In this document: piece after piece, positions 1-64,000 of the stretch
How the letters are laid out: each line of letters begins with the position of its first letter
Position numbering within the stretch: the stretch's first letter is position 1
Assembly (NCBI RefSeq): GCF_013033355.1
Contig: NZ_WQDY01000001.1
Coordinates: forward strand, 496,001-560,000
Length of the DNA: 64,000 nucleotides
Reading direction: 5' to 3'
Source of the DNA: Ruegeria lacuscaerulensis
Lineage (GTDB): Bacteria; Pseudomonadota; Alphaproteobacteria; Rhodobacterales; Rhodobacteraceae
The notes under the pieces: generated by a model
What the model was told of the DNA's origin: nothing
What the model saw: the letters and a program-made list of their open reading frames with translations, nothing else
Database searches by the model: none
Made by a program: the position numbers and the translations under genes

Positions 1-1
1 C

Positions 2-529
2 GTCTTTGTGCCTTTGATCGAGGCGCTGACCGAACGGCAATGGGGAGACAACAGCCCTCCGCGCGAGGTTGCGGTCAAGCATGTGGCTCTGTTTGCAACG
101 CCTGCGACGGTCTCTAGCCGAGCGTTCCAACGCGAACTGGCTTTCCGCGCCATCGGTGTGGATGTCGAGGCGCAGGCCTGTGGCGGTGTGGTCGATGCCA
201 TCGAAGACGGCGATATGATCCTGGCCGAGGCGCTGGTGCGCAGCCATGTGGACGCGCTCAAACGTAAAATGCCCGAACCGCAGGCGGCCATTCTGGGCTG
301 CACCCATTATCCGCTGATGGCTGACGAGTTTCAGGCCGCACTGGGTGAGGATGTGCAGGTATTCAGCCAGGGCGCATTGGTCGCCGAAAGCCTTGCGGAT
401 TATCTGGAACGTCATCCAAACATGCGGGGCGGGGGGCAGGGCGGATTCCTGACAACCGGCAAGCCCGACACGGTCAGCGACCGCGCAACACAGTTCCTGC
501 GACGACAAATCACGTTCGAGGCTGTCTGA
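2..529 (+). CDS. murI: Glutamate racemase, C-terminal part (truncated by window edge)
   Basis: Glutamate racemase converts L- to D-glutamate for peptidoglycan stem peptides in the cytoplasm. The reading frame is open to the left edge, so only about 175 C-terminal residues are visible. They start with [11 protein letters not shown], typical of the middle of the family, and contain GCTHYPL, which carries the second catalytic cysteine. The first cysteine and the start codon lie outside the window. The 95 bases to argC hold no recognised gene. The family call is firm; partner genes upstream cannot be seen. Confidence 0.9.
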
Positions 530-624
530 CTTAGGTCAAGGACGCCCAGCCTTGTGCTGATTTATTCCCGGACCGTCGCATCGGCGGTCGTGACATGTGA
601 CACCACGCAAACAAGAGGTCTGAT

Positions 625-1653
625 ATGACCCATAAAATCGCAATTCTAGGGGCTTCGGGCTATACAGGCGCTGAACTGGTACGGCTGATTGCCAAACACC
701 CCAACATGGAGATCGCCGCGTTGGCCGCCGAGCGGAAGGCTGGGATGACCATGGCGCAGGTCTTTCCGCATCTTCGCCACATGGACCTGCCGACCCTGTG
801 CAAGATTTCCGAAATCGACTTTTCGCAGATCGACCTGTGTTTCTGTGCCTTACCTCACAAGACCAGTCAGGAAGTGATCCGCGATCTGCCCAAGACCCTC
901 AAGATCATCGACTTGTCCGCCGATTTCCGTCTGCGTGATCCGGCGGAATATGAAAAATGGTACGGCAACCCACATGCCGCTCTGGCGCAGCAGGACGAGG
1001 CAGTCTACGGCTTGACCGAGTTTTACCGCGACGACATCCGCAGCGCCCGTCTGGTGGCGGGCACTGGCTGTAACGCGGCGACGGGGCAATATGTGCTGCG
1101 CCCGCTGATCTCGGCCAATGTGATTGATCTGGATGACATCATTCTGGATCTTAAGTGCGCAGTGTCCGGCGCGGGGCGGTCGCTCAAGGAAAACCTGCTG
1201 CACGCCGAACTTAGCGAGGGGTACAACGCCTATGCCGTCGGCGGAACGCACCGCCATCTGGGTGAGTTCGATCAAGAATTCTCGGCATTGGCAGGCCGTC
1301 CGGTCAAGGTGCAGTTCACGCCGCATCTGGTGCCCGCGAACCGGGGGATTCTGGCCACCACCTATGTCAAGGGCGATCCGGCCAGCGTGTACGAGGCGTT
1401 GACCAAGACCTATGAAAACGAACCCTTTATCCAGATGCTACCCTTTGGCGAGACGCCATCGACCCACCACGTGCGGGGCTCGAATTTTTGCCATATCGGT
1501 GTAGTGGGCGACCGGATCGAACGTCGCGCGATCGTGATCGGTGCTCTGGATAACCTGACAAAAGGTAGCAGTGGCCAAGCCTTGCAGAACGCCAACCTGA
1601 TGTTAGGTGAAGCTGAAACAACGGGCCTGATGATGGCCCCTCTGTTCCCATGA
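625..1653 (+). CDS. argC: N-acetyl-gamma-glutamyl-phosphate reductase
   Basis: This cytoplasmic enzyme makes N-acetylglutamate semialdehyde from N-acetylglutamyl phosphate with NADPH, the third step of arginine synthesis. The N-terminus has the nucleotide-binding glycine motif [10 protein letters not shown] (residues 9-18). Cys149 in [10 protein letters not shown] is the expected catalytic cysteine. A length of 342 residues fits the long (type 1) ArgC class. The start ATG follows an AAGAGG ribosome site. ccmE begins seven bases after the stop, so the two are probably cotranscribed although functionally unrelated. Confidence 0.96.
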
Positions 1654-1660
1654 GGATATC

Positions 1661-2107
1661 ATGAAGTCGCTCAAAAAACGCCGTCGCGTACAGATCATAC
1701 TGCTGGCAGTCGTGGCCCTTGTGTCATCTACAGCATTGATCGGCTGGGCTTTGCAGGACGGTATCAACTTTTTCCGCTCGCCTAGCGAGGTAATCGCAGA
1801 GCCGCCAAAGTCCACCGAAGTGTTCCGGATTGGTGGTTTGGTCGAAGAGGGCTCGATCGTTCGCGGGCAGGGTGAAACGGTGACGTTTGTCGTAACCGAT
1901 GGCGGGGAAAGTGTACCAGTCGCTTTCACAGGCGTATTACCGGACTTGTTCGAAGAAAACCAGGGCATGATCGGGACTGGTTCTTATGTGAATGGCGTAT
2001 TCGAGGCGACCGAGATTCTTGCCAAACACGATGAAACCTACATGCCCAAAGAGGTTGTGGACGCGCTGAAGGAACAAGGCGTGTATGTGGAGCCAAGCGA
2101 AGGCTGA
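1661..2107 (+). CDS. ccmE: Cytochrome c maturation heme chaperone CcmE
   Basis: CcmE is a membrane-anchored periplasmic chaperone that binds heme covalently and hands it to the CcmF/CcmH lyase. The 148-residue protein has a basic N-terminus, one membrane segment at about residues 10-29, then an OB-fold domain. His123 in KHDETYMP matches the heme-attaching histidine, with the downstream tyrosine conserved. Its partners ccmF and ccmH lie 1.4 kb downstream, separated from it by a terminator and a muramidase-holin pair. Transporter genes ccmABC are not in this window. Confidence 0.95.
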   Translation: MKSLKKRRRVQIILLAVVALVSSTALIGWALQDGINFFRSPSEVIAEPPKSTEVFRIGGLVEEGSIVRGQGETVTFVVTDGGESVPVAFTGVLPDLFEENQGMIGTGSYVNGVFEATEILAKHDETYMPKEVVDALKEQGVYVEPSEG

Positions 2108-2133
2108 ACCTTCGAATAGATAGAATTGTTATA

Positions 2134-2161
2134 GGGCGTTGCGGTAGCAGCGCCCTTTTTC
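2134..2161 (+). terminator. Rho-independent terminator after ccmE
   Basis: GGGCGTTGC pairs with GCAGCGCCC (one G-U pair) around a GGTA loop, followed by a run of T. It lies 27 bases after the ccmE stop and should separate argC-ccmE transcription from the lysis cassette. Confidence 0.8.
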
Positions 2162-2178
2162 GTAGATCGCTCTTAACC
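2162..2178 (+). promoter_or_regulatory. Possible CtrA half-site upstream of the lysis cassette
   Basis: TTAACC at 2173-2178 matches the right half of the CtrA consensus TTAA-N7-TTAAC. The left half is GTAG, so only two of its four bases fit. The site lies between the ccmE terminator and the muramidase start, 42 bases upstream of the ATG. In Rhodobacter capsulatus CtrA is needed for expression of gene-transfer-agent lysis genes, which is the only reason to list such a weak site. Confidence 0.25.
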
Positions 2179-2219
2179 CAGAGACTGCAGCCTTTGTGCG
2201 AATTCAAGCGGAGGATGCA

Positions 2220-2831
2220 ATGCAGACGGTTCAAGAGATCGCGACTGATATCGTATCGCGCGAAGGTGGCTTTGTAGACGACCCGGATGATCCGGGCGCC
2301 GCGACAAAATACGGTGTCACGATCCACACAATGCGGCGCTTGGGGCTGGACTTGACCGGCGATGGATTCATTACACGCCAAGACGTTAAGCGCCTCTCAA
2401 AAACACAGGCTGTCGATATTTTCGTGTCTCACTATTTCAAGGGCCCAAGACTGAGCATGTTGCCAGAGGTACTGCAACCTTCTGTCTTTGACATGTATGT
2501 CAACGCTGGCGCGCAAGCGGTTAAAATACTTCAATATCTTCTGAGGAAAATGGATTTTAAGATCACAGTGGACGGTGTTGTCGGCCCGCAGACTGCGAAG
2601 GCCAGCAAGACTGCCGCGCTGCCGGACCCGATTGCCTTGCGAGACGCGTATGGAGTGGCGCGTCGGAATTATTATTTCCGGATTGCCGATGGGCGCGTTG
2701 CTTCGCGGAAATACGCGCGTACGCAAACTGGACACAAGGGTGGGTGGATTCGAAGAGCAGAGGAATTTGTCTCTCCGGGGTACCACCTGAGCGATGCGGA
2801 ATTTCAGCAGAGGGTTGCGGGATGGGATTGA
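2220..2831 (+). CDS. GH108 N-acetylmuramidase / endolysin
   Basis: A 203-residue cell-wall lytic enzyme of glycosyl hydrolase family 108, expected to cut peptidoglycan. The N-terminal EGGFVDDPDDPGAATKYGV segment matches the family core, with the glutamate of EGG as the likely catalytic residue. A C-terminal peptidoglycan-binding half follows (VDGVVGPQT, then YYFRIA). There is no signal peptide, so export must depend on the holin gene that overlaps it. The start at 2220 has a GCGGAG ribosome site five bases upstream; an in-frame GTG at 2196 lacks one. The pair resembles the R. capsulatus gene transfer agent lysis genes. Confidence 0.85.
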   Translation: MQTVQEIATDIVSREGGFVDDPDDPGAATKYGVTIHTMRRLGLDLTGDGFITRQDVKRLSKTQAVDIFVSHYFKGPRLSMLPEVLQPSVFDMYVNAGAQAVKILQYLLRKMDFKITVDGVVGPQTAKASKTAALPDPIALRDAYGVARRNYYFRIADGRVASRKYARTQTGHKGGWIRRAEEFVSPGYHLSDAEFQQRVAGWD

Positions 2832-3400
2832 TCTCGGGTTTTTTGTCGTTCCTTTTTGGTGATGGAAGGAATGTCGTTCGCGAAACTGCCGAAGTGTTTC
2901 GTGAAAATGCGGAAAAAGGTGCCGAACGGGACCTGTCGCTTCAACAGCAAGCAATGGTTCAGTTCGGTGCTGAATATGCCGTACCGCGCAAGGGTGGTTT
3001 CGACCGTTTTATGGACGGCCTCAACCGATTGCCGCGTCCCGCTCTGGCGCTTGGTACGCTTGCGCTATTCGTGGCGGCAATGGTGGATCCCCTTTGGTTT
3101 GCGGTGCGGATGCAGGGCATCGCTCTTGTGCCTGAGCCGCTGTGGTGGCTTTTGGGGGTTATTGTTTCGTTCTATTTCGGCGCGCGGCACCAAGCCAAAA
3201 TGCAGGACTGGCAACGCGAGCTTTCGGCGACAGTGCGGCGCGCGCCTGTAGTTGCGCAGAATATCGCGGAACTCAGACATATGCGGGCGAAGTCCGTTGG
3301 CGCGGCTGATCCGGGGACCGATGTAACTCTTGCCGAGCACGCGCTGAACCCTGACGAAAACCGGGCACTGGACGATTGGAGGCGCGCCCGCACGGCATGA
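2822..3400 (+). CDS. Holin family protein (partner of GH108 muramidase)
   Basis: A 192-residue protein that overlaps the end of the muramidase gene by 10 bases, indicating translational coupling. Its N-terminal half is hydrophilic and charged. Two membrane segments follow at about residues 70-90 (LALGTLALFVAAMV) and 103-120 (LWWLLGVIVSFYFGA), then a basic tail. Proteins of this layout are annotated as holins in Rhodobacterales. The inferred role is letting the cytoplasmic muramidase reach the wall. The first in-frame ATG with a plausible ribosome site is at 2822; longer versions would run deep into the muramidase gene. Confidence 0.78.
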   Translation: MGLISGFLSFLFGDGRNVVRETAEVFRENAEKGAERDLSLQQQAMVQFGAEYAVPRKGGFDRFMDGLNRLPRPALALGTLALFVAAMVDPLWFAVRMQGIALVPEPLWWLLGVIVSFYFGARHQAKMQDWQRELSATVRRAPVVAQNIAELRHMRAKSVGAADPGTDVTLAEHALNPDENRALDDWRRARTA

Positions 3401-3475
3401 GCCGCGACACTATGTGCGCCTTCAGGACGCGAAAGTTATTGGTGCTTCCTTTGCAACAGGATTATATGCAGGGCC

Positions 3476-5440
3476 ATGATTACAGAGCTTGGTCACTACG
3501 CCCTCATCCTCGCCTTTCTCGTGGCGATCGTGCAGTCCGTCATTCCGCTGGTTGGCGCGTCCAAAAGGTGGACGGGTTGGATGACTTTTGGGGAAACCGC
3601 CGCGGTAGCCCAACTGGTGCTCATGACGTTTTCTTTCAGTGCGCTGGTTTGGGCCTTTGCCACATCGGATTTCTCGCTACGCATCGTGGTCGAGAACAGT
3701 CATTCGGCTAAGCCAATGCTTTACAAGATCAGCGGGACATGGGGAAACCATGAAGGGTCCATGTTGTTGTGGGTCTATATCGTGGCCATTTTCGGTGGGA
3801 TGGCTGCGATTTTCGGGGCGGGTTTGCCACCTACACTGAAGGCGCGCGTGCTGGCTGTTCAAGCCGCGATTGGCGTAGCGTTCTATGCCTTTATCCTGTT
3901 CACATCGAACCCCTTTGACCGGCTTGTTGTTGCACCCTTTGATGGGCGGGACCTGAACCCATTGCTGCAAGATCCCGGTTTGGCGTTCCACCCTCCGTTC
4001 TTGTACTTGGGTTACGTGGGTCTCAGCATGGCGTTCAGCTTTGCCGTTGCTGCCTTGATCGAAGGCCGTGTCGACGCGGCGTGGGGTCGGTGGGTGCGCC
4101 CGTGGACACTGGCCGCGTGGGTTTTTCTGACTATTGGGATCGCGCTTGGGTCTTGGTGGGCCTACTATGAACTGGGTTGGGGTGGTTTCTGGTTCTGGGA
4201 TCCCGTCGAGAATGCGTCGTTCATGCCTTGGCTTCTGGCTGCTGCGTTGCTGCATTCCGCCATCGTTGTCGAAAAACGCGAGGCGCTGAAAAGCTGGACG
4301 ATCCTGTTGGCGATCATCGCGTTCGGGTTCTCGTTGATTGGCACGTTCATCGTGCGCTCGGGTTTGCTGACCTCGGTTCATGCCTTCGCCAACGACCCGG
4401 AACGTGGCGTTTTTATCCTGTTCATTTTGGTCATCTTCATCGGTGGTGCGCTGACGCTGTTTGCCGCACGCGCGCAAGCGATGGAGGCCAAGGGCGTCTT
4501 TGGCATGGTCAGCCGTGAAAGCGCACTGGTACTGAATAATATTTTGTTGGCTGTCAGTTGCTTTGTGGTGTTCTTCGGGACCATGTGGCCGATGGTGGCC
4601 GAGATGGCTTTTGACCGGAAACTCTCGGTCGGGGCACCGTTTTTCAATGCGGCCTTTACACCCTTCATGATCGTTTTGGGGATCGTTCTACCTGTGGGCG
4701 CAATGATGCCGTGGAAACGCGGCAAGATTGGCAAGGCGGCGTATTCGCTTCGCTACGCCTTTGTATTGGCCGTGGCTTTGGCGATACTGGTCTGGGTCAT
4801 GCAAACGGGGCGTAGCGCGCTTGGCCCTATTGGTCTGTTCCTTGGGGCGTGGGTCACTTTTGGCGCTGCGGTTGATTTGTGGAGCCGTACAGGCCGCAAC
4901 GGAAGCCTAAGTCGCCTGTTCCGGCTGCCCGGAGCCGATTGGGGCAAAGCCGTTGCGCATACCGGGCTTGGCGTGACCATGTTTGCCATTGCCGGTCTGA
5001 CCGCGTGGGAGGTTGAGGATATCCGAGTGGCGCAGCCTGGTCAGCCTTTTGAGGTTGGTCAATTCACCCTGACACTGGACGATGTCCGCCGCGTGCAAGG
5101 GCCCAACTACTTCTCGACCACCGCCGATGTTCGGGTGGAAAAGAACGGCCGCCCCATGGGTATGTTGCACCCGGAAAAACGGGACTATCCTGTTGCCAGA
5201 ATGCCAACGACCGAAGCGGCGATCGACTACCGGTTCTTAGGGGACCTGTACGTTGTGATCGGCGATCAGCAGGCTGACGGAGGCTGGGTGATGCGAACCT
5301 ACATCAAGCCTCTGGCAAACTGGATCTGGGGTGGTTGTATCCTGATGGCTTTGGGTGGGTTCCTTAGCCTGTCCGACAGAAGGTTCCGCGTGGCTGCAGG
5401 CGCACGCAAGGCCCCAACAGGCGGAGTGCCAGCAGAATGA
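3476..5440 (+). CDS. ccmF: Heme lyase subunit CcmF (cytochrome c-type biogenesis)
   Basis: CcmF is the multi-pass inner-membrane heme lyase component that attaches heme to apocytochrome c in the periplasm. The 654-residue length and many membrane helices fit. The tryptophan-rich WWD motif GWGGFWFWDPVEN lies near residues 230-245 and conserved periplasmic histidines follow. The C-terminus holds a soluble domain and a final helix. The stop overlaps the ccmH start by four bases (ATGA), so the two form one translational unit. It starts 75 bases after the holin gene. Confidence 0.95.
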   Translation: MITELGHYALILAFLVAIVQSVIPLVGASKRWTGWMTFGETAAVAQLVLMTFSFSALVWAFATSDFSLRIVVENSHSAKPMLYKISGTWGNHEGSMLLWVYIVAIFGGMAAIFGAGLPPTLKARVLAVQAAIGVAFYAFILFTSNPFDRLVVAPFDGRDLNPLLQDPGLAFHPPFLYLGYVGLSMAFSFAVAALIEGRVDAAWGRWVRPWTLAAWVFLTIGIALGSWWAYYELGWGGFWFWDPVENASFMPWLLAAALLHSAIVVEKREALKSWTILLAIIAFGFSLIGTFIVRSGLLTSVHAFANDPERGVFILFILVIFIGGALTLFAARAQAMEAKGVFGMVSRESALVLNNILLAVSCFVVFFGTMWPMVAEMAFDRKLSVGAPFFNAAFTPFMIVLGIVLPVGAMMPWKRGKIGKAAYSLRYAFVLAVALAILVWVMQTGRSALGPIGLFLGAWVTFGAAVDLWSRTGRNGSLSRLFRLPGADWGKAVAHTGLGVTMFAIAGLTAWEVEDIRVAQPGQPFEVGQFTLTLDDVRRVQGPNYFSTTADVRVEKNGRPMGMLHPEKRDYPVARMPTTEAAIDYRFLGDLYVVIGDQQADGGWVMRTYIKPLANWIWGGCILMALGGFLSLSDRRFRVAAGARKAPTGGVPAE

Positions 5441-5892
5441 AACGCCTGATCCTGATCCTGGCGATTATCGCGTCGCCTTTATACGCCGTGCAGCCAGACG
5501 AGGTACTGGACGATCCGGTCTTGGAGCAACGTGCACGTGACCTGAGTACCGGTTTGCGCTGTTTGGTCTGTCGCAATGAAAGTATTGACGAAAGCAATGC
5601 CGGGCTGGCGCGGGATTTGCGCCTGTTGTTGCGGGAACGGCTTGTTGCGGGCGATAGCGACGAAGAAGCAATCAGCTTCATTGTAGACCGTTATGGGGAA
5701 TACGTGCTGTTGAAGCCTACCATAACTGGTTCAAACCTGCTGCTGTGGCTTGCGGGACCGATCATGTTGTTGATTGCTGCAGCGGTGGGTTGGAGTTTCC
5801 TTCGAAAGCGCGCAGATGCGCACGCGACCGCGGACACTGACGGGCTTAGCGACGCTGAAAAGAAGCGGTTAGAGCAAATTCTGAAGGACTGA
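5437..5892 (+). CDS. ccmH: Cytochrome c maturation thioredoxin-like protein CcmH
   Basis: CcmH (CcmL-type) reduces or holds apocytochrome c cysteines before heme attachment, working with CcmF. The 151-residue protein starts with a signal peptide (LILILAIIASPLYA) and has the redox motif LRCLVCRN, with Cys42 and Cys45. A membrane anchor lies at about residues 100-122 and a short charged tail faces the cytoplasm. This is the short form without the C-terminal TPR (CcmI) domain. The gene begins inside the end of ccmF. Confidence 0.94.
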   Translation: MKRLILILAIIASPLYAVQPDEVLDDPVLEQRARDLSTGLRCLVCRNESIDESNAGLARDLRLLLRERLVAGDSDEEAISFIVDRYGEYVLLKPTITGSNLLLWLAGPIMLLIAAAVGWSFLRKRADAHATADTDGLSDAEKKRLEQILKD

Positions 5893-5968
5893 CCCTTGGT
5901 CGGTCTTTCCCTTGATTGTGAATTAAGTCAGGCTTGACCTCAAGAATAGTGCTTGGGGGGGGAACCTG

Positions 5969-6745
5969 ATGGATTATGAAACCGTGCTGCTGAACATCTC
6001 GGACGATTTGGCGGTAGTGACCCTGAATCGACCGGACAAGATGAATGCGATGACCGCCCAGATGCGGGCCGAAGTTGCATATGCCATGAAAGAGGCGGCA
6101 GCCAATGCACGCGCCGTAGTGCTTACTGGGGCAGGGGCCGCGTTCTGTTCCGGACAGGACTTGGGCGATTCCTCGACCACAGGAAAAATCGACCTCGAAC
6201 GCACGTTGCGGGATGAATACGAGCCGATGCTCGAAACGATCTACAACTGTCCGGTTCCCACCATTGCCGCTGTGAACGGCCCGGCTGCGGGGGCTGGTTG
6301 CAGTATGGCCTTGTGCGCGGATGTAGTGATTGCAACGGAAAGCGCCTATTTCCTGCAGGCTTTTGCCCGGATCGGCTTGTTGCCGGATGCTGGCGGGACA
6401 TGGTTTACCCCGCGCCAAATGGGCTTTGCCAAAGCGATGGGGGCCGCTCTGTTTGCGGACAAGATCAGCGCGCGGCAAGCCGATGAGTGGGGCATGATCT
6501 GGGAGGCCGTCCCGGATGCCGATTTCGACGCCCATTGGCGACGCCGAGCCGCCTATCTGGCCAGCGGTCCGACCGCTGGGTTTGGCGCGATCAAAAAGGC
6601 GATCCGCGGGACTTACGAAAAGACGCTGGGTGAACAGCTTGAGATCGAAGCCCACCTTCAGGGTGAATGCGGACGGTCTCGGGATTTTGCCGAGGGCGTC
6701 GTAGCCTTCATGCAAAAACGCCCCCCGAAATTCGAAGGGCGTTGA
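5969..6745 (+). CDS. Enoyl-CoA hydratase/isomerase, PaaG-like
   Basis: A 258-residue crotonase-fold enzyme acting on acyl-CoA thioesters. The oxyanion-hole segments are FCSGQDLGD (about residues 52-60) and NGPAAGAGCSMALCAD. The motif LPDAGGTWF is typical of PaaG-type isomerases that act on the epoxide or oxepin of phenylacetyl-CoA, which makes PaaG the best guess. No other phenylacetate gene is nearby, so a general fatty-acid role is equally possible. It converges on the methyltransferase gene only three bases away. Confidence 0.85.
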   Translation: MDYETVLLNISDDLAVVTLNRPDKMNAMTAQMRAEVAYAMKEAAANARAVVLTGAGAAFCSGQDLGDSSTTGKIDLERTLRDEYEPMLETIYNCPVPTIAAVNGPAAGAGCSMALCADVVIATESAYFLQAFARIGLLPDAGGTWFTPRQMGFAKAMGAALFADKISARQADEWGMIWEAVPDADFDAHWRRRAAYLASGPTAGFGAIKKAIRGTYEKTLGEQLEIEAHLQGECGRSRDFAEGVVAFMQKRPPKFEGR

Positions 6746-6748
6746 GCT

Positions 6749-7762
6749 TCACGCGCGGCGGCGGCGGCGGGTCCGGCGCTCTGGCACCGCGTCGTCACCG
6801 GTGCCATCAGAGGCGGACGAAAACGGCCCCAGCGCATTAGTAATCTGATCAAGTGTCGGGCGCGTTCCACGGGGCGTGCTATCCAACGCCTCGCGCATTT
6901 TGCGCAGGTGGTCAGGCATTGTACCACAACAACCGCCAACAATCGTCGCACCCGCATCACGCGCCATTGCGGCGTATTGCGCCATCAGTTCGGGTGTACC
7001 GTCGTAATGGATGTGCCCATTCACATATTTAGGAATGCCCGCATTCCCTTTCGAGATCACAGGACGTTCTGTGCCCTGCGCAGCAAAACCCAGCACCGTG
7101 CGCAGGATGTCCGATGCGCCGGTGCCGCAATTTGCACCAAAGGCGACGGGTGGGTTTGGAAGGGTCTCAACCAGCTGCGCCAGGTCGGCCGACGTGACGC
7201 CCATCATGGTGCGACCGGCGGTGTCAAAGCTCATGGTGCCACACCAGGGCATATCGGCAAGGGCAAACGCCTCGGCCGCCGCGCGGAATTCCTCGGGGGC
7301 GCTGATCGTTTCCAGCCACAGGACGTCCGCGCCGCCCGCTTTCAACGCTTCAGCCTGTTCGTGGAACATTTCGACCGCCCCGGCATGGGACAGAGCTCCG
7401 ACAGGTTCCATTATCTCACCGGTCGGACCGACCGAACCAGCCACAACGACCGTCCGGCCCGCCTTGTCAGCAACTTCGCGACCAAGCTCGGCGCCAATAC
7501 GGTTCAATTCACCCACACGGTTCTGGGCGTCGTGCAATTTAAGCCGTGCTGACGTACCACCGAACGTGTTGGTCAGAAACAGGTCGCTGCCCGCATCAAC
7601 TGATCCCTGATACAATGCCCGTATCTTGTCTGGCGCGTCCACATTCCACAATTCTGGTGCGTCCCCGGACTGCAATCCCATATTGAACAAGTTTGTGCCG
7701 GTTGCACCGTCGGCAAGGATGGCATCATTTGCGGCAAGAAGATCAGTCAGCGCGTTTGTCAT
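6749..7762 (-). CDS. bmt: Betaine-homocysteine S-methyltransferase family protein
   Basis: A 337-residue zinc-dependent methyltransferase that makes methionine from homocysteine with a betaine-like donor. The N-terminal ADGATGTNLF is the family start. The three zinc-ligand cysteines are visible: Cys212 in GANCGTG and Cys278-Cys279 in GGCCGT. The C-terminus ends in an unusual basic tail, RRTRRRRRA, after a disordered stretch. Donor specificity (glycine betaine, DMSP or another) cannot be told from sequence. A terminator separates it from the zeta-subunit gene upstream on the same strand, so it likely has its own promoter. Confidence 0.85.
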   Translation of the reverse strand: MTNALTDLLAANDAILADGATGTNLFNMGLQSGDAPELWNVDAPDKIRALYQGSVDAGSDLFLTNTFGGTSARLKLHDAQNRVGELNRIGAELGREVADKAGRTVVVAGSVGPTGEIMEPVGALSHAGAVEMFHEQAEALKAGGADVLWLETISAPEEFRAAAEAFALADMPWCGTMSFDTAGRTMMGVTSADLAQLVETLPNPPVAFGANCGTGASDILRTVLGFAAQGTERPVISKGNAGIPKYVNGHIHYDGTPELMAQYAAMARDAGATIVGGCCGTMPDHLRKMREALDSTPRGTRPTLDQITNALGPFSSASDGTGDDAVPERRTRRRRRA

Positions 7763-7790
7763 TGGGCGTTCCCGAAAAGTCGGCGGAGCC

Positions 7791-7830
7791 GAAAAAAATA
7801 AGAAGCCCCGTGTCTCATGACCGGGGCTTC
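7791..7830 (-). terminator. Terminator of the zeta-subunit gene
   Basis: On the minus strand GAAGCCCCG pairs with CGGGGCTTC over an 11-base loop, followed by TTATTTTTTT. It lies about 50 bases after the zeta-subunit stop and upstream of bmt. Confidence 0.85.
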
Positions 7831-7845
7831 AAATCAAATTCATAA

Positions 7846-7866
7846 AACTCATGAAGATCATGAGTT
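7846..7866. other. Perfect 9-bp hairpin in the zeta-subunit 3' region
   Basis: AACTCATGA and TCATGAGTT are perfectly complementary around an AGA loop. The hairpin sits between the zeta-subunit stop and its terminator, so the transcript would end in two stacked stem-loops. It has no T-run of its own; a role in RNA stability is a guess. Confidence 0.5.
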
Positions 7867-7879
7867 CAAGGGCAGAGGG

Positions 7880-8197
7880 TTAATCCGCCTCGCTCAGGAT
7901 TTGCGATTTGGCTTCGGGCAGAAGTTCAGTCATTTTCGCGCGGATTTCATCGTCAGACGACAGTGATCCCAAGTCACCCGACACTTTGCGGACGACGTCT
8001 TCGTGGCCTGCCTCTTCCATATCGGCGATCACGACAGTTTTGGCATAAGCTTCAGCCTCTTCGCCGGATTTTCCCAACTTTTCTGCGGCCCAAAGACCCA
8101 GCAGTTTGTTGCAGCGTGCTTGTGCTTTGAACTGCATTTCCTCGTCATGGGCAAACTTCGCTTCAAAGGCGTTTTCGCGTTCGTCAAATGTGGTCAT
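7880..8197 (-). CDS. DUF1476 protein, F1FO-ATPase inhibitory zeta subunit
   Basis: A 105-residue cytoplasmic protein of the DUF1476 family. In Paracoccus denitrificans this family is the zeta subunit that blocks ATP hydrolysis by F1FO-ATP synthase. The N-terminus FDERENAFEAKFAHDEEMQF is the conserved inhibitory segment, and the rest is predicted to be helical. The start MTTF was chosen because conservation begins there; an upstream in-frame start at 8251 would add unrelated sequence. It lies alone, with its own terminator, divergent from purC. Confidence 0.92.
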   Translation of the reverse strand: MTTFDERENAFEAKFAHDEEMQFKAQARCNKLLGLWAAEKLGKSGEEAEAYAKTVVIADMEEAGHEDVVRKVSGDLGSLSSDDEIRAKMTELLPEAKSQILSEAD

Positions 8198-8382
8198 TGG
8201 TTGGGGACCCCTTGGATTACATCTTGTCTTTTGCAGATATGACCATAGCAAGGCTTCGACGCAAGGGATTTGCGCTGCGTCAAAGGCCCTCGGCTTACTG
8301 AACTTGCGGGAAAGGGGGGCTTGGACTATGAGGGCGCAACAAAGTGGGAAATCTCTCGCTTCACAGTCTGGAAGGGTCGCTT

Positions 8383-9138
8383 ATGGCGCGTCGCAAGAAA
8401 ATCTACGAAGGCAAGGCCAAAATTCTGTATGAAGGTCCCGAAGCGGGTACGATCGTTCAGTACTTCAAGGACGACGCGACCGCATTCAATGCGGAAAAGA
8501 AGGACGTGATCGACGGTAAAGGCGTGCTGAACAACCGCCTGAGCGAGTATTTCATGAACGGCCTGAACCAGATCGGCGTGCCCACACATTTCATTCGCCG
8601 CCTGAATATGCGTGAGCAATTGGTGCGCAGCTGTGAAATCGTGCCGCTAGAAGTCATCGTGCGTAACTATGCTGCAGGGTCGATGTCCAAACGTTTGGGT
8701 ATTGCCGAAGGTACTCAATTGCCGCGCCCCATCGTCGAGTACTGCTATAAGGATGACTCGCTGGGTGATCCGCTGGTGACCGAAGAACACATCGCTGCTT
8801 TTGGCTGGGCCAGCCAGCAGGATATGGACGATATTCTAAGCCTTGCGCTGCGCGTAAATGATTTCATGAGCGGCATTATGTTGGCCGTTGGCATTCGTCT
8901 GGTCGACTTCAAGATAGAGATCGGGCGTGTTTTCGAAGGCGATTATCAACGTTTGATCGTTGCAGATGAAATCAGCCCTGACAGCTGTCGCCTTTGGGAT
9001 ATCGAAAGTGGCCAAAAGCTGGATAAAGACGTGTTTCGGAGAGATTTGGGCAATCTTACAGATGCCTATTCCGAAGTTGCCCGTCGTTTGGGTGTTTTGC
9101 CAAAAAGCAATGTAACCAAGCCGACGCTGATCAACTGA
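8383..9138 (+). CDS. purC: Phosphoribosylaminoimidazole-succinocarboxamide synthase
   Basis: PurC joins aspartate to carboxyaminoimidazole ribotide using ATP in purine synthesis. The 251-residue protein opens with [14 protein letters not shown], the family's ATP-binding start, and contains [13 protein letters not shown] and DFKIEIGR. The ATG at 8383 was chosen because the conserved sequence starts there, preceded by GGAAGGG. purS and purQ follow about 0.9 kb downstream, with a terminator and a marC-like gene in between, so the pur genes are neighbours but not one transcript. Confidence 0.96.
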
Positions 9139-9162
9139 ATCTCTGCCCTCAGGGCAAGACGA

Positions 9163-9190
9163 AACGCCGCTTCGTAAAGCGGCGTTTTTT
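9163..9190 (+). terminator. Rho-independent terminator after purC
   Basis: AACGCCGCTT pairs perfectly with AAGCGGCGTT around a CGTA loop, followed by T4 and then a second T-rich run. It starts 25 bases after the purC stop. Confidence 0.92.
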
Positions 9191-9266
9191 CTTTTTTTGG
9201 TGGCGTTTGACAGTGCCATGGATTGTCTCGCATTGTCTGCCGAGGCAATTCTAAGCAAGGCGTGAA

Positions 9267-9926
9267 ATGGCTGAACTATTTGACCAGGCAGTTTTTCTGA
9301 AATTTCTTGCGGCTTTGCTCGCGATTTTCAACCCGTTGTACGGTATCCCGATTTTCCTGGGCATGACCGATGGCTACACGGCACCCGAGCGCAAACGGGT
9401 CGCGCTGATCGTGATTGCCACGGTTGTCGCTGTCGCATTGATTGCCGTTTTGATTGGAGAAGAAATCCTGGCCGTTTTCGGGATCGACATTCCGTCATTT
9501 CGTATTGCGGGCGGGTTGATCATCCTCGGGGTCGGCATGTCTATGCTGAATGCATCGGACCGGCCAAAGGGGGATCAGCAGGCCGTGCAAGATGGGGCGA
9601 AGAAAAGCAACATAGCCGTTGTGCCTTTGGCGATCCCCCTGACTATTGGCCCCGGTACAATCGCAACCACCATCGTGTTTGCGCATAGCCTACCAGACGG
9701 GGCCGAGATTGTAACATTGGGTTCAGCGGTCCTTATAGCCTGCGCAATTGTGGGGCTTGGTTTGTTGTTCGCCGATCCGATTTCGCGCGTTCTTGGGCCG
9801 ACGATGATAAATGTGGTCACTCGGGTCATGGCTATTATTCTTGTCGCGGTTGCCGTTGAAATGGTGCTGACAGGGACATTCAACGCGATTGATGCCCATT
9901 ACCCCGGGCTTTCAGGCAAGAGCTGA
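9267..9926 (+). CDS. MarC family integral membrane protein
   Basis: A 219-residue inner-membrane protein of the MarC/NAAT family with six predicted helices. Family hallmarks are NPLYGIPIFLGM near the start and PLAIPLTIGPGTIATTI in the middle. The molecular function of MarC proteins is not established; some archaeal relatives transport small neutral amino acids. A second, more diverged MarC protein is encoded at 52431-53069 of this window. The gene sits between purC and purS without an evident link to purines. Confidence 0.9.
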   Translation: MAELFDQAVFLKFLAALLAIFNPLYGIPIFLGMTDGYTAPERKRVALIVIATVVAVALIAVLIGEEILAVFGIDIPSFRIAGGLIILGVGMSMLNASDRPKGDQQAVQDGAKKSNIAVVPLAIPLTIGPGTIATTIVFAHSLPDGAEIVTLGSAVLIACAIVGLGLLFADPISRVLGPTMINVVTRVMAIILVAVAVEMVLTGTFNAIDAHYPGLSGKS

Positions 9927-10039
9927 CGCGGCCTGCGGCAAACTGCGTGCGGACAAGGGTTGTCGAATGGCAAAAGGCGCGCTATCCCCCGCGCAACGGA
10001 ACGGGCCGTATCCGCTGGCCCTTAGCTGGAGTTGCAGGA

Positions 10040-10270
10040 ATGAAAGCACGTGTGCATGTGATGCTCAAGAATGGGGTTCTCGACCCACAGGGCGAGGCCG
10101 TGCGCCACGCATTGGGTGCCATGGGCTTTGACCAGGTCGAAGGCGTACGTCAGGGCAAGGTGATTGACCTTGAATTGGCCGAAGGTGCAACCGAGGCAGA
10201 CGTAACCGAGATGTGCGAAAAGCTGTTGGCCAATACGGTCATCGAACGCTACGAGATCGAACTGGTCTGA
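10040..10270 (+). CDS. purS: Phosphoribosylformylglycinamidine synthase subunit PurS
   Basis: PurS is the small bridging subunit of the three-part FGAM synthase (PurS, PurQ, PurL). The 76-residue protein has the expected [20 protein letters not shown] start and the conserved GKVIDLEL strand. The ATG at 10040 has a GCAGG ribosome site and sits where conservation begins. purQ follows after 23 bases. purL is not in the window. Confidence 0.95.
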
Positions 10271-10293
10271 CCCTTACCTCCGGAGGCCCCGCC

Positions 10294-10962
10294 ATGCGCG
10301 CTGCAGTCATCGTATTCCCCGGTTCCAACTGTGACCGGGATTTGGCCGTCGCTTTTGAACAAGCCGGTTTTCAGGTCGACATGGTCTGGCACAAAGACGC
10401 GTCTCTGCCCGAGGGCGTCGATATCGTCGGAGTCCCCGGCGGTTTCTCGTACGGTGACTACCTGCGATGTGGCGCTATCGCGGCGCAATCGCCGATCTGC
10501 AAAGCTGTTGTGGAACACACTGAACGCGGTGGCTATGCGGTTGGTGTTTGTAACGGCTTCCAAATCCTGACCGAGACCGGCATCCTTCCAGGCGCTTTGC
10601 TGCGCAATGCCGGGCTCAAATATATCTGTCGGACTGTAGGCTTGAAGGTAGAAACCAGCGACAGTGCTTTCACCAACGCTTATAATGTCGGCGATGTCAT
10701 CGGTATTCCGATTGCGCACCATGATGGAAACTATTTCGCCGATGACGCAACACTGTCCACACTTCGTGATCAAGACAGGATCGCGTTCACCTATACCGAG
10801 AATCCCAATGGGTCGGTTGGCGATATCGCGGGCATCTTGTCGGAAAACCGTCGCGTTCTTGGCATGATGCCACACCCCGAGCGCGCTGCAGACGAAGGTC
10901 ACGGCGGCACAGACGGCACGGCATTGTTCCGCGCATTGTCGGGTGTTTTGGCGCTGGCGTGA
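10294..10962 (+). CDS. purQ: Phosphoribosylformylglycinamidine synthase subunit PurQ
   Basis: PurQ is the glutaminase subunit that feeds ammonia to FGAM synthase. The 222-residue class I amidotransferase has FPGSNCDRD at the start, the nucleophile cysteine in GVCNGFQIL, and the His-Glu pair in MPHPERA. The start at 10294 follows a strong CCGGAGG. It is the second gene of the purS-purQ unit. dctB begins 36 bases after the stop, beyond two small inverted repeats. Confidence 0.97.
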
Positions 10963-10998
10963 CTTGAGGTTGCACTCAAGCCCGCGTAGTTTCCGGGC
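10963..10998. other. Two tandem inverted repeats between purQ and dctB
   Basis: CTTGAG and CTCAAG (10963-10980) form a 6-bp repeat with a 6-base spacer. GCCCG and CGGGC (10980-10998) form a second one ending directly at the dctB start codon. No ribosome site is visible for dctB, so the second stem may affect its translation. Neither stem has a T-run. Confidence 0.45.
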
Positions 10999-12777
10999 AT
11001 GAGCTCCGACACCCAATCTGGCTGGTCTTCGATTAAAAATCCATTCCGGGGCGCTCCTTTGGGGTGGCGCTTGCGGGTCGCGGTTTCGATCCTTCTGATT
11101 GCAACCGTTGGAACGATTTGGGTGACCAACCGTTTGCTGACGGACCGATTTACTGAATCGACCCGAAACAGAGCCGAAGTACGCCTTGCGCTGTATTCGG
11201 GAAACTTGCTGAGCGAACTGCGGCGGAACGCGATTGTTCCGCAACTACTGGCTCGTGATCCGACACTGATATCGGCGCTTCAGTCCAGCGACTATACCCT
11301 ATCCACTCAGCGCCTTATCTCGTTTGTCGAGGAGATCGGCGCCGCATCGTTGATGTTGTTGGACAGCGACGGGCGGACCGTGGCTGCTACCGACAGGAAC
11401 CGCCTAGGCGAAGCGCATCGAAACTCGCCTTACTATGTGGATGCTGTTCGTTCCAATGCCACGATTTTTTCGGTCATTAAGAATGAGGCGGGGGGATACA
11501 GTTTTGTCTATTCGCGCCGCATGGACTCTGGAGCAGATATTCTGGGCGTCATCGTCGTTGAAGTCGATCTGCAGAAATTCGAACGCGCTTGGGCGGGTAT
11601 TTCTGATGCTGTGATGGTTGCAGATAGTACGGGTACGGTCATTCTGTCGACCGAACCGCGGTGGCGCGGATTGGAGGAAAGCACTGCCATTCAGCGGCAA
11701 CCGCCCGAAAACGCCATTGAGCGGGCGATCCGCGCAACCGCTGATTGGACCGCGCTGCCGCCGGATGCTTATCTGCAGGGCGAAGCTGTTATGCGTATGG
11801 ACTCCCGCATACCGTTCCGTGGTTGGACGATCACGTCTTTCACAACTTACTCGTCCATCCGGGAAAAGGTGAACAGTGTAATTGCGCTGGAAATCATGGG
11901 GTTTGCGATTCTTCTTGCCCTGGCTTTCTATGCTCTCAGCCGCCGGGCGACGTTCCGCATGGCGCTGTTTCAGCGCGAGTCGGCAGAGCTTCGCGCATTG
12001 AATGCACGCCTGCAGCGGGAAATCGCTGAGAGAGAACGGGTTGAAAAGACGCTGGAAGTTGCCGAACAGACGCTGGCGCAAAGCTCGAAACTGGCCGCGT
12101 TGGGCGAGATGTCGGCCGCTGTCAGTCACGAGCTCAATCAACCTCTGGCTGCAATGAAAACTTATCTGGCAGGCGCGCGCCTGCTGCTGCGCAGGAACCG
12201 CCCCGAAGAAGCGCTGGCCAGCTTTGGTCGTATCGATGGACTGATCGAGCGGATGGGTGCGATAACCCGTCAGCTCAAATCCTATGCTCGGAAGGGCGCG
12301 GATGCGTTTTCCCCTGTAAATCTTGGCGAAGCGCTGGCTTCGGCCTTGTCGATGATGGAGCCGCAATTGCGTCAGCGACACGTCAAGATCACCCAAATTC
12401 TGCCTGAAGAACCGGTGTTTGCACTGGGGGACCGAATGCGGATTGAGCAGGTAATGGTCAACCTCTTGCGTAATGCACTGGACGCCACCAAATCAGTATC
12501 TGAACCGGATGTAGAAATCATTCTTGCCGCAGGGGATATGGCGGTGCTGACGGTGCGGGACAATGGCCATGGAATCGAGGATATCGAAAACCTGTTCGAA
12601 CCTTTCTATACCACCAAGCAGCCGGGCGATGGCGTCGGGCTGGGGCTTGCCATCTCTTCCGGGATCGTGAACGACCATGGGGGACGGCTGACTGCCCGCA
12701 ACAGCCCCAACGGGGGCGCGGTGTTCGAGATGCAGCTGCCTATACTTGGAAGCGATGGCCTAGAGGCCGCGGAATAA
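10999..12777 (+). CDS. dctB: C4-dicarboxylate sensor histidine kinase DctB
   Basis: A 592-residue membrane histidine kinase. A first helix at about residues 27-46 and a second at 291-312 enclose a roughly 240-residue periplasmic sensor region of the double-Cache type. A coiled coil follows, then the HisKA box with His377 in VSHELNQPLAAM. The ATPase domain has N (VNLLRNALDA), G1 (VRDNGHGI) and G2 (GVGLGLAIS) boxes. The domain order and the neighbouring response regulator fit DctB, which senses succinate, malate or fumarate. No dicarboxylate transporter gene is nearby. The ATG has no clear ribosome site. Confidence 0.88.
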   Translation: MSSDTQSGWSSIKNPFRGAPLGWRLRVAVSILLIATVGTIWVTNRLLTDRFTESTRNRAEVRLALYSGNLLSELRRNAIVPQLLARDPTLISALQSSDYTLSTQRLISFVEEIGAASLMLLDSDGRTVAATDRNRLGEAHRNSPYYVDAVRSNATIFSVIKNEAGGYSFVYSRRMDSGADILGVIVVEVDLQKFERAWAGISDAVMVADSTGTVILSTEPRWRGLEESTAIQRQPPENAIERAIRATADWTALPPDAYLQGEAVMRMDSRIPFRGWTITSFTTYSSIREKVNSVIALEIMGFAILLALAFYALSRRATFRMALFQRESAELRALNARLQREIAERERVEKTLEVAEQTLAQSSKLAALGEMSAAVSHELNQPLAAMKTYLAGARLLLRRNRPEEALASFGRIDGLIERMGAITRQLKSYARKGADAFSPVNLGEALASALSMMEPQLRQRHVKITQILPEEPVFALGDRMRIEQVMVNLLRNALDATKSVSEPDVEIILAAGDMAVLTVRDNGHGIEDIENLFEPFYTTKQPGDGVGLGLAISSGIVNDHGGRLTARNSPNGGAVFEMQLPILGSDGLEAAE

Positions 12778-12789
12778 CGGGGAAAGACT

Positions 12790-14124
12790 ATGGCACAGGC
12801 CATGAAAATCGCCATTGTGGACGACGAACAGGATATGCGGCAGTCAATCAGTCAATGGCTGGCACTGTCAGGATATGACACGGAAACATTTGCCAGCGCC
12901 GAAGATGCGCTCAAAGTTCTGGGGCCGGATTATCCAGGGATCGTTATTTCGGATATCAAGATGCCGGGAATGGACGGTATCCAGTTGCTGAAAAAACTCA
13001 TGGGAGCGGACAGTACGCTGCCGGTGATCATGATTACCGGGCACGGGGATGTGCCGATGGCTGTGGAAGCTATGCGCGTGGGCGCGTTCGATTTTCTGGA
13101 AAAGCCCTTCAATCCAGACCGGATGTCGGAACTGGCTAAGCGTGCCAGTAACGCTCGGCGCCTAACCTTGGACAACCGGGCACTGCGGCGAGAGCTGTCG
13201 GATGGCACGCAGATCATGAGCAAGCTGATCGGGGCCAGCCCGGTCATGGAACGCCTGCGTGAGGATATTCTGGATCTGGGGCAGGCCGATGGTCATGTGC
13301 TGATCGACGGTGAGACCGGTACCGGCAAGACCTTGGTGGCGCACGCCCTGCATGCGGTGGGTAGCCGGGCCGGTAAGAAATTCGTTCTGATTTCTTGCGC
13401 GGCCCTGGAAGAAGAGGCGCTTTCCAAACGGTTGTTCGGCCCCATGATGCCCGAGGATGCACAACTGCCTGCCGTTGAAGAAGCGCGCGGCGGTACCTTG
13501 GTTCTGGAAGACGTTGAAGCGCTAAGCGATACGCTGCAAGCGCGCTTGCTGAGCGTGATGAATGATCAGGGTACGCCTGCCGAGACGCGGATTATCGCGA
13601 TCTCGAACCTTCAGGAAGCCGGTAAGACCTCTGAAGATGTTCTGCGGCCGGACTTGTTCTATCGGCTCGCTGCGCTGCGTATCACCATGCCGCCGCTTCG
13701 CCAGCGTGGCGAAGATATCCTGACGTTGTTCACCCGCCTGAGCGAACAATTTGCCGAAGAATATGGCTGTGATGCGCCGCAAGTCAGCGCTCAAGAGGCC
13801 GCGCAGTTGTTGCAGGCGCCTTGGCCGGGGAATGTGCGACAACTGATCAACATCGCCGAGCGCGCAGTTTTGCAATCGCGTCGCGGCTCTGGAACGATTG
13901 CATCGTTACTGATGTCGGATCATGAAGAAATGCAACCCGTCATGACAACGGAAGGCAAGCCCCTGAAAGAATATGTTGAGGCGTTCGAACGGATGCTGAT
14001 CGACAATACTATGCGCCGTCATAAAGGCTCGATCGCGTCTGTGATGGACGAGCTGTGTTTGCCGCGGCGAACGTTGAACGAGAAGATGGCCAAATACGGG
14101 CTGCAACGTTCGGACTACTTGTGA
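12790..14124 (+). CDS. dctD: DctD-like response regulator lacking the GAFTGA loop
   Basis: A 444-residue regulator with a receiver domain (phospho-acceptor Asp55 in SDIKMPGMDG), an AAA+ domain with Walker A GETGTGKT (174-181), and a C-terminal Fis-type helix-turn-helix (SIASVMDELCLPRRTLNEKM). The arginine-containing RPDLFYRL is kept. After LFG (215-217), where bacterial enhancer-binding proteins have the sigma-54 contact motif GAFTGA, this protein reads PMMPEDAQLPAVEEA. Walker B reads LVLEDVEA rather than LFLDEI. It is paired with dctB 12 bases upstream. The receiver and HTH argue for function, but action through RpoN is doubtful. Confidence 0.88.
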   Translation: MAQAMKIAIVDDEQDMRQSISQWLALSGYDTETFASAEDALKVLGPDYPGIVISDIKMPGMDGIQLLKKLMGADSTLPVIMITGHGDVPMAVEAMRVGAFDFLEKPFNPDRMSELAKRASNARRLTLDNRALRRELSDGTQIMSKLIGASPVMERLREDILDLGQADGHVLIDGETGTGKTLVAHALHAVGSRAGKKFVLISCAALEEEALSKRLFGPMMPEDAQLPAVEEARGGTLVLEDVEALSDTLQARLLSVMNDQGTPAETRIIAISNLQEAGKTSEDVLRPDLFYRLAALRITMPPLRQRGEDILTLFTRLSEQFAEEYGCDAPQVSAQEAAQLLQAPWPGNVRQLINIAERAVLQSRRGSGTIASLLMSDHEEMQPVMTTEGKPLKEYVEAFERMLIDNTMRRHKGSIASVMDELCLPRRTLNEKMAKYGLQRSDYL

Positions 14125-14128
14125 CGGA

Positions 14129-14152
14129 AGAGAGGGGGGCCAGCCCCCTCTT
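14129..14152 (+). terminator. GC-rich hairpin after dctD
   Basis: AAGAGGGGG pairs with CCCCCTCTT around a six-base loop, five bases after the dctD stop. There is no T-run, so it may be a weak terminator or a stabilising 3' structure. Confidence 0.5.
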
Positions 14153-14171
14153 GAGCCTTCAGCTCAATTCA

Positions 14172-14199
14172 CCCCCGAGATATTTTTGGCCAGATGAAG
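14172..14199 (+). repeat. Intergenic 28-bp repeat, copy 1
   Basis: The 28 bases begin CCCCCGAGATATTTTT and end GGCCAGATGAAG. A second copy at 32268-32295 differs at two positions. Both copies lie just downstream of a gene end, near a GC-rich hairpin and on the same strand as that gene. Similar sequences are common between genes in Roseobacter genomes as far as I recall. Confidence 0.7.
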
Positions 14200-14639
14200 C
14201 GATCCCTGTTGTCTGAAGTGCAGGGATTGCAGTTTGCCCATTGTCTTTTCCACAGGACTGCTTTTATTGTACCTGAACGGGCCGGGCCGTTTTTGGTGCC
14301 CAAAAGTCCCGAATCTTTGAGTTTCGCTGCAACGCCGCAGGTGGTGACCTAATCCCACACAGGCCGCGCAGACCGATTGTGCCCCGAACCGGGGCAGTTG
14401 AACGCCTGAGCCCGTGGATGCGGGCGAAAGGAATATAATGGGCAGACAGCGTCAAGGCGCGTCTGTCGGAGAAGAACCGCGATGACGCGCGCGCAACGAT
14501 TGACTATACGGGCAGGGGGCCACAGCGCCGGACCCTGCCGCGCGCCGTCCGAAATCGCCCGTACAAGACACCTCCCCAAAAGTGCCTGTCCGCCTGGACG
14601 GGTCAGGACAACGCGTTTGGCGCGGTGCACCAAGGACAC
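14200..14639 (+). promoter_or_regulatory. Long upstream region and probable leader of rne
   Basis: No supported gene lies in these 440 bases. The part nearest rne is structured: TGCCCCG and CGGGGCA (14380-14396) form a stem with a three-base loop, and GCCCG and CGGGC (14410-14425) form another. RNase E genes in other bacteria control their own level through a long structured leader, so this may be the equivalent. I could not place a promoter with confidence. Confidence 0.4.
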
Positions 14640-17429
14640 ATGGCTAAGAAAATGCTTATCGATGCCACCCACACCGAGGAGACTCGGGTTGTGGTGGTCG
14701 ATGGAAACAAGGTCGAGGAGTTCGATTTTGAGTCCGAAAACAAACGTCAGCTTGCTGGCAACATCTATCTAGCAAAAGTAACGCGGGTTGAGCCGTCTTT
14801 GCAGGCGGCTTTTGTGGATTACGGCGGAAACCGGCACGGTTTTCTGGCGTTTTCCGAAATTCATCCCGACTACTACCAAATCCCAGTTGCCGATCGTGAA
14901 GCGCTGATGGAGGAAGAACGCGCTTATGCCGAGGCCATGAGGGCTCGGGATGAGGCGGAAGAATCCAAGCCCAAGAAACGCCGTTCGCGGTCGCGGACCA
15001 AGGCTGCCGACGTCAAAACGGATGATGCAGTCGAGACGCTTGAGGTGTCTTCGGAACCCTCGGGTATGGAAACGATTGATCTGGATGAGGGCGACGAACA
15101 ACCCGAGATGGCTGTGCCCGAAGGGACTTCCCCAGCGGATCACGTCGCGGACACTCCCGTTGAGGAACCGCTCGACGACGTGGAAGCACCAGATGCGGAA
15201 ACTGTAGCAGCCGCAGACGAACCGGAAAGTGCCGACCCCACTGTAGAGGAAGAAGTTGCCTCGGATACGGAGGGTGAAGAGACCCAAACAGAGGACTTGG
15301 AAACATCCTCCACCGACGAGGCGGGTCAGGTTGATACTCAACCCGACGTCGACGCTGTTGCGTCGGAAGACGCGCCGTCGGATGCTGACACTGAGCAAGC
15401 TGAAAGCAAGGCTGACTCCGATGAGCCAGACGATACCGAAGCCCGTGCGGATGCTACCGCAAAAGACGACACGATCGAATCTGTTGCGGATGAGGATGAC
15501 AGCGAAGACATTCGCCCTCCGCGCAAGCCGCGCCCGCGCCGGTACAAAATCCAAGAGGTGATCAAGGTCCGGCAGGTTTTGCTGGTTCAGGTCGTCAAAG
15601 AAGAGCGTGGCAACAAGGGCGCAGCGCTGACCACGTATCTCTCGTTGGCCGGTCGCTATTGCGTCTTGATGCCAAACACAGCGCGGGGTGGCGGTATCAG
15701 CCGCAAGATCACCAACGCGCCGGACCGCAAGAAACTGAAAGAGATCGCGGCAGATATCGACGTGCCGACAGGTGCCGGCCTGATCATTCGGACCGCTGGG
15801 GCCAAACGGACCAAATCCGAGATCAAACGTGACTACGAATACCTACAGCGTATGTGGGAGCAGATCCGCGAGTTGACGCTCAAATCCATAGCGCCGGCTA
15901 AGATCTATGAAGAGGGCGACCTGATCAAACGCTCGATCCGCGATTTGTACAATCGCGATATCGACGAGGTACTGGTCGAAGGCGAGGGCGGGTACCGCAT
16001 CGCCAAGGACTTCATGAAGATGATCATGCCGTCCCATGCCAAGAACGTGAAACGGTATGAGGATGCTCTGCCGCTGTTTGCGCGCTATCAGGTGGAAAGC
16101 TATCTGGCCGGGATGTTCAACCCGACTGTGCAGTTGAAATCGGGTGGCTACATCGTAATCGGTGTAACCGAAGCGTTGGTCGCAATCGACGTGAACTCGG
16201 GTCGCGCGACCAAGGAAGGTTCGATCGAGGAAACCGCGCTCAAGACCAATCTCGAAGCTGCCGAAGAAGTGGCGCGCCAGTTGCGACTGCGCGACTTGGC
16301 CGGTCTGATTGTCATCGACTTTATCGATATGGACGAGCGCAAGAACAACTCGGCCGTCGAAAAGCGTCTAAAGGATAAGTTGAAAACGGATCGGGCGCGC
16401 ATTCAGGTTGGTCGTATTTCCGGCTTCGGCCTGCTTGAGATGAGTCGACAGCGGTTGCGCCCGGGTATGCTGGAAGCAACGACGCAGCCTTGCCCATCCT
16501 GTCATGGAACCGGGCTGATCCGTTCGGACGACAACATGGCGTTGACCATTTTGCGTCAGATCGAAGAAGAAGGTACGCGGCGCCGCTCGCGCGAGGTTTT
16601 GGTGCGCTGCCCCGTCAGCATAGCGAATTTCCTGATGAACCAGAAACGTGAGCATATCGCCCAAATCGAGTCGCGCTATGGTCTTTCGGTTCGTGTGGAA
16701 GGGGATATCCATCTGGTCAGCCCCGATTTTTCGATGGAGAAGTTTAAGACTGCAAGTCGGATTGTGCCCGAAGCGACAGCGCCAGTCGTTTCCGTAGATG
16801 CATCGCTGATGGATCTTGTCGACGCAGATGAAGAGGAAAGGGTCGAAGACGAAACGCCTCAGACAGACGAAGAAGCCAAGCCCAAGCGCAAGCGCCGCCG
16901 CCGCCGCCGCAAGAAGGGCAATGGAAATGGCGAAACGGCCGAGGTGAGCGCGGATGACGTTGAGGCCGCAGAGGCGTCAACTGTAGAAGAAGTAGCACCG
17001 GTCGAAGTAGACGAAACCGAAGCTGCAGAGTCCGTTCCGGCGGAAAGCGGCGAGGAAGAGGCTAAGCCTAAACGCCGCCGTGCGCCACGTCGTAAAAAGA
17101 AGGAAACCACACCGGTTGATGCCGAAGGCGAGTCGGTTGAGACTGCTGAGGTGCAAACTGAAGTGGTCGAAGAAACCGTGAAGGAATCGGCTGCACCAGC
17201 GGAATCGAATGAAGTCGAACTCGCTGACGATATTGTTGCTGAAAGCACTGAGTCACCCGAGGCGGAGGCGGAAGAGCCTGTAGCAGCGGTCGCAGAGGAA
17301 AGCCAGGAACCGGAGGTGGCGCCGGAACCGGAACCAGTAGCAGAAGAGCCGGTACTTGAGGTCGTTGCCGAGGAACCCGCAGAACCTGCGAAGCCCAAGC
17401 GGCGCGGATGGTGGTCACTGGGACAATAA
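14640..17429 (+). CDS. rne: Ribonuclease E
   Basis: The 929-residue endoribonuclease at the core of the RNA degradosome. The N-terminal S1 domain is split by an Asp/Glu-rich insertion of about 200 residues (roughly 90-290), after which S1 resumes at IQEVIKVRQVLLVQ. The catalytic region has AIDVNSGRATKEGS (near 516) and IVIDFIDM with the metal-binding aspartates. The zinc-link motif CPSCHGTG lies near 617. The C-terminal tail is disordered, with alternating acidic stretches and arginine-rich patches such as KRKRRRRRRK, expected to bind RNA. The start at 14640 has AAGGA upstream. Confidence 0.96.
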   Translation: MAKKMLIDATHTEETRVVVVDGNKVEEFDFESENKRQLAGNIYLAKVTRVEPSLQAAFVDYGGNRHGFLAFSEIHPDYYQIPVADREALMEEERAYAEAMRARDEAEESKPKKRRSRSRTKAADVKTDDAVETLEVSSEPSGMETIDLDEGDEQPEMAVPEGTSPADHVADTPVEEPLDDVEAPDAETVAAADEPESADPTVEEEVASDTEGEETQTEDLETSSTDEAGQVDTQPDVDAVASEDAPSDADTEQAESKADSDEPDDTEARADATAKDDTIESVADEDDSEDIRPPRKPRPRRYKIQEVIKVRQVLLVQVVKEERGNKGAALTTYLSLAGRYCVLMPNTARGGGISRKITNAPDRKKLKEIAADIDVPTGAGLIIRTAGAKRTKSEIKRDYEYLQRMWEQIRELTLKSIAPAKIYEEGDLIKRSIRDLYNRDIDEVLVEGEGGYRIAKDFMKMIMPSHAKNVKRYEDALPLFARYQVESYLAGMFNPTVQLKSGGYIVIGVTEALVAIDVNSGRATKEGSIEETALKTNLEAAEEVARQLRLRDLAGLIVIDFIDMDERKNNSAVEKRLKDKLKTDRARIQVGRISGFGLLEMSRQRLRPGMLEATTQPCPSCHGTGLIRSDDNMALTILRQIEEEGTRRRSREVLVRCPVSIANFLMNQKREHIAQIESRYGLSVRVEGDIHLVSPDFSMEKFKTASRIVPEATAPVVSVDASLMDLVDADEEERVEDETPQTDEEAKPKRKRRRRRRKKGNGNGETAEVSADDVEAAEASTVEEVAPVEVDETEAAESVPAESGEEEAKPKRRRAPRRKKKETTPVDAEGESVETAEVQTEVVEETVKESAAPAESNEVELADDIVAESTESPEAEAEEPVAAVAEESQEPEVAPEPEPVAEEPVLEVVAEEPAEPAKPKRRGWWSLGQ

Positions 17430-17431
17430 GC

Positions 17432-17462
17432 AAAAAGGCGGGCGAAAGAGCCCGCCTTTTTT
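17432..17462. terminator. Bidirectional terminator between rne and tusA-like gene
   Basis: AAAAAGGCGGGC and GCCCGCCTTTTT are complementary around a six-base loop. The stem is flanked by A-run and T-run, so it can stop transcripts from rne on the plus strand and from the tusA-like gene on the minus strand. Confidence 0.92.
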
Positions 17463-17482
17463 GTAACATTCGCGGCTTAAAC

Positions 17483-17716
17483 TTAGCCTTTTTTCTGGAT
17501 CAGGTAGACTTGATGGCCTTCAGTTTCTTCTTGCGAAAGCAAGTGGTGACCGCTTTCGCTGCAGAAATGCGGGACGTCAATAATCGCAGCAGGATCGTCG
17601 GCCAGAACACGCAGAACTGCCCCGGAGGGCATTGATTTCAAACGTTTTCTAGCTTTCAGAACGGGCAGGGGACAAAGCAGGCCCAATGCGTCGAGAGTTT
17701 CAGTTGGGTTTGACAT
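17483..17716 (-). CDS. TusA family sulfurtransferase-like protein
   Basis: A 77-residue protein of the TusA/SirA fold. The sulfur-carrying cysteine is in GLLCPLPVLKARK, the family CPxP motif. Family members pass persulfide sulfur in tRNA thiolation, molybdenum cofactor synthesis or sulfur oxidation. It is divergent from ccdA. Because mnmA, which needs sulfur delivery for tRNA 2-thiolation, lies 28 kb away, a link is possible but unproven. The length and motif make the family call firm. Confidence 0.9.
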   Translation of the reverse strand: MSNPTETLDALGLLCPLPVLKARKRLKSMPSGAVLRVLADDPAAIIDVPHFCSESGHHLLSQEETEGHQVYLIQKKG

Positions 17717-17821
17717 AGAGATGAAATATTTCCACTTTGACCGGGTGTCCAGCGTGCAACCACGAGGATGTGACTGAATGGCCTCGTGACGTTCGCCACA
17801 TCATACCATATGTGCTGAATT

Positions 17822-18574
17822 ATGTTTGGAATAGATATCATCGACGCGGGCCTGCTGCCCGCCATGTTCATCGCGATGCTGGGCGGACTGATTAGTTTCC
17901 TTTCGCCGTGTGTCTTGCCGATCGTGCCACCGTATCTTGCCTATATGAGCGGTGTGTCGATCAACGAAATGCAGGACCAGACTGCGGCGCGGCGCAAAGC
18001 GACGCTGACCGCATTGTTCTTTGTGCTGGGCTTGTCGACTGTCTTTCTGTTACTGGGCTTCACGGCCTCGGCCTTTGGCGCGTTTGTCCTGCAAAACCAA
18101 GTGCTTTTCGCGAAGCTTTCAGGTGCTGTGGTGATTGTGTTCGGTCTTCACTTTCTGAATGTCTTCCGCATCCCGTTCCTGGACCGTGAAGCGCGGATCG
18201 AAACCGGAGATTCGGGCGGTTCTGTTTTTGGAGCTTACATCCTCGGACTGGCTTTCGCTTTTGGATGGACGCCGTGTATCGGTCCTCAGCTTGGCGCGAT
18301 CCTGTCCTTGGCGGCGTCTGAAGCCTCGGTGGCCCGTGGAACGTTGCTCTTGGGTGTTTACGCTGCGGGACTCGGCATACCGTTCTTGCTGGCTGCAATG
18401 TTCCTTAACCGCTCGATGACCGTTATGAACAAGATCAAGCCTCATATGGCGACAATCGAAAAAGTGATGGGTGGGTTGTTGCTGTTCGTTGGCATCATGT
18501 TGATCACCGGGTTGTTCACCGAGTTTAGCTGGTGGTTGCTGGAGGCTTTCCCGGCGCTGGCAAATTTTGGCTAA
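17822..18574 (+). CDS. ccdA: Cytochrome c biogenesis protein CcdA
   Basis: CcdA is a six-helix inner-membrane protein that carries electrons from cytoplasmic thioredoxin to periplasmic CcmG and CcmH. The 250-residue protein has SFLSPCVLPIVPPYL in the first helix and FGWTPCIGPQLGA in the fourth, each with one of the two redox cysteines. It is thus functionally linked to ccmE, ccmF and ccmH at the left end of the window. The GTG or ATG choice is not an issue: ATG at 17822 gives the full first helix. Confidence 0.95.
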   Translation: MFGIDIIDAGLLPAMFIAMLGGLISFLSPCVLPIVPPYLAYMSGVSINEMQDQTAARRKATLTALFFVLGLSTVFLLLGFTASAFGAFVLQNQVLFAKLSGAVVIVFGLHFLNVFRIPFLDREARIETGDSGGSVFGAYILGLAFAFGWTPCIGPQLGAILSLAASEASVARGTLLLGVYAAGLGIPFLLAAMFLNRSMTVMNKIKPHMATIEKVMGGLLLFVGIMLITGLFTEFSWWLLEAFPALANFG

Positions 18575-18637
18575 AGTACTGATCTGACTTACCTTGATGA
18601 TAACGCTGCGCTAATCTGCGCAGCAGAAGGTAAGACT

Positions 18638-19852
18638 ATGAACAGTCACGAAAACCAAGAGCAGGTCAAACGTCGCCGGGTGTTTTACATTCCCGGTTAT
18701 GATCCTATACATCCTCGCAGATACCGCGAACTGTACCGTTCGGAAGGAGCGACGCAGTCCGCGTTGTCGGGATATCAGATATCGGTTTCAGCCGAAATGG
18801 GGGACGGTCCCTTTGGATGGCATGTCCATTCGGAACAAGACGGAACCAAGGTTGAGACACAGATTCAGGTGCTGGTCTGGTCGGATATTGTCAGGGACAG
18901 CATGTCCAACTCGGTTGTTGCGACTTATGTGCAACTGGTTAGAACCGCGTGGATTTACCTTGCGAGTGGGACGTTTGGACGACTGATGCGTTTACGCAAG
19001 GGGCCTGTAATCGCTGCACTTTATCCGTTTGCGATGCTTGTATTCCAGCTGGCCGCAGCACTGGCCATAGCCTGGGGCATCTGGAAAGGCGGCAGCCAGT
19101 TCTTTGACCTCTTTGCCATTGCCCCAGCCATTCTGACCTTCTGCCTGCTTTTGCGTTGGTTTCAAAAGATCGACAACAAGCTATTCGCTTATTATCTGAT
19201 GCACGACTACGCTTATTCGGCGAGCTTAAAGGGTGAAACGCCCGCCGCTTTGCGTAAACGCATGACTGAATTCACCGAACTGATTAGGCAGGCGCTGGCT
19301 ACCGACGTGGATGAAGTCTTGGTTGTTGGCCACAGTTCCGGCGCACATATCGGGGTCTCAGTTCTGGCTGATGTAATCAGGAGTGCGCCGGACACAGGCT
19401 TTAGACCAGCTCTATCTTTCCTATCCTTGGGTCAGGTCGTGCCAATGGTGTCGTTTCTCCCAAATGCCAAAGAGTTGCGGACAGATCTTCAATTTCTTTC
19501 CGTTCAGTACAATCTCACCTGGGTGGACGTATCGGCTCCGGGTGACGGATGTTCTTTTGCTCTTTGCGACCCTGTCGGCGTTTCCGGCGTCGCAACCGAA
19601 AGTAAAAAATGGCCCTTGGTCTTGTCGGCAGCATTCACGCAAACACTTTCGCCAGAGCGTTGGCAGGCTTTGCGATGGCGTTTCTTTCGTCTTCATTTTC
19701 AGTATTTGTGCGCCTTTGATCGCGTCGGGGCGTACGACTACTTCCGCATCACGGCCGGACCTCAGTCTTTGGCCCAGAGATTCCGTGGACGTAATTCGTC
19801 TAAGTCCCGTATCGATATCGCAGTCTCAAAGCACCGGACGGTGATGCTGTGA
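18638..19852 (+). CDS. Membrane-embedded alpha/beta hydrolase-like protein
   Basis: A 404-residue protein of uncertain role. It starts with the strand RVFYIPGYDP, as in alpha/beta hydrolases. Two membrane helices follow at about residues 125-145 and 150-170. Then comes the nucleophile elbow VVGHSSGAH with Ser233. Substrate is unknown; lipids would fit the membrane anchor. The final codons overlap the P450 start (GTGA), so the two are translationally coupled, suggesting they act on the same compound. I see no closer family name. Confidence 0.7.
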   Translation: MNSHENQEQVKRRRVFYIPGYDPIHPRRYRELYRSEGATQSALSGYQISVSAEMGDGPFGWHVHSEQDGTKVETQIQVLVWSDIVRDSMSNSVVATYVQLVRTAWIYLASGTFGRLMRLRKGPVIAALYPFAMLVFQLAAALAIAWGIWKGGSQFFDLFAIAPAILTFCLLLRWFQKIDNKLFAYYLMHDYAYSASLKGETPAALRKRMTEFTELIRQALATDVDEVLVVGHSSGAHIGVSVLADVIRSAPDTGFRPALSFLSLGQVVPMVSFLPNAKELRTDLQFLSVQYNLTWVDVSAPGDGCSFALCDPVGVSGVATESKKWPLVLSAAFTQTLSPERWQALRWRFFRLHFQYLCAFDRVGAYDYFRITAGPQSLAQRFRGRNSSKSRIDIAVSKHRTVML

Positions 19853-21198
19853 TACCGCCAAAGCCGCCGTCACGCCCAAACCATGTTTCGCTGTGGCGGT
19901 ACCTCAAGCTGTTTCGTCAAGATATCCTTTCCGCACAACCGCAACGCCTGTATCGCGCATGGATGGCCGAGTTTCGGACTCCGTTCTTTCGATCGTACAT
20001 GATGAACCAGCCTGAACTTGTTGAAACTGTTTTGAAAAAACGAGCGGAAGGTTTTCCTAAATCTGAACGTATCAGCGAAGGCTTACGACCACTTTTAGGA
20101 GAGTCTGTTTTTTTAACCAATGGTGAAACGTGGAAACGACAACGCAGGATCATCGACCCGGCGTTTGAGGGGGGACGGCTTAAAGACACGTTCCCTGCGA
20201 TGCTTCAGGCCGCGGAAGCAGCAGTGCGACGAATACGCCCTCTGGTCGGCGCCGACATCGAATGTGAAGAATTAACAAGCCATGCTGCCGCCGATGTTAT
20301 CTTTCGAACCTTATTCTCAGTGCCGATCGAACATGAAGTCGCGGCGCAAGTCTTTCAGAAGTTCAGGGCTTACCAACGCCAGCAACCCTTGTTGAACCTG
20401 GCCGCATTTGTTCCGCTACCACGGTGGATGCCTCGGTTCCATTCTTCAAGAACTCGAGAAAACGCAAATGAAATAAGGGCTTTGATTGGGAAGCTGACGC
20501 AACAACGTGCTGAGTTAATTGCGCGAGGATGTGCGCCCAACGATCTGGCAACTAAAATCATGACGACTCCGGACCCTGAGACCGGGACATGTTTCGACAC
20601 TAATGAGATGGTCGACCAAGTTGCGATTTTCTTTCTGGCAGGCCATGAAACAAGCGCCTCGGCTCTGGCTTGGGCGTTGTACCTGATGGCCTTATACCCA
20701 GAGTGGCAGGATAAGCTGGCTGCCGAAGCTCAGGCTGTAAATATCTCCGATATCTCGGAAATGTCGAAGCTAAAGCTGAGCAGAGATGTCTTTCGCGAGA
20801 CGCTTCGACTTTATCCGCCTGTCCCCATGATGGTGCGCGAAACTACGTGCCCCCAACGCTTTCGCGACCGCGACGTTCCAAAAGGGGCTCAAATCGTTAT
20901 CAGCCCGTGGCATCTTCACCGGCACGAACGGCTTTGGGATTATCCGGATGAGTTTGATCCGAACAGATGGGCCACGGAAAACGGCAAGCGTTGCCAGCGA
21001 GAAGCATTCATTCCGTTCTCAGCTGGTCCTCGTGTGTGCTCGGGCGCTGGATTTGCCATGATCGAGGGCCCATTGATCCTGTCCAAATTGCTGCAGCACT
21101 TCCGGTTCGAGTTAATCGAGGGCAAAACGCCGATTCCGGTGGCGCATCTGACTGTCCGGTCGAAAGACGGAATTTGGTTGCGCATCGTTGAGCGCTAA
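19849..21198 (+). CDS. Cytochrome P450
   Basis: A 449-residue heme monooxygenase. The oxygen-binding I-helix motif is AGHETSASALAW, the K-helix ExxR is ETLR, and the heme-thiolate loop is FSAGPRVCSG with Cys397. There is no membrane anchor, so it is probably soluble. It starts with GTG at 19849, overlapping the hydrolase stop. No ferredoxin or reductase is adjacent, so electrons must come from elsewhere. The substrate is unknown. Some stretches read more AT-rich than their neighbours, a weak hint of acquisition. Confidence 0.92.
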   Translation: MIPPKPPSRPNHVSLWRYLKLFRQDILSAQPQRLYRAWMAEFRTPFFRSYMMNQPELVETVLKKRAEGFPKSERISEGLRPLLGESVFLTNGETWKRQRRIIDPAFEGGRLKDTFPAMLQAAEAAVRRIRPLVGADIECEELTSHAAADVIFRTLFSVPIEHEVAAQVFQKFRAYQRQQPLLNLAAFVPLPRWMPRFHSSRTRENANEIRALIGKLTQQRAELIARGCAPNDLATKIMTTPDPETGTCFDTNEMVDQVAIFFLAGHETSASALAWALYLMALYPEWQDKLAAEAQAVNISDISEMSKLKLSRDVFRETLRLYPPVPMMVRETTCPQRFRDRDVPKGAQIVISPWHLHRHERLWDYPDEFDPNRWATENGKRCQREAFIPFSAGPRVCSGAGFAMIEGPLILSKLLQHFRFELIEGKTPIPVAHLTVRSKDGIWLRIVER

Positions 21199-21270
21199 CA
21201 AACTACCATCGTGATGCGCCATGCTGTATGCGGTTGAAAACAGCGGAATCATTTCGAACGGGAATATCAT

Positions 21271-22152
21271 ATGTCCAAATCAGAACAGCGCGAGCAAATG
21301 TCCAATGGAGCTGGCTTTATTGCAGCACTGGATCAAAGCGGCGGCTCGACTCCCAAAGCGCTGGCACTCTATGGGGTTGAGGCATCAGACTATTCCTCGG
21401 ATGAGGAGATGTTTGGGGAAATTCAGAAGATGCGCGCCCGGATTATCCTGGCAGATGATTTCACCAATGAAAAAGTTATCGGAGCCATCCTGTTCGAACG
21501 GACTCTGGGTGAAGAAATTGATGGCCGAAAAGTCGCCGATTTCCTTTGGTCGGAAAAGCGCATCGTACCTTTTCTCAAGATCGACAAAGGGTTAGAGGAC
21601 GAGGCGAATGGTGTTCAGATGATGAAGCCGATCCCTGGTCTGGCCGACACCCTTGCGAAGGCGTCGGGCGTGTTTGGAACCAAAGAACGCTCGGTTATTC
21701 ATGAAGCCAATGCCGAGGGCATCGCAGCTGTAGTTGCGCAACAATTCGACATTGCGCGGGAAGTGATAGCGGCTGACATGGTTCCGATCATCGAGCCTGA
21801 GGTGAACATCAATTCGGCATCCAAAGCCGAGGCCGAAGACATTCTGAAGGCCGAGATCCTGAAAAACCTTGATCAATTGGACGAGGGACAGGATGTGATG
21901 CTGAAATTGACGATCCCCACCAATGCGAACCTGTATGACGCCGTTGCCGATCATCCACGCGTGATGCGTGTGGTTGCTTTGTCGGGCGGATATTCAACAG
22001 AACAAGCCTGCGATTTGTTGGGACAGAACGGTAAAATGATCGCATCTTTCTCGCGTGCTTTGACTGAGGGACTGTCGAAACAGCAATCGAATGATGAGTT
22101 CAACGCGGCTCTGGGTGGGAATATCGAGAAAATCTACCGCGCGTCGACTTAA
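21271..22152 (+). CDS. Fructose-bisphosphate aldolase, class I
   Basis: A 293-residue Schiff-base aldolase that interconverts fructose 1,6-bisphosphate with two triose phosphates. The start AGFIAALDQSGGSTPKAL and the later IEPEVNIN and MLKLTIPTNANLYD segments are typical of the bacterial class I family, the last carrying the Schiff-base lysine. Class I enzymes need no divalent metal. It lies downstream of the P450 gene, 72 bases apart, and converges on tag. A hairpin with a short T-run inside tag could end its transcript. Confidence 0.92.
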   Translation: MSKSEQREQMSNGAGFIAALDQSGGSTPKALALYGVEASDYSSDEEMFGEIQKMRARIILADDFTNEKVIGAILFERTLGEEIDGRKVADFLWSEKRIVPFLKIDKGLEDEANGVQMMKPIPGLADTLAKASGVFGTKERSVIHEANAEGIAAVVAQQFDIAREVIAADMVPIIEPEVNINSASKAEAEDILKAEILKNLDQLDEGQDVMLKLTIPTNANLYDAVADHPRVMRVVALSGGYSTEQACDLLGQNGKMIASFSRALTEGLSKQQSNDEFNAALGGNIEKIYRAST

Positions 22153-22158
22153 ACAGAT

Positions 22159-22761
22159 CTACGTTGGCACAATGAAATCGCGGCGCATCTGCGCCGCTTT
22201 TGCGCGAATGACGCATCCATTTGCGTGATCATTTACAAGCCCCATCGCTTGCATGAACGCAAAAACAGTGGTTGGCCCAATGAATTTCCAACCTCTCTTT
22301 TTAAGATCCTTGGACATGGCCACAGACTCAGGCGAGGTTGACGCTGTCTGAGGTTCGGGTGGCATATCTGCCTCATACTGCCAGACATAAGCAGCAAGTG
22401 ATCCGTACTCAGTGATCAGACATTGTGCGCATTGGGCGTTATTTATGACGGCTTGAATTTTGCCGCGATGTCGGACAATTCCTTCATCGTGCAAAAGACG
22501 TTCAATGTCTGCATCATCAAACGCCGCTACAGCGTTGATTTCGAATTGTTTAAACGCTCTCCGAAAGTTCTCGCGCTTGGATAGGATTGTCCGCCAGCTC
22601 AATCCGGATTGAAAACTCTCGAGACATAGCTTTTCGAACAAGCGTTGGTCATCCGCAACGGGATATCCCCATTCGTTGTCATGATAATCGAAAAACTCAG
22701 GCGCGGCCTGGCACCATTTGCAGCGAGGCTGACCGTCCGGTCCTTGTGTAGTCTGGCTCAT
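22159..22761 (-). CDS. tag: DNA-3-methyladenine glycosylase I
   Basis: Tag removes 3-methyladenine from alkylated DNA, starting base-excision repair. The 200-residue protein has the N-terminal RCKWCQAAPEFFDYHDNEWG, with zinc-ligand cysteine and the conserved HDxEWG, then QSGLSWRTILSKRENFR. The C-terminal zinc ligands HANGC are present. The start at 22761 (MSQTT) was preferred over 22791 because the family begins close to the RCKWC motif. It converges with the aldolase gene. Confidence 0.93.
   Translation of the reverse strand: MSQTTQGPDGQPRCKWCQAAPEFFDYHDNEWGYPVADDQRLFEKLCLESFQSGLSWRTILSKRENFRRAFKQFEINAVAAFDDADIERLLHDEGIVRHRGKIQAVINNAQCAQCLITEYGSLAAYVWQYEADMPPEPQTASTSPESVAMSKDLKKRGWKFIGPTTVFAFMQAMGLVNDHANGCVIRAKAAQMRRDFIVPT
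22180..22201 (+). terminator. Likely terminator of the aldolase gene
   Basis: GCGGCGCA and TGCGCCGC pair around a two-base gap and are followed by TTTT. The hairpin lies 28 bases after the aldolase stop, inside the last codons of the opposing tag gene. Confidence 0.6.
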
Positions 22762-22826
22762 GTATGTACCACTTTTGTTCCGGTCGAGCATACACAGCCC
22801 GGTAGTTTTAAATCAAGCACCCAATA

Positions 22827-23042
22827 TCAGGCGCGATACCAGTTCAAAATGTATACACGAATTGCCGATGCCAAGCCGATTTCAGGATCACGAGACACGT
22901 CAATTTCAGCCGCTAGCGCATTGATTGGAATATCTTTTATTTTGGCAATGTCACGGAATGCCTGCCAGAACTCATCCTCGAGCGATACCGAAGTACGGTG
23001 TCCCTTCAGGGTCAGGGACCGTTTGACGGGGCGGCCGCTCAT
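22827..23042 (-). CDS. Ribbon-helix-helix domain protein
   Basis: A 71-residue protein with a ribbon-helix-helix pattern: the strand RSLTLKGHRTSVSLEDEFW followed by two helices. Such proteins often bind DNA as dimers, but this small family has no assigned role. It is the last gene of a three-gene minus-strand operon with fumC and a DUF4169 gene. Its start codon overlaps the DUF4169 stop by four bases (ATGA). It might regulate something linked to fumarase, which is only a guess from context. Confidence 0.8.
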   Translation of the reverse strand: MSGRPVKRSLTLKGHRTSVSLEDEFWQAFRDIAKIKDIPINALAAEIDVSRDPEIGLASAIRVYILNWYRA

Positions 23043-23215
23043 TCCTCCAACTCATGGTTGTCCAAGTCGCGGCGTTGCTTGTTCAGTACTTTCTCGGCTG
23101 CATCTCTTTCAGGCTTTTTACGCCCAAAGGAAATAGCATTCTGGTCGGCGCGGGCCTTCTTTTCAGCCCGCGCTTTTTCCTTTCGGTACCGGTTCAGATT
23201 GACCGGCTTACTCAT
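23039..23215 (-). CDS. DUF4169 family small basic protein
   Basis: A 58-residue, very charged protein starting [20 protein letters not shown], rich in lysine, arginine and alanine and probably helical throughout. This matches the DUF4169 family of Rhodobacterales and relatives, which has no known function. The start codon shares one base with the fumC stop (TGATG) and its stop overlaps the next start (ATGA), so all three genes are translationally coupled. It is short enough to be missed by many gene finders. Confidence 0.85.
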   Translation of the reverse strand: MSKPVNLNRYRKEKARAEKKARADQNAISFGRKKPERDAAEKVLNKQRRDLDNHELEE

Positions 23216-24609
23216 CAGTCCTTTGGACCAATCATTTGCTCGGGGCGGACCACGGCGTCAAATGTCGCTTCATCCACAAAACCCAGAGCGATGGCCTCTT
23301 CCTTGAGGGTCGTGCCGTTCTTATGCGCAGTCTTTGCAACCGTCGTGGCGTTGTCATAGCCGATGGTGGGCGCCAGAGCCGTCACCAGCATCAGCGACTC
23401 CTTCATCAGCTTTTCAATGCGCGGCTCGTTTGCCTGAATGCCCAGTAGCATCCGTTCGGTAAAGCTATCGGCGGCATCGCCCAAAAGCTGGATTGACTGC
23501 AACAGGTTGTAGGACATCATCGGGTTGTAAACATTCAACTCGAAGTGGCCCTGACTACCGGCAAACTTTACTGCGGCGTCATTGCCCATGACATGCGCCG
23601 CGACCTGTGTCAGTGCCTCGGCCTGTGTGGGGTTCACTTTGCCGGGCATAATTGACGAACCCGGTTCGTTTTCCGGCAAGATCAATTCGCCCAGACCTGA
23701 ACGAGGACCCGATCCCAACAGACGGATATCGTTGGCAATTTTATAACAGCTACCCGCGATTGTCGCCAAAGCGCCCGACAAAAAGACCATGGCGTCATGC
23801 GCGGCCAGCGCCTCAAACTTGTTAGGCGCGGTCACGAAGGGCAGGCCGGTTATCTCGGCCATATTTGCTGCAACGGCTTCGCCCCAGCCGTTTTGAGTGT
23901 TCAAACCGGTGCCCACGGCTGTGCCACCCTGAGCTAACTCATAGATACCAGGCATAGCGGCCTTTACGCGCTCGATCCCCTGACGGATCTGATGGGCGTA
24001 GCCACCGAATTCCTGACCCAGAGTCAGCGGCGTTGCGTCTTGTGTATGAGTCCGCCCGATCTTGATAATATCTTTGAATTCCTCGGATTTCTGCTCCAAC
24101 CCCAAGGCTAGCTTTTCGAGCCCAGGCAACAGAACGTCACGCACGCTCATGGCTGTTGCGATGTGCATGGCGGTGGGGAAGGTGTCGTTCGAAGATTGTC
24201 CCATGTTGCAATGGTCATTGGGGTGCACGGGATCCTTGGATCCAATAACGCCGCCCAGAATCTCGATCGCACGGTTCGCGATGACCTCGTTTGAGTTCAT
24301 GTTGGACTGAGTTCCCGACCCGGTTTGCCACACGACCAGTGGGAAGTTGTCGTCGAACTTGCCTTCGAAGACTTCTCCGGCTGCCTGAATGATGGCGTCA
24401 GCGATCCGAGCGTCCAGTTTACCGGTCGCCTTGTTCTCCATTGCACAGGCTTTTTTGATAACGCCTAATGCCCGCACGATGGCCACAGGCTGTTTCTCCC
24501 ATCCAATGGGGAAATTCATGATGGAGCGCTGGGTCTGCGCACCCCAATATTTATCCGAAGGAACCTCCAGCGGGCCAAAGCTGTCGGATTCTGTGCGGGT
24601 CTGGGACAT
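23215..24609 (-). CDS. fumC: Fumarate hydratase class II
   Basis: FumC hydrates fumarate to malate in the TCA cycle and needs no iron-sulfur cluster. The 464-residue protein has the superfamily signature [13 protein letters not shown], the [10 protein letters not shown] segment and the [14 protein letters not shown] motif with a catalytic-site histidine. It is the first gene of the operon with DUF4169 and the ribbon-helix-helix protein. The 205 bases upstream hold no other gene. Confidence 0.97.
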
Positions 24610-24815
24610 CTGTCACTCCGTCTTGTATACAGTCGTATGCCATTTACCTGCCACTACGCCACCGTGCAATCGGGCAGTTTCGCGCACCTTAAACTTATGG
24701 TTCACAAAGGTATAGATCGACAAATGCTTCATTTTATTTAGGGGATTACAATTCGACCCATTGTGCGTGCTAACAGGTGGGCTAGAATAAGTTAGTCAAT
24801 GTTGCGGAGAGTCTC

Positions 24816-25379
24816 GTGTTACTTTCAGAACGGCTACTTGCCCTAAAAATGCTCACGTTCTCTGTTGTTGCGCTCGTGTGCGTTACGCTTTCGTCTCAAC
24901 CTGTTCTTGCTGACGAAATCGCCCCCTTTGTCGGTGACTATGTTGGCTCTGCAAACATGGTGGACGCGGATGGAGGTGAAGTCCCCAGGGACATGAGCGT
25001 CTCGATCCACGAACTTAAAGATGGGTTTAATGTCAGTTGGAAAACAACGACCTACAAAGCAGACGGTCGGATAAAAGAGCAGTCGTTTTCCATTGATTTC
25101 AAAGAGTCCGAGCGTACAGACGTATTTTCTGCCGCAATGAGACGTAATGTCTTTGGACACGAAGTGCCCTTGGATCCAATGCAGGGCGAACCGTTCGTAT
25201 GGGGCCGGATCGATGGGCAAACAATGACAGTTTTTTCCTTGTTCATCGACGAAAACGGTGGCTACGAGCTGCAGCAATACGATCGAACGCTGACCGAAGG
25301 CGGTCTGAATCTGTCGTTTTCGCGGTTCAGAAACGGAGTGAAGTCCCGATCAGTCGAGACTTTTCTAAAGCGTCAATAA
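24816..25379 (+). CDS. Hypothetical exported protein
   Basis: A 187-residue protein without a family I can name. It has an N-terminal signal sequence (MLTFSVVALVCVTLSS, cleavage likely after VLA), followed by a mature domain that looks beta-rich (FVGDYVGSANMVDADGG, later VETFLKRQ). Repeated short strands and the lack of cysteines suggest a lipocalin-like or beta-sandwich fold, which is only an impression. The GTG at 24816 has GCGGAGAG upstream; ATG at 24849 would still give a signal peptide. It converges on the sspB gene with eight bases between the stops. Confidence 0.65.
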   Translation: MLLSERLLALKMLTFSVVALVCVTLSSQPVLADEIAPFVGDYVGSANMVDADGGEVPRDMSVSIHELKDGFNVSWKTTTYKADGRIKEQSFSIDFKESERTDVFSAAMRRNVFGHEVPLDPMQGEPFVWGRIDGQTMTVFSLFIDENGGYELQQYDRTLTEGGLNLSFSRFRNGVKSRSVETFLKRQ

Positions 25380-25387
25380 TCCAGCGG

Positions 25388-25846
25388 TTATTTGCGAAAG
25401 CTGTCGAGCGAAACGACGTCGGCGTCGTGTTGCTCTTCTTCTTCTTCTTCAATTTCGATAGCGTCTTCGATGAATTGAGCAACCTCTTCCTCTTCCGGGC
25501 TTTCAAAGCGCAAACCAAACTCGACCGAAGGGTCAACAAACGTTTTGATAGACGAATAAGGGATATATAGCGGCTCAGGCGCGTCGCCAAAATTCAGTGT
25601 GATCGCGAACCCCTTGTCGCCGACCTCTAGGTTTTCAAACCAATGCTGCACGACGATTGTCATTTCATCGGGATATCTGTCGCGCAGCCAGTCAGCTAAT
25701 TCCACCCCATCTTGTTGGGTGTCGAAGGTAATAAAGAAATGATGCGCCCCTGGCAGGCCGTTTTTCGAAACGCTTGTCAGAACCTTCTTGATTAGCCCAC
25801 GCATCGCCGTGTGCATAAGGTTCCCGTAATCAATGTCCTGCGACAT
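25388..25846 (-). CDS. sspB: SspB family ClpXP adaptor
   Basis: SspB delivers ssrA-tagged proteins to the ClpXP protease. The 152-residue protein has the N-terminal globular domain (HHFFITFDTQQDGVEL and YIPYSSIKTFVDPSVEFGL) and an acidic linker (EIEEEEEEQ). It ends in DVVSLDSFRK, the short tail that docks on ClpX. This is the alphaproteobacterial SspB-alpha form. Its substrate-tagging RNA, ssrA, is encoded only 2 kb away, though the two are not in one transcript. Confidence 0.92.
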   Translation of the reverse strand: MSQDIDYGNLMHTAMRGLIKKVLTSVSKNGLPGAHHFFITFDTQQDGVELADWLRDRYPDEMTIVVQHWFENLEVGDKGFAITLNFGDAPEPLYIPYSSIKTFVDPSVEFGLRFESPEEEEVAQFIEDAIEIEEEEEEQHDADVVSLDSFRK

Positions 25847-25921
25847 GTGTCTTCCTCAAAATTGATGTTCTAAGCATAAGCGATTTCGCCGGAAACGAAA
25901 GACCACGATTAGGCGGATTGT

Positions 25922-27175
25922 TCAAAGGAAGTGAGAGGCTATTCCGGCCGCCGCCATCATGGCCAATGTTCGCCCCATGCCAAATTTGAATTTAAATATC
26001 AACACCCAAGCCAGCACTACAAGACACAAAGCGATCAGGTTCGCGGATGCATAGTCAGGCCAAGGAAACGAAAAGAAACCCCATGTTTTCTGCGGGACAT
26101 TGTGGAACAGCACATTTAAGCCGAACCACACCGACAAATTGAGAATCACACCTACGACCGCTGCTGTGATTCCGTTCAGAGCCGCTGACAATCTTGGGCG
26201 GCTTGCGAGGTGATCCAGATAAGGTGCGGCCATGAAAATCCATAAAAAGCATGGGACGAATGTTGCCCAAAGCGCAACTGCACCGGCCGCGAGGGCAAGT
26301 GGAAACCCTCCATCCGCCTGACCGGTAAGCATAGCCACGAATTGGGTCACTAAAATCAAAGGACCTGGAGTCGTTTCGGCCAATCCAAGTGCATCAATCA
26401 TCTGCGGTGTGCTAATCCATTGGTACTTGTCCACGACCGTTTGGGTCATATACGCCAACACTGCGTAAGCGCCGCCAAAGGTCACAACTGCAAGACGTGC
26501 GAAGAACCAGCCGAGGTCCGCCAGTAATTTCTGACCCGTCAGACTAAGCAAAATCAAAGGCGCCAACCAAAGTGTCACCCAGGTCAGTCCGGTCCGAATA
26601 TATCCTGTTGGAGCATCGACCTTATTCATTGTCCGAGTTTGGCTGTCGCTCTGGAACCAAAAATACCCCCAAACTGCGGCGGCCACGATTATCAATGGAA
26701 AGGGCAGGTTAAGAAGAAAGATCGACAGAAAACTCAGAGCGGCAACGCCAATATGCTCGGTATCTTTCAGCGCTTTTCGGGACAGGTTTCTAAGGGCATG
26801 CAAAACAATGATGATCACCGCAGCTTTGATCCCCAAGAATCCGGATTGCACAAGCGGAAGCGCGCCGTAATTCGCGTAAAGTGACACCAGCACCGCAATA
26901 ACCAGAGCTCCGGGCAGAACGAACAGAAAGCCGGCAATCAACCCGCCAAAAACGCCACGCAGCCGCCAGCCTGCGTAGGTTGCCAACTGCATTGCCTCTG
27001 GGCCGGGAAGCAACATACACAACGAAAGAGCGCGCAAGAATGTTTGCTCGTCCAACCATGAACGTTCCTCGACCAACTCCTGATGCATTAGGGAAACCTG
27101 CGCTGCAGGGCCGCCAAAAGACAAAAGACCGATGCGCCCGAACACTTTGATCATTTCCGCTGTGTTTGGCGCCAT
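25922..27175 (-). CDS. chrA: Chromate transporter, long-chain CHR family
   Basis: A 417-residue inner-membrane protein with two homologous CHR halves. Each half starts with a signature: FGRIGLLSFGGPAAQVSLMH near the N-terminus and FARLAVVTFGGAYAVLAYM in the middle, and GLAETTPGPL follows the second. Characterised members export chromate; many others are untested. No chromate-linked regulator (chrB) is adjacent, so the substrate should be treated as open. The 150 bases upstream hold no recognised gene. Confidence 0.88.
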   Translation of the reverse strand: MAPNTAEMIKVFGRIGLLSFGGPAAQVSLMHQELVEERSWLDEQTFLRALSLCMLLPGPEAMQLATYAGWRLRGVFGGLIAGFLFVLPGALVIAVLVSLYANYGALPLVQSGFLGIKAAVIIIVLHALRNLSRKALKDTEHIGVAALSFLSIFLLNLPFPLIIVAAAVWGYFWFQSDSQTRTMNKVDAPTGYIRTGLTWVTLWLAPLILLSLTGQKLLADLGWFFARLAVVTFGGAYAVLAYMTQTVVDKYQWISTPQMIDALGLAETTPGPLILVTQFVAMLTGQADGGFPLALAAGAVALWATFVPCFLWIFMAAPYLDHLASRPRLSAALNGITAAVVGVILNLSVWFGLNVLFHNVPQKTWGFFSFPWPDYASANLIALCLVVLAWVLIFKFKFGMGRTLAMMAAAGIASHFL

Positions 27176-27322
27176 GGTTTTCGATCCGCTGACCTGTTAT
27201 GCGGGTCTTCTATCCGGATACCGTCATGCGTTACAGGCTTTTAGCAGGGATCAGACAAGAATTGTCAGAGCGGATTCAGGGTTGTTGGGGAAACAGCGCA
27301 GCTTAAAGATTGGAACTGCGGT

Positions 27323-27754
27323 TTACGCCCAATCCAACCTCTGACCCGTCATACATATGGGTAAGGTATCCTGAGGAAACTGGCCAAGCTGCTCAAACAG
27401 TGAGATGAAGTCGAACTGATTATAGACCTCAACCACGCGATTATCTCTAATCCGGCCCATCATACTACCGGTCGCCTGCAACGGAGCGCCGTTGTCGGCG
27501 CGTGTGGTACGCAGATGAATGATAGCTGACACCCAATCCCCATCTTCAACGATTTTGGGCATGTCGACTTCGATTTCGCCCAGGATATGCCGAAAAGCTA
27601 TCACGAGGTCTCGGAATTCGTCAGCACCTACCTGCATTTCAGGAATCAGCCCTTCGGCCATTGTTTCCGGCGCAAAATAGGTATCAATGGCATCGGTATT
27701 CCCCTTTTCCCAGACTTCGGAATACCATTCTCTGAGCACCTTTGCGTGAGACAT
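27323..27754 (-). CDS. NTF2-like / SnoaL-type ester cyclase family protein
   Basis: A 143-residue single-domain protein with the cone-shaped NTF2-like fold. The start LREWYSEVWEKGNTDAIDTYF and the middle FRDLVIAFRHILGEIEVDM are typical of SnoaL-like proteins. Members range from polyketide cyclases to proteins without known activity, so no substrate can be given. The gene stands alone between chrA and ssrA. Confidence 0.75.
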   Translation of the reverse strand: MSHAKVLREWYSEVWEKGNTDAIDTYFAPETMAEGLIPEMQVGADEFRDLVIAFRHILGEIEVDMPKIVEDGDWVSAIIHLRTTRADNGAPLQATGSMMGRIRDNRVVEVYNQFDFISLFEQLGQFPQDTLPICMTGQRLDWA

Positions 27755-27848
27755 CTCAGCTCTCCTTTATTGTGGGTCAAGCATGCGCAAAAGGAGTGAA
27801 AAAAGTCTGAACGCCGGAAAGACAGTAGAAAAACATATTGGGGAAAAT

Positions 27849-28153
27849 GCAGGTTTCTGTTGCCAGGTACCTGCGAACCCCGCCTTACGCGGCTAGGCGC
27901 AAGGGCTTAAGTTTCGGTCTTGCTACTGCTTACGCAGCAACTGCAACCGGAGCACGATTGTCGTTTGCAATTGTACTAGTTTCGCCGATAACGGTGGCAG
28001 ACAGCCGAGACAAAGCTAACCCCTTTAGACGTTCGTCGATCCTATTTCGGCCCCAAACACCCCAAACGAAGGTTTATGGTGGAGCCGCCGGGTACCGCCC
28101 CCGGGTCCGATCCGCTTATTACGAGCGCGTTTATGTCCATAGTCCCGAAGGAC
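27849..28153 (-). ncRNA. ssrA: tmRNA, circularly permuted two-piece form
   Basis: tmRNA rescues stalled ribosomes and tags the unfinished protein. The acceptor piece is encoded first and ends in GGCTCCACCA, with the CCA at 28079-28077. A 22-base spacer (28076-28055) follows. The coding piece then starts GGGGCCGAAATAGGATCGAC at 28054. GGGGCCG and CGGCTCC pair as the acceptor stem, with a G-U third pair as in tRNA-Ala. The tag frame at 27968-27930 reads ANDNRAPVAVAA then TAA, a typical alphaproteobacterial tag. Both ends are estimated: 28153 from the promoter, 27849 from a terminal GCAGGT/ACCTGC stem. Confidence 0.93.
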
Positions 28154-28159
28154 CTGTTC

Positions 28160-28188
28160 TATATAGGTGAGGTGCTATCGGGATGCAA
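28160..28188 (-). promoter_or_regulatory. Promoter of ssrA
   Basis: On the minus strand TTGCAT (28188-28183) and TATATA (28165-28160) are separated by exactly 17 bases. They lie just upstream of the tmRNA acceptor piece, a good sigma-70 type promoter for a highly expressed RNA. Confidence 0.75.
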
Positions 28189-28227
28189 TTCCCGAGTTTT
28201 TCGGGTGAAGCGCGCCAGAACAGATAC

Positions 28228-28590
28228 TTACGTTGTTTTGTTTAGGTTGGCCAAAATCAACCAAATAGCCAGAACAGCCTCGATTCCACCGAATGTCACT
28301 GCTTTGATCAAAGGCGGGTTGTCCAAAAGGACTGACACAAACCGCCCGAGTGCCGCGCCCGCGTAAACAACACCCAGCATCGTATAAGCCATGGGCGCGT
28401 TAAGCCACAGAACTGCTATCCCGGTTACGACGAAAAGCCCTCCCACCGATGCGCGCATCTCACTTAGGCCCATGGTGCTGCTTGTTGGTGCTAAATCCAA
28501 CGAAGCTGCTGTCCACGCCGGTGCAAGAAAGCCGAACAGACCAAAGGCAATAGTTAGTAAGGCTGCGACAATATTAAGGACCGGTACCAT
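28228..28590 (-). CDS. DUF4345-like membrane protein
   Basis: A 120-residue protein with four predicted membrane helices (for example ALLTIAFGLFGFLAP and AVLAIWLILANL). It resembles the DUF4345 family, which has no established function. The ATG at 28590 has a GAGGAA ribosome site; a longer frame to 28632 would overlap the preceding regulator gene. It follows the GntR-type regulator gene by ten bases on the same strand, so both are probably one transcript. Confidence 0.7.
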   Translation of the reverse strand: MVPVLNIVAALLTIAFGLFGFLAPAWTAASLDLAPTSSTMGLSEMRASVGGLFVVTGIAVLWLNAPMAYTMLGVVYAGAALGRFVSVLLDNPPLIKAVTFGGIEAVLAIWLILANLNKTT

Positions 28591-28600
28591 CTGTTCCTCA

Positions 28601-29332
28601 TCAAGCTGGTTTACGCTTTTTTTCGGCGACATCGCGCGCCAGTTTTCTTGTGTATTTCTCGAGCCTTAAAAGGCTATCGTCAACTTCTTCCACATCACCG
28701 CGCTCCAAGGCATCCGCGATCTGCGTATGCAGCGAAATGATCTCTTCTCGGGATCTGGCCGTAAAGGTGATCATGTTCATAAGCGGTTGCATCGCCTCGA
28801 CGGCTCCGGCCAGCTGATAGGACAGGACGGGGTTTCTGGCGCCGTCGACCAAAGCGCGGTGAAAGGCCACGTCTGAGGCGCAGAAGGCTTCGTCCGTCAG
28901 GCCCGGCTGTGCTTGTCTGAAGATTTCGGCGCGCATAGTGGCCAGCTGATCGGCCGTCCGACGTTCCGACGAAAGGCGAGCGCAGGCGCGTTCCAGTGCA
29001 TAGCGCGCTTCGCAAGCAGTATCGAAACTGACAGTGTTCATCGACAACAGTAAGGTTGAGGTTGTAATCTGTTGGGAATAGGCGTCTTCGAAACTCAGGC
29101 GATTGACAAAAGCGCCACCGGTAGCACCACGTTGCGTACGAATAAGAGACTGAGCAGCAAGTCTTTTCAGCGCTTCACGAACCGTGGGGCGCGAGACCTC
29201 AAACTGATCGGCAAGTTCGGCTTCGGACGGCAGACGCTCATCAACGATCAATTCGCCTGATACGATGGCGTCGCGTATCGCTTGCGCGATTTGTGCAGAT
29301 AAATCTGCAGGTTTCCGAGGGTCGATTTTCAT
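28601..29332 (-). CDS. FadR-type GntR family transcriptional regulator
   Basis: A 243-residue regulator. The winged helix-turn-helix is at residues 10-75 (LPSEAELADQFEVSRPTVREALKRL), and an all-helical FCD ligand-binding domain follows (DVAFHRALVDGARNPV). FCD-type regulators usually sense organic acids. The gene is divergent from the DUF2182-DUF1326 pair and two genes from dmdA-acuI. Control of one or both is plausible, and a DMSP-related ligand such as acrylate would fit, but nothing in the sequence proves it. Confidence 0.9.
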   Translation of the reverse strand: MKIDPRKPADLSAQIAQAIRDAIVSGELIVDERLPSEAELADQFEVSRPTVREALKRLAAQSLIRTQRGATGGAFVNRLSFEDAYSQQITTSTLLLSMNTVSFDTACEARYALERACARLSSERRTADQLATMRAEIFRQAQPGLTDEAFCASDVAFHRALVDGARNPVLSYQLAGAVEAMQPLMNMITFTARSREEIISLHTQIADALERGDVEEVDDSLLRLEKYTRKLARDVAEKKRKPA

Positions 29333-29418
29333 AATCCTGTGACCGCCTGTGTTTTTTTATTTGTCTGACATTTAAAAGTCTGACATTTGAAAAGCAAGAA
29401 CTGAGTCGGGAGGAGCAT

Positions 29419-30210
29419 ATGAGTCGCGCTGTACTTCGCAGTGGCTTGTGGCTGGGATTCTACATTCTGATCCTGTGGGCGTGGTGGATGATGTTCACCA
29501 TGAGCCGCAATATGGATTTGGATTTTATCGGCCGCCCCGGTCCGATGGGGCAGGCGATGGCCGCCATGGACCCGCGAATGGACATGTATATGCCGATGGC
29601 CGAATTTGGTCCCCTGTTCTGGATGTGGGCAATCATGATGGCGGCGATGATGCTGCCGACTTTGGTCCCGACCTTGCGCAGCTATGACGATCTGATCCGC
29701 AGCGCAAACGGCTCCCGCATGGGGTGGTTGGGTGTCCTGACCGGATATTTCGTCGTCTGGGTCGGATTTGCCGCCCTGATCACCGGGGTGCAATTGGCTT
29801 TGTTGTTCGGCGGCGTCGTGGACATGCTGGGCATTGCCAAATCCGGGCTTGTGGCAGGCGGCTTGATGATTGCGGTCGGAGCTTTTCAGTTCACCCGCGC
29901 GAAAGAGGTCTGTCACGGCGTCTGTCACGCCCCCATGACCTATTTCCTTGGGCATTGGAAAACCGGCTTTACTGGCGGCTTGCGCATGGGGCTGGGTCTT
30001 GGCGCATTCTGCGTCGGCTGTTGCTGGGGCTTTATGGCGCTTGGTTTTGTGGGCGGCGTCATGAGCCTGTTGTGGATGGGTCTTGCGACCTTTTTCATGG
30101 TACTCGAAAAACTTCCCCAAATCGGGCACGCGATCACGCGTCCACTGGGGTTTGCACTGATCACGGGTGGTATCATCCTGTTGATCTATCCCTATATTTT
30201 CGGAGGATAA
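29419..30210 (+). CDS. DUF2182 membrane protein
   Basis: A 263-residue inner-membrane protein with about six helices, of the DUF2182 family, sometimes called predicted metal-binding membrane proteins. Its cysteines are clustered: KEVCHGVCHAPM and GAFCVGCCWGFMALG, alongside many methionines (WAIMMAAMMLP and MDPRMDMYMPM). This Cys/Met/His richness suggests handling of a soft metal such as copper, an inference. The DUF1326 gene follows after four bases with a strong ribosome site, and the two families commonly travel together. Confidence 0.85.
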   Translation: MSRAVLRSGLWLGFYILILWAWWMMFTMSRNMDLDFIGRPGPMGQAMAAMDPRMDMYMPMAEFGPLFWMWAIMMAAMMLPTLVPTLRSYDDLIRSANGSRMGWLGVLTGYFVVWVGFAALITGVQLALLFGGVVDMLGIAKSGLVAGGLMIAVGAFQFTRAKEVCHGVCHAPMTYFLGHWKTGFTGGLRMGLGLGAFCVGCCWGFMALGFVGGVMSLLWMGLATFFMVLEKLPQIGHAITRPLGFALITGGIILLIYPYIFGG

Positions 30211-30214
30211 GCTA

Positions 30215-30919
30215 ATGGCAAAAAACAGAAAACCCGAAGCTGATAGGTTGCCGATCAGTCAACGTATTGACAGTCGTATGCCAAATCCCAAGCGGCGTGA
30301 GATGTCGCCAACGAACTGGGCGATCAAGGGTGAGCTAATCCTGAATTGTTCCTGCGATGTGTTTTGTCCGTGTGTTGTGTCGCTTGGCGCGCACCCTCCG
30401 ACCGAAGGGCATTGTCATGCTTGGATGGGTATCATTATCGACGAAGGGCACTATGAGGGCGAAGATCTGTCGGGGCTGAATGTTGGGCTTTTGGTCGATA
30501 TTCCCGGACGGATGGGTGAAGGTCAGTGGAAAGTTGCTGCGTATGTTGACGAAAGAGCAAGCGGCAAGGCCTATAACGGGCTACTACAGATCTTCAGCGG
30601 TCAAGCTGGCGGAACCACGGGTTTGTTCACCATGCTGGTGAGCGAGATTATTGGCGCCGAAAAAGCGCCGGTCCAGATCGAGCGCGACGGAAATAAACGC
30701 CGCATTTCGATTGGTCGAAAGATTCAGGGCGAGGTCGAGATGCTGGCCGGGAAAGACGCTGACCACCCTGTTATGGTATCAAATTCGAAGTACTGGATGG
30801 GACCTGACATCATCGTTGCGCGGGGTACGAAATCCAAGGTGCGCGACTATGGACGCGTATGGGATTTCGGTGGTAAGTCGGCTGAAATTTGCCCGATTGA
30901 TTGGACTGGCCCAAAGTGA
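30215..30919 (+). CDS. DUF1326 protein
   Basis: A 234-residue protein of the DUF1326 family, function unknown. The hallmark is near residues 45-55: LNCSCDVFCPCVVSLG, three closely spaced cysteines, followed by EGHCHAW. These look like metal ligands. No signal peptide or membrane helix is evident. The ATG at 30215 has GGAGG eight bases upstream; an alternative start at 30302 would keep the conserved domain. It is cotranscribed with the DUF2182 membrane protein, and dmdA begins 209 bases later. Confidence 0.85.
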   Translation: MAKNRKPEADRLPISQRIDSRMPNPKRREMSPTNWAIKGELILNCSCDVFCPCVVSLGAHPPTEGHCHAWMGIIIDEGHYEGEDLSGLNVGLLVDIPGRMGEGQWKVAAYVDERASGKAYNGLLQIFSGQAGGTTGLFTMLVSEIIGAEKAPVQIERDGNKRRISIGRKIQGEVEMLAGKDADHPVMVSNSKYWMGPDIIVARGTKSKVRDYGRVWDFGGKSAEICPIDWTGPK

Positions 30920-30991
30920 TGATCCTGATGGCGCAGCGGGGCGGTCAAGGTTGATCCCCCCAAGCGCCAATGGGTCCTGAATGTTTCACTA

Positions 30992-31010
30992 CATTGCTGT
31001 GGTGGCAATG
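30992..31010. promoter_or_regulatory. Possible operator upstream of dmdA
   Basis: CATTGC and GCAATG form a perfect 6-bp inverted repeat with a 7-base spacer, about 120 bases upstream of the dmdA start. TTGCTG within it and TTACAC 17 bases further on could be the -35 and -10 of a promoter. A regulator bound here would block that promoter. The element is short, so chance is not excluded. Confidence 0.4.
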
Positions 31011-31128
31011 GAATTCTTACACTCTTAACCCCAAGACCCACCATCGCGGGCAGGTCCAGAAGATGTTGACCAAAAATGGATCAACGCGGCCTGTCAACGA
31101 TCCGGTCCCCATCTTGCAGGAGGCCTGA

Positions 31129-32232
31129 ATGCCGCAAGTTTCGCTCTCGCGCCGGTTGCGTCGCACCCCGTTTTCGGAAGGTGTCGAGGCAGCTGGTGTC
31201 AAAGCATACACCATCTACAACCGTATGCGCTTGCCCACGGTTTTCGAAAGTGTCCAGGCAGATTACCGCCACCTGAAGGAACATGTTCAGGTTTGGGACG
31301 TGTCCTGCGAACGTCAGGTTGAACTGCGCGGGCCAGATGCGGCGCGGCTTATGCAAATGCTGACCCCGCGTGATCTGCGGGGGATGCTGCCAGGGCAGTG
31401 CTATTACGTGCCAATCGTCGATGAGACAGGTGGTATGCTGAATGACCCTGTGGCGGTGAAACTGTCTGATGACCGCTGGTGGATTTCCATTGCGGACAGC
31501 GATCTGCTGCTCTGGGTCAAGGGGATTGCCAACGGGTATCGGCTGGATGTGCTGGTGGATGAACCCGATGTTTCGCCACTAGCAGTGCAGGGGCCCAAAG
31601 CGGATGAACTGATGTCGCGTGTCTTCGGTGATCGCGTGCGCGATATCCGTTTCTTCAAGTTTGACATGTTCGAATTCGAAGGCCGCGATCTGGCGGTCGC
31701 GCGGTCGGGCTATTCCAAGCAGGGCGGCTTCGAAATCTATGTCGAGGGCTCGGATATCGGGATGCCCCTCTGGAACGCACTGTTTGCAGCCGGAGAAGAC
31801 CTGAACGTGCGCGCAGGATGCCCGAACCTGATCGAGAGGATCGAAGGTGGGCTGCTGTCTTATGGTAACGATATGACAGACGACAACACGCCACATGAGT
31901 GCGGTTTGGGCAAGTTCTGCAACACGCACACGGCGATCGGTTGTATCGGGCGGGATGCGCTCCTACGCGTCGCGAAAGAAGGCCCCGTTCAGCAAATTCG
32001 CCCCATTGCGATTGATGGCGATGCGGTTCCTGCTTGCGATCAACCGTGGTCGGTGATGGCCGGTGGTAAGCGCGTAGGTCAGGTGACCTCGGCGGCGTGG
32101 TCCCCCGACTTTCAGACAAACGTCGCCATTGGCATGTTGCGGCTGAGCCACTGGGACGCGGGTTCGGTTGTTGAAGTGGAAACGCCGGACGGAATGCGGT
32201 GCGCCAAGGTGCAGGAAAAGTTCTGGATCTAA
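31129..32232 (+). CDS. dmdA: Dimethylsulfoniopropionate demethylase DmdA
   Basis: DmdA moves a methyl group from DMSP to tetrahydrofolate, giving methylmercaptopropionate, the first step of the demethylation route in marine bacteria. The 367-residue protein belongs to the GcvT-like aminomethyltransferase fold. It shows stretches I recall from roseobacter DmdA, such as RRTPFSEGVEAAGVKAY, GQCYYVP and RSGYSKQGGFEIYV. A strong GCAGGAGG ribosome site precedes the start. acuI follows 99 bases downstream, the arrangement known from Ruegeria pomeroyi. Confusion with plain GcvT is unlikely given the start and the neighbour. Confidence 0.9.
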   Translation: MPQVSLSRRLRRTPFSEGVEAAGVKAYTIYNRMRLPTVFESVQADYRHLKEHVQVWDVSCERQVELRGPDAARLMQMLTPRDLRGMLPGQCYYVPIVDETGGMLNDPVAVKLSDDRWWISIADSDLLLWVKGIANGYRLDVLVDEPDVSPLAVQGPKADELMSRVFGDRVRDIRFFKFDMFEFEGRDLAVARSGYSKQGGFEIYVEGSDIGMPLWNALFAAGEDLNVRAGCPNLIERIEGGLLSYGNDMTDDNTPHECGLGKFCNTHTAIGCIGRDALLRVAKEGPVQQIRPIAIDGDAVPACDQPWSVMAGGKRVGQVTSAAWSPDFQTNVAIGMLRLSHWDAGSVVEVETPDGMRCAKVQEKFWI

Positions 32233-32267
32233 AGGGGTCGGGGCTCTGCCCCCGCCGCTACGCGGCT

Positions 32268-32295
32268 CCCCCGAGATATTTTTCGCCAGGTGAAG
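32268..32295 (+). repeat. Intergenic 28-bp repeat, copy 2
   Basis: The second copy of the element at 14172-14199, with two differences (TTCGCCAGG instead of TTGGCCAGA). It follows the dmdA stop after a GC-rich stretch (GGGGCTCTGCCCCC, then CCGCTACGCGG) that can fold into small hairpins, and precedes the acuI ribosome site. Confidence 0.7.
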
Positions 32296-32331
32296 AATTG
32301 GCCTGGCTTTTCTGAAACGAGAGGAAATCAG

Positions 32332-33327
32332 ATGTTTAATGCATTGGTGATGGAAAAAGACGACGAGAGCGGACTGGCCAGCCCCGTGGTCAAACAACTT
32401 TCAACCGATGATCTGCCTTCGGGTGAGGTCACGGTGGCTGTCGAATATTCGACGGTCAACTACAAGGACGGACTGTGCATGTCGCCCAAGGGTGGCGGTC
32501 TGGTGCGCAATTACCCGCATGTGCCCGGCATTGACTATGCCGGTACGGTCGAGGCGTCCTCGGACGATCGCTATAAGCCCGGCGACAAGGTTGTGCTGAC
32601 CGGCTGGCGTGTGGGTGAGGCCCATTGGGGTGGGTATACCCAAAAGGCTAACGCAAAAGCGGACTGGCTGGTGCCGCTGCCGGACGGGCTGGATACGCGT
32701 CAGGCAATGGCAGTCGGAACCGCCGGTTTCACCGCGATGCTTGCCGTTATGGCGCTTGAAGATCACGGCCTTAAGCCTGGCAACGGGCCGGTTCTGGTAA
32801 CCGGTGCTGCGGGCGGCGTTGGCTCGGTCGCGACGGCGATCCTGGCGAATTTGGGTTACGAGGTCGCGGCAGTTACAGGCCGGGCTGAAGCGGGCGACTA
32901 TCTCAAATCTCTGGGAGCCACGACCATTGTCCCCCGTGATGACTTGAACGAGACAACCAAGCGCCCGTTGGAAAGCGAGACTTGGGCAGGCTGTGTTGAC
33001 GCCGTTGGAGGTGATATGCTGGCACGCGTTCTGGGGCAGATGAAATACGGTGCGTCGGTTTCGGCCGTTGGTCTGGCGGGGGGCGCCGGGCTTCCAGCAA
33101 CCGTCATTCCGTTCCTGCTGCGCGGTGTGAACCTGCTGGGCATCGACAGCGTCATGCAGCCCTACGAAAACCGTGTTCGTGCATGGCAACGCGTCGCAAC
33201 CGACCTGCCGATGGACAAGCTTGAGGCAATGGTGCACCCCGCGACGCTGAGCGATCTGCCACAATTGGGCGCTGACATCCTCAAGGGTCAGGTCAAAGGC
33301 CGCGTTGTGATTGACGTAAACGCCTGA
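32332..33327 (+). CDS. acuI: Acryloyl-CoA reductase AcuI
   Basis: AcuI reduces acryloyl-CoA to propionyl-CoA with NADPH, detoxifying the acrylate formed from DMSP. The 331-residue protein is a zinc-free medium-chain reductase of the YhdH type. It starts MFNALVMEKDDESG and has STVNYKDGL and the nucleotide-binding VTGAAGGVGSVA. The ATG at 32332 follows GAGGAAA and sits where conservation starts; the in-frame ATG at 32290 would run through the repeat. Linkage to dmdA supports the specific assignment over a generic quinone reductase. Confidence 0.9.
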   Translation: MFNALVMEKDDESGLASPVVKQLSTDDLPSGEVTVAVEYSTVNYKDGLCMSPKGGGLVRNYPHVPGIDYAGTVEASSDDRYKPGDKVVLTGWRVGEAHWGGYTQKANAKADWLVPLPDGLDTRQAMAVGTAGFTAMLAVMALEDHGLKPGNGPVLVTGAAGGVGSVATAILANLGYEVAAVTGRAEAGDYLKSLGATTIVPRDDLNETTKRPLESETWAGCVDAVGGDMLARVLGQMKYGASVSAVGLAGGAGLPATVIPFLLRGVNLLGIDSVMQPYENRVRAWQRVATDLPMDKLEAMVHPATLSDLPQLGADILKGQVKGRVVIDVNA

Positions 33328-33347
33328 TCCGGAACTTTATCCTGCGA

Positions 33348-33373
33348 CCCGGCCGGACACGCCACTGGCCGGG
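33348..33373 (+). terminator. GC-rich hairpin after acuI
   Basis: CCCGGCC and GGCCGGG pair around a 12-base loop, 20 bases after the acuI stop. There is no T-run, so termination is uncertain. The remaining 140 bases to frr show nothing else that I recognise. Confidence 0.4.
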
Positions 33374-33513
33374 CCACCTGCCATTTAATGACCGAGAAAA
33401 AGCCGGAAACACCTCTGGTCATTGGCACAATTCCCGAGCATCATTGCTATACATCCCGATTGTGATGGCTTATGAGCCTTTCAAACAGCACCTGAAGACG
33501 GGGAGTGAGCAGA

Positions 33514-34077
33514 ATGTCTGACGATTTCGAACTGGACACCGATGATCTGAAACGCCGCATGGACGGCGCGATGGCGAACCTCAGGACCGAATTTGCGTCT
33601 TTGCGTACCGGGCGCGCATCAGCATCAATGTTGGAACCTGTTATGGTCGATGCTTATGGTTCGATGACACCGATCAATCAGGTCGGGACCGTAAACGTTC
33701 CTGAACCGCGGATGGTTACGGTAAACGTTTGGGACAAGGGCCTTGTCGGTAAAGTTGAAAAAGCCATTCGCGAAAGCGGGTTGGGGATCAATCCGCAACT
33801 GAACGGCACGATCATCATGCTGCCTATTCCGGAACTGAACGAGGAACGCCGCCGCGAGCTGGGTAAAGTCGCTGGCCAATACGCCGAGCACGCACGAGTC
33901 TCTATTCGGAATGTGCGCCGTGACGGGATGGACCAGATCAAGAAAGCCAAATCGGATGGGATGTCGGAAGATGACCAGAAGCTTTGGGAAAGTGAAGTTC
34001 AGGACCTGACGGATGAGATGATCAAGGCCGTCGACGCTGCGCTTGAAACCAAGCAAGCCGAGATCATGCAGGTCTGA
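33514..34077 (+). CDS. frr: Ribosome recycling factor
   Basis: Frr splits post-termination ribosomes together with EF-G. The 187-residue length is standard, and the sequence has [38 protein letters not shown] and [18 protein letters not shown]. The ATG at 33514 gives the usual N-terminus; a GTG nine bases upstream is less likely. pyrH, its usual upstream neighbour, is absent and acuI is found instead. uppS follows after seven bases. Confidence 0.96.
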
Positions 34078-34084
34078 CGGAATT

Positions 34085-34816
34085 ATGCCCGATACCCCTC
34101 ATACAGCGCCGATTGATGGCCCTCATCACGTTGCGATCATCATGGATGGCAACGGACGCTGGGCGCAGGCACGGGGCAGGCCGCGTCTATTTGGGCATCA
34201 GGCCGGTGCACGACGTGTGAGGGATGTGGTCGAAGCTTGCCCGGGTCTCGGGATCAAATATTTAACGGTCTTTGCCTTTTCGACCGAAAACTGGAAACGG
34301 ACGCAGGCCGAAGTTGCTGGCCTGATGAGCTTGTTCAAGCGGTATATCATTAAAGAAACCAAGACATTGGCCCAAAACGGAATTCGCGTTCGCTTTATCG
34401 GTGACCGTTTGCGGTTGGATTCGAAGTTGGTCGACTTGATGGACACCCTCGAAGAAGCAACGAAGGGCAACGACCTGGTTCACCTGACCATCGCCTTGAA
34501 TTACGGTGGGCGGGATGAAGTTGCGCGCGCAACGAAACGCCTGGCATTGGATGTGGCCGAAGGGCGCCTGAGACCTGAAGACGTGGATGAAGAGACGCTG
34601 CCCAAGTATTTGGATACGCATGTTCTTCCTGATCCGGATCTTGTAATCCGCACCAGTGGAGAAGCTCGGATTTCTAACTTTCTTCTCTGGCAGTCTGCCT
34701 ATTCCGAATACGAGTTCATTGACACTCTGTGGCCGGATTTTACGGCCGAAGAACTGGAACGGCTGTGCCGCAGTTATGGCGCACGCGATCGCCGGTTCGG
34801 AGCGATCCCAGCATGA
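34085..34816 (+). CDS. uppS: Undecaprenyl diphosphate synthase
   Basis: UppS condenses isoprene units into the C55 lipid carrier for peptidoglycan and other glycans. The 243-residue cis-prenyltransferase has HHVAIIMDGNGRWAQARG, with the catalytic Asp of MDGNGRW, then FAFSTENWKR and RTSGEARISNFLLWQ. The ATG at 34085 was chosen because conservation starts soon after it. The stop overlaps the cdsA start (ATGA). Confidence 0.97.
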   Translation: MPDTPHTAPIDGPHHVAIIMDGNGRWAQARGRPRLFGHQAGARRVRDVVEACPGLGIKYLTVFAFSTENWKRTQAEVAGLMSLFKRYIIKETKTLAQNGIRVRFIGDRLRLDSKLVDLMDTLEEATKGNDLVHLTIALNYGGRDEVARATKRLALDVAEGRLRPEDVDEETLPKYLDTHVLPDPDLVIRTSGEARISNFLLWQSAYSEYEFIDTLWPDFTAEELERLCRSYGARDRRFGAIPA

Positions 34817-35595
34817 GCGAAGGCCGATGGTCTGATTTAACCGCGCGTGTGCTGTCGGCGGCTGTTTTGGTCGCCATAGGCGCTGTCGAAGTTTGGCTGG
34901 GCGGGCTTTGGTTCGAAGCCTTCATCGCGGTAGCCTGTGGTCTCATGACGTGGGAACTGGTCCGTATGGTTGACCCCGGCAAACCCGGTGTTGCGGTACA
35001 GCTTGGCGTCCTAACAGGCGCAGCGGTCGTTCTCAGCTATCACTTACCACCCTTATACACATTGCCGTTTTTGGCCGCGCCGGCCTTGGTTGGGGCAGGG
35101 CAGGTTAGTCGATCCAAGGGAACCTATGCGCTGTTCGCTTTCTGGATTGCAGCAGCAGGTCTTGGGTTCATCTCGATCCGCGAGAATATGGGCTTTGGTT
35201 GGATGATCTGGCTGATCGCCGTTGTCGTTGCCACGGATGTGGCTGGGTACTTCGTTGGCAAAGCTGTAGGTGGCCCCAAGTTCTGGCCCAAAGTTAGCCC
35301 AAAGAAGACGTGGTCCGGCACGGCTGGAGGCTGGGTTGCAGCAGCTATTGTCGGCGTTATCTTTGCCAGCTATGCCGGGTTTGGCTTGTTGTTTGTGGTT
35401 GTCTCGGTCTTGGCTTCGATGGCCAGTCAGGCCGGAGACATCATCGAAAGCGCCACAAAGCGGAAATTTGGCGTCAAGGACAGCTCGAACCTTATTCCGG
35501 GTCACGGAGGGTTTCTGGACCGTTTTGACGGTATGATGGGCGCTGCGCTGTTTGTTTTGATCGCTGGGATGCTCTACGCGCCAGGAGCCATGTAA
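34813..35595 (+). CDS. cdsA: Phosphatidate cytidylyltransferase
   Basis: CdsA makes CDP-diacylglycerol, the branch point for all phospholipids, in the inner membrane. The 260-residue protein has about seven helices. The C-terminal signature is SQAGDIIESATKRKFGVKDSS followed by PGHGGFLDRFD, which holds the metal-binding aspartates. Its start overlaps uppS by four bases and its stop shares one base with the dxr start (TAATG), a tight operon. Confidence 0.95.
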   Translation: MSEGRWSDLTARVLSAAVLVAIGAVEVWLGGLWFEAFIAVACGLMTWELVRMVDPGKPGVAVQLGVLTGAAVVLSYHLPPLYTLPFLAAPALVGAGQVSRSKGTYALFAFWIAAAGLGFISIRENMGFGWMIWLIAVVVATDVAGYFVGKAVGGPKFWPKVSPKKTWSGTAGGWVAAAIVGVIFASYAGFGLLFVVVSVLASMASQAGDIIESATKRKFGVKDSSNLIPGHGGFLDRFDGMMGAALFVLIAGMLYAPGAM

Positions 35596-36767
35596 TGCGC
35601 AAGATTTCCATTTTCGGGGCGACCGGTTCTATCGGTCAGAACACAATTGATCTGATCAACCGAAACCCCGAAGCCTACGATATCGTGGCATTGACCGGAG
35701 GCGCGAATATCGAGCGTCTCGCGCAGGATGCGCGCCGACTAAACGCCGGTATTGCGGTGACCGCCCATGAAGACAAACTGGACGACCTGCGGGCCGCGCT
35801 GGACGGAAGCGGTGTAGAAGTCGCCGCAGGCGCGACCGCTCTGATCGAAGCCGCTGCGCGAAAATCGGATTGGGTGATGTCGGCGATTGTCGGGGCGGCA
35901 GGCTTGCCGCCGGGTTTAGAGGCGCTGAAACAAGGCGCTACGTTGGCTTTGGCGAACAAAGAAACTCTGGTGTGTGCCGGGTCTTTGGTGATGCAGACGG
36001 CCCAGAACCACAACGCGCGTTTGTTGCCGGTCGACAGCGAGCACTCAGCCGTTTTTCAAGCTCTTGTCGGCGAGGACATGGCGACGGTCGAGCGTATTGT
36101 CATTACAGCAAGCGGTGGTGCATTTCGGGATTGGCCGATCGCAGATCTTGCAGGTGCCACGGTCGAACAGGCATCAAGCCATCCCAACTGGAACATGGGT
36201 CAACGGATCACGATCGACAGCGCCTCGATGTTCAACAAGGCGTTGGAGGTGATAGAAACCAAAGAATTTTTTGGCGTCTCGCCTGATCAGATAGAAGTAG
36301 TTGTGCACCCGGAATCTATCGTCCACGCGTTGGTGGGTTTCGATGACGGGGCCGTTATGGCGCATATGGGCGCGCCCGACATGCGCCATGCCATCGGATA
36401 TGCGTTACATTGGCCGGACCGACGTCACCTTCCGGTGGATCGCCTGAACCTCGCTAAACTTGGTCAGCTTAGATTTATTGAACCGGACGAAACGCGGTAT
36501 CCCGCGCTGTCATTGGCGCGACAGGTGATGGAGCGCGGTGGCCTCGCGGGTGCTGTGTTCAACGCCGCGAAGGAGCGGGCGCTTGATCACTTTATCGCGC
36601 GTCATATCGGTTTTCTGGCCATGGCAGACATGGTCGCTGCAGTGCTGGACCGGTTTGACGCCGAAAATGGCCTTATTGATGCCCCTATGACACTTGATAA
36701 CATACAGCAAACGGACCATTTGGCACGTAAGTGGGTAGATGAAGCCGTGACCCAAAGAGCAGGATAG
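35595..36767 (+). CDS. dxr: 1-Deoxy-D-xylulose 5-phosphate reductoisomerase
   Basis: Dxr commits carbon to the MEP isoprenoid pathway using NADPH. The 390-residue protein has the nucleotide-binding FGATGSIGQNTIDLI, ALANKETLV, and the metal and substrate site PVDSEHSAVFQ (Asp and Glu ligands). HPESIVHALV lies in the flexible loop region. It supplies isoprenyl units to UppS, two genes upstream. rseP starts four bases after the stop. Confidence 0.97.
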   Translation: MRKISIFGATGSIGQNTIDLINRNPEAYDIVALTGGANIERLAQDARRLNAGIAVTAHEDKLDDLRAALDGSGVEVAAGATALIEAAARKSDWVMSAIVGAAGLPPGLEALKQGATLALANKETLVCAGSLVMQTAQNHNARLLPVDSEHSAVFQALVGEDMATVERIVITASGGAFRDWPIADLAGATVEQASSHPNWNMGQRITIDSASMFNKALEVIETKEFFGVSPDQIEVVVHPESIVHALVGFDDGAVMAHMGAPDMRHAIGYALHWPDRRHLPVDRLNLAKLGQLRFIEPDETRYPALSLARQVMERGGLAGAVFNAAKERALDHFIARHIGFLAMADMVAAVLDRFDAENGLIDAPMTLDNIQQTDHLARKWVDEAVTQRAG

Positions 36768-36771
36768 AATT

Positions 36772-38124
36772 TTGGACGTATTTTCGCTGATCCCTCAGTT
36801 TGGTAATTTGCTGTACACCATCGGTGCGTTTGTGATCGCTCTGTCGGCGATTGTCGCTGTTCATGAATATGGCCACTATATCGTTGGTCGCTGGTCGGGA
36901 ATACACGCCGAGGTCTTCTCGATCGGTTTTGGTCCGGTTCTTTGGAGCAGAGTAGACAAGCGCGGCACCCGGTGGCAATTCGCGGCTTTGCCCTTTGGTG
37001 GTTATGTCAAATTCCTTGGGGACGCCAACGCGGCGTCCGGCAAGGACGAGACTGCTATGTCTGAAATCCGGGAACAAAGCCCAGAAGAGCTTCGACGCAC
37101 AATGCATGGCGCACCGCTTTGGGCACGATCTGCAACCGTTGCGGCCGGACCGGTGTTCAATTTCGTTATGTCGATATTGGTGTTCGGGCTAATATTCCTG
37201 TCACAAGGTGTTACCAAAAGCCCATTGACCATCGGAAAGCTCTACCCGCTTCCTGGCACTGTTCAGGAACTGCGTGAAGGCGATGAGATTTTGGCCATCG
37301 AAGGTCAGCCGCTGCCTGCGTTTGATGAGGGTGAATCGTGGACGGACTTTACGGATACATTGCCGGTCAAACCTGTTCTGGATTACACAGTCCTTCGGGA
37401 TGATCAGACGCTGGATGTTGTCGGTCCTTGGTTGTATCCGCCCCTTATCCAGCAAGTTGCACCGCGCAGTGCTGCCATGGATATCGACCTGCAAGCCGGA
37501 GACGTCATCTACGCAGTCGACGGCGACCCCATCTATGCCTTTGAGCAACTTAAAGAACACGTGGAGCGGTCCGACGGCAAGGTTCTCTTGCTGGATGTGT
37601 GGCGCGACGGGGCCGAATTGGAATTTGCTTTGGCGCCGCGCAGAACGGACGAACCGCAGGAAGAAGGCGGGTTCGTGACTCATTGGCGTATCGGAATTGT
37701 CGGCGGCATGATGTTGGAACCCGAACGCGAGCCGGCTGGACTCATGACCTCCCTTAGCGGCGGAGTACAGCAAACACTGCGTATCATTGACGGGTCGTTG
37801 TCGGGACTGTGGCACATGATTACGGGCGCAATCAGCACCTGTAATATGTCAGGTCCTATCGGAATTGCCGAAACATCTGGCGCGATGGCCAGTCAGGGCG
37901 CGCAAAGTTTCATCTTCTTCATTGCGGTTTTGTCCACGGCCGTTGGACTGCTGAATCTGTTTCCAATCCCTGCTTTGGACGGCGGACATTTGGTTTTCTA
38001 TGCATACGAAGCCGTGGCGGGCAAGCCGCCCAGTGACGGTGCTTTGCGTGTACTGATGGGTGTGGGCGTTTCCTTGATCCTTGGCTTGATGGTCTTTTCC
38101 GTCACCAATGATCTGTTCTGCTAA
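36772..38124 (+). CDS. rseP: RIP zinc metalloprotease RseP
   Basis: RseP is an inner-membrane site-2 protease that cuts transmembrane segments, classically of anti-sigma factors and leftover signal peptides. The 450-residue protein has the zinc motif VAVHEYGHY (His31, Glu32, His35) in its first helix, PDZ-like domains in the middle (near residues 130-310), and the third zinc ligand in FPIPALDGGHL near residue 400. The start codon is TTG, with AGGAT upstream; the next ATG would remove the first active-site helix. It sits directly before bamA, as is usual. Confidence 0.93.
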   Translation: MDVFSLIPQFGNLLYTIGAFVIALSAIVAVHEYGHYIVGRWSGIHAEVFSIGFGPVLWSRVDKRGTRWQFAALPFGGYVKFLGDANAASGKDETAMSEIREQSPEELRRTMHGAPLWARSATVAAGPVFNFVMSILVFGLIFLSQGVTKSPLTIGKLYPLPGTVQELREGDEILAIEGQPLPAFDEGESWTDFTDTLPVKPVLDYTVLRDDQTLDVVGPWLYPPLIQQVAPRSAAMDIDLQAGDVIYAVDGDPIYAFEQLKEHVERSDGKVLLLDVWRDGAELEFALAPRRTDEPQEEGGFVTHWRIGIVGGMMLEPEREPAGLMTSLSGGVQQTLRIIDGSLSGLWHMITGAISTCNMSGPIGIAETSGAMASQGAQSFIFFIAVLSTAVGLLNLFPIPALDGGHLVFYAYEAVAGKPPSDGALRVLMGVGVSLILGLMVFSVTNDLFC

Positions 38125-38211
38125 ATAAGGCGCAACCGACCTGCGAAAGCCCCATTCCTGCCTCATTTTGCGACTAACTTTCTGACGAGTTTGAATGCCG
38201 CAGAGGTAGCC

Positions 38212-38373
38212 ATGACACGTGTATTGAAAGATTCGTACAGAAGCTTCAGCTGTCTGTTCACGCTGAACTGGGATTCGATTTTGTTCTTTGGAGCGACTGC
38301 TTTGGCGTTGCTGGCATGCTGGTATCTCCTTCTCGCAGCCAATCTTTGCGCGGTCTGCCACACGTTGTTGTGA
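38212..38373 (+). CDS. Possible small membrane protein, 53 residues
   Basis: A short open frame with a good ribosome site (AGAGG, five bases before the ATG). The product has a charged start (MTRVLKDSYR) and one long hydrophobic helix (ILFFGATALALLACWYLLLAA), ending in ANLCAVCHTLL with a CxxCH pattern. One CxxCH near the C-terminus of a bitopic peptide could be a metal site or chance. I recognise no family. It lies between rseP and the terminator that precedes bamA. Confidence 0.4.
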   Translation: MTRVLKDSYRSFSCLFTLNWDSILFFGATALALLACWYLLLAANLCAVCHTLL

Positions 38374-38402
38374 TTCTTAACCAGCATCAGAATTAATATC
38401 AT

Positions 38403-38430
38403 AGCGGCCCATCGGGCCGCTTTGCTTTTT
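38403..38430 (+). terminator. Terminator upstream of bamA
   Basis: AGCGGCCC pairs with GGGCCGCT over an ATC loop, followed by TTGCTTTTT. It would end or attenuate transcription coming from rseP, leaving bamA and the lipid A genes with a promoter of their own in 38431-38500. Confidence 0.7.
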
Positions 38431-38500
38431 GGCCTTTTGACAAGGAATATTAATCCCGCTACTCAGCATTAAAGTCCTAAATTTTTGGGTAGAGAAAAAT

Positions 38501-40861
38501 ATGACTGATAGGCGAGGCGCAGGCACATCCTGCGGGGGGCAGACGCAAGCAGACAACATTTTGTGGCGAGCGCTATCCGTAATTTCTTTTTGTGTTTTGT
38601 TGGGTTTGATGGCTGCACCGCAGTCCGCGCACGCTCAAAGCTTTACCATCAATTCGTTCGAGGTCGAGGGCAACAGGCGCATCGAAACCTCGACGATTAT
38701 CACCAGGACAGGAATCGAACCCGGACAGACTGTCACTGCTGGAGAACTGAACGATGCCTTTCAGCGTTTGCTTGACAGTGGTGTTTTTGAAACAGTTGAG
38801 CTGACTCCGCGCGGCAATACTCTGGTGATTGAGGTCGAGGAATATCCGACCATTAATCAGATCAGCATCGAGGGGAACCGTCGCGTCAAAGATGACGTTT
38901 TGATCGAAGCCATATCGTCTGAGCCGCGTCGGGTGTTTACGCCGCAGGTCGCCGAAGCAGATGCGGACCTGATTGCTCAGATCTATTCAGCCCAAGGGCG
39001 TGTATCTGCCACGGTGATCCCGCGCATTATCCGCCGCAGTGATAACCGGGTCGATCTGGTGTTCGAGGTCGCTGAAGGTACAACCATTGAGATCGAGCGC
39101 GTCAGTTTTGTAGGCAACCGGGCATATACCGACCGCAGGTTGCGCCGTGTGTTGGAAACAAAACAGGCAAACTTCCTGCGTACCTTCCTGCGCGGAGACA
39201 CCTTCATCGCGGACCGCATCGAGTTTGATCAGCAGGTCATTCGCGATTTCTATCTGTCGCGGGGCTATGTCGATTTTCGCGTCAACAGCACAAATGTCGA
39301 ATTCACTCAGGAACGGGACGCGTTTTTTCTGGTGATGAACATCACCGAAGGACAAAAATTCTCGTTTGGACAGATTTCGACGGTCAGTGAAATTCCCGGC
39401 GTTGACGCCGCAGACTATCAGGCTGCTTTGAAGATTAAGCCAGGTGTCACCTATTCGCCCTCACTGATCGAAAACTCGATTGCCCGGCAAGAGCGTCTGG
39501 GGATCAAGCAGGGTGTTGATTTCTTGCGGGTCGAACCGCGCGTCACACGCAATCCAAGCGATCTGACCCTGGATGTGCAATTTGTACTCACCCGCGGGCC
39601 GCGCATTTTTGTTGAACGGATCGATATCGAAGGGAATACAACCACGCTGGATCGGGTTATCCGCCGCCAGTTTGACACAGTTGAAGGTGATCCGTTCAAT
39701 CCCCGTGAAATCCGGCAGGCCGCTGAACGTATCCGCGCCCTTGGGTTCTTTGCTGTGGCTGATGTTGAACCCCGCGAAGGGTCTACTCCAAGTCAGGTCA
39801 TTGTTGACGTTGATGTGGAGGAACAGCCTACCGGGTCGCTAAGCCTCGGTGGTAGCTTCTCGGTCTCGGATGGCTTTGGTATCGCCGTGGGCTTGAACGA
39901 GTCTAACTTTCTGGGACGGGGTCAAAACCTTGGCCTTACCCTTTCAACGGCTCAAGACTCGGAGCAATACGTTGTCAACTTTACCGAACCCTACTTGCTG
40001 GGGCGTAGGCTGCGTTTTGACTTGGGGCTTGGTCTGGCAACAACCAATTCCAGCTTTGCCAGCTTTGACACCGAGCGTCTCTTCTTTGCCCCTCAGCTAA
40101 GCTATGCAATCGGTGAACTGTCGTCGCTGCGCCTTCGCTATAATTGGGAAAACAGCGAAATGACGCAGCAGGACGATGAAATAAACGGAGCTGTCATTGC
40201 GTCGGAGATTGCTCAGGGTGAGCGTTCGACCAGTTCTTTGGGCGTGTCTTATGTGTATGACAGCCGACTTGGTGGCTTGAACCCCAACGCGGGCGTGCTG
40301 TTTGAAGTTGGTGTCGATGCCGCGGGATTGGGCGGAGACAATGAGTTCTTCAAATCCACCGCACGTGCAATCGCGCAGACCAGAGTTTTGAGTGAAGAAG
40401 TGGTGCTGCGGGCATCGCTTGAACTGGGCGCGCTTCATTGGACCGGAGATGACTTCAGCCGAACACTTGACCGCTTTGTCTTGGGCCCAAGCACGTTCCG
40501 TGGCTTCGAGCCGTCGGGTATTGGCCCGCGTGACCTGTCCAATGGTCAAGACGACGCGATCGGTGGGAACTATTACTGGGTCGCGCGGTTTGAATCCGAT
40601 TTTCCCCTTGGCCTACCTGAAGAGCTAGGTCTGCGGGGTGGTGTATTCTACGACGTGGGCAACCTGTACAATCTTGACGACGTGAACACAGCCGGTGCTG
40701 ACATTGTGGGTGAGGACGGGTCGATCCGACATGTCATCGGTGTATCCCTTCTTTGGGACACCCCGTTTGGTCCGCTGCGCTTCAACTTCTCGAAGGCACT
40801 GGTGAAAGAGGACTTTGACCAAGAGCAGAACTTTGACCTGACCATTCAGGCGCGGTTCTGA
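38501..40861 (+). CDS. bamA: Outer membrane protein assembly factor BamA
   Basis: BamA inserts beta-barrel proteins into the outer membrane. The 786-residue protein has a signal peptide (cleavage near AHAQS, about residue 46), five POTRA domains each containing a V(E/S)xxGNRR-like strand (FEVEGNRRI, ISIEGNRRV, VSFVGNRAY), and a C-terminal 16-stranded barrel. The barrel carries the substrate-gate motif FRGFEPSGIGPR and ends in phenylalanine. ompH follows after seven bases, then lipid A genes. Confidence 0.96.
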   Translation: MTDRRGAGTSCGGQTQADNILWRALSVISFCVLLGLMAAPQSAHAQSFTINSFEVEGNRRIETSTIITRTGIEPGQTVTAGELNDAFQRLLDSGVFETVELTPRGNTLVIEVEEYPTINQISIEGNRRVKDDVLIEAISSEPRRVFTPQVAEADADLIAQIYSAQGRVSATVIPRIIRRSDNRVDLVFEVAEGTTIEIERVSFVGNRAYTDRRLRRVLETKQANFLRTFLRGDTFIADRIEFDQQVIRDFYLSRGYVDFRVNSTNVEFTQERDAFFLVMNITEGQKFSFGQISTVSEIPGVDAADYQAALKIKPGVTYSPSLIENSIARQERLGIKQGVDFLRVEPRVTRNPSDLTLDVQFVLTRGPRIFVERIDIEGNTTTLDRVIRRQFDTVEGDPFNPREIRQAAERIRALGFFAVADVEPREGSTPSQVIVDVDVEEQPTGSLSLGGSFSVSDGFGIAVGLNESNFLGRGQNLGLTLSTAQDSEQYVVNFTEPYLLGRRLRFDLGLGLATTNSSFASFDTERLFFAPQLSYAIGELSSLRLRYNWENSEMTQQDDEINGAVIASEIAQGERSTSSLGVSYVYDSRLGGLNPNAGVLFEVGVDAAGLGGDNEFFKSTARAIAQTRVLSEEVVLRASLELGALHWTGDDFSRTLDRFVLGPSTFRGFEPSGIGPRDLSNGQDDAIGGNYYWVARFESDFPLGLPEELGLRGGVFYDVGNLYNLDDVNTAGADIVGEDGSIRHVIGVSLLWDTPFGPLRFNFSKALVKEDFDQEQNFDLTIQARF

Positions 40862-40868
40862 TCAGGCG

Positions 40869-41453
40869 ATGTCATACTTGATACAGTCTAAGTTGCAGGG
40901 CCCTTTATGGGCCCTGTGCGTTTTGCTGAGTGCATTTTTCGTTTCTGCGACACAGGCGCAGCAACTCTCGGTTCCATCGTCGACGGTTTTGACTATTTCA
41001 AGCGAGCGATTGTTTGCGGACTCGGAATTCGGTCAGCGCGTTTTGCGTGAGATCGAGGCCGAAGGAACTTTGCTGGCGGAGGAGAATGAGCGGATCGTCG
41101 TCGAACTTAGTAAAGAGGAAAAGGATCTGACGGAACTGCGCACGCAAGTAACTCCAGAAGAGTTCCGTCCTTTGGCCGAGGCGTTCGACAACAAGGTTCA
41201 GACACACCGCGATGGACAACGCGCCAAGCTGGACGCTTTGTCTCGCAGAAGTGAAGAAGCGCAGCAATTGTTCTTTGAGACGATCCAACCAGTCCTGATC
41301 GACCTGTTGCGCGAGACCGGGGCCACGGTCATCATAGAACGGTCGAGCGTTTTTCTCAGCTCGGACCGTACGGATGTGACCGAGACAGCCATCGCGCGGA
41401 TAAACGCCGCGATCGGAGACGGTCAAGCGCTAGAAAGCCAAACTGACGAATAG
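40869..41453 (+). CDS. OmpH/Skp family periplasmic chaperone
   Basis: A 194-residue secreted chaperone that would hold outer-membrane proteins for BamA. It has a signal peptide (LLSAFFVSATQAQQ), then SERLFADSEFGQR, the family's opening strand, and a long coiled coil of charged heptads (about residues 60-140). It sits between bamA and fabZ, the standard place. Many alphaproteobacteria have lpxD next; here it is absent. Confidence 0.88.
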   Translation: MSYLIQSKLQGPLWALCVLLSAFFVSATQAQQLSVPSSTVLTISSERLFADSEFGQRVLREIEAEGTLLAEENERIVVELSKEEKDLTELRTQVTPEEFRPLAEAFDNKVQTHRDGQRAKLDALSRRSEEAQQLFFETIQPVLIDLLRETGATVIIERSSVFLSSDRTDVTETAIARINAAIGDGQALESQTDE

Positions 41454-41525
41454 GTTTGCTTGCCCTCAAGGCGCGGTGTTGCTAACCACGCGTCAAACAG
41501 CAATCCAGTACGGGACGACGATACG

Positions 41526-41999
41526 ATGACGACGGAAACCAAGAGCGCAGACATACAGCTGATCCAACGGATCTTGCCGCATCGCTATCCGTTTTTGCTG
41601 GTTGACAAAGTCGTTGATATTTCCGGCTATCAGTCTGCTGTTGGGATCAAGAATGTCACAATGAACGAACCCCATTTTCAGGGTCACTTTCCCGGCACTC
41701 CGATCATGCCCGGCGTTACCATTGTTGAAGCGATGGCACAGACTGCAGGTGTAATGCTGGGGGTGGGTATGGATGTGATCGACAGCGAGCTGTTGATCTA
41801 CTTCATGAACATCGACAAATGCAAATTCCGGCGCAAAGTGGTTCCGGGCGATGTGCTGGAAATGCATGTCGAAACCGTGCGGGGCAAAAAGGGCGGGAAG
41901 ATCTTTAAGTTTGCAGGTCGCGCGACTGTAGATGGCGAAGTGGCCGCCGAAGCTGAATTCTCGGCCTATGTAGACTGGGACATGGAAAAGACGACATGA
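41526..41999 (+). CDS. fabZ: 3-Hydroxyacyl-[ACP] dehydratase FabZ
   Basis: FabZ dehydrates 3-hydroxyacyl-ACP in fatty-acid elongation and competes with LpxA for 3-hydroxymyristoyl-ACP. The 157-residue hotdog protein has [13 protein letters not shown], the catalytic histidine in [11 protein letters not shown] and the glutamate in IVEAMAQ. The ATG at 41526 was chosen as it gives the normal length; longer frames start in non-conserved sequence. It overlaps lpxA by four bases. Confidence 0.95.
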
Positions 42000-42781
42000 A
42001 CGGCATCCATCCAAGCGCAATTATCGAAGACGGCGCGCAGATTGGTGAAGGCTGTATCATCGGTCCGTTCTGCTATGTCGGTGCGCAAGCCAAGCTGGGC
42101 GAGCGCGTTGAATTGAAATCGCATGTTGTTGTCACAGGCGACACAGTTATCGGTGATGAGACCGTTGTGTTCAATTTCTCGGTCATTGGAGAGATCCCGC
42201 AGGACTTGAAGTTCGGCGGCGAGAATACGCGGTTGGAAATTGGCAAACGTAACCGGATCCGTGAACATGTGACCGTGAACACGGGAACCGAGGGCGGTGG
42301 CGGCGTAACCCGGATCGGCGATGACTGCCTGTTGATGGCCGGTGTGCATGTGGCGCATGACGTGCAGATTGGCAATCGGGTCATCATGGTGAACCACGCA
42401 GGAGCCGCCGGACATTGCATCATCGAGGATGACGTGATCGTGGGCGGTATCTCGGGCTTGCATCAATGGGTGCGGGTCGGGCGAGGGGCCATTATTGGCG
42501 CGCTGACCATGGTGCCAAATGACGTCATTCCCTACGGTTTGGTTCAGGCACCGCGGGGCGAATTGGACGGGCTGAATCTTGTTGGCCTGAAACGCAAAGG
42601 CGTTTCGCGGGAGGATATCTCGGCTCTGCGTGCCGCGTTCAAAGAGCTGTCGACCGGAGACGGGACGTTCATGGAGCGCGCGCATCGCGTCGGTGCCGAA
42701 AATGAGAGTGAATATGTCCAGCGGATCGTGGATTTCGTAACCGGGCAATCAGATCGATCCTTCCTGACCCCGAGGAAATGA
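41996..42781 (+). CDS. lpxA: UDP-N-acetylglucosamine acyltransferase
   Basis: LpxA performs the first step of lipid A synthesis, acylating UDP-GlcNAc. The 261-residue protein is a left-handed beta helix built of hexapeptide repeats ([20 protein letters not shown]). The catalytic histidine lies in [10 protein letters not shown], and [16 protein letters not shown] contributes to substrate binding. The C-terminal helical domain is intact. Start overlaps the fabZ stop (ATGA); lpxI follows after four bases. Confidence 0.96.
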
Positions 42782-42785
42782 ACCG

Positions 42786-43580
42786 ATGCTGGCATTGATC
42801 GCGGGAACAGGGGCTTTGCCCGCCGAGGTGGTTGCCCAACTGGTTGAACGTCCGGTCATCTGTGCGATGGAGGGGTTTCCCCCTGATGTTCTGGATGCCG
42901 ACGTCACCTTTCCACTCGAGCAGTTGGGAACTTTCATTGCAGATTTGAAAGCGCGTGGCGTAACGCAAATCTGCATGGCGGGCGCGGTCCAACGACCAGC
43001 GATTGATCCCAGCCGTATCGATGCTGCAACCATGCCTTTGGTGCCCATTTTGCAGCAGGCCATCATGTCTGGTGATGATGGCGCGTTGCGCGCCGTGATC
43101 GAAATCTTCGAGATTGCGGGCCTTGAGGTCCGCGCCGCACATGAAATAGCCCCCAATCTGCTGCCTAAGCTTGGGTCACTGACCGGGGCCCGGCCATCAG
43201 AGGCGGACCTAACCGATGCCGATCGCGCAGCAGGCATTGTGCGTGCCATGGGCGCTGCGGATATTGGGCAAGCCTGCGTGGTCTCGAAGGGACAAGCGCT
43301 CGCAGTTGAGGGGATTTTCGGCACAGCCTGGATGCTGCAATCTCTGACGCAACGACCGGATGCAGGCGGGGGTGTTCTGTTCAAGGCCCCAAAACCCGAT
43401 CAAGACCGTCGTGCGGATTTGCCAGCGATTGGGCCGGATACGGTCTCGGACGCGGTCGCCGCCGGTTTAGCGGGGATTGTCATCGAAAAGGGTGGGGTGA
43501 TGGTGCTGCGACGCCAACAGGTCATTGCCGAATGTGACCGGTTGGGTCTGTTCCTTTACGTGCGCGAGCGGACCATCTGA
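42786..43580 (+). CDS. lpxI: UDP-2,3-diacylglucosamine pyrophosphatase LpxI
   Basis: LpxI (DUF1009) removes UMP from UDP-diacylglucosamine, replacing LpxH in many alphaproteobacteria. The 264-residue protein starts LALIAGTGALPAEVV and has EGTDAMLQR-region equivalents; GPDTV and GIVIEKGGVMVL mark the C-terminal half. It lies between lpxA and lpxB, the position seen in Caulobacter, where the family was characterised. The stop shares a base with the lpxB start (TGATG). Confidence 0.93.
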   Translation: MLALIAGTGALPAEVVAQLVERPVICAMEGFPPDVLDADVTFPLEQLGTFIADLKARGVTQICMAGAVQRPAIDPSRIDAATMPLVPILQQAIMSGDDGALRAVIEIFEIAGLEVRAAHEIAPNLLPKLGSLTGARPSEADLTDADRAAGIVRAMGAADIGQACVVSKGQALAVEGIFGTAWMLQSLTQRPDAGGGVLFKAPKPDQDRRADLPAIGPDTVSDAVAAGLAGIVIEKGGVMVLRRQQVIAECDRLGLFLYVRERTI

Positions 43581-44734
43581 TGCGTGTTTTCGTGGTCGCC
43601 GGTGAACCCTCGGGCGACCGCTTGGGCGGCGCTTTGATGGAGGGGCTGCGCACCCTTGAACCTAAGGTACAGTTTGACGGGGTTGGCGGCCCTTTGATGC
43701 AAGCGCAGGGTTTGGATAGCCGTTTTCCGATGTCGGAACTGTCGGTGATGGGGCTGGTCGAAGTGCTGCCCAAATTCTTCCATCTGAAACGCCGTATTGC
43801 CGAGTCTGCGCAGGCGGTTCTGGATACAAAACCCGATGTTCTGATCACCATCGACAGCCCAGACTTTTCGCTACGGGTCGCCAAGTTGGTAAAAGCGCAA
43901 AGCAACATCCGCACGGTTCACTATGTGGCCCCCAGTGTTTGGGCGTGGCGTCCGGGGCGCGCGGACAAGATGGCCAAGGTGATCGACCACGTGTTGGCGC
44001 TGTTACCGTTCGAGCCGCCCTATATGAAGCGCGCGGGTATGGAGTGCGATTTCGTCGGGCACCCTGTCGCCAGCGAACCTGTTGCAACCAACGACGAGAT
44101 CGCGGCGTTTCGCAACGCCTATAATTTAGCAAATTCGCCGCTGGTGCTTGGTTTACCCGGCTCCAGGCGCGGTGAGGTTGACCGGCTGGCTCCGGTCTTT
44201 GGTCAGGCTTTGGCCCTGTACTTGCAGGACCGCCCAGATACGCGCGTCGTGGTGCCGGCTGTGGCGCATATGGTTGATACTGTCCAAACCCATATCCAGA
44301 ACTGGCCCGGCAACCCGGTCGTTGTCGACCCGCGTGACATACCTTCGGACAAGGCGGTCTCTCAGAAACGGGCTGCCTTCGCCGCTGCCGATCTGGCATT
44401 GGCCGCGTCGGGCACCGTATCGTTGGAACTGGCAGCACAGGCGACGCCTATGGTTATCGCCTACCGGCTCAGTTGGTTGACGCAGAAAATGGCCGAACGG
44501 ATGGTGAAACTTGACACGGTTACGCTGGTCAACTTGGTGTCTGAAACCCGCACGGTGCCTGAGTGCCTGCTGGACGAGTGTCAGCCAGAGAAAATTGCGT
44601 TGGCATTGTCAGGCGTGGCCAATGCGCCGGAGGCGCAAAAACATGCGATGGATTTGACCATGGACCGGCTTGGGCGAGGCGGCGAGGCACCCGGCCTGCG
44701 CGCTGCCCGTGCCGTCTTAGAAAGAATGCGCTGA
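43580..44734 (+). CDS. lpxB: Lipid A disaccharide synthase
   Basis: LpxB joins lipid X and UDP-diacylglucosamine to the disaccharide core of lipid A at the inner membrane. The 384-residue glycosyltransferase (family 19) has VFVVAGEPSGDRLGGAL at its start, PDFSLRVAK, VAPSVWAWRPGRA and the C-terminal ASGTVSLELA donor-binding segment. It ends the bamA to lpxB series; the following small membrane gene begins four bases later. Confidence 0.96.
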   Translation: MRVFVVAGEPSGDRLGGALMEGLRTLEPKVQFDGVGGPLMQAQGLDSRFPMSELSVMGLVEVLPKFFHLKRRIAESAQAVLDTKPDVLITIDSPDFSLRVAKLVKAQSNIRTVHYVAPSVWAWRPGRADKMAKVIDHVLALLPFEPPYMKRAGMECDFVGHPVASEPVATNDEIAAFRNAYNLANSPLVLGLPGSRRGEVDRLAPVFGQALALYLQDRPDTRVVVPAVAHMVDTVQTHIQNWPGNPVVVDPRDIPSDKAVSQKRAAFAAADLALAASGTVSLELAAQATPMVIAYRLSWLTQKMAERMVKLDTVTLVNLVSETRTVPECLLDECQPEKIALALSGVANAPEAQKHAMDLTMDRLGRGGEAPGLRAARAVLERMR

Positions 44735-44738
44735 ACCG

Positions 44739-45314
44739 ATGTTAGAGCATCTGCTATTCGCAATTTCCGCGGCTTTGGTCACAGTGTCGACCAATCTGGA
44801 CAATCTGGCGGTATTACTTGGTCTGATCGTGGTGGTCAGCGCCCGTCGCGCTGCGATGGGCTTTATCATCGCCCAACTCGGTATTCTGATCGTGTCGCTC
44901 GCCATTGCCAGCGGGCTGAGCCAAACTGGCATACTGTCGTGGATCGGCTATCTGGGCGTCATTCCCTTGGTTTTGGGCCTGCGCGGTCTCTGGCGGCAAT
45001 TCACCCTACACGGCTCGACTGAGACGCAGGATTACAGTCACGTCTCGTCGATTATTGCCCTGTTCCTCAGCCTGTCCATCGACACATTGGCTGCAATGAC
45101 CCCGTTACTTGCCGATTCAACCACGACGTTTCGACTTGCTGCCTTGATCGGAGCGGTTGTCGCCATTTTGGGTGTTTCCGCAATCGCCGTGATAGGAGCG
45201 CCGCATGCTCAAAGCCTTGCGCCACGTTTCGCACGGCTAGAGAGGATCACACCCTATGTCATGATCTTGGTCGGTCTTTATATTTTGCTTAACACGCCAA
45301 CCGACGTACTTTAG
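44739..45314 (+). CDS. LysE/CadD-like small membrane transporter
   Basis: A 191-residue membrane protein with six predicted helices. The first helix ends in STNLDNLAVLLGL, and a mirrored SLSIDTLAAMTPLL follows in the second half, suggesting an inverted duplication. This pattern resembles CadD-type cadmium or LysE-superfamily exporters, though I cannot name a substrate. It follows lpxB with four bases between, so it is probably transcribed with the envelope operon, and converges with mnmA. Confidence 0.6.
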   Translation: MLEHLLFAISAALVTVSTNLDNLAVLLGLIVVVSARRAAMGFIIAQLGILIVSLAIASGLSQTGILSWIGYLGVIPLVLGLRGLWRQFTLHGSTETQDYSHVSSIIALFLSLSIDTLAAMTPLLADSTTTFRLAALIGAVVAILGVSAIAVIGAPHAQSLAPRFARLERITPYVMILVGLYILLNTPTDVL

Positions 45315-45317
45315 CAA

Positions 45318-46463
45318 TCAGTACCCTCGCCAGATCCAACCGCCGCCGAAAATCCGGCTTCCCTCCGACGCATAAAACACACAGGCCTGCCCCGGCGAGA
45401 CACCTTCTTCCGGGGTCAGCAACTCGACCTCGGCCGTCGTGTCCGAAAGCGGGCGGAGGATCGCTTCGCGCGGGGGACGGGTTGAGCGGACTTTGACCTT
45501 TAAGTGCCATTCGTCGCGCGAGGTAAAGGGCTCATCCCCCAGCCAGTTGATCTCGCGCACGGGGATGGTGCGGGTGGCTAGCATTTCTTTTGGACCAACG
45601 ACGACCTGCTTTTTATCCACGTCCAGCTTGACCACATAAAGCGGCTCAGTCAGACCACCAATACCCAGACCGCGGCGCTGCCCGATCGTATAATGGATCA
45701 CACCGTCATGCTGCGCCAACACGCGGCCATCGGCATGAACAATCTCGCCGGGTTCAGCCGCACCCGGGCGCAGCTTTTCGATGACGCTTGCGTAATTGCC
45801 GTTGGGCACAAAGCAGATGTCCTGACTGTCGGGCTTATCCGCTACTGCCAGCCCATATTGCGCAGCCATTTCACGTGTGGCGTCCTTGGACGGCAAGTGT
45901 CCCAAGGGAAAGCGAAGAAACGACAACTGTTCGGGTGTGGTCGAGAACAGGAAATAGGACTGGTCGCGGTTCGCATCCTCGGCGCTGTGCAGTTCCGGGC
46001 CGTTGGGGCCCATTTTGCGTTGAATATAATGGCCGGTCGCCATGCAGTCTGCCTCAAGATCCTTGGCAGTTTCCAGCAGATCCTTGAACTTCACACGCTC
46101 ATTGCAGCGAATGCAAGGGACCGGGGTTGCGCCCGCCAGATAGCTGTCGGCGAATTCATCAATCACCGCGTCCTTGAAGATGTTCTCATAGTCCAGAACA
46201 TAATGCGGAAAGCCTCGTTCCTCGGCAACGCGCCGGGCGTCATGGATGTCGATCCCTGCGCAACACGCGCCCTTCTTGGCCAACGCCGCGCCGTGGTCAT
46301 AAAGCTGAAGCGTCACACCGACCACATCGTACCCCTGATCGGCCAGGTGGGCGGCGACGACAGAACTGTCCACACCGCCAGACATGGCTACGACCACCCG
46401 GGTTTCCGAGGGCGGTTTGGCAAAACCAAGCGAGTTTAGCGGTGTCTCGGTATCGAGGGCCAT
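45318..46463 (-). CDS. mnmA: tRNA-specific 2-thiouridylase MnmA
   Basis: MnmA thiolates uridine 34 of Lys, Glu and Gln tRNAs using ATP and a sulfur relay. The 381-residue enzyme has the PP-loop [14 protein letters not shown] and the catalytic cysteines in [11 protein letters not shown] and SQDICFV, plus [10 protein letters not shown]. The C-terminal barrel ends with [17 protein letters not shown]. It is convergent with the transporter gene and divergent from sciP. Confidence 0.96.
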
Positions 46464-46591
46464 GACGATTCCAGTGCGGGTTAAGAAAGACCGGCAGAAT
46501 ATAGGAAAATTCTACACACTCTCAAGGGGCGGTTTCACCGCACATTAAGTATGGTGGTGTCAGCTTTGTCGCAGCAGAAAAGGTTGGAAAG

Positions 46592-46885
46592 ATGTATTTG
46601 CACAAAGTTGAAGGGCCACGCTCCGTAACCCAGCCGGATGGAACGGTTTTATCCAGATCGGACCTACCTCCGGAAACCACCACACGTTGGGTGGCGTCGC
46701 GAAAGGTGATTGTTGTACGTGGCGTCCTTTATGGGTTGATCACCTTGGCCGATGCCAAAAAACGCTATGGGCTTAGTGATGAAGAATTCAATTCGTGGGT
46801 TTCCGCGGTCGCAGAACACGGAACAGAAGCTTTGAAGGCGACCGCATTAAAAAAATATCGACAACCTAAAGATGAAAGTGAATAA
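46592..46885 (+). CDS. sciP: CtrA inhibitor SciP (DUF1153)
   Basis: SciP is a small helix-turn-helix protein that, in Caulobacter, binds CtrA and blocks its activation of target promoters. The 97-residue protein has the family segments GPRSVTQPDGTVLSRSDLP, RWVASRKVIVV and GLITLADAKKRYGLSDEEF, the last being the HTH. It is 82 bases upstream of ctrA on the same strand, so the regulator and its antagonist are neighbours. A CtrA-like box lies between them. Confidence 0.92.
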   Translation: MYLHKVEGPRSVTQPDGTVLSRSDLPPETTTRWVASRKVIVVRGVLYGLITLADAKKRYGLSDEEFNSWVSAVAEHGTEALKATALKKYRQPKDESE

Positions 46886-46896
46886 ATGATTCAACG

Positions 46897-46913
46897 GTAA
46901 CGTCAGATTAACC
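46897..46913 (+). promoter_or_regulatory. Candidate CtrA box in the ctrA promoter
   Basis: GTAA, seven bases, then TTAACC matches the CtrA consensus TTAA-N7-TTAAC with one mismatch. It lies 55 bases upstream of the ctrA ATG. Autoregulation of ctrA is known in Caulobacter, so the location fits. Confidence 0.6.
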
Positions 46914-46967
46914 ATTTTTGAGCAGGTTTGATTTGAATTGGTAAATTGAACCGAATTGGAGCAGTAA

Positions 46968-47684
46968 ATGCGAATACTTCTTGTCGAGGATGATCCCACA
47001 ACATCGAAGAGCATCGAGTTGATGCTGACCCACGCGAACCTGAATGTCTATGCGACGGATCTGGGCGAAGAGGGGATCGATCTGGCCAAGCTTTACGATT
47101 ATGATCTGATTTTGCTGGACCTGAACCTACCGGACATGAATGGCCATGAAGTCTTGCGGCAGTTGCGCATTGCGCGGGTGGAAACGCCTATTCTAATCCT
47201 CTCGGGTGCCGACGATACCGAAAGCAAAATCAAAGGCTTCGGATTTGGTGCTGACGACTATATGACCAAGCCATTCCATCGGGAAGAACTGGTGGCCCGT
47301 ATCCACGCGATTATCCGGCGCTCTAAAGGGCATTCGCAATCCGTTATCCATACAGGACGTGTCGCCGTTAACCTGGATGCGAAAACGGTAGAGGTCGAGG
47401 GGCAAACCGTTCACCTGACAGGCAAAGAGTACCAAATGCTGGAGCTTCTGAGCCTTCGTAAAGGCACGACGTTAACCAAGGAGATGTTCCTGAACCATCT
47501 GTACGGCGGAATGGACGAGCCGGAACTTAAGATTATTGACGTCTTCATCTGCAAACTCCGCAAAAAGCTGAGCAATGCAACCGGCGGAGAAAATTACATC
47601 GAAACCGTCTGGGGCAGGGGTTATGTGCTTCGTGATCCGCAAAGCAACAGTATGGATGACCGCCGACTTGCCGTCGGGGCCTGA
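46968..47684 (+). CDS. ctrA: Cell-cycle response regulator CtrA
   Basis: CtrA is an OmpR-type response regulator. In Rhodobacterales it is not essential and controls motility, gene transfer agents and other late traits. The 238-residue protein has the acidic pair Glu7-Asp8-Asp9, phospho-acceptor Asp51 in [11 protein letters not shown], Lys in [10 protein letters not shown], and a C-terminal winged helix with [21 protein letters not shown]. RefSeq-style CtrA features such as [20 protein letters not shown] are clear. ligA and recG follow, the usual roseobacter order. Confidence 0.96.
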
Positions 47685-47747
47685 CTTTTTCCAAAACAAC
47701 AGCCGCTTTGGTCCGTGGCGGCCTGCTCACTCACTGAACAGCACATC

Positions 47748-52022
<4,275 letters not shown>

Positions 52023-52123
52023 CAATAAAGTTCGCAAATGTTCTTAAAAAGTTCTTTACCGAATCGGGGAAATATGAGAACAAAAGGTCAACAAAGGATT
52101 AAAACCCTGACCGGAGGTGACCC

Positions 52124-52246
52124 ATGCTGACCCAGATCAAGACCGCGATAAGCCGCTCGCACACAACTTTACTGCAAGATGCGGCGGGTGCGGTGTCTTT
52201 GGTGGTCATGTTGATGGTCGCTCTTCACCTTCCTGCAGTGTTCTGA
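52124..52246 (+). CDS. Small membrane peptide, 40 residues
   Basis: The frame has a near-perfect ribosome site (CCGGAGGTGA ending four bases before ATG). The peptide has a polar start (MLTQIKTAISRSHTTLLQD) and one hydrophobic helix (AAGAVSLVVMLMVALHLPAVF) to the C-terminus. Peptides of this shape, ending in a HLP-aromatic motif, are familiar from Rhodobacteraceae, but I know no function. Its own terminator follows at 52393. The roughly 145 bases between stop and terminator hold nothing recognisable. Confidence 0.7.
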   Translation: MLTQIKTAISRSHTTLLQDAAGAVSLVVMLMVALHLPAVF

Positions 52247-52392
52247 CCCTTTCTGCCTGCGATCTCGTGCCGAATATCCCGCGCTGTCATCCCCATTTGA
52301 ATCAAGGGTGACCTGCCTGTCCCAATTCCCTTGAAGGGCCATGCCTCGGCCCTGCGCGGACCTCCGGACCCCACATGAGACACGCACAGCCT

Positions 52393-52432
52393 GCCGCCGC
52401 CCTTTCCGCCCGGAAGGTGCGGCGGCTTTTTT
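52393..52432 (+). terminator. Terminator after the small membrane peptide gene
   Basis: GCCGCCGC pairs with GCGGCGGC; an inner CCTTTCC/GGAAGG stem extends the hairpin. TTTTTTAT follows. The T-run overlaps the last codon of the opposing marC-like gene. Confidence 0.9.
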
Positions 52433-53069
52433 ATAGCTGACCGGTTTTCATGATTTCCAACATCGCCGACAGGACGGAATTCACCGCGACCGAAGCAAGT
52501 ATCATGCCCATTACGCGGCTGATTATCGCTGCTCCGGAATGTCCGATCAGGCGAATAATAGGCTCGGCCAACAACATCAACACAAACGCGACCGCGACAA
52601 CTGAAAGCATGACCAGCGCAGTGATGCCCTGATCCGCGGCACTGTAGCGGTTATTGTCGGTTAGAATGACAATAGCCAACATCGCGCCAGGCGAGGCCAA
52701 AGATGGAACTGCCAGAGGAAATATCGCGGGATTGTGCTGATGTAACTTGTCCTGCTCGTCGTCCTCGGCCGCTTTCTGTTCAACGTCTTGCTTACTTTCG
52801 CCGAATATCATTGTGAGTGCGAATAGAAACAGGATGATCCCTCCGGCCACTTGGAAGGAATTAAGGCCGATATCCAGCGCCTCAATCAACAACTGGCCAA
52901 AGACAAGAAAGAACAGCAGAACACCGGCACTGATAACTGACGCCAGCAGCGCCATTTTGCGCCGAGCCGCGGCCTCGAGCCCGGCGGTGACTGCGATGAA
53001 GACGGGAATAGTACCGATGGGATCAATAACGACCCAAAGCGTCACAAAGTGTTCGAGCAGATTATTCAA
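52431..53069 (-). CDS. MarC family integral membrane protein (second copy)
   Basis: A 212-residue membrane protein of the MarC family. It has the N-terminal VVIDPIGTIPVFIAVT and the middle PLAVPSLASPGAMLAIVILT, matching the two family repeats, and six helices. An acidic/glutamine-rich loop (KQDVEQKAAEDDEQDK) separates the halves. It is only distantly similar to the copy at 9267-9926, so a different substrate is likely. Function is unknown for both. It is followed by no gene on its strand. Confidence 0.88.
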   Translation of the reverse strand: MNNLLEHFVTLWVVIDPIGTIPVFIAVTAGLEAAARRKMALLASVISAGVLLFFLVFGQLLIEALDIGLNSFQVAGGIILFLFALTMIFGESKQDVEQKAAEDDEQDKLHQHNPAIFPLAVPSLASPGAMLAIVILTDNNRYSAADQGITALVMLSVVAVAFVLMLLAEPIIRLIGHSGAAIISRVMGMILASVAVNSVLSAMLEIMKTGQL

Positions 53070-53127
53070 ATCGGTCGCTCCGCTGATTTCACAGGAAGTT
53101 AGACCGGATCACAAGAAAACGCTACGC

Positions 53128-53580
53128 TTAGGCGCAATTGGCTTGTTCGGCCTGTTCCATTGCCTCGGCGGTGGCATCCAGCGCCAGTAAGATTGAGGCA
53201 TGCCGGTTCTTGTAATCCCGCGCGGGCATCAGAACCTCTAGGCCATCAAATGGCGCGTCTGGGGCAGGGCCGTTTTTCTTCAACATCGCCGACAACTGAT
53301 CGCGCGCAGTTTCGACCTGTGCCCGTGTGGCTCCGATAACGCCAGCTCCGACGACAGCAGCCGAGGCTTGGCCCAAAGCACACGCTTTAACATCCTGCCC
53401 GAATTCGGAGACACGCCCATTCTCTAGCTTGACGTCAACCGTTACCGTTGACCCGCACAAAGGCGACCGTTTTTTCACTGTGGCATCCGGGTTTTCCAAC
53501 CGATCCAGATGCGGAATATCGGAAGCCAAAGCAAGAATGCGGCCGGAGTAGAGCTTGATCAGGTCATTTTCGCCGGACAT
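53128..53580 (-). CDS. IscU/NifU-like iron-sulfur scaffold, ligand-deficient
   Basis: A 150-residue IscU-fold protein. Two of the three cluster cysteines of classic IscU are visible (SPLCGST and KACALGQAS). At the third position, where IscU has HCSIL, this protein reads HASIL, so the histidine stays and the cysteine is alanine. The aspartate after the first cysteine (CGD in IscU) is serine. It may be a scaffold for a different cluster, a carrier, or a protein of another role. The gene is alone on its strand between marC and hisI. Confidence 0.85.
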   Translation of the reverse strand: MSGENDLIKLYSGRILALASDIPHLDRLENPDATVKKRSPLCGSTVTVDVKLENGRVSEFGQDVKACALGQASAAVVGAGVIGATRAQVETARDQLSAMLKKNGPAPDAPFDGLEVLMPARDYKNRHASILLALDATAEAMEQAEQANCA

Positions 53581-53646
53581 GGCTTTCCCTCATTGACTGT
53601 TCCCCATACATAGTCAGCATCCATCGGGATGCAAAAGGTTTTTACC

Positions 53647-54018
53647 ATGACAGGAACAGTCGCCTTCGACCCTTCCACCTTAAAATACAACGAGGCCGGT
53701 TTAATCCCCGCCATTGCCCAGGACGAAAACTCGGGCGAGGTGTTGATGATGGCCTGGATGAACATGCAGGCGGTTGAAAAAACGCTGTCCTCCGGGCGCG
53801 TAACTTATTGGTCTCGATCCCGGCAATCCTTCTGGATCAAGGGCGAAAGCTCGGGCCATGTGCAGGAGTTGGTTGATTTTCGCGTCGACTGTGATCGGGA
53901 TTGCCTGCTGGTCGTCGTGCGACAAACGGGACCGGCCTGCCACACGAACAGGCGCAGCTGTTTTTACACCGCAGTTCGTGACGGTGACGAGGTCGAGCTG
54001 ATGTCACCTATGGTGTAG
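53647..54018 (+). CDS. hisI: Phosphoribosyl-AMP cyclohydrolase
   Basis: HisI opens the purine ring of phosphoribosyl-AMP, the third step of histidine synthesis. The 123-residue monofunctional enzyme has VLMMAWMNMQA, the metal site DCDRDCLLV with the paired Asp-Cys ligands and GPACHTNRRSCFY. The ATG at 53647 was preferred over an in-frame start at 53629 that has less conserved sequence. The last 15 bases overlap the end of gluQRS, encoded on the other strand. Confidence 0.96.
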   Translation: MTGTVAFDPSTLKYNEAGLIPAIAQDENSGEVLMMAWMNMQAVEKTLSSGRVTYWSRSRQSFWIKGESSGHVQELVDFRVDCDRDCLLVVVRQTGPACHTNRRSCFYTAVRDGDEVELMSPMV

Positions 54019-54882
54019 GCCCACCATCTCACGAATGTCTTCCGGGCTGGCTCCATCAGCCCGGTATTTAGAAATAGCGCGGGCATCATCCCGCTTGGCC
54101 AGTCTTTTACCGATATCGTCGCGGATCAGGCTGTGGTGGTGATAAGAGGGGCGCGGCAGCCCCAGAAGAATTTGTAGAAGAATATGGATTCGAGTTGCCT
54201 CGAACAGATCGCGCCCACGCACGACCCGCGTTATTCCCTGTTCGGCATCATCCAGAACCACCGACAGGTGATAAGACGTACCCATATCTCGGCGCGAGAG
54301 AACGACATCTCCAATCGTATTAACCAAATCTGCCCGGCTGAATGAAATTTGCCCGGTTTCACGGTTCGGTCCAAAGCCGGTTTCCAGAAAACTCATCTCG
54401 ATTTCGGGGGAGACGACCCTACTGGCTTGTTCCATATCCAACCGCAGAGGAACATTTCGCGGCATAGCACCCGTCCGAATGGCTGCGTTACGACAGGTTC
54501 CGGGATAGATAAGCCCGTCCGGCCCTAAGAGAGGAGCACCCTCCTGCGGTGCGCTGGCGGCTGCGGCGATATCCCTGCGGTTACATGTACAAGGATACAG
54601 CAGGCCTTGCGACCAGAGGTCCTCAAGTGCTGCTTCATATACGTGCAAGCGTTCGCTCTGACGCAGAACCGGGCTTGGCCAGCTTAATCCAAGCCACTCA
54701 AGATCATCATAAATCTGATTTTCCCAATGCGTTCTAGAGCGGGATCGGTCGATATCTTCGATCCGCAACAGGAATACGCCTTGCTGATCCGTAGCCATAT
54801 CGCTGGCCAGCAGCGCCGAATAGGCATGCCCAAGATGTAATGGGCCGGTCGGAGAAGGTGCAAACCTGGTTGTGAATGTCAC
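54004..54882 (-). CDS. gluQ: Glutamyl-Q tRNA(Asp) synthetase
   Basis: GluQ-RS attaches glutamate to queuosine in the tRNA-Asp anticodon. The 292-residue protein is a truncated GluRS: it has the HIGH-like PTGPLHLGHAYSAL, a zinc site (PCTCNRRDI, TCRNA) and the KMSKS-like KRLAKRDDARAIS, but no anticodon-binding domain. The name is gluQRS (gluQ). It overlaps hisI tail to tail and the methyltransferase gene upstream by four bases. Confidence 0.94.
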   Translation of the reverse strand: MTFTTRFAPSPTGPLHLGHAYSALLASDMATDQQGVFLLRIEDIDRSRSRTHWENQIYDDLEWLGLSWPSPVLRQSERLHVYEAALEDLWSQGLLYPCTCNRRDIAAAASAPQEGAPLLGPDGLIYPGTCRNAAIRTGAMPRNVPLRLDMEQASRVVSPEIEMSFLETGFGPNRETGQISFSRADLVNTIGDVVLSRRDMGTSYHLSVVLDDAEQGITRVVRGRDLFEATRIHILLQILLGLPRPSYHHHSLIRDDIGKRLAKRDDARAISKYRADGASPEDIREMVGLHHR

Positions 54883-55493
54883 GCTTTTTCAACAATGTAG
54901 ACGTCGGATTTAAGGTCCATTCCAGGAAGGTGCGGACCATATTCGCGAAATAGCAGCCGCGCGGCCCCCATATCAAGCCAATCGTTCAGGCGGCAGGTGT
55001 AGGTGTGATCCTCAAGCGTGTGATCATTAAAGGAAAATGCGAGTAGACCGCCTGTGGGCAAAGCATTCATCAGCATATCAAACGTCTCGGGCGGCGCGGC
55101 GCCTACACTTATTACACCAATTGCAGCGATGGCTTTGTAGCCTCCGACTTTCAGCGGGTTCGGATCCGCGATATCAAAAGTGCTTAGGGTTCGGTAAACG
55201 CCTTTGGCCTTTGCGCCTTCTAGCATTTTCGGCGTCGGGTCGATGCCGTCAATCACCTGAAATCCGACAGCGTTCAGGGCCTCGCCAGACAGGCCAGTTC
55301 CACATCCATAATCCAGAATTGGCGTCTGAGGTTCGGGAAGCTTGGACCAGAGCGCCTCGGCCACGCGGCCGGGGGTTGCATACCCGTGCGCCTCGACTTC
55401 TGAATCATAGGATGAGGCCCATTTCTGATAGTGATCGCGCGTGGCCTCGGGCGTGTCGAGGCCATAGACGTCCTTTAGATAATCATCGCTCAT
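54879..55493 (-). CDS. SAM-dependent methyltransferase, class I
   Basis: A 204-residue methyltransferase with a Rossmann fold: the SAM-binding motif ILDYGCGTGLSGEALN, then DGIDPTPKML for motif II. There is no substrate clue in the sequence; WASSYDSEVEAHGYATPGRVAEAL at the N-terminus resembles small-molecule methyltransferases. It overlaps the gluQRS start (ATGA-type), and trmFO lies just upstream, so a tRNA-related operon is possible, but nothing shows it. Confidence 0.85.
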   Translation of the reverse strand: MSDDYLKDVYGLDTPEATRDHYQKWASSYDSEVEAHGYATPGRVAEALWSKLPEPQTPILDYGCGTGLSGEALNAVGFQVIDGIDPTPKMLEGAKAKGVYRTLSTFDIADPNPLKVGGYKAIAAIGVISVGAAPPETFDMLMNALPTGGLLAFSFNDHTLEDHTYTCRLNDWLDMGAARLLFREYGPHLPGMDLKSDVYIVEKA

Positions 55494-55530
55494 ATCACCA
55501 TGTTAGGCTTGTTCAGCGTCACACGTCCAG

Positions 55531-56871
55531 TCAGCATTGGGTGAGCCAGTCAGTCCAAGCCGCCTTGGCGCGATCCGTATAAGCCTTGTAGCGATCTTTG
55601 CGTCCCCGACGTCCGCCCTTAAGACCGTCGACAGGACGGAACAGGCCAAAGTTTACGTTCATAGGCTGAAACGTCTTGGCCTCGGCCCCACCTGTGATGT
55701 GGTGGATCAGGGCCCCCATGGCGCTGTCCTGCGGAACGTCCGGAAGGGTGCGACCCAGCATCTCGGCTGCAGCGAGCCGTCCCGCCAACAACCCCATGGC
55801 TGCACTTTCGACATAACCTTCTACGCCGGTGATCTGCCCTGCAAACCGGATATTGGGACGTGATTTCAAACGCATCTGCTCATCCAAAAGGGTTGGAGAG
55901 TTGATGAACGTGTTGCGATGAATGCCGCCCAGACGGGCAAAACTGGCATTCTCAAGTCCGGGGATCATCCGAAAGACGTCCGTTTGCGCGCCGTATTTCA
56001 TCTTGGTCTGGAAGCCGACGATGTTAAACAACGTCCCCAGCGCATTGTCCCGACGCAATTGTACAACCGCATGCGGCTTGACCTCGGGCTGATGCGGGTT
56101 GGTGAGACCGACCGGCTTCATCGGGCCATGGCGCAGCGTTTCCCGGCCACGCTCGGACATGACTTCGATCGGCAGACATCCATCGAAATAGCCCGCCGTT
56201 TCGCCCTCGTGGAATTCGGTCTTATCGGCAGCCAGCAGAGCGTCGATGAATGCCTCGTACTGGTCTCGGTCCATGGGGCAATTGAGATATGCGGTCCGCT
56301 CTTCCTCGGTCTCGCCCTTGTCATATCGCGACTGCATCCAGGCTTTGCTCATGTCGATACTTTCTGCGTAGACGATGGGCGCAATTGCATCGAAAAACGC
56401 CAGTGACTCGGCCCCTGTCTCAGAACGGATCGACTCGCCAAGCGCGGCCGAGGTCAGTGGACCGGTTGCAATGATCCAGTGGCCGTCATCGGGCAGGGCA
56501 GTAACTTCTTCTCCGGTCACTTCGACACGTGGATGGGCGTGCAGCTTGTCTGTGACAGACTCGGCAAAAGGGTCGCGGTCCACGGCCAACGCTCCGCCCG
56601 CAGGCAAGCGATGAGTGTCTGCGGTTGTCATGATCAATCCGTTGGCTGCCCGCATTTCCCAATGCAACAGACCCACAGCGTTCTGCTCATCATCGTCGGA
56701 CCGGAACGAGTTCGAACACACCATTTCGGCCAGATTTCCAGTCTGATGCGCAAAGGTGCCCACTTTGGGTCGCATTTCATGGATCACCACGTCAACGCCC
56801 ATTTCCGCAGCCTGCCAGGCCGCCTCGGACCCGGCCATGCCGCCGCCCACGATATGCAATTTCTGTGTCAT
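55531..56871 (-). CDS. trmFO: Methylenetetrahydrofolate-tRNA (uracil-54) methyltransferase
   Basis: TrmFO methylates uridine 54 in the tRNA T-loop, using methylenetetrahydrofolate and FAD. The 446-residue protein has the FAD-binding [27 protein letters not shown], and the C-terminal MNVNFGLF. The start at 56871 is where conservation begins; longer frames toward 57024 show no similarity to family members. It is the first gene of a minus-strand group with the methyltransferase and gluQRS. Confidence 0.95.
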
Positions 56872-57128
56872 GCGCTGCCACATAGGGCACAGCACAAAGC
56901 AACGCAAACCCTCATGGGGCGGAGCTCTTACATTTTCTGGGAAATTTTGGGGTCGCCGCTGCGGGAATGTCAACGCTGGTGAGAGAGACCAGCTCGGAGG
57001 GACCTTCCGCCTACGGCGACCCAAAATACGTAATTCGGCCTTAGCCCTGTCTCAGCATTGCCACAGTGTTGCCCTTTTGAAAAGTCCAAAAATGCGAACA
57101 GTGTATAAAATACTTAAGAACATTTGCG

Positions 57129-57914
57129 TTATTGCTGCCAATTTGGCGGTCTTTTTTCGATAAATGCTGATATTCCTTCCTCGGTATCCCGATGCAGCAT
57201 ATTCTGCGCCATTACCTCACCGGCATAGTCATAGGCTTTTTCGATTGGCATATCGAGTTGCTGGTAAAAAGCTTGTTTGCCGATCTTGACCGCCGACCCA
57301 AGCTTGTCTGCCAACTTTTCCGCCAGTGCCTGACTTTCGTGTTCAAGCAGCATTTCAGGGACGACGCGGTTGACCAGCCCAAGCTCTGTTGCGCGCTCAG
57401 CGGATATGAAATCGCCTGTGGTCAGCATTTCAAACGCCTTCTTTCGCGGAATATTGCGACTGAGCGCCACCATCGGCGTCGAGCAGAACAGCCCGATATT
57501 TACCCCATTTACGCCAAACCTTGTGCCTTCGGCGGCGACGGCAAGATCGCAGGTGGCCACTAATTGGCACCCGGCCGCGGTCGCAATACCATGAACCTGC
57601 GCAATGACGGGTTGGGGTAGGGACTGGATCGACAACATCATCCGCGCGCATCTGGCAAAAAGATCCTGGAAATACGCTTTGCCACCGTCTTCGCTCTGAC
57701 GACCGGCAGTCATTTGTTTTAGGTCATGCCCTGCGCAGAACGCTTTGCCTTCGCCCGACAGGACAACAGCGCGGATCGTCTGGTCTTCGCACAACGTGTC
57801 GAACTCAACCTGCAAGGCGGTCAGCATTTCGTCGCTCAGGGCATTAAGCCGCTCTGGTGCGTTCATTTTCAACCTTGCAACCGCACCCGTGTCGCGACGT
57901 TCCAGAATTCCCAT
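57129..57914 (-). CDS. Enoyl-CoA hydratase family protein (ECHDC3-like)
   Basis: A 261-residue crotonase-fold enzyme with FCAGHDLKQM and GIATAAGCQLVATCDLAVA, the two oxyanion-hole segments. The overall sequence, including GLFCSTPMVALSR, resembles the ECHDC3 group, whose substrate is not known. The usual catalytic glutamates of classic hydratases are not obvious at the expected places, so isomerase or other chemistry is possible. It is divergent from the thioesterase gene, which may act on the same CoA esters. Confidence 0.85.
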   Translation of the reverse strand: MGILERRDTGAVARLKMNAPERLNALSDEMLTALQVEFDTLCEDQTIRAVVLSGEGKAFCAGHDLKQMTAGRQSEDGGKAYFQDLFARCARMMLSIQSLPQPVIAQVHGIATAAGCQLVATCDLAVAAEGTRFGVNGVNIGLFCSTPMVALSRNIPRKKAFEMLTTGDFISAERATELGLVNRVVPEMLLEHESQALAEKLADKLGSAVKIGKQAFYQQLDMPIEKAYDYAGEVMAQNMLHRDTEEGISAFIEKRPPNWQQ

Positions 57915-57972
57915 CTTGCCCTCCGATCTGATGTGGGGCCAACTCTAGGTCGGCAAATCGAGGAGGGGAAGT

Positions 57973-58416
57973 ATGTCATTGGTTCTGAACCGGGAAGAGT
58001 TAAGCGACTACATGCATCAGATCTTTCCGCAAGTTCATCGCGATTTCGTAGTCGAAGATCTGACCGAAGACAAAATCACCATGCGGCTGGTCGTTGAAGA
58101 CCGTCATTTGCGGCCGGGGGGAACTGTGTCGGGTCCGTCGATGTTCGGTCTGGCGGATGTCTGCGTTTACGCGATTATTCTTGCACGCAAAGGCCGACAG
58201 TCTCTGGCTGTTACGACAGGTTGCTCGATGGATTTTATGCGCAAACCAGATGGAGCGCGGGACATGATCGCACATTGCACCTTGCTGAAACTTGGAAAAA
58301 CTTTGGCCGTTGGTGATGTGCTGATGTTTTCAGAGGGCTCAGATAAACCTGTGGCCCGTGCGACAATGACTTATTCTCTGCCGCCAGAAGGCTCGGCGGC
58401 AGCAGCATTCGGATAA
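57973..58416 (+). CDS. PaaI family thioesterase
   Basis: A 147-residue hotdog-fold thioesterase that would hydrolyse acyl-CoA. Conserved pieces are RHLRPGGTVSGPSMFGLAD and TTGCSMDFMRKP. The substrate is unknown; PaaI in the phenylacetate pathway removes dead-end thioesters, so a similar housekeeping role is plausible. It is divergent from the enoyl-CoA hydratase gene, 58 bases apart, sharing a short promoter region. Confidence 0.85.
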   Translation: MSLVLNREELSDYMHQIFPQVHRDFVVEDLTEDKITMRLVVEDRHLRPGGTVSGPSMFGLADVCVYAIILARKGRQSLAVTTGCSMDFMRKPDGARDMIAHCTLLKLGKTLAVGDVLMFSEGSDKPVARATMTYSLPPEGSAAAAFG

Positions 58417-58441
58417 AAAATGGCCGGGTCAAGCCCGGCCA
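58417..58441 (-). terminator. Terminator of the DUF1127 gene
   Basis: Read on the minus strand, GGCCGGG and CCCGGCC form a stem with a five-base loop followed by ATTTTTTAT. It ends the DUF1127 transcript just before the opposing thioesterase stop. Confidence 0.85.
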
Positions 58442-58473
58442 AGGAAGAGGTCCCAAATGGGACTGGGGATTTG

Positions 58474-58701
58474 TTACCCGTGCCAGAACGGGCGATTGAT
58501 TTCGCGGTCGGCCTGATGGCGGGTCAACCCGACGTCACGCAGCAACCGATCATCCAGCTTTGACAAATTTACCCTGCTGCGGCGCTGTCGCTCCCACTTG
58601 GTGACAGTCGCCGCAAACCGCACGGCCAGCGATGCGATCAGCGGCAACCGAGGGCTGTCGTTCAGCAACAAAAGGGCAGGGGTGTGCATTGCGCGTGTCA
58701 T
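58474..58701 (-). CDS. DUF1127 domain protein
   Basis: A 75-residue basic protein. The C-terminal 45 residues hold the DUF1127 motif: SKLDDRLLRDVGLTRHQADREI. Small DUF1127 proteins in Rhodobacter and Agrobacterium have been linked to RNA turnover and phosphate-related responses; this longer version may differ. It is divergent from a MocR-type regulator, with shared repeats in the 99-base gap, so it is a candidate target of that regulator. The ATG at 58701 has AAGGAT upstream. Confidence 0.88.
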   Translation of the reverse strand: MTRAMHTPALLLLNDSPRLPLIASLAVRFAATVTKWERQRRSRVNLSKLDDRLLRDVGLTRHQADREINRPFWHG

Positions 58702-58717
58702 CTTGGGTATCCTTTCA

Positions 58718-58812
58718 AATTGTATTGACACAAACGTAATATGTTCGGTATGTGTGATTGATACATTCCACATTGTGTTAAAATCAAAGGAAGAATTGTA
58801 ATGGATACAATT
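58718..58812. promoter_or_regulatory. Candidate operators shared by DUF1127 gene and MocR regulator
   Basis: AATTGTA-N5-TACAATT (58794-58812) is a perfect 7-bp inverted repeat that spans the regulator's start codon. AATTGTA recurs at 58718-58724, upstream of the DUF1127 gene. ATTGACACA (58724), ATTGATACA (58757) and ATGGATACA (58801) form a series of direct repeats. Repeats of this kind are typical binding sites of MocR regulators acting on themselves and a divergent gene. Confidence 0.6.
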
Positions 58813-60204
58813 TGGCCGGAATCACTGCCGAAATCCAAAGGCCCCAAGTATACTCTGGTGGCCGATGCAATTCGAAAAGCTATTGATAACAATTTACTGG
58901 AAGTCGGAGCCAAGTTGCCTCCGGTCCGGGAGCTGGCGTATCGGTTACAAATCACACCGGGCACTGTGGCGCGCGCCTATACTATTCTGACCGATGAGGG
59001 GTTGCTGCATGCCGAGGTGGGGCGTGGTACATTTGTCGCCCCTCCAAAATCGCCGATACTGGACGACGTTTGGGCACGGCAACTGCATTTGCGCGAGGAC
59101 AAGTATAGCGCAAATGTCAGCCTGTTCAGCCCACGCTTAGCCGATGTGGGGCAAGTGGCCCTGATCCGCGAGTGCTTGCAAAAAGTTTCGCATGCGGATC
59201 CGGGATTGTTTCTGAACTACCCCACCCGAGATGCTTACAAACCCATGCGTCAGGCGGTGGTCGAGTGGTTGTCGGATCTGCCCTTGGGCGCATTGTCCCA
59301 TGATGACATTGTACTTACGCACGGGGGGCAGAACGGCCTTTGCCTTGTCTTCCAAACAATCCTGCGAGGACCCAAGCCCATCGTTTTGGTGGAAGACTTG
59401 TCTTACGCGGGATTCCGCAGAGCCGGGGAACTCATGCGCTCTGAAGTGGTCGGCGTAAAGATGGACAAGTGGGGAATCGACCCCAGCGCAATGGAGCACG
59501 TTCTGCGCCAGAACCCTGCCCAGGCTGTTTGCGTGTCTCCTGAAGTGCAAAATCCCACCGGCGCGCATACGCCACTTGAGCGAAGGAAAGAGGTTGTCGA
59601 AATCGCGCGACGCTTTGATCTACAAATAATCGAGGATGATTGCTACCGAATGGGCGAAGCGCGTGAACCCAGCTATCGAGCTCTTGCACCAGAGCGGGGG
59701 TGGCACGTGTCCTCCATCTCCAAGACGCTGACGCCCGCGCTGCGTGTTGGTTTCGCTATTGCGCCGCGCGAACGAAGTGTAGATCTGCGTCGGTCGGCTG
59801 AATACGGTTATTTCGGTCTTGCGCAGCCGCTTGCCGAGTTAACTCGGTTAATGTTGTCCGACCCCCGCACGCGGCGCATTGCACGCGATGTTCGACTGAA
59901 AATGGGTGAATATGTTCGCGTGACTGTGAATGCTTTGGGAGGGTTTGACCTGAAATGGGCACCGGACGTGCCTTTTGTCTGGCTAAACCTGCCCTCCGGT
60001 TGGCGCGCCGCAGCGTTCAGTCGTGCGGCGGAGCGGGAAGGCATCCAACTGCGTTCGGCTGATGAATTTGCTTTACGGGATGGTCGTGCGCCGAACGCAG
60101 TGCGTATTGCAATGAACGGCCATGTCTCATTGGAAAGGTTCGAGGACGCAATGCAACGCCTGCGCAACCTACTAGACAATCCGCCCGAGCAAATCAGCGT
60201 TTAG
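58801..60204 (+). CDS. MocR-type GntR/aminotransferase regulator
   Basis: A 467-residue fusion of a GntR-type DNA-binding domain (about 14-85, with LPPVRELAYRLQITPGTVARAY) and a PLP-dependent aminotransferase-like domain. The PLP lysine is Lys308 in SSISKTLTPALRVGF. MocR proteins sense amino acids, vitamin B6 or related amines; the ligand here is unknown. It is divergent from the DUF1127 gene, and its start codon lies inside a perfect inverted repeat that may serve for autoregulation. Confidence 0.93.
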   Translation: MDTIWPESLPKSKGPKYTLVADAIRKAIDNNLLEVGAKLPPVRELAYRLQITPGTVARAYTILTDEGLLHAEVGRGTFVAPPKSPILDDVWARQLHLREDKYSANVSLFSPRLADVGQVALIRECLQKVSHADPGLFLNYPTRDAYKPMRQAVVEWLSDLPLGALSHDDIVLTHGGQNGLCLVFQTILRGPKPIVLVEDLSYAGFRRAGELMRSEVVGVKMDKWGIDPSAMEHVLRQNPAQAVCVSPEVQNPTGAHTPLERRKEVVEIARRFDLQIIEDDCYRMGEAREPSYRALAPERGWHVSSISKTLTPALRVGFAIAPRERSVDLRRSAEYGYFGLAQPLAELTRLMLSDPRTRRIARDVRLKMGEYVRVTVNALGGFDLKWAPDVPFVWLNLPSGWRAAAFSRAAEREGIQLRSADEFALRDGRAPNAVRIAMNGHVSLERFEDAMQRLRNLLDNPPEQISV

Positions 60205-60271
60205 ATTGGGGTAAAATAATACCTATTTTATAAGTATCTGTTATTGCTTGATTTAAAAGACATTGCTGTTG

Positions 60272-60300
60272 TTGACCTGCGCCACACTCCCCTCTACATA
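60272..60300 (+). promoter_or_regulatory. Promoter of rplM-rpsI
   Basis: TTGACC (60272-60277) and TACATA (60295-60300) are separated by 17 bases, a good sigma-70-type promoter for ribosomal genes, about 67 bases upstream of the rplM start. Confidence 0.65.
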
Positions 60301-60316
60301 CGCTCCATCGAATTCG

Positions 60317-60339
60317 GACCGCTCTGACTTGGGGCGGTC
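60317..60339 (+). promoter_or_regulatory. Leader hairpin before rplM
   Basis: GACCGC and GCGGTC pair over an 11-base loop in the 5' leader of rplM. L13 leaders of other bacteria take part in autoregulation of this operon, so this may be such an element. Structure alone is weak evidence. Confidence 0.4.
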
Positions 60340-60366
60340 TTTCACATCAAACAGGACTATCCTGCC

Positions 60367-60825
60367 ATGAAAACCTTTTCTGCAACACCTGCAGACATCG
60401 ACAAGAAATGGATCCTGATCGACGCTGAGGGCGTTGTTCTGGGCCGTCTTGCCTCGATCGTCGCCATGCGCCTGCGTGGCAAGCACAAAGCGTCGTTCAC
60501 CCCGAACATGGACATGGGCGACAATGTCATCGTGATCAACGCTGACAAAATCCAGATGACCGGCAAGAAGCGCGAAGAGAACTTCTACTGGCACACTGGC
60601 CACCCGGGCGGCATCAAGTCGCGCACCAAACAGCAAATCCTGGAAGGTGCACACCCCGAGCGCGTCGTAACCCAAGCGGTCAAGCGCATGCTGCCGGGCA
60701 ACCGTCTGGCGCGCAAGCAGATGACCAATCTGCGCGTTTACGCTGGTGCCGAGCATCCCCACGAGGCGCAAGCGCCCGAAGTTCTGGACGTGAAGTCCAT
60801 GAACAAGAAAAACACCCGGAGCTAA
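60367..60825 (+). CDS. rplM: 50S ribosomal protein L13
   Basis: L13 is an early-assembling large-subunit protein. The 152-residue product has [40 protein letters not shown] and [17 protein letters not shown], all as expected. The gene shares a transcript with rpsI, which starts six bases after the stop. Codon use is strongly biased towards common codons, consistent with high expression. Confidence 0.98.
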
Positions 60826-60831
60826 TGACCG

Positions 60832-61317
60832 ATGGCTGATCAGATCAATACTCTCGAAGAGCTGAGCGCCGTCGCAGGCGTTGAAACCGTGGCTGAGGAG
60901 GTCATCGTGCGCGAGCCCGTCCGTGACGAGCTGGGCCGTTCCTACGCCACCGGCAAGCGTAAAGACGCTGTTGCCCGCGTTTGGATTAAGCCGGGTTCCG
61001 GTAAGGTTACCGTGAACGGCAAAGATCAGGACAAGTACTTTGCTCGCCCCGTTCTGCAGCTGATCCTGCGCCAACCGTTCCAGGTTGCCGGTGTGGAAGG
61101 TGAGTTCGACGTTGTTGCAACCGTCAAAGGCGGTGGCCTGACCGGTCAGGCCGGTGCGGTCAAGCACGGCATCTCGAAAGCGCTGCAACTGTACGATCCC
61201 TCGCTGCGTGGCGCTCTGAAAGCCGCTGGCTTCCTGACCCGCGACAGCCGCGTTGTGGAACGTAAGAAATACGGTAAGCGCAAAGCTCGTCGTTCGTTCC
61301 AGTTCTCGAAGCGTTAA
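60832..61317 (+). CDS. rpsI: 30S ribosomal protein S9
   Basis: S9 lies at the head of the small subunit, its C-terminal tail reaching the P-site tRNA. The 161-residue product has a roughly 35-residue N-terminal extension typical of alphaproteobacteria, then [38 protein letters not shown] and the terminal [10 protein letters not shown] terminator follows. Confidence 0.98.
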
Positions 61318-61339
61318 TCGTTTCGAATTCCGAATTCCG

Positions 61340-61370
61340 AACGGTCGCAAGAAATTGCGGCCGTTTTTTT
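61340..61370 (+). terminator. Terminator after rpsI
   Basis: ACGGTCGCAA and TTGCGGCCGT pair over a GAAA loop (one G-U), followed by seven T. It ends the rplM-rpsI transcript. Confidence 0.9.
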
Positions 61371-61558
61371 GTCGAAACCTTTTGCGAGGTGTGGCCGGTT
61401 TTCGATGTGCAGATGATAGCACCCCCGCGCTGAATCATCGGCAAGTAACTTGTTTGTAGCGTCGAAAAAGGCGCAGCGGGGCCGATTTTACGTCAACCAG
61501 AACAATTCAGGCCAAACACTTGGTCGGTATCTCGGTTGGATGACCCGGCAAAGACAAA

Positions 61559-61577
61559 GGCGCGAAAGAATCGCGCC
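61559..61577 (-). terminator. Terminator of the DUF882 peptidase gene
   Basis: On the minus strand GGCGCGA and TCGCGCC form a stem over a five-base loop, followed by TTTGTCTTTG, about 35 bases after the DUF882 stop. The 180 bases between this and the rpsI terminator hold no gene. Confidence 0.6.
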
Positions 61578-61611
61578 TGTCAGCCAGAGAAGACATGGTC
61601 TTTAGCAGGTA

Positions 61612-62181
61612 TCAACCGCCCCAGGACCGGACTTCTCCACAATCCATGTGAACAAAGTTCGAGCGGTAGTATTTACCGACACCGCCCGCACGGCAAGAAA
61701 TCGCAGCCTTCGCCATCTGCGAAACCGACCGAGAAGCAAGACGCAAATCGGCAGCCTGGCCTTTCATGTGAAGGGAGTTCTTTGCCACGCGACGCGAGCG
61801 AGACCGCAGCATCGCATTTGTCTGTGGCGACCGGTATCCCGAAAGCAGCATATAAGGTTCGTTTGCGTCCAGCAGATTATGCGAAGCGGCCATGATGTCG
61901 ATAGTGCGCAGGTCCATGTCTTTGACTTGGTCCGTCCGCCAGTCACGCATGAAGTGGTTCACTTCTTTGACAGCGTCCTTGATGTACTTGCCATCGACCC
62001 AATATATCATGTCGATCCGTTCGCCAGTGCGACCGGAATACATTCGGATGCGCCGAATGTCACCGCCGCCGCGAAGGAATCCTGCAGCGTTGGAATATGT
62101 CGGTGCCGCAACCACTGCTGTCGCCGCAAATGCGCCCAATAGGGCCCGCCGGGTCATGCCCGAGGAACTGCTCGTCGTCAT
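61612..62181 (-). CDS. DUF882 / YcbK-type murein peptidase (Tat-exported)
   Basis: A 189-residue peptidase of the M15-like DUF882 family that would cut peptidoglycan peptides. The N-terminus has a twin-arginine signal (GMTRRALLGAFAATAV), cleavage near NAA. Zinc ligands are recognisable in SLHMKGQAADLR and FVHMDCGEVRSWG. The start at 62181 was chosen for the Tat signal; a longer frame to 62217 is possible. It is divergent from an L,D-transpeptidase, so both may act on the wall. Confidence 0.88.
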   Translation of the reverse strand: MTTSSSSGMTRRALLGAFAATAVVAAPTYSNAAGFLRGGGDIRRIRMYSGRTGERIDMIYWVDGKYIKDAVKEVNHFMRDWRTDQVKDMDLRTIDIMAASHNLLDANEPYMLLSGYRSPQTNAMLRSRSRRVAKNSLHMKGQAADLRLASRSVSQMAKAAISCRAGGVGKYYRSNFVHMDCGEVRSWGG

Positions 62182-62537
62182 TTTGTGTTTCGTCCCGTAC
62201 TGTTCCTGCCTGCACACGATGTTACGCGCGCGTTCTTAATTTTTTCCCATCCCAGATGGCGAATTTATGACACAGTCGCGGAAGAGCGCCAAGAAGTCTT
62301 TCATATTCATCTTTTCAAGGGGGAATTTTCGGCAGTTTTTTGCGCAGATGACGCTTTTCTGTTTAAACTTAGGGCAGGTTACTTCGGTTTTTGGGTGTCC
62401 GATGCAAACGCGCATCACGCGGATAAAGAAGCGTCAAATTGAGGTATTTGTGAATGGACATAAGGTTATGAGGAAAACCATATTGTCTGAACGCGTCCAA
62501 TGCGACGCATAAGTCATTGTTTAGTCAAGGTCATCCC
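62182..62537. other. Intergenic region between DUF882 and L,D-transpeptidase genes
   Basis: 356 bases that should hold the promoters of both divergent genes. Base composition is AT-richer than the surroundings. Two short open frames overlap on opposite strands here, but neither has a good ribosome site or recognisable sequence. I found no clear operator. Confidence 0.5.
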
Positions 62538-64000
62538 ATGCGAACGTTTTTTCGTGCTTATACCGGTTTTGTAGTCGCGGCTTGTGTGACCGCATCTGTC
62601 AGCTTTGCGCATGCAGAACGTGCGCCTGCGACCAGCTTTCAAATGGCCGTTGCCGAGTTTGCACCTGCGGGATCTGGTATTGCGGACTTCTACCGAGAAA
62701 CCGGGTTCGCGCCAATCTGGACAGGGACGTCGAAAGAACACCAAGCACGCCGCGCGCATTTAATGCGGGCATTGACTTCGGTACATTTACACGGGTTGCC
62801 GGAAGACAAATATGGCGCGCAGGGCCTTGTGGCCAAAATGGAAAATGCTCGTTCTCTGCGCGAAATCGGCGCAATCGAGATCTCGTTGACCCGTGCTTTT
62901 GTTCGCTATGCAAATGACATGTACTCGGGGGCGTTGCGCCCTTCCGAAATTGACGACGGTCTGGTGCGTAAAGTCCAGAGAAGATCAACCAAAGATCATT
63001 TGCGCGGCGTCATTGCTGGCGGTGCGTCCTATATAGACGGTTTGCCGCCCCAGACTGCGCAATACCGCGCATTGATGAAGCAAAAGCTAGCCCTGCAGAC
63101 ATTGGTGGATCAGGGCGGATGGGGCGCTGGTGTGCCCATCGACAAGTTGGAATTCGGTGACACCGGGCCAAACGTCATCAAGCTGCGCAATCGGCTGATC
63201 ACGATGGGATATATGAAACCGTCGGCAAGCCCCAAGTTTGACAAAGAACTACTTGCAGCAGTGAAGGCTTTCCAAACCGCGCATGGTCTCGCATCGGATG
63301 GGGTGGCCGGGCAGGGCACGATCACCGAGTTGAACCGAAGCGCGTCAGACCGTCTGAAATCCGTATATGTTGCGCTCGAACGCGAACGCTGGTTGCCCCG
63401 CGAGCGGGGAGAGCGTCATATTCTGGTAAATCAGGCGGATTTTTCCGCCAAAATTGTGGATGATGGGCTGGTAACCTTTGAAACCCGCGCTGTTATTGGC
63501 AAAAATGTTCACGATCGTCGGAGCCCGGAATTCTCGGATAAGATGGAGCATATGGTGATCAACCCCAGCTGGTATGTGCCGCGCTCGATCATCACCAAGG
63601 AATATTTACCGCAACTGCAATCCAACCCGAATGCAGTTAATCATATCCACATTACAGATCGCAGTGGTCGTCAGGTCGATCGTGGAGCAGTTGATTTTTC
63701 GCAATACACGGCACGGAATTTCCCGTTCGCGATGCGTCAACCCCCCAGCCAAAGCAATGCGTTGGGGTTGGTGAAGTTCATGTTCCCCAACCAGTACAAC
63801 ATCTACCTTCATGATACGCCGCAGAAAAGCCTGTTTGCCCGGGAAACGCGCGCGTACTCGCATGGGTGCATCCGGCTGGCCCAACCGTTCGAGTTTGCCT
63901 ATGCGTTGCTGGCCAAGCAGGAAGAAGATCCCAAAGCATTTTTTCAACGTGTTTTGTCCACCGGTAAGGAAACAACCGTTCCGCTCAAACAGCACGTGCC
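62538..64000 (+). CDS. L,D-transpeptidase with peptidoglycan-binding domain (truncated by window edge)
   Basis: At least 487 residues, running off the right end. A signal peptide (VAACVTASVSFAHA) leads to an N-terminal helical domain (FYRETGFAPIW). A peptidoglycan-binding domain follows (LRNRLITMGY, then AVKAFQTAHGLASDGVAG). Then comes the L,D-transpeptidase domain with the catalytic cysteine in YSHGCIRLA. This order is that of YcbB/LdtD-type enzymes that make 3-3 crosslinks. The ATG at 62538 is the first start that gives a signal peptide. Confidence 0.93.
   Translation, partial: MRTFFRAYTGFVVAACVTASVSFAHAERAPATSFQMAVAEFAPAGSGIADFYRETGFAPIWTGTSKEHQARRAHLMRALTSVHLHGLPEDKYGAQGLVAKMENARSLREIGAIEISLTRAFVRYANDMYSGALRPSEIDDGLVRKVQRRSTKDHLRGVIAGGASYIDGLPPQTAQYRALMKQKLALQTLVDQGGWGAGVPIDKLEFGDTGPNVIKLRNRLITMGYMKPSASPKFDKELLAAVKAFQTAHGLASDGVAGQGTITELNRSASDRLKSVYVALERERWLPRERGERHILVNQADFSAKIVDDGLVTFETRAVIGKNVHDRRSPEFSDKMEHMVINPSWYVPRSIITKEYLPQLQSNPNAVNHIHITDRSGRQVDRGAVDFSQYTARNFPFAMRQPPSQSNALGLVKFMFPNQYNIYLHDTPQKSLFARETRAYSHGCIRLAQPFEFAYALLAKQEEDPKAFFQRVLSTGKETTVPLKQHV

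Follow-up and report, generated by a model that had tools for sequence, protein, structure and literature searches.

The window, a 64-kb stretch of the draft genome of Ruegeria lacuscaerulensis (4.64 Mb, 37 contigs, 99.98% complete), harbours a gene pair coding for a DctB-like sensor kinase and an NtrC/DctD-type response regulator, hereafter DctD1, flanked by purQ and rne (Table 1). The order purQ-kinase-DctD1 is found in 79 of 80 named loci and also in Paracoccus, where the DctD1 ortholog is annotated as a 'sigma-54-dependent Fis family transcriptional regulator'. Of 12 divergent genomes, nine had a gene labelled purQ close to the kinase and DctD1 genes, two of these with an intervening gene; in the remaining three, our simple way of picking genes may have concealed it. 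In some divergent members (L264, L265, L266, L268 and L270), the pair lies near to or tail to tail with genes that we take, from the look of their sequences, to code for a corrinoid protein, a DUF1638 protein and a BHMT-like protein, and in other clades rne-ccdA occupies their place. As the tail-to-tail neighbours differ between clades, we rejected them as a clue to function.

Table 1. Genes of the kinase-DctD1 locus and sites within DctD1, in window coordinates
Feature	Position	Strand	Evidence
purQ, upstream neighbour, ~36 bp before the kinase gene	10294..10962	+	79/80 named loci; Paracoccus
DctB-like sensor kinase, dCache sensor + HisKA + HATPase	10999..12777	+	Pfam; dCache_1 39.5 bits, curated cut-off 45
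DctD1, NtrC/DctD-type response regulator, 444 aa, without GAFTGA	12790..14124	+	Pfam receiver, Sigma54_activat, AAA lid, HTH_8
D55 phospho-acceptor codon	12952..12954	+	Asp in 124/124 distinct orthologs
Walker A GETGTGKT (174-181)	13309..13332	+	Lys180 in 123/124 orthologs
Shortened L1 segment (218-233), place of GAFTGA	13441..13488	+	Alignment with GAFTGA-bearing Azospirillum proteins; 0/124 GAFTGA-like
Altered Walker B LVLED (237-241), Glu-Asp for Asp-Glu	13498..13512	+	Position 240 Glu in 122/124
Shortened pre-sensor-I (L2) segment (254-266)	13549..13587	+	Alignment; 13 residues in 113/124
Arg-finger region R286...R292	13645..13665	+	Each in 123/124
Fis-type HTH, recognition segment LPRRTLNEKM	14029..14103	+	P425 to K432, six sites: 123/123 aligned
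rne (ribonuclease E/G), downstream neighbour	14640..17429	+	76/80 named loci; Paracoccus annotation

Altered motifs of DctD1

According to Pfam, DctD1 is composed of a receiver (residues 7-115), a Sigma54_activat domain (146-298, 93.7 bits), an AAA lid and a Fis-type HTH. The GAFTGA loop is the part of such activators that touches sigma-54. The earlier note had described it as replaced after LFG (residues 215-217), and PMMPEDAQLPA indeed follows there, the longer stretch after residue 217 being PMMPEDAQLPAVEEARGGTLVLEDVEA. In an alignment with two Azospirillum proteins that harbour GAFTGA (L248 and L250, the gene of the latter adjoining a dicarboxylate/cation symporter gene), one deletion removes GAFTGA from DctD1, and the pre-sensor-I insertion is shorter by about 9 residues, so that the change is larger than first claimed. 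In the same alignment, FLDE of the Azospirillum Walker B motifs becomes VLED in DctD1; the region, which the note had also called altered, reads LVLEDVEA from residue 237, with Glu-Asp where Asp-Glu was expected. Reading of the whole protein revealed no GAFTGA-like motif in another place. The AAA+ fold is retained, with Walker A, Arg fingers (places R286 and R292), sensor II (place R350) and the Fis HTH all present; we assigned the labels Arg finger, sensor I and sensor II by presumed analogy with other bEBPs.

The AlphaFold2 model of DctD1 (mean pLDDT 85.8, pTM 0.55) keeps the AAA+ elements and has a short loop at residues 217-227 in the place of L1. Foldseek placed the Brucella NtrX structures 5m7n, 5m7o and 5m7p at the top, with a TM score of ~0.5 over the whole chain, and the receiver matches the DctD receiver structures 1l5y and 1qkk (E 6.1e-42). 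The periplasmic domain of the partner kinase matches the DctB sensor structures 3by9 (E 1.3e-15) and 2zbb (2.9e-8), and also 3e4o, which makes a carboxylate-like signal plausible.

Conservation of DctD1 and distribution of sigma-54

Using best matches at E<=1e-114, a cut-off of our own setting, we found DctD1 orthologs in 178 of 198 genomes of the family, 20 having none; Ruegeria species rank nearest among the named relatives, sharing 98% protein identity. The 136 loci aligned (80 named records and 56 further genomes) yielded 124 distinct full-length sequences once repeats, a copy cut by a contig end (L156) and one with a frame break (L165) were left out. A GAFTGA-like motif is absent from all 124, down to 45% identity, and neither DctD1 nor any of these orthologs has such a motif elsewhere in the protein. 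The loss raised in the note for alignment across Rhodobacteraceae is thus clade-wide. Since the deletion occurs in every aligned ortholog, it cannot be put down to chance; judging from this alignment, the loss is old in the DctD1 lineage.

The receiver Asp, Walker A and HTH, which the note had called intact, are nearly invariant among these orthologs. D55, T83 and K105 are each found in 124/124 sequences, as is the sensor II Arg, and the catalytic position 241 varies (D 104, G 10, N 7, E 2, H 1; n=124). Measured against the window gene, dN/dS has medians of 0.035 over the whole sequence, 0.026 for the receiver, 0.055 for the AAA+ domain and 0.011 for the HTH (residues 390-444), the most constrained domain; synonymous sites are near saturation in these comparisons, and as saturated pairs drop out, 88 of the 99 sequences compared were usable overall and 49 for the HTH. 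By these patterns, selection on DctD1 preserves its phosphorylation, its binding of nucleotide and DNA and its subunit contacts, and has released the residues for hydrolysis together with the loop for sigma-54. The recognition segment PRRTLNEKM is identical in DctD1 and the GAFTGA-bearing Azospirillum protein L248; DNA recognition therefore probably predates the loss of the loop.

A few copies deserve mention. The 26 divergent ones (L143-L168) include one contig-end truncation (G158) and one frame break (G049), the latter splitting the gene into two overlapping pieces (L165, G049:C1:1372291-1373618). Two records titled Nocardioides marinus (L031) and Candidatus Poseidoniales archaeon (L093) contain this same locus of Rhodobacteraceae, the protein being 94% and 89% identical, respectively; these assemblies are probably mislabelled or contaminated.

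We searched for sigma-54 in the same genomes. The draft genome of R. lacuscaerulensis gave no match to PF04552 in a search that was positive in 4 of 14 control genomes, and its best match to PF04963 was at chance level (12.1 bits, cut-off 22.9). Within the genus, PF04552 was above cut-off in 6 of 54 genomes, one of these matches, of 23.5 bits over 35 positions, being probably spurious. In the family, it was above cut-off in 61 of 198 genomes, including a doubtful case at 23.2 bits (G075), and 137 had no match. DctD1 is present in 128 of the 137 rpoN-less genomes and in 50 of the 61 rpoN-bearing ones (Fisher p 0.02, kinship being ignored), which is if anything the opposite of what a partner of sigma-54 would show. 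Loss of the loop and loss of rpoN do not coincide, as the orthologs aligned from rpoN-bearing genomes are also devoid of the loop.

The codon pattern for GAFTGA occurs on average 1.57 times per genome with rpoN and 0.68 times without (reversed control, 0.75 and 0.78), a noisy count in which the rpoN-less genomes about equal the control; it is absent from the genome of R. lacuscaerulensis. Five more enhancer-type proteins of this genome (L001, L002, L003, L004 and L006), identified by reading their sequences, are devoid of GAFTGA. By their look they correspond to an NtrX, an NtrC, a PAS protein, a TIM-barrel-fused protein and an RtcR-like protein, the last with RSFTGQ in place of GAFTGA. Altogether, the motif and profile searches bring a sigma-54 role for DctD1 in R. 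lacuscaerulensis close to being excluded.

Other DctD types and the dctP operator

The DctB-type kinase with its dCache sensor is as expected of a DctD system. Nevertheless, DctD1 is adjacent neither to dctPQM nor to its operator: none of the 15 DctP-family matches of the genome lies within the 64-kb window, and the dctP operator pattern described below has no match there with up to two mismatches. A second GAFTGA-less pair, DctB2-DctD2, is encoded directly upstream of dctP-dctQ-dctM (dctD2 at G000:C1:430654-431880, or L173:4655-5884; 409 residues). DctD2 lacks the Walker A lysine (GPAGSGISK) and keeps Walker B (LFLDEIS), and the DctB2 sensor matches DctB structures less well than that of the window kinase (E 1.6e-4). 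Some relatives of DctD2 have lost Walker B too, and one (L221) is intermediate, with L1 partly lost and Walker A kept. Orthologs of DctD2 (E<=1e-110) were found in 84 of the 198 family genomes, against 178 for DctD1, and the two are therefore not a matched set. Based on these features, transport is probably not under the control of the window pair. The earlier note had proposed that this pair controls transport without RpoN: action free of RpoN stands, rpoN being undetected and the loop absent clade-wide, and control of transport is not supported, as dctPQM has its own pair and operator and the neighbours of the window pair are purQ and rne.

In the gap between dctD2 and dctP, far upstream of the latter, TGTGCGAAAATCCGCACA and TGTGTGGAATTTCGCACG form a tandem of operator-like palindromes with a spacing of 32 bp. 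Of 42 dctD2 loci, three were dropped and 39 had a usable gap; the dyad GTGCG-N6-CGCAC is found in 37 of these 39, the maximum for any dyad over 30 shuffles being 3. Two copies, each matching at 11 or more of 16 positions, are spaced by 32 or 33 bp in 38 of the 39 gaps, in a list unrestricted by spacing. With up to one mismatch, the pattern occurs at 11 places in the R. lacuscaerulensis genome and at 13 in the reversed control, and is thus not enriched. This candidate operator before dctP is the only site of that genome backed by conservation. The 39 dctP upstream regions revealed no -24/-12 element in a scan run without a positive control. About 98 bp downstream of the tandem operators, TTGAG is found in 20 of 39 regions and in 1 of 117 control windows, the interval of 85-112 having been picked after viewing the alignment; TTGAG as a -35 box is a lead.

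We also looked for an operator of DctD1. Dyad searches in five stretches flanking the gene pair, in the 80 named loci and Paracoccus (67-80 sequences each), yielded nothing that resembles the dctP operator. The strongest flanking dyad, AGAAC-N3-GTTCT, occurs in 30 of 77 relatives in the purC-purQ stretch (window 9136-10293) and may reflect coding conservation in purS, which is expected in that stretch. Scanning the family with TGCGGANNTCCGCA gave matches in 59 of 120 genomes; the 30 loci inspected among the matches listed were mostly inside ORFs, with some of the dctP type, and no recurrent new target emerged.

A third kind of DctD is encoded beside TRAP genes on the megaplasmid of Ruegeria pomeroyi DSS-3. 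This protein, SPO_RS21020, which gene order identifies as SPOA0237 (dctD-2), is devoid of GAFTGA, with Walker A and B intact. In the gap between its gene (L247:5647-6987) and the transporter gene lies a palindrome resembling CTGCGGA-N2-TCCGCAG, which R. pomeroyi shares with Leisingera and R. conchae. Other alphaproteobacterial DctD-like proteins (L204, L206, L208, L211 and L244), one of them encoded on S. meliloti pSymB, harbour GAFPGA or GAFAGA.

We built a tree of 67 rows with a quick method, trait columns included and bootstrap omitted. The DctD1 (23 rows), DctD2 (20 rows) and third (5 rows) groups have SH-aLRT values of 100, 100 and 99, respectively. DctD2 joins the DctD proteins bearing GAFTGA or GAFPGA at an SH-aLRT of 96, so that its loop was lost separately. 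Where DctD1 meets the SPOA0237 group, the branching lacks support, and the tree alone thus gives two losses; a third is probable because the deletions of these two groups differ. The loop therefore appears to have been lost at least twice among DctD types, and probably three times.

Genetic data are available for R. pomeroyi. In a section of PMC10041152, fitness shifts of the SPOA0237 (dctD-2) mutant resemble those of mutants of its TRAP transporter, and SPO2630 is termed a C4-dicarboxylate TRAP regulatory protein. Excerpts of PMC10130141 group SPO2630, a regulator or kinase, with dctMPQ (SPO2626-2628) and give its mutant values on fumarate and succinate near those of dctM and dctP mutants. 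As far as these sections go, Ruegeria seems to use its DctD-type pairs for activation, and SPOA0237, at the least, would activate in the absence of GAFTGA.

Proposed mode of action and related systems

As rpoN is undetected, the loop is lost and the rest of the protein is conserved, DctD1 probably switches genes in another way. We consider it likely that it acts at promoters of the housekeeping polymerase, or of another polymerase of the sigma-70 family, in a form that is switched by phosphorylation, binds ATP and is poor in hydrolysis. In this scheme, the DctB-like kinase would sense a signal and, as in the family at large, D55 would be phosphorylated. The near-invariance of Walker A, the Arg fingers and sensor II suggests that the phosphorylated protein would assemble through its AAA+ domain in an ATP-bound state. 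Given the altered acids of Walker B, this ATP would serve as an assembly ligand more than as a fuel, with little hydrolysis. The oligomer would then bind its operator through the constrained HTH and recruit or contact the sigma-70-family RNA polymerase directly, for which the absence of rpoN and the example of R. capsulatus NtrC argue. By analogy with the related Ruegeria pairs, which behave genetically as activators, activation is a better guess than repression at the targets of DctD1.

Alternatively, DctD1 might be mainly a repressor or a DNA-binding platform in the manner of TyrR or NtrX, phosphorylation and ATP shifting the oligomer at operators that overlap sigma-70 promoters. We regard this as rather unlikely. 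It would account for the loss of the catalytic acids from the AAA+ domain in a protein whose most constrained domain is the HTH; the nearest solved structures are those of NtrX, and Caulobacter NtrC both activates and represses according to a passage of PMC10274813. The activator-like behaviour of the R. pomeroyi DctD-type pairs in mutant screens, in the excerpts of PMC10130141 and PMC10041152, argues in the other direction. Less probable again is that DctD1 regulates C4-dicarboxylate transport in this organism, as its name implies. The DctB-like sensor domain and the match of the receiver to 1l5y and 1qkk would fit, yet dctPQM has the adjacent DctB2-DctD2 pair and a tandem operator, the window contains neither a DctP-family gene nor an operator match, and the two regulators differ too much in distribution (178 and 84 of 198 genomes) to be a matched set.

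The motifs of DctD2 evoke a further scheme, in which mixed rings would combine the good Walker A and poor Walker B of DctD1 with the missing Walker A lysine and good Walker B of DctD2 (GPAGSGISK and LFLDEIS). Such complementation is very improbable, as many genomes harbour DctD1 and no DctD2 ortholog, and Walker B is also lost in some DctD2 relatives. We give practically no credence to a sigma-54-dependent DctD1 with a cryptic contact loop: Pfam does name the domain Sigma54_activat, but rpoN was not detected, the loop is gone in 124/124 sequences and both loop regions are shortened. Hardly anything more can be said for a pseudogene decaying after the loss of rpoN. Loops and catalytic acids are lost and one copy is frame-broken (G049), but a dN/dS of ~0.035, an ortholog in 178 of 198 genomes, and a phospho-acceptor Asp and HTH invariant among the 124 full-length sequences are at odds with decay. 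Phosphorylation-switched action at housekeeping promoters is thus the reading that we retain for DctD1.

On a broader scale, we tentatively propose, with somewhat less than even confidence, that the DctD branch in Rhodobacteraceae gave rise on two or more occasions, probably three, to enhancer-bound, phosphorylation-switched activators of the housekeeping polymerase in which ATP is structural and has ceased to be a fuel, DctD1 being the most conserved and near-universal of them, with a fixed regulon other than dicarboxylate transport. If this is true, the tandem operators of DctD2, ~98 bp upstream of TTGAG, would represent remote, enhancer-like activation that survived without sigma-54. The Rhodobacteraceae would then offer a natural series of enhancer-binding proteins that lost the contact loop, the residues for hydrolysis and, in one paralog, the lysine of Walker A while regulation persisted, and in which the action of AAA+ activators without remodelling of sigma-54 could be studied. 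An rpoN-less background with the conserved tandem operator of dctP provides a simple test system. The 'sigma-54-dependent' label would be wrong in the genomes devoid of sigma-54, i.e. 137 of the 198 searched in the family.

Several bEBPs without a functional GAFTGA have been described. In the relevant passages of PMC10274813, R. capsulatus NtrC, from which GAFTGA is absent, acts with sigma-70 and depends on phosphorylation and on the binding, not the hydrolysis, of ATP; these passages bear out what the earlier note stated of its work with sigma-70. The same passages note the NtrC deletion in the order Rhodobacterales, and report that Caulobacter NtrC, also devoid of GAFTGA, requires residues of Walker A as well as of Walker B in vivo; hydrolysis can therefore matter in GAFTGA-less proteins. 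For VpsR (printed VspR), ATP is reportedly unneeded (same source). Passages of PMC3162934 describe TyrR, DhaR and HupR as GAFTGA-defective and sigma-70-dependent, and link the missing sigma-54 of Jannaschia to an altered motif.

DctD1 shares with R. capsulatus NtrC the L1 deletion with loss of GAFTGA, the retained Walker A and the retained phospho-acceptor. Nevertheless, the latter is a different paralog, and DctD1 has in addition a changed Walker B and a DctB-like kinase; R. lacuscaerulensis itself has a separate NtrC-like protein, named from its sequence, that is also devoid of GAFTGA. Relative to a sigma-54-dependent bEBP, DctD1 lacks GAFTGA in L1 and the Asp-Glu of Walker B, and sigma-54 is undetected in the cell. 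Brucella abortus NtrX, the top match in both sequence and fold among solved structures, has no GAFTGA either, but in the alignment it keeps the pre-sensor-I insertion and the Walker B Asp-Glu. NtrX also differs from DctD1 in its kinase and gene position.

DctD of rhizobia and Azospirillum is a sigma-54 activator of C4-dicarboxylate uptake. Like DctD1, these proteins have an adjacent sensor kinase, and L248 also shares PRRTLNEKM; the two Azospirillum proteins keep GAFTGA, whereas DctD1 has neither the motif nor an adjoining transporter. DctD2 and the SPOA0237-type DctD are GAFTGA-less proteins of Rhodobacteraceae, as is DctD1, but they form separate branches of the tree, are encoded beside TRAP transporters and are associated with palindromes of the types TGTGCGGA-N2-TCCGCACA or CTGCGGA-N2-TCCGCAG. 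VpsR, TyrR, DhaR and HupR are bEBP paralogs of other lineages that have lost the contact with sigma-54 as DctD1 has. We found no description of the DctD1 protein in the open-licence literature. As judged from the passages cited above, loss of GAFTGA with action at sigma-70 promoters is already known for R. capsulatus NtrC, HupR, TyrR and DhaR; as far as our searches of the open literature go, it is new that the DctD1 type spans the family and has an altered Walker B, that the loop was lost in parallel among DctD proteins, and that the dctP operator has a conserved layout.
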